In this document: positions 1 through 6,435 of the stretch, in pieces
Numbering within the stretch: the first letter of the stretch is position 1
Layout of the letters: every line of letters begins with the position of its first letter
Source of the DNA: Thermoplasmata archaeon
GTDB lineage: Archaea; Thermoplasmatota; Thermoplasmata; Thermoplasmatales; Thermoplasmataceae
Reading direction: 5' to 3'
Assembly (NCBI GenBank): GCA_021827885.1
Contig: JAKAUD010000127.1
Location: 1 to 6,435, forward strand
DNA length: 6,435 nucleotides
Notes under the pieces: generated by a model
Databases searched by the model: none
What the model saw: only the letters and a program-made list of their open reading frames with translations
Told to the model about the DNA's origin: nothing
Position numbers and translations under genes: made by a program

Positions 1-287
1 TGGTCATCGTAAGATATAACGGTGGTATCTTTGTGAACGCCGCATTTTCTCATGAGATTGACAAATGAATCTTCGTCCGGCAGGGGATGCCTGCCGCCAT
101 GCTCTCCTTTCTTCCCAGAGAGGTGTTCCTCAAGGTCAAGAAAATATGCCCCCGGAATGTGCCCTTCATTGTACATTTTTTTTCCCGCACTGAAGTCTGA
201 TAAGCGGAACCTGCAGTCAATAATGATAATATCCTTTCTATGAAGATTCGCCTTCAACCATCCTGCACTTACAAGATTATCTTCCAT
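1..287 (-). CDS. Sulfurtransferase (rhodanese; thiosulfate/3-mercaptopyruvate type), N-terminal part
   Basis: The 5' 95 codons of a leftward gene; the rest lies beyond the left edge. The translation starts MEDNLVSAGWLKANL and contains DIIIIDCRF, then EGHIPGAYFLDLEEHLSG, HPLPDEDSF and TVISYDD. The order 'D-R, GHIPGA, D-LP, V-YDD' is that of the first (usually non-catalytic) rhodanese domain of two-domain thiosulfate/3-mercaptopyruvate sulfurtransferases of about 280 residues. These move a sulfane sulfur from thiosulfate or mercaptopyruvate to a thiol or cyanide acceptor. The catalytic cysteine normally sits in the second domain, outside the window, so activity cannot be judged here. The ATG at 287 is the only reasonable start: an in-frame TAA lies at 296-294, and a GAGG (303-300) precedes the ATG by 12 nt. 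The gene is divergent from the methionine operon and shares its palindrome-rich control region. Confidence 0.88.
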   Translation of the reverse strand, partial: MEDNLVSAGWLKANLHRKDIIIIDCRFRLSDFSAGKKMYNEGHIPGAYFLDLEEHLSGKKGEHGGRHPLPDEDSFVNLMRKCGVHKDTTVISYDD

Positions 288-331
288 ACAAGATTATTTC
301 CTCAAGGATTTAAAGGTTGGAGTCTTGAGTT

Positions 332-352
332 ATTATTACTGACAGTAATAAT
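332..352. promoter_or_regulatory. Perfect 21-bp palindrome, putative operator
   Basis: Half-site ATTATTACTG at 332-341 is followed by a single central A (342) and the exact reverse complement CAGTAATAAT at 343-352. The centre lies 55 bp from the rhodanese ATG (287) and 51 bp from the reductase ATG (393), so it is close to midway between the divergent genes. Symmetry of this length is typical of a dimeric winged-helix regulator site (Lrp/AsnC, MarR or TrmB type). Which protein binds is not known. Confidence 0.6.
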
Positions 353-366
353 TAGTTAATTAACTA
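353..366. promoter_or_regulatory. 14-bp palindrome next to the operator
   Basis: TAGTTAA is followed directly by its reverse complement TTAACTA, a perfect 14-bp palindrome that abuts the 21-bp palindrome. It covers the position where a BRE for the rightward promoter would lie. AT-rich sequence makes short palindromes commoner by chance, so this one is weaker evidence than its neighbour. Confidence 0.4.
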
Positions 367-372
367 TTAAAT
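365..372 (+). promoter_or_regulatory. TATA-like element for the metF-metE operon
   Basis: TATTAAAT is centred about 25 bp upstream of the ATG at 393, the spacing expected if transcription starts at or next to the start codon. This fits a leaderless mRNA, and no Shine-Dalgarno sequence is seen before 393. A second AT-rich candidate, TTTAAAT (378-384), is too near 393 to serve it, but could serve a start at the internal ATG 441. Confidence 0.4.
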
Positions 373-387
373 GATTGTTTAAATCAT
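371..387. promoter_or_regulatory. Inverted repeat ATGATT-N5-AATCAT upstream of metF
   Basis: Perfect 6-bp arms at 371-376 and 382-387 surround a 5-nt spacer. The repeat occupies the interval between the proposed TATA element and the start codon at 393. A protein bound here would block transcription initiation, so a repressor site is plausible. This is inferred from position and symmetry only. Confidence 0.35.
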
Positions 388-392
388 GATAT

Positions 393-1220
393 ATGGTACT
401 GCTTAGGGAAACCGTATCCCAGAGAAAATTCATACGATCCATGGAATTCCTTCCTGGGAAGCACCTCGGGAATTCCGACATGGATAAGGTATCGGAAAAG
501 GTTTCCAGCCTTGTTGATGTAGTGACTGTACCGGAAAATCCCCTTGGAAATCCAGGGATCGATCCCATCCTGTCTCTCTATGCCCTTTCAGAAAAAATGG
601 ATTTCATTGCAATACCGCATCTTACCCCAAGGGATAAAAATTCACTGCATTTGAGGTCTCAGGCCATGAGTGCCCTGAAACTGGGCATCAGGAATTTCTT
701 TGTGGTTTATGGCGACCCTATATCAGAGAGAATCCAGGCAAAGGAGGTCAGGGAGCTGGATGTTCTTGGAACAATTAGGACATTGAAGGATTCAAGGAAC
801 GAATTCAAGGGAACACCCGGGGAGATTTCAATGAACGTTGGGGCAGCTGCAAATCCACACAGGGAGAATGAGCTTGAAAACATCGAACGAAAGAGATCTG
901 CAGGCGCTGACTTTTTCATTACCCAGGCCATATTCGATTCGGAGGCAATGAAGAAAGAATGGATCAATGGAAAGGATTACATGATCCTTGCAGGATTCAT
1001 CCCGCTGAAGAAGAAATCGCAGATAGACGTAATGGAGAAGATGGGCATTAAATTCTCTCCTGATGTCAGGAGAAAACTGGAGAATTCTGACAACATTGAG
1101 CAGGATTCCGTCAGGGTCGTGCTTGAAATATTTGATGATATAAGGGATATGGTAAGCGGTATACACATTATGCCAATGGGAAAGACGGATCTGGCAAAAA
1201 CTATTTTGGAGAGTGTTTAG
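393..1220 (+). CDS. metF: Methylenetetrahydrofolate (methylene-tetrahydropterin) reductase, MetF family
   Basis: 275 residues, the length of single-domain MetF enzymes. These FAD-containing cytoplasmic TIM barrels reduce the 5,10-methylene form of tetrahydrofolate or a related pterin to the 5-methyl form. Visible family motifs in order: SMEFLPGK (16-23; E18 matches the catalytic Glu of 'EFFPP'), VTVPENPLGNP (44-54), IPHLTPRDKN (74-83), YGDP (106-109; D108 matches the flavin-contacting Asp), ANPHRE (153-158), GADFFITQAIFD (171-182; Q178) and GIHIMPMG (256-263) near the end. I chose ATG 393 because E18 needs a preceding strand; ATG 441 would leave only one residue before it. No Shine-Dalgarno is present, consistent with a leaderless message. 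It is the first gene of an operon: the MetE N-domain gene follows after 4 nt. The pterin (folate, methanopterin or another) and the electron donor cannot be read from sequence. Confidence 0.9.
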   Translation: MVLLRETVSQRKFIRSMEFLPGKHLGNSDMDKVSEKVSSLVDVVTVPENPLGNPGIDPILSLYALSEKMDFIAIPHLTPRDKNSLHLRSQAMSALKLGIRNFFVVYGDPISERIQAKEVRELDVLGTIRTLKDSRNEFKGTPGEISMNVGAAANPHRENELENIERKRSAGADFFITQAIFDSEAMKKEWINGKDYMILAGFIPLKKKSQIDVMEKMGIKFSPDVRRKLENSDNIEQDSVRVVLEIFDDIRDMVSGIHIMPMGKTDLAKTILESV

Positions 1221-1224
1221 TAGA

Positions 1225-2115
1225 ATGATATATGATAAGGCAATTTTTGGAATTTATCCGAGGAGTGAAAGCCTCAGGGTTAGTATAGGCAGGTATGAGC
1301 GCGGTAAACTTGATGGAAACATCAGGGACATAATGGCAGATGAGAAAAGGAAGTTTTACAGGTTCGCAGAAAAGAACAATGTAGGCGTTGCTGGCGATCC
1401 ACTTTTCAACTGGCATGACATATATCGCCCTCTTTTTTCCCTATTTTCAGGGCTTGAGCAGGGGGAACTTCACAGGTACAAAGAAACAAACACATTCTAC
1501 CGGAAGCCTATATTTGCAGGGGATGTGAAACTCTCCTCTGATCCACTGAAGCCTGGAGAAGACGAATTCTCAACGCCTGTCTACCTTCCTGATGTGCATG
1601 GGTTGAGATATCTTTTCCTTCCCTCACCTTTATCCGTCCTAAGGGACGCTGAGAATGTGAAGGAAAAGAGCAGGAAGCAATTGCTTGAGGCATTTAAGGA
1701 TCTAATAGATCTGGTTAAACATGATTTTACTATATTCTACGAGCATTATGACATTGACGGGAAACTGCTTGAGGAAATCTCGACTATTACAGATACGTCA
1801 GAGTCCATAGTGGTATCCCCACAATCAAATCTTGCAGCAAATAGTGATCTGCGAAAATACGGATTCAACGGAATTGTGTCGGGGAATCCTGAAGATCTTC
1901 AAAAAAACCTTGAATCATCTGGAACGAGCTTCATCCCATTCTGGAACTGCAGGCGAACTTCAATAGAATCGGCAGGATCAATAGAGAAGCTCCTGGATCA
2001 TGTTAAGGGCAGTATAGTGGATTCGCAGAAATATACCATATGCAATACTGATTTCTTTGATTTCCTTCCACGGGAAATTGCCGACAGGAAAGTAGCATTT
2101 GACGGGGTGGCATAA
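1225..2115 (+). CDS. Cobalamin-independent methionine synthase, MetE N-terminal-domain protein
   Basis: 296 residues matching the N-terminal barrel of MetE, encoded as a separate protein as in several archaea. In one-piece MetE this half helps bind the methyl-tetrahydropteroyl donor, while the other half does catalysis. Motifs: FGIYPRSESLR (8-18, cf. 'IGSYPR'), AGDPLFNWHDIYRP (56-69), LHRYKETNTFYRKP (82-95), FLPSPLSVLR (131-140) and a C-terminal CNTDFFDFLPREIADRKV (273-290), the usual 'leyLP...A.kK' end of this domain. It lacks the H-x-C...E...C zinc set, so it is not itself the methyltransferase. I prefer ATG 1225 over the GTG at 1213: GGAGAG at 1208-1213 precedes ATG 1225 by 11 nt but would overlap the GTG. 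It lies 4 nt after metF and 1 nt before the catalytic partner gene, so co-translation and complex formation are likely. Confidence 0.88.
   Translation: MIYDKAIFGIYPRSESLRVSIGRYERGKLDGNIRDIMADEKRKFYRFAEKNNVGVAGDPLFNWHDIYRPLFSLFSGLEQGELHRYKETNTFYRKPIFAGDVKLSSDPLKPGEDEFSTPVYLPDVHGLRYLFLPSPLSVLRDAENVKEKSRKQLLEAFKDLIDLVKHDFTIFYEHYDIDGKLLEEISTITDTSESIVVSPQSNLAANSDLRKYGFNGIVSGNPEDLQKNLESSGTSFIPFWNCRRTSIESAGSIEKLLDHVKGSIVDSQKYTICNTDFFDFLPREIADRKVAFDGVA
2104..2110 (+). promoter_or_regulatory. Ribosome binding site GGGGTGG for the MetE catalytic-domain gene
   Basis: GGGGTGG lies inside the last codons of the upstream gene, 6 nt before ATG 2117, and resembles the archaeal GGTG-type Shine-Dalgarno. It decides the start at 2117 over the longer TTG frame from 2099. 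It also shows that the two MetE halves are separately initiated and not products of a frameshifted single gene. Confidence 0.7.
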
Positions 2116-2116
2116 A

Positions 2117-3151
2117 ATGGTTAAGTTCATAACGCAGGAGATAGGAAGCCTGAGGAAACCGGAATATCTTTCCACAAAGTTCCACAGGCTCAGCGACAGG
2201 GAGAGATCGGAAATTGCGGCAAAAGCCGCGAAAGAGATGATAAAGAGATTTGAGGGTATCGGCATCGACAATCTCGGAATCGCCGGGGAGATGTATCGAT
2301 GGGAGATGTACGAGCATCTTGCAAAATACGTGGAAGGAATAAAGTTCTACGGTCATGTGAGATCGTTCGATAACAGGTATTACCTCAAGGGCAGCGTGAC
2401 ATCAGGCCTCACCTTGAAGGAATCGCCTCATTCTGAGGAATTCGAATTTGTCCTGAATAACACAAACCTTGACGTGAAAGTACCAATAACAGGGCCATAC
2501 ACAATGATGGACTGGTCATTCAATGATCATTACGGAAAGAGGGAAGACCTTGCAATGGCATTTGCCAGGGTAATAAATGTAGAAATACACAACCTCAAGA
2601 AGATATGGCAAAGATCAGGCAGGTCTGGCTTGCTGCAAATACAGATAGACGAACCTGCAGGGACGACCCATAAGAATGAATCGCAGATCCTGATAGATTC
2701 CGTGAACGAATCCATCAAGGGTATCAGCGACTGTGAGTTTACCATACATGTCTGTTATACCAGTGGATATCCGGATTTCTTCAAATCCGTTCCTGAACTA
2801 AAATTACATGGCCTTAACCTTGAATTTGCAAACAGGGATACCGATTCATTGGGGATATCAGATGATGCAAGGAAGGGCTATACATATTTGAGAAATTACG
2901 TTGAGGCACTGGAAACAGCTGATCAGAGGATGTTCATGGGACTTGGGGTGATAGATGTCCACAGGGATTTCGTGGAGCCACCGGAACTTATCCGGGACAG
3001 GATACTCTATGCAAATAGAATCATTGGCGATCCAGGTCTTTTAAGAGTCAACCCTGATTGTGGGCTCAGGACTAGATCCATAGAGGTATCTTTCCAAAAA
3101 CTTGAGAATATGGTAAATGGAGTAAAGCTTGCGGAGGATCAGATCAAATAG
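2117..3151 (+). CDS. metE: Cobalamin-independent methionine synthase, MetE catalytic (C-terminal) domain protein
   Basis: 344 residues, the zinc-dependent methyltransferase half of MetE. It moves a methyl group to the thiol of homocysteine, giving methionine. All four zinc ligands of the family are visible: H211 and C213 in TIHVCYTSGYP, E236 in LNLEFANRD, and C315 in VNPDCGLRTR. Other landmarks are QEIGSLRKP (7-15), VPITGPYTMMDWSF (122-135), QIQIDEPA (174-181; D178) and GLGVIDVHRDFVEP (275-288; H282 matches the conserved His of 'GVYDIHS'). The start ATG 2117 is set by GGGGTGG 6 nt upstream. With metF and the MetE N-domain gene directly before it, this should be a methyl-pterin-dependent synthase. 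Core synthases using corrinoid proteins also resemble this domain, but they lack an N-domain partner. Last gene of the operon. Confidence 0.9.
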   Translation: MVKFITQEIGSLRKPEYLSTKFHRLSDRERSEIAAKAAKEMIKRFEGIGIDNLGIAGEMYRWEMYEHLAKYVEGIKFYGHVRSFDNRYYLKGSVTSGLTLKESPHSEEFEFVLNNTNLDVKVPITGPYTMMDWSFNDHYGKREDLAMAFARVINVEIHNLKKIWQRSGRSGLLQIQIDEPAGTTHKNESQILIDSVNESIKGISDCEFTIHVCYTSGYPDFFKSVPELKLHGLNLEFANRDTDSLGISDDARKGYTYLRNYVEALETADQRMFMGLGVIDVHRDFVEPPELIRDRILYANRIIGDPGLLRVNPDCGLRTRSIEVSFQKLENMVNGVKLAEDQIK

Positions 3152-3171
3152 CGAAAGGAACGAGCATTTGG

Positions 3172-3195
3172 TGAGGCATATCAGTTAATGCCTCA
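3172..3195 (+). terminator. Hairpin after the methionine operon
   Basis: TGAGGCAT (3172-3179) and ATGCCTCA (3188-3195) form a perfect 8-bp stem with an 8-nt loop, 20 nt past the metE stop, followed by TTGCTTTCT. Archaeal termination depends mainly on T-runs, so the hairpin may instead protect the 3' end of the mRNA or help termination. The structure is directly visible; its role is inferred. Confidence 0.5.
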
Positions 3196-3239
3196 TTGCT
3201 TTCTAGCCGTGATAATGAAAGAAAAATTCATTCCAACCA

Positions 3240-3245
3240 TTTTTT
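3240..3245 (+). terminator. T6 run, likely termination site of the methionine operon
   Basis: Six Ts in the convergent gap, about 90 nt after metE and before the end of the oppositely oriented Rieske gene. A run of five or more Ts on the non-template strand is the usual archaeal termination signal. Confidence 0.45.
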
Positions 3246-3290
3246 GCGAGAAGTAATTGATTCTATTTTCGAATAAACCGCACAATTTTT

Positions 3291-3297
3291 AAAAAAA
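3291..3297 (-). terminator. T7 run (minus strand) right after the Rieske gene
   Basis: A7 on the plus strand reads as TTTTTTT on the minus strand, 1 nt beyond the TAA of the Rieske gene. It is the natural terminator of the leftward thioredoxin-reductase-Rieske operon. Confidence 0.55.
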
Positions 3298-3298
3298 T

Positions 3299-3631
3299 TT
3301 AGTATTCAACGATTATTTCTCTATCATTCTCTATTATGTTGAAAAGTTTCAGGTCGCCACTATCATGGTAATCCTTCATTGTGACAGGAATCGGGTTGTG
3401 AATTATTTCTCCGGTCAATAGTGAAAATGTTATCTTGTGGCTTGGGCAGGTGATGCAGCTTTCCGGTTTGAGCTTGCCCATGAAAAGCGGACCCTTGCGA
3501 TGGGGGCATTTTGAATCGTATGCAAAATATTTTCCTTCCCAGAATGCGACCGTGAGATCAACATCAGGAAGTTCGAATCTTCTTTTATCACCTTCCTTGA
3601 GGGAATCCTTATTGATCTTTATGGAAGGCAA
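3299..3631 (-). CDS. Small Rieske [2Fe-2S] ferredoxin-like protein
   Basis: 110 residues, a single soluble Rieske domain. The cluster ligands are C42 and H44 (KCPHRKGP) and C62 and H65 (TCPSHKITFSLLTGEI), i.e. C-x-H-x17-C-x2-H. The second motif has the 'F-L-TGE' continuation seen in ferredoxin subunits of dioxygenases and NirD-like proteins. The extra cysteine pair that makes the disulfide of high-potential bc1-type Rieske proteins is absent; C59 is the only other Cys. A low-to-medium potential electron carrier in the cytoplasm is therefore likely. There is no signal or membrane segment. The start is TTG 3631, supported by AAGGAG 9 nt upstream; no in-frame ATG comes before residue 51, which is too late. 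It is the third gene behind thioredoxin and thioredoxin reductase, with a 6-nt gap, which suggests a role in electron supply to or from that pair. Confidence 0.9.
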   Translation of the reverse strand: MPSIKINKDSLKEGDKRRFELPDVDLTVAFWEGKYFAYDSKCPHRKGPLFMGKLKPESCITCPSHKITFSLLTGEIIHNPIPVTMKDYHDSGDLKLFNIIENDREIIVEY

Positions 3632-3637
3632 GGAAGC

Positions 3638-4600
3638 TTACTCCTTCTTAGAATCGATAAATTTCCAGTCGGACTTCAAGGACCCTTTTCCTCTCTTCTT
3701 ATGGAGGTAGTTTATGCATGATAGGGCAGCAACGGATCCCTGGCCTGCGGATATTACGGCCTGCTTGTAAGGGATATTAGTCACGTCACCGCATGCGTAT
3801 ATCCCTGGCTGGCTTGTTGCACAGAATTGATCGACAATAACTTCCCCTTCCTTGTTAAGGTTGACCAGATCGCCAACAAACGACGTTTTCGCTACATAAC
3901 CCATTTCGACAAACACTGCCTCCACAGGCAGTTTTTGCTGCTCTCCCGTTTTGGCATCTTTTAGCATTAAATACTCCACGTTCTTGTTTCCGGATATCTC
4001 CTCTATCTCCTTTTCTGTAAGGAAAGAAACATTCTCGTGAGCCTTCACATCCTCAACCATATCTGAACTTCCCGATATTTTCTGTCCCTTTTGAATAACG
4101 GAAACTTTCGATGCAACAGTGCTCAGGTAAAGGGCAGCCTGGAGCGCATGATCTCCTGCACCTGCAACAGCCACTTCTTTGCCTTTATATAATGGGCCAT
4201 CGCATATGGAGCAATATGAGACTCCAAGCCCCTTGAATTTGTCTTCTCCTTTCACATTCAGGTCTCTTGGGGTCTTTCCAAACGCAAGGATAAGTCCCTC
4301 GCTTTCAAATTCTCCGCTGAATGTTTTTACCTTGAATAACTCCCCGGATTTTGATATTTCGGTTACCTCATCGTAGACGAATTTCACGCCATACAGGGTT
4401 GCCTGTTCCTGAAATTTTGAGGCAAGGTCGAACCCGGAAATTGAATTGAATCCAGGATAGTTCTGGATATCTGTTGTAAGAAGTCCCTGCCCGCCAATAT
4501 CCTTTGTTATTAGCAGGGTATTCATCCCCTGCCTTGCTGAATATATGGCGGCGGTTAAACCTGCAAAGGCTCCGCCTATGATGATAATATCATTGTCCAT
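3638..4600 (-). CDS. trxB: Thioredoxin reductase-like FAD protein with altered NADPH site
   Basis: 320 residues, normal for low-molecular-weight thioredoxin reductases. FAD-binding motifs: IIIIGGAFAGLTAAIYSAR (5-23) and the C-terminal GIYACGDVTN (266-275). The redox-active disulfide is C130-SI-C133 in YCSICDGP (usual form CATCDG). The second nucleotide fold is present as VAGAGDHALQAA (145-156). Where NADPH-using enzymes have HRRxxxR to hold the 2'-phosphate, this protein has VIQKGQKISGS (168-178), without the His-Arg-Arg. A Thermoplasma acidophilum homologue has been reported not to use NADPH or NADH, so the donor here is uncertain. It probably reduces the thioredoxin encoded just upstream: ATG 4600 follows that stop by one nucleotide, with only a weak Shine-Dalgarno, suggesting coupled translation. 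The Rieske gene follows after 6 nt. Confidence 0.92.
   Translation of the reverse strand: MDNDIIIIGGAFAGLTAAIYSARQGMNTLLITKDIGGQGLLTTDIQNYPGFNSISGFDLASKFQEQATLYGVKFVYDEVTEISKSGELFKVKTFSGEFESEGLILAFGKTPRDLNVKGEDKFKGLGVSYCSICDGPLYKGKEVAVAGAGDHALQAALYLSTVASKVSVIQKGQKISGSSDMVEDVKAHENVSFLTEKEIEEISGNKNVEYLMLKDAKTGEQQKLPVEAVFVEMGYVAKTSFVGDLVNLNKEGEVIVDQFCATSQPGIYACGDVTNIPYKQAVISAGQGSVAALSCINYLHKKRGKGSLKSDWKFIDSKKE
3641..3646 (-). promoter_or_regulatory. Ribosome binding site AAGGAG deciding the TTG start of the Rieske gene
   Basis: On the minus strand AAGGAG is followed by 9 nt and then TTG 3631. It lies inside the last codons of the reductase gene (…SKKE-stop), so the two genes are translationally linked. 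It is what makes the rare TTG start credible. Confidence 0.65.
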
Positions 4601-4601
4601 T

Positions 4602-5003
4602 TTAATTCAACAACTTCTTTATTCTCGCATCAAGCATGGGTTTTGGCACTGCGCCAATGCTCATGTCAACCATTTTTCCGTCCTTAAACATAAGCACGGT
4701 TGGAATGCTTCGAATGTTGAATTCAGTCGAAACACTTGGATTCTCATCCACATTCAACTTTCCAAACGTAACCTTGCCAGAATAATCCTTCGCCAACTCC
4801 TCTATTACTGGGGAAAGATATCTGCAGGGTCCGCACCAGGCTGCCCAAAAATCAACCACCAAAATCTTCTCTGTCGCAACGCTGTTCTTAAAGTTCTCAT
4901 CATTCAATTCTATCGGTTTCACTTCTTTCACCTTTCCTGACATAATATCTTTAAGCATCTTCTGCCTAATCATTTCAATGTCATCATTGACCCTTTCTGT
5001 CAA
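4602..5003 (-). CDS. trxA: Thioredoxin with N-terminal helical extension
   Basis: 133 residues from the TTG at 5003. The thioredoxin fold carries VVDFWAAWCGPCRYLSPVIEE with the WCGPC active site at 56-60, then KLNVDENP and the cis-proline in RSIPTVLMF (P101). It reduces protein disulfides in the cytoplasm. A predicted charged helix (about residues 7-23, NDDIEMIRQKMLKDIMSG) and a short linker precede the domain, making it some 25 residues longer than E. coli thioredoxin. Start choice: TTG 5003 has AAGGTGA (5015-5009) with a 5-nt spacer. GTG 5012, three codons earlier, would itself lie in that signal but remains possible as a leaderless start. Internal ATGs also exist (e.g. at 4973) but lack a good signal. 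It is the first gene of the trxA-trxB-Rieske operon and is divergent from the winged-helix regulator. Confidence 0.93.
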   Translation of the reverse strand: MTERVNDDIEMIRQKMLKDIMSGKVKEVKPIELNDENFKNSVATEKILVVDFWAAWCGPCRYLSPVIEELAKDYSGKVTFGKLNVDENPSVSTEFNIRSIPTVLMFKDGKMVDMSIGAVPKPMLDARIKKLLN

Positions 5004-5008
5004 CCTAT

Positions 5009-5015
5009 TCACCTT
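5009..5015 (-). promoter_or_regulatory. Ribosome binding site AAGGTGA for thioredoxin
   Basis: Minus-strand AAGGTGA is an extended match to the archaeal anti-Shine-Dalgarno and stands 5 nt before TTG 5003. It argues for the TTG start rather than GTG 5012, which it contains. Confidence 0.5.
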
Positions 5016-5042
5016 AGATATTACAATAGGATATTGATTACT

Positions 5043-5050
5043 GATTTAAG
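5043..5050 (-). promoter_or_regulatory. TATA-like element for the thioredoxin operon
   Basis: Minus-strand CTTAAATC is centred about 44 nt before TTG 5003. A start of transcription some 25 nt downstream, near 5020, would give a leader of about 17 nt that includes the AAGGTGA site. Other AT-rich stretches nearby (5031-5036) could also serve, so confidence is modest. Confidence 0.35.
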
Positions 5051-5051
5051 A

Positions 5052-5075
5052 GTTTTATGGTATTGCTAAAACCAT
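5052..5075. promoter_or_regulatory. Overlapping inverted repeats in the trxA/regulator divergent promoter
   Basis: Two symmetric pairs share this stretch: GTTTTA (5052-5057) with TAAAAC (5067-5072), and ATGGT (5057-5061) with ACCAT (5071-5075), each with a 9-nt spacer. The region lies directly upstream of the BRE/TATA of the rightward regulator and just outside the proposed TATA of the leftward thioredoxin operon, where one bound protein could control both. The regulator at 5112 is the obvious candidate, by inference from position. Confidence 0.4.
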
Positions 5076-5090
5076 GCAAAACTATAAATT
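5076..5090 (+). promoter_or_regulatory. BRE/TATA promoter of the winged-helix regulator gene
   Basis: A purine-rich BRE-like GCAAAAC (5076-5082) is followed by TATAAATT (5083-5090), close to the archaeal TATA consensus. Its centre is about 26 bp from the A of ATG 5112, so transcription should begin at the start codon: a leaderless mRNA. No Shine-Dalgarno is present, which agrees. Confidence 0.7.
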
Positions 5091-5111
5091 AGGCAGATCA
5101 ATTACTAACAG

Positions 5112-5519
5112 ATGTCCGGTGGAAATTCCCTTTACAAAGTATCATTGAAAAGTGCATGTTGTGATGACCTTTTAACCTGCCTTTTCATGCTTGGACAGAC
5201 AGATATATTGCTATTCAACTGCATGGCATTCAACAGTGAGTACACACTTGATGATCTGGCGCAACTGTCAGGGAAGGACAAAACCACAGTGTTCAGGTCA
5301 TTGCAGAAGATGGTCAGCATTGGGATTGTGATAAAAAATACGAAAACTATTGCAAGAGGTGGATATTACCACACCTATTACCTCAGTGACATGGAAAATA
5401 TAAGGAAAATCTCACTTGAGCGAATAAATGCAACGCATGATGGATTCCTGCAATTATTAGATCAGCTTCTCAAGGATATATCCATGAGAATAAAGCCCGT
5501 TGAGAGTTCATCTAATTAG
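5112..5519 (+). CDS. Winged-helix transcriptional regulator (TrmB/MarR-like), cysteine-containing
   Basis: 135 residues. A winged helix spans about 27-92: TDILLFNCMAF (helix 1), YTLDDLAQLSG (helix 2), KDKTTVFRSLQKMVSIGIVI (recognition helix and turn), then TIARGGYYHTYYLSD (wing). The 'DKTTVFRSLQKM' and 'GGYYHTYY' segments resemble a widespread archaeal family of small TrmB/MarR-like regulators. A C-terminal amphipathic helix (about 94-126) could dimerise. C16, C17 and C23 (SACCDDLLTC) lie before the DNA-binding domain and C37 in helix 1, so thiol sensing or metal binding is possible but unproven. The ATG start is set by the TATA box 26 bp upstream. It is divergent from the thioredoxin operon, its likely target, and may also control itself. 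The last 12 bp overlap the convergent membrane-protein gene. Ligand unknown. Confidence 0.8.
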   Translation: MSGGNSLYKVSLKSACCDDLLTCLFMLGQTDILLFNCMAFNSEYTLDDLAQLSGKDKTTVFRSLQKMVSIGIVIKNTKTIARGGYYHTYYLSDMENIRKISLERINATHDGFLQLLDQLLKDISMRIKPVESSSN

Positions 5520-5879
5520 GATAATAAACCCTGCAATGAGTCCAAACAATGTGCCTATAACAAAACCGCCACCGCCTATTATGGCAACTAAGCTTAGCAG
5601 CATTATAATGAATCCATTGACGAAATGGTCTCTATTCGTTCTTCTCATTCTGTCTGTGATACCGAAAATGGTGGCTCCGCAAAACATTGCTATAAGGGCA
5701 AAGATTACTCCAGTTACCCCTGTGAGCACAATAAAATCAAATGAAACTCTGTGTATAGCCAACCCTACTGATGCAAACAGAGTTCCAATTAGGATTAGGA
5801 ATCCGTTAAGAACGATTAATACCGCACTGAGTAAACCCAGAATGTAGGTTAAATCTCCTGCTGCTGCCCTAGATGACAT
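5508..5879 (-). CDS. Small four-helix membrane protein, function unknown
   Basis: 123 residues, strongly hydrophobic. Likely membrane segments lie at about 11-38, 49-73, 87-104 and 105-121. The short hydrophilic stretch between segments 2 and 3 is basic (TDRMRRTNRDH, 75-85). The third and fourth segments are joined by a glycine-rich turn (AIIGGGGFVIGTLFGLIAG), a pattern common in small uncharacterised archaeal membrane proteins of the DUF4064 kind; I do not assign the family. No catalytic or metal-binding motif is visible. I chose ATG 5879: the TTG at 5888 would add only three residues, and an AT-rich TATA-like stretch is centred about 27 bp upstream of the ATG. It is convergent with the regulator gene, overlapping its end by 12 bp, and is not obviously linked in function to its neighbours. 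Confidence 0.75.
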   Translation of the reverse strand: MSSRAAAGDLTYILGLLSAVLIVLNGFLILIGTLFASVGLAIHRVSFDFIVLTGVTGVIFALIAMFCGATIFGITDRMRRTNRDHFVNGFIIMLLSLVAIIGGGGFVIGTLFGLIAGFIILIR

Positions 5880-5900
5880 TATACTCAATCAATTAATAAG

Positions 5901-5911
5901 TTAATAATATT
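5901..5911 (-). promoter_or_regulatory. TATA-like stretch for the membrane-protein gene
   Basis: Minus-strand AATATTATTAA is centred about 27 bp before ATG 5879, right for a leaderless start. The surrounding gap (5880-5964) is AT-rich throughout, so the match is weak evidence. Confidence 0.3.
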
Positions 5912-5964
5912 GCTGATTGCGACAAACGATTTGATTTAGCGGTCACTATCTCCTTTTTTTGCAA

Positions 5965-6282
5965 TTACACGATTCTTACCTGCTCTTTCAGTATATTTTC
6001 CTTGAGATGAATATTTATGGAGCTAAAAGTTAGAATGTCAACCTTGATTCCTATTTCAGCTTCTATTGCTTCTTTCAGCGATATTAGATCAAATAGACCA
6101 CATCCATCAAGAAACTCTACAATCAAATCAAGATCGCTCTTGTTATTGTATGTTCCCCTGGCTCTGGAACCAAAAACGGATGCTCTCATAATTTTAAACC
6201 CGTTAAGTATTCTGGTAACCTTTTGAATAATCTCCTCGTTTGAGAGTATAGTTCCTTTTTTCTGTGTGATGATGTTAACCAA
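5965..6282 (-). CDS. Minimal nucleotidyltransferase (MNT domain, MntA-type antitoxin-like)
   Basis: 105 residues, the usual size of a lone MNT domain of the DNA polymerase beta superfamily. The signature is SVFGSRARGTYNNKSDLDLIVEF (35-57): the GS of GSRARG at 38-39, then the metal-binding D50 and D52. The third carboxylate is D82 in IKVDILTF. All three acidic residues are present, so it should be catalytically able. In HEPN/MNT toxin-antitoxin pairs such proteins inactivate a HEPN RNase, in characterised cases by adding AMP groups to it; other MNT proteins are orphans of unknown role. No HEPN gene is found within the visible flanks. The start is TTG 6282, the only usual start codon between the upstream in-frame TAA and the motif that has a nearby purine-rich signal (GCGAGGGA immediately before). 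A TATA box lies 32 bp upstream. Confidence 0.85.
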   Translation of the reverse strand: MVNIITQKKGTILSNEEIIQKVTRILNGFKIMRASVFGSRARGTYNNKSDLDLIVEFLDGCGLFDLISLKEAIEAEIGIKVDILTFSSINIHLKENILKEQVRIV

Positions 6283-6300
6283 TCCCTCGCATGATAAGAG

Positions 6301-6320
6301 GCTATTTTCTTATAAATAGC
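6301..6320 (-). promoter_or_regulatory. Promoter of the MNT gene with overlapping inverted repeat
   Basis: GCTATTT (6301-6307) and AAATAGC (6314-6320) are perfect 7-bp arms around a 6-nt spacer. The minus-strand TATA element TATTTATA (6318-6311) lies inside the repeat, about 32 bp before TTG 6282, implying transcription from near 6288. A repeat covering the TATA box suggests autoregulation, common for toxin-antitoxin loci. The same bases read TTATAAATA on the plus strand, so rightward transcription is also possible. Confidence 0.5.
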
Positions 6321-6379
6321 TACCCTACTTAAGCATGACTATGGCGGAAATTGTCCGGTAGATTTATTGACATGTGTCA

Positions 6380-6435
6380 TCACACTTTCAACGAATTTCG
6401 CAATAGATTGGCTTTATCCATCAATTCATCATTGT
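6380..6435 (-). CDS. Possible 3' end of a leftward gene entering from the right edge
   Basis: One minus-strand frame is open from the window edge to a TGA at 6382-6380, giving a tail …NDELMDKANLLRNSLKV. It would end 60 bp before the MNT promoter. A tail this short (17 codons) has no diagnostic value. A plus-strand frame is also open to the edge from ATG 6372 (MCHHTFNEF…). I cannot tell which, if either, is real. The remaining bases 6321-6379 hold nothing I recognise. Confidence 0.2.
   Translation of the reverse strand, partial: NDELMDKANLLRNSLKV

Follow-up and report, generated by a model that had tools for sequence, protein, structure and literature searches.

A trxA–trxB–Rieske gene unit in the Thermoplasmataceae: an FFTR-like thioredoxin reductase and a Rieske protein as its candidate electron partner

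The window analyzed in this study, a stretch of 6,435 nucleotides from a Thermoplasmata archaeon, carries a thioredoxin gene (trxA), a thioredoxin reductase gene (trxB) and the gene of a small Rieske protein in succession (Table 1). An earlier note on this DNA had described these as one gene unit, and we confirmed its coordinates and found the unit conserved in relatives. A single nucleotide (4601) separates trxA from trxB, the 6-nt spacing claimed for trxB and the Rieske gene was borne out (3632–3637), and the ribosome-binding-like site that had been placed inside the reductase gene is indeed there, as a GGAG in the final trxB codons (AAG AAG GAG TAA), 9 nt upstream of the Rieske start codon. 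Alternative start codons further downstream are possible for trxA. In the window's own assembly the Rieske gene is divided between two contigs, and the MAG E-plasma (TrxB 86%) is the closest strain-named relative in the set of named loci. The Lrs14/Sta1-like regulator gene upstream of trxA is retained next to it in most genera, and in the E-plasma genus and some members of the Cuniculiplasma genus, the gene of a hydrophobic protein adjoins that of the regulator. Behind the Rieske gene, on the other strand, lies metE, which is split and stands next to an MTHFR gene. The MNT-type nucleotidyltransferase gene has no recognisable partner gene in the window, and an Rfam scan of the window at the gathering threshold gave no match.

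Table 1. Genes and sequence features located in the window
Feature	Position	Strand	Description
trxA	4602-5012	minus	thioredoxin, WCGPC site; PF00085 1e-30; TIGR01068 above cut-off
trxB	3638-4600	minus	FFTR-like (by sequence) flavoprotein thioredoxin reductase; CSIC 130-133, no HRRxxxR, C-terminal ...KSDWK (W312)
Rieske gene	3299-3631	minus	TTG start, 110 aa, single-domain [2Fe-2S]; Pfam PF00355 E 3.1e-14
KSDWK tail codons of TrxB (residues 309-313)	3662-3676	minus	W312 aligned with Gloeobacter FFTR tail (5j60/6xtf)
GGAG, ribosome-binding-like site for Rieske gene	3641-3644	minus	inside trxB 3' end
Lrs14/Sta1-like HTH regulator	5112-5519	plus	divergent, upstream of trxA; NF053606 6e-12, below its cut-off
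Hydrophobic protein	5508-5888	minus	126 aa; no Pfam match
MTHFR, MetE N-domain-like protein, core methionine synthase	393-3151	plus	consecutive, ORFs overlapping; MetE N-domain-like NF005029 below cut-off, core synthase NF002272 above cut-off
MNT-type nucleotidyltransferase	5965-6282	minus	PF18765

TrxB has the thioredoxin reductase (TrxR) fold, with an FAD domain and a CxxC domain, as judged from family matches, an AlphaFold model (mean pLDDT 89, pTM 0.76) and a structural search. It matched TIGR01292 with an E-value of 2.2e-94, yet its score of 315.6 bits lies below the cut-off of 343.45. The CxxC is C130-S-I-C133, and QKGQKIS is found where the NADP motif HRRxxxR would stand. The claim that the reductase is unable to bind NADPH therefore stood in part: the NADP-specific HRRxxxR is absent, but the Rossmann pattern GxGxxA (147–152) is still present. 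We infer that TrxB no longer uses NADPH; binding of NADH is still possible on sequence grounds, since GxGxxA has been kept.

In a comparison of the last 80 residues of TrxB with the PDB, only the ferredoxin-dependent flavin thioredoxin reductase (FFTR) of Gloeobacter (5j60, 6xtf) reached W312 among the 60 rows listed, with SLKSDW of TrxB aligned to AIKPDW; the aligned Trp of 5j60 is W315, as deduced from the chain length and the numbering in PMC12796991. In that paper, W315 of one FFTR subunit is described as stacking on the FAD of the other, the ferredoxin that donates electrons holds its [2Fe-2S] cluster over the FAD and in line with the flavin, and TrxR-like ferredoxin-NADP reductases likewise stack an aromatic residue on FAD. 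One of the latter, 3ab1, also aligned into the tail (position 316) in a whole-protein profile search. Over its whole length TrxB was nearer to ordinary TrxRs than to FFTR (5j60 ranked 30th, and 37th in the profile search), and a structural search with the TrxB model did not single out FFTR. Because FFTR is not the nearest relative over the whole length, we refer to TrxB as FFTR-like and not as a member of FFTR.

The tail is widespread among relatives of TrxB. Of 8000 scored candidate homologs, 7974 passed an E-value of 1e-30, and among the best 120 of these 7974 a [DEN]W[KR] tail was found in 120/120 and HRRxxxR in 0/120. Similarly, in 68 aligned proteins of the window's reductase type (type A), the tail Trp was present in 67 rows, with a gap in the remaining one. 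The lack of HRRxxxR and the Trp tail, an FFTR-like feature absent from the earlier note, together make TrxB look FFTR-like and suggest that it may be fed by ferredoxin, and its FFTR-like character is the best supported part of the whole interpretation. The same counts argue against TrxB using NADH or another soluble hydride donor, with the Rieske protein incidental, a reading that the retained GxGxxA motif would favour and that we regard as very improbable; in addition, PMC5627308 refers to the TrxR of T. acidophilum, another enzyme without the NADP motif, as a non-NAD(P)H TR.

TrxR-like matches, counted at E ≤ 1e-20, were present in 73 of the 77 genomes of the window's family. Type A proteins (about 49–100% identity to the window's TrxB) occur in 17 of the 19 family genera, and their genes usually, not always, lie behind trxA next to the Lrs14-like gene. 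A second type is the T. acidophilum TrxR, represented by a protein (L133) identical to 3cty over 319 residues, and a third type is canonical-looking, with HR[RNK][DE]xF[RK]AS (L136, L138, L139, L141 and L144); the closest PDB entries to the L136 protein are ordinary TrxRs. Type A-like proteins with 49–53% identity are also encoded at four Nitrososphaerota loci (L123, L124, L125 and L128), where the gene is not directly behind trxA and no Rieske gene was seen in the fetched flank.

The Rieske protein is, as had been claimed, a single-domain protein, with cluster ligands at C42-P-H44 and C62-PS-H65. The ligands were kept in 12/12 and 34/34 rows of two alignments, and two proteins (P0023 and P0024) have CISH in place of CPSH with the Cys and His ligands intact. 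A model of the protein (mean pLDDT 97) had dioxygenase Rieske ferredoxins as its closest folds. The disulfide cysteines that mark high-potential Rieske proteins, according to a figure legend (PMC2946596, Figure 3), are absent, and the protein is for this reason probably of the low-potential type. The family is a narrow one of 25 proteins, including the window's own, at E ≤ 1.5e-36, the next match being at 5.6e-12. Caldiplasma sukawensis is among its members. For six of the 25, Caldiplasma among them, the longest contig has the same length as that recorded for a type A TrxB (108759 for Caldiplasma), and this agreement suggests that the trxB–Rieske linkage also holds for these six. Relative to E-plasma, the Rieske gene has a dN of 0.21, and dS was too high to compute. 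A second small Rieske protein, in a 118-aa frame, is encoded elsewhere in the window's genome (contig C139, 9712–9951).

Within the family, the Rieske gene was found in two genera, that of E-plasma (g1) and that of Cuniculiplasma (g5). It lies directly behind trxB in 14/14 of their trxB-bearing genomes (three of g1 and 11 of g5), with a 4-nt overlap of the two ORFs in eight of the 14. Two further genomes, one from each genus (G375, 86% complete, and G393, 72%), had no trxB match and a weak Rieske match. We examined 56 type A loci of other genera, of which three (L056, L077 and L097) could not be scored because the contig stops at, or less than, 19 nt behind the trxB match. Among the 53 scorable loci, with 1.1–2.9 kb visible, the Rieske gene was found behind trxB in none (tblastn with the window's Rieske protein, E ≤ 1), and a loose CxH–CxxH pattern searched in six frames in the flanks behind Rieske-less trxB genes gave five chance stretches with no Rieske similarity. 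A collection of named genomes, which overlaps in part with the family set, had the Rieske gene in 12 of 32 loci (L101–L111 and L129), including E-plasma and Cuniculiplasma sp. KMA_Bin18. The other 20, including Ferroplasma acidarmanus and the four Nitrososphaerota, lacked it, although in two of these, L122 and L130, the sequence stops at trxB or shortly after it, and 0.5 kb is visible in L124. In a sample of 400 genomes from the class, some Rieske match was present in 170; among the best 30 Rieske loci, trx genes were adjacent in 10 (L002–L011) and not in 19 (L012–L030), the remaining one (L001) being the window's own cut contig. The earlier note had looked to conservation of the pair across the Thermoplasmatales as a check, and the outcome is narrower: the association is genuine and has been maintained, though just within two genera and perhaps Caldiplasma.

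Relatives whose Rieske proteins are as little as about 40% identical still share this gene order, and on that account we consider it more than chance. In a TrxB tree of 68 rows the Rieske-positive proteins form one clade (support 99/96), and the Rieske-less genus g9 is its neighbour (support of the joint clade, 100/99). Given this topology, either the Rieske gene joined an existing reductase type once and was then kept, or it was lost in g9 and elsewhere; the single joining is the simpler account. The pairing would then go back to one evolutionary event, so that the two genera count as one case. Because none of the 53 scorable type A loci in the other genera has the Rieske gene, a reductase of this type can do without the Rieske protein. 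A search for TrxB residues peculiar to the Rieske clade gave no signal: just three sites are fixed there (S131 inside the CxxC, E196 and H300), and six other genera had 0 to 18 such sites (g9, 4; g3, 4; g13, 3; g6, 0; g14, 9; g7, 18). The CxxC is CSIC in 14/14 Rieske-clade proteins, and residue 131 elsewhere is Ala in 50/54, Ser in 2/54 and Thr in 2/54; the difference could shift the disulfide potential.

Several of these results would also fit a Rieske protein that exchanges no electrons with TrxB and acts elsewhere, being merely co-expressed with the thioredoxin system, e.g., under oxidative stress: type A TrxB occurs without it in other genera, the clade-specific TrxB residues are few, and a further small Rieske protein was found in each of the five Rieske-operon genomes searched, implying that Rieske carriers are used elsewhere. 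Against this stand the tight coupling of the genes and their linkage in all trxB-bearing genomes of both genera, and we regard it as a serious possibility that stops short of being probable.

Type A is the sole TrxR-like match (E ≤ 1e-20) in 13 of the 14 Rieske-operon genomes, including G067, which is one contig and 99% complete. The exception (G401, 71% complete) has a canonical-looking TrxR as well, on a 5.2-kb contig. A single TrxR-like match was also found in at least 11 of the 50 type A genomes without the Rieske gene, and some other Rieske-less genomes owe their additional matches to further copies of type A, to fragments or to reductases with about 28% identity. With regard to ferredoxins, a Fer4_7 search of 10 genomes left the Rieske genera seemingly without small ones, and sequence reading in the other genera gave PorD-like, FixX-like and NuoI-like proteins, a 70-aa ferredoxin and the zinc ferredoxin. 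The zinc ferredoxin was identified in 71 of the 77 family genomes, among them 4/4 of g1 and 12/12 of g5. In one g1 genome its gene is in two pieces, one with a stop (G162, contig C3, 82456–82882), and it is intact in the other three; the break is possibly an assembly error. Since none of the 16 genomes of g1 and g5 is without the zinc ferredoxin, the Rieske protein did not replace it, and the idea of a substitute for a lost ferredoxin was rejected in its case. Another redox partner behind Rieske-less trxB genes was likewise rejected: the next genes at 15 such named type A loci, judged by eye, are varied and none is redox-carrier-like.

The direction of any electron flow between the two proteins depends on their potentials. 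Low-potential Rieske clusters typically lie at about −150 mV. The cytoplasm is near pH 5.5; with each pH unit of acidification, flavins and disulfides gain about 59 mV in potential, and the potential of a Rieske cluster is roughly pH-independent in that range. For the Gloeobacter FFTR, PMC12796991 gives −448 mV for FAD, −356 mV for the disulfide and −424 mV for ferredoxin, with a pH 8.0 buffer named where FAD and ferredoxin were titrated. By analogy, a Rieske protein near −150 mV would hardly be able to reduce an FFTR-like FAD and would be able to accept electrons from it. Near pH 5.5 the FAD and Rieske couples may come close, so that donation by the Rieske protein may still be workable. PMC5627308 describes the T. 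acidophilum TrxR as having redox properties in common with canonical TrxRs.

If the FAD of TrxB is FFTR-like, the FAD-to-Rieske direction is thus the easier one, and the Rieske protein could be an electron acceptor, with a ferredoxin-fed TrxB reducing both thioredoxin (via the CSIC) and the Rieske protein, which would serve another enzyme. There is a precedent in the BphA3–BphA4 complex (2yvj), in which BphA4 serves BphA3 and electrons flow from FAD to Rieske; in the fold search with the Rieske model this complex ranked 18th. A client for such a carrier was sought in 14 genomes, five of them with the Rieske operon and the single-contig G067 included, and no ORF of Rieske-oxygenase size was seen, all 53 Rieske matches being in frames of ≤299 aa. 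Nor is there a client behind the Rieske gene in four Cuniculiplasma-side loci, in E-plasma or in the window, because the next gene is on the opposite strand or, in E-plasma, 151 nt away. An acceptor role in this form appears rather unlikely.

On balance, the best explanation that we can offer, and we offer it tentatively, is an FFTR-like TrxB with the Rieske protein as a dedicated one-electron partner of its FAD. TrxB would be independent of pyridine nucleotides, its FAD would be reduced by one-electron carriers and would pass electrons to the CSIC disulfide, and the resulting dithiol would reduce TrxA. The Rieske ferredoxin gene would have joined trxA–trxB in the ancestor shared by Cuniculiplasma and the E-plasma genus and then been kept. 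Its product would most likely dock near the FAD and swap single electrons with it, and we slightly favour a role in which it supplies the FAD with electrons in addition to the zinc ferredoxin, in lineages in which no other TrxR type was found. In favor of a partner are the 14/14 linkage, the single TrxB clade, the kept ligands, the FFTR-like tail, the lack of a second TrxR-like match in 13/14 genomes and the lack of an oxygenase-size client ORF. Against it, the Rieske protein is not required (0/53 elsewhere), the zinc ferredoxin is present, so that no donor is obviously missing, the clade-specific TrxB residues are few (three) and the pairing is one evolutionary event; against the donor direction in particular, the FAD of the cyanobacterial FFTR (−448 mV) is far below a typical low-potential Rieske cluster. 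With both directions taken together, we consider electron exchange between the Rieske protein and TrxB fairly probable. A Rieske-ferredoxin-dependent TrxR in Cuniculiplasma and the E-plasma genus, where the sole TrxR found would be fed by the operon-encoded Rieske protein, is a conceivable form of this about which we are hesitant. A "Rieske-driven" TrxB is possible, the opposite flow, out of the FAD and into the Rieske protein, is almost as probable, and the Rieske protein is best described as a testable candidate for the electron partner of TrxB.

These results bear on how archaeal TrxRs without the NADPH motif are fed, for which the locus offers two testable candidates: for type A TrxB as a whole a ferredoxin, to which the FFTR-like tail points, and for two genera a dedicated Rieske protein. 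Should the Rieske protein prove to be a donor, thiol redox control would gain a new electron input, possibly made workable by the acidity of the cytoplasm. A literature search covering titles and abstract openings gave no description of a trxB–Rieske pair, which fuller texts might mention, and in the portions of the literature found no Rieske protein is named as a TrxR donor.

Among known systems, the T. acidophilum TrxR (3cty) comes from a genome of the window's family and, like the window's TrxB, is without the NADPH motif, but it is of the second type, with 35% identity and no Trp tail, and no electron donor is named for it in the accessible text of PMC5627308. Genus g3, to which Ferroplasma belongs, has a TrxR of this type alongside type A. 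The Sulfolobus ARF and the bacterial dioxygenase Rieske ferredoxins share the CxH...CxxH ligands and the lack of disulfide cysteines with the window's Rieske protein, which is about 19–25% identical to the single-domain ferredoxins among its nearest PDB folds; unlike in the window, no link to trx genes is mentioned for them in the parts of the sources consulted. As with TrxB and its Rieske neighbor, BphA4–BphA3 (2yvj) pairs an FAD flavoprotein with a single-domain Rieske ferredoxin. BphA4 differs as an NADH-dependent enzyme outside the thioredoxin reductases that has a dioxygenase as its client. For FFTR itself, the known donor is Fdx1 and not a Rieske protein, and the window's TrxB is nearer to ordinary TrxRs over its whole length, but the two have in common the TrxR fold, the CxxC and the C-terminal K-x-D-W tail; FFTR makes no use of NADPH, as the window's TrxB is without the NADP motif, and it combines an FAD-stacking Trp with a one-electron [2Fe-2S] donor.
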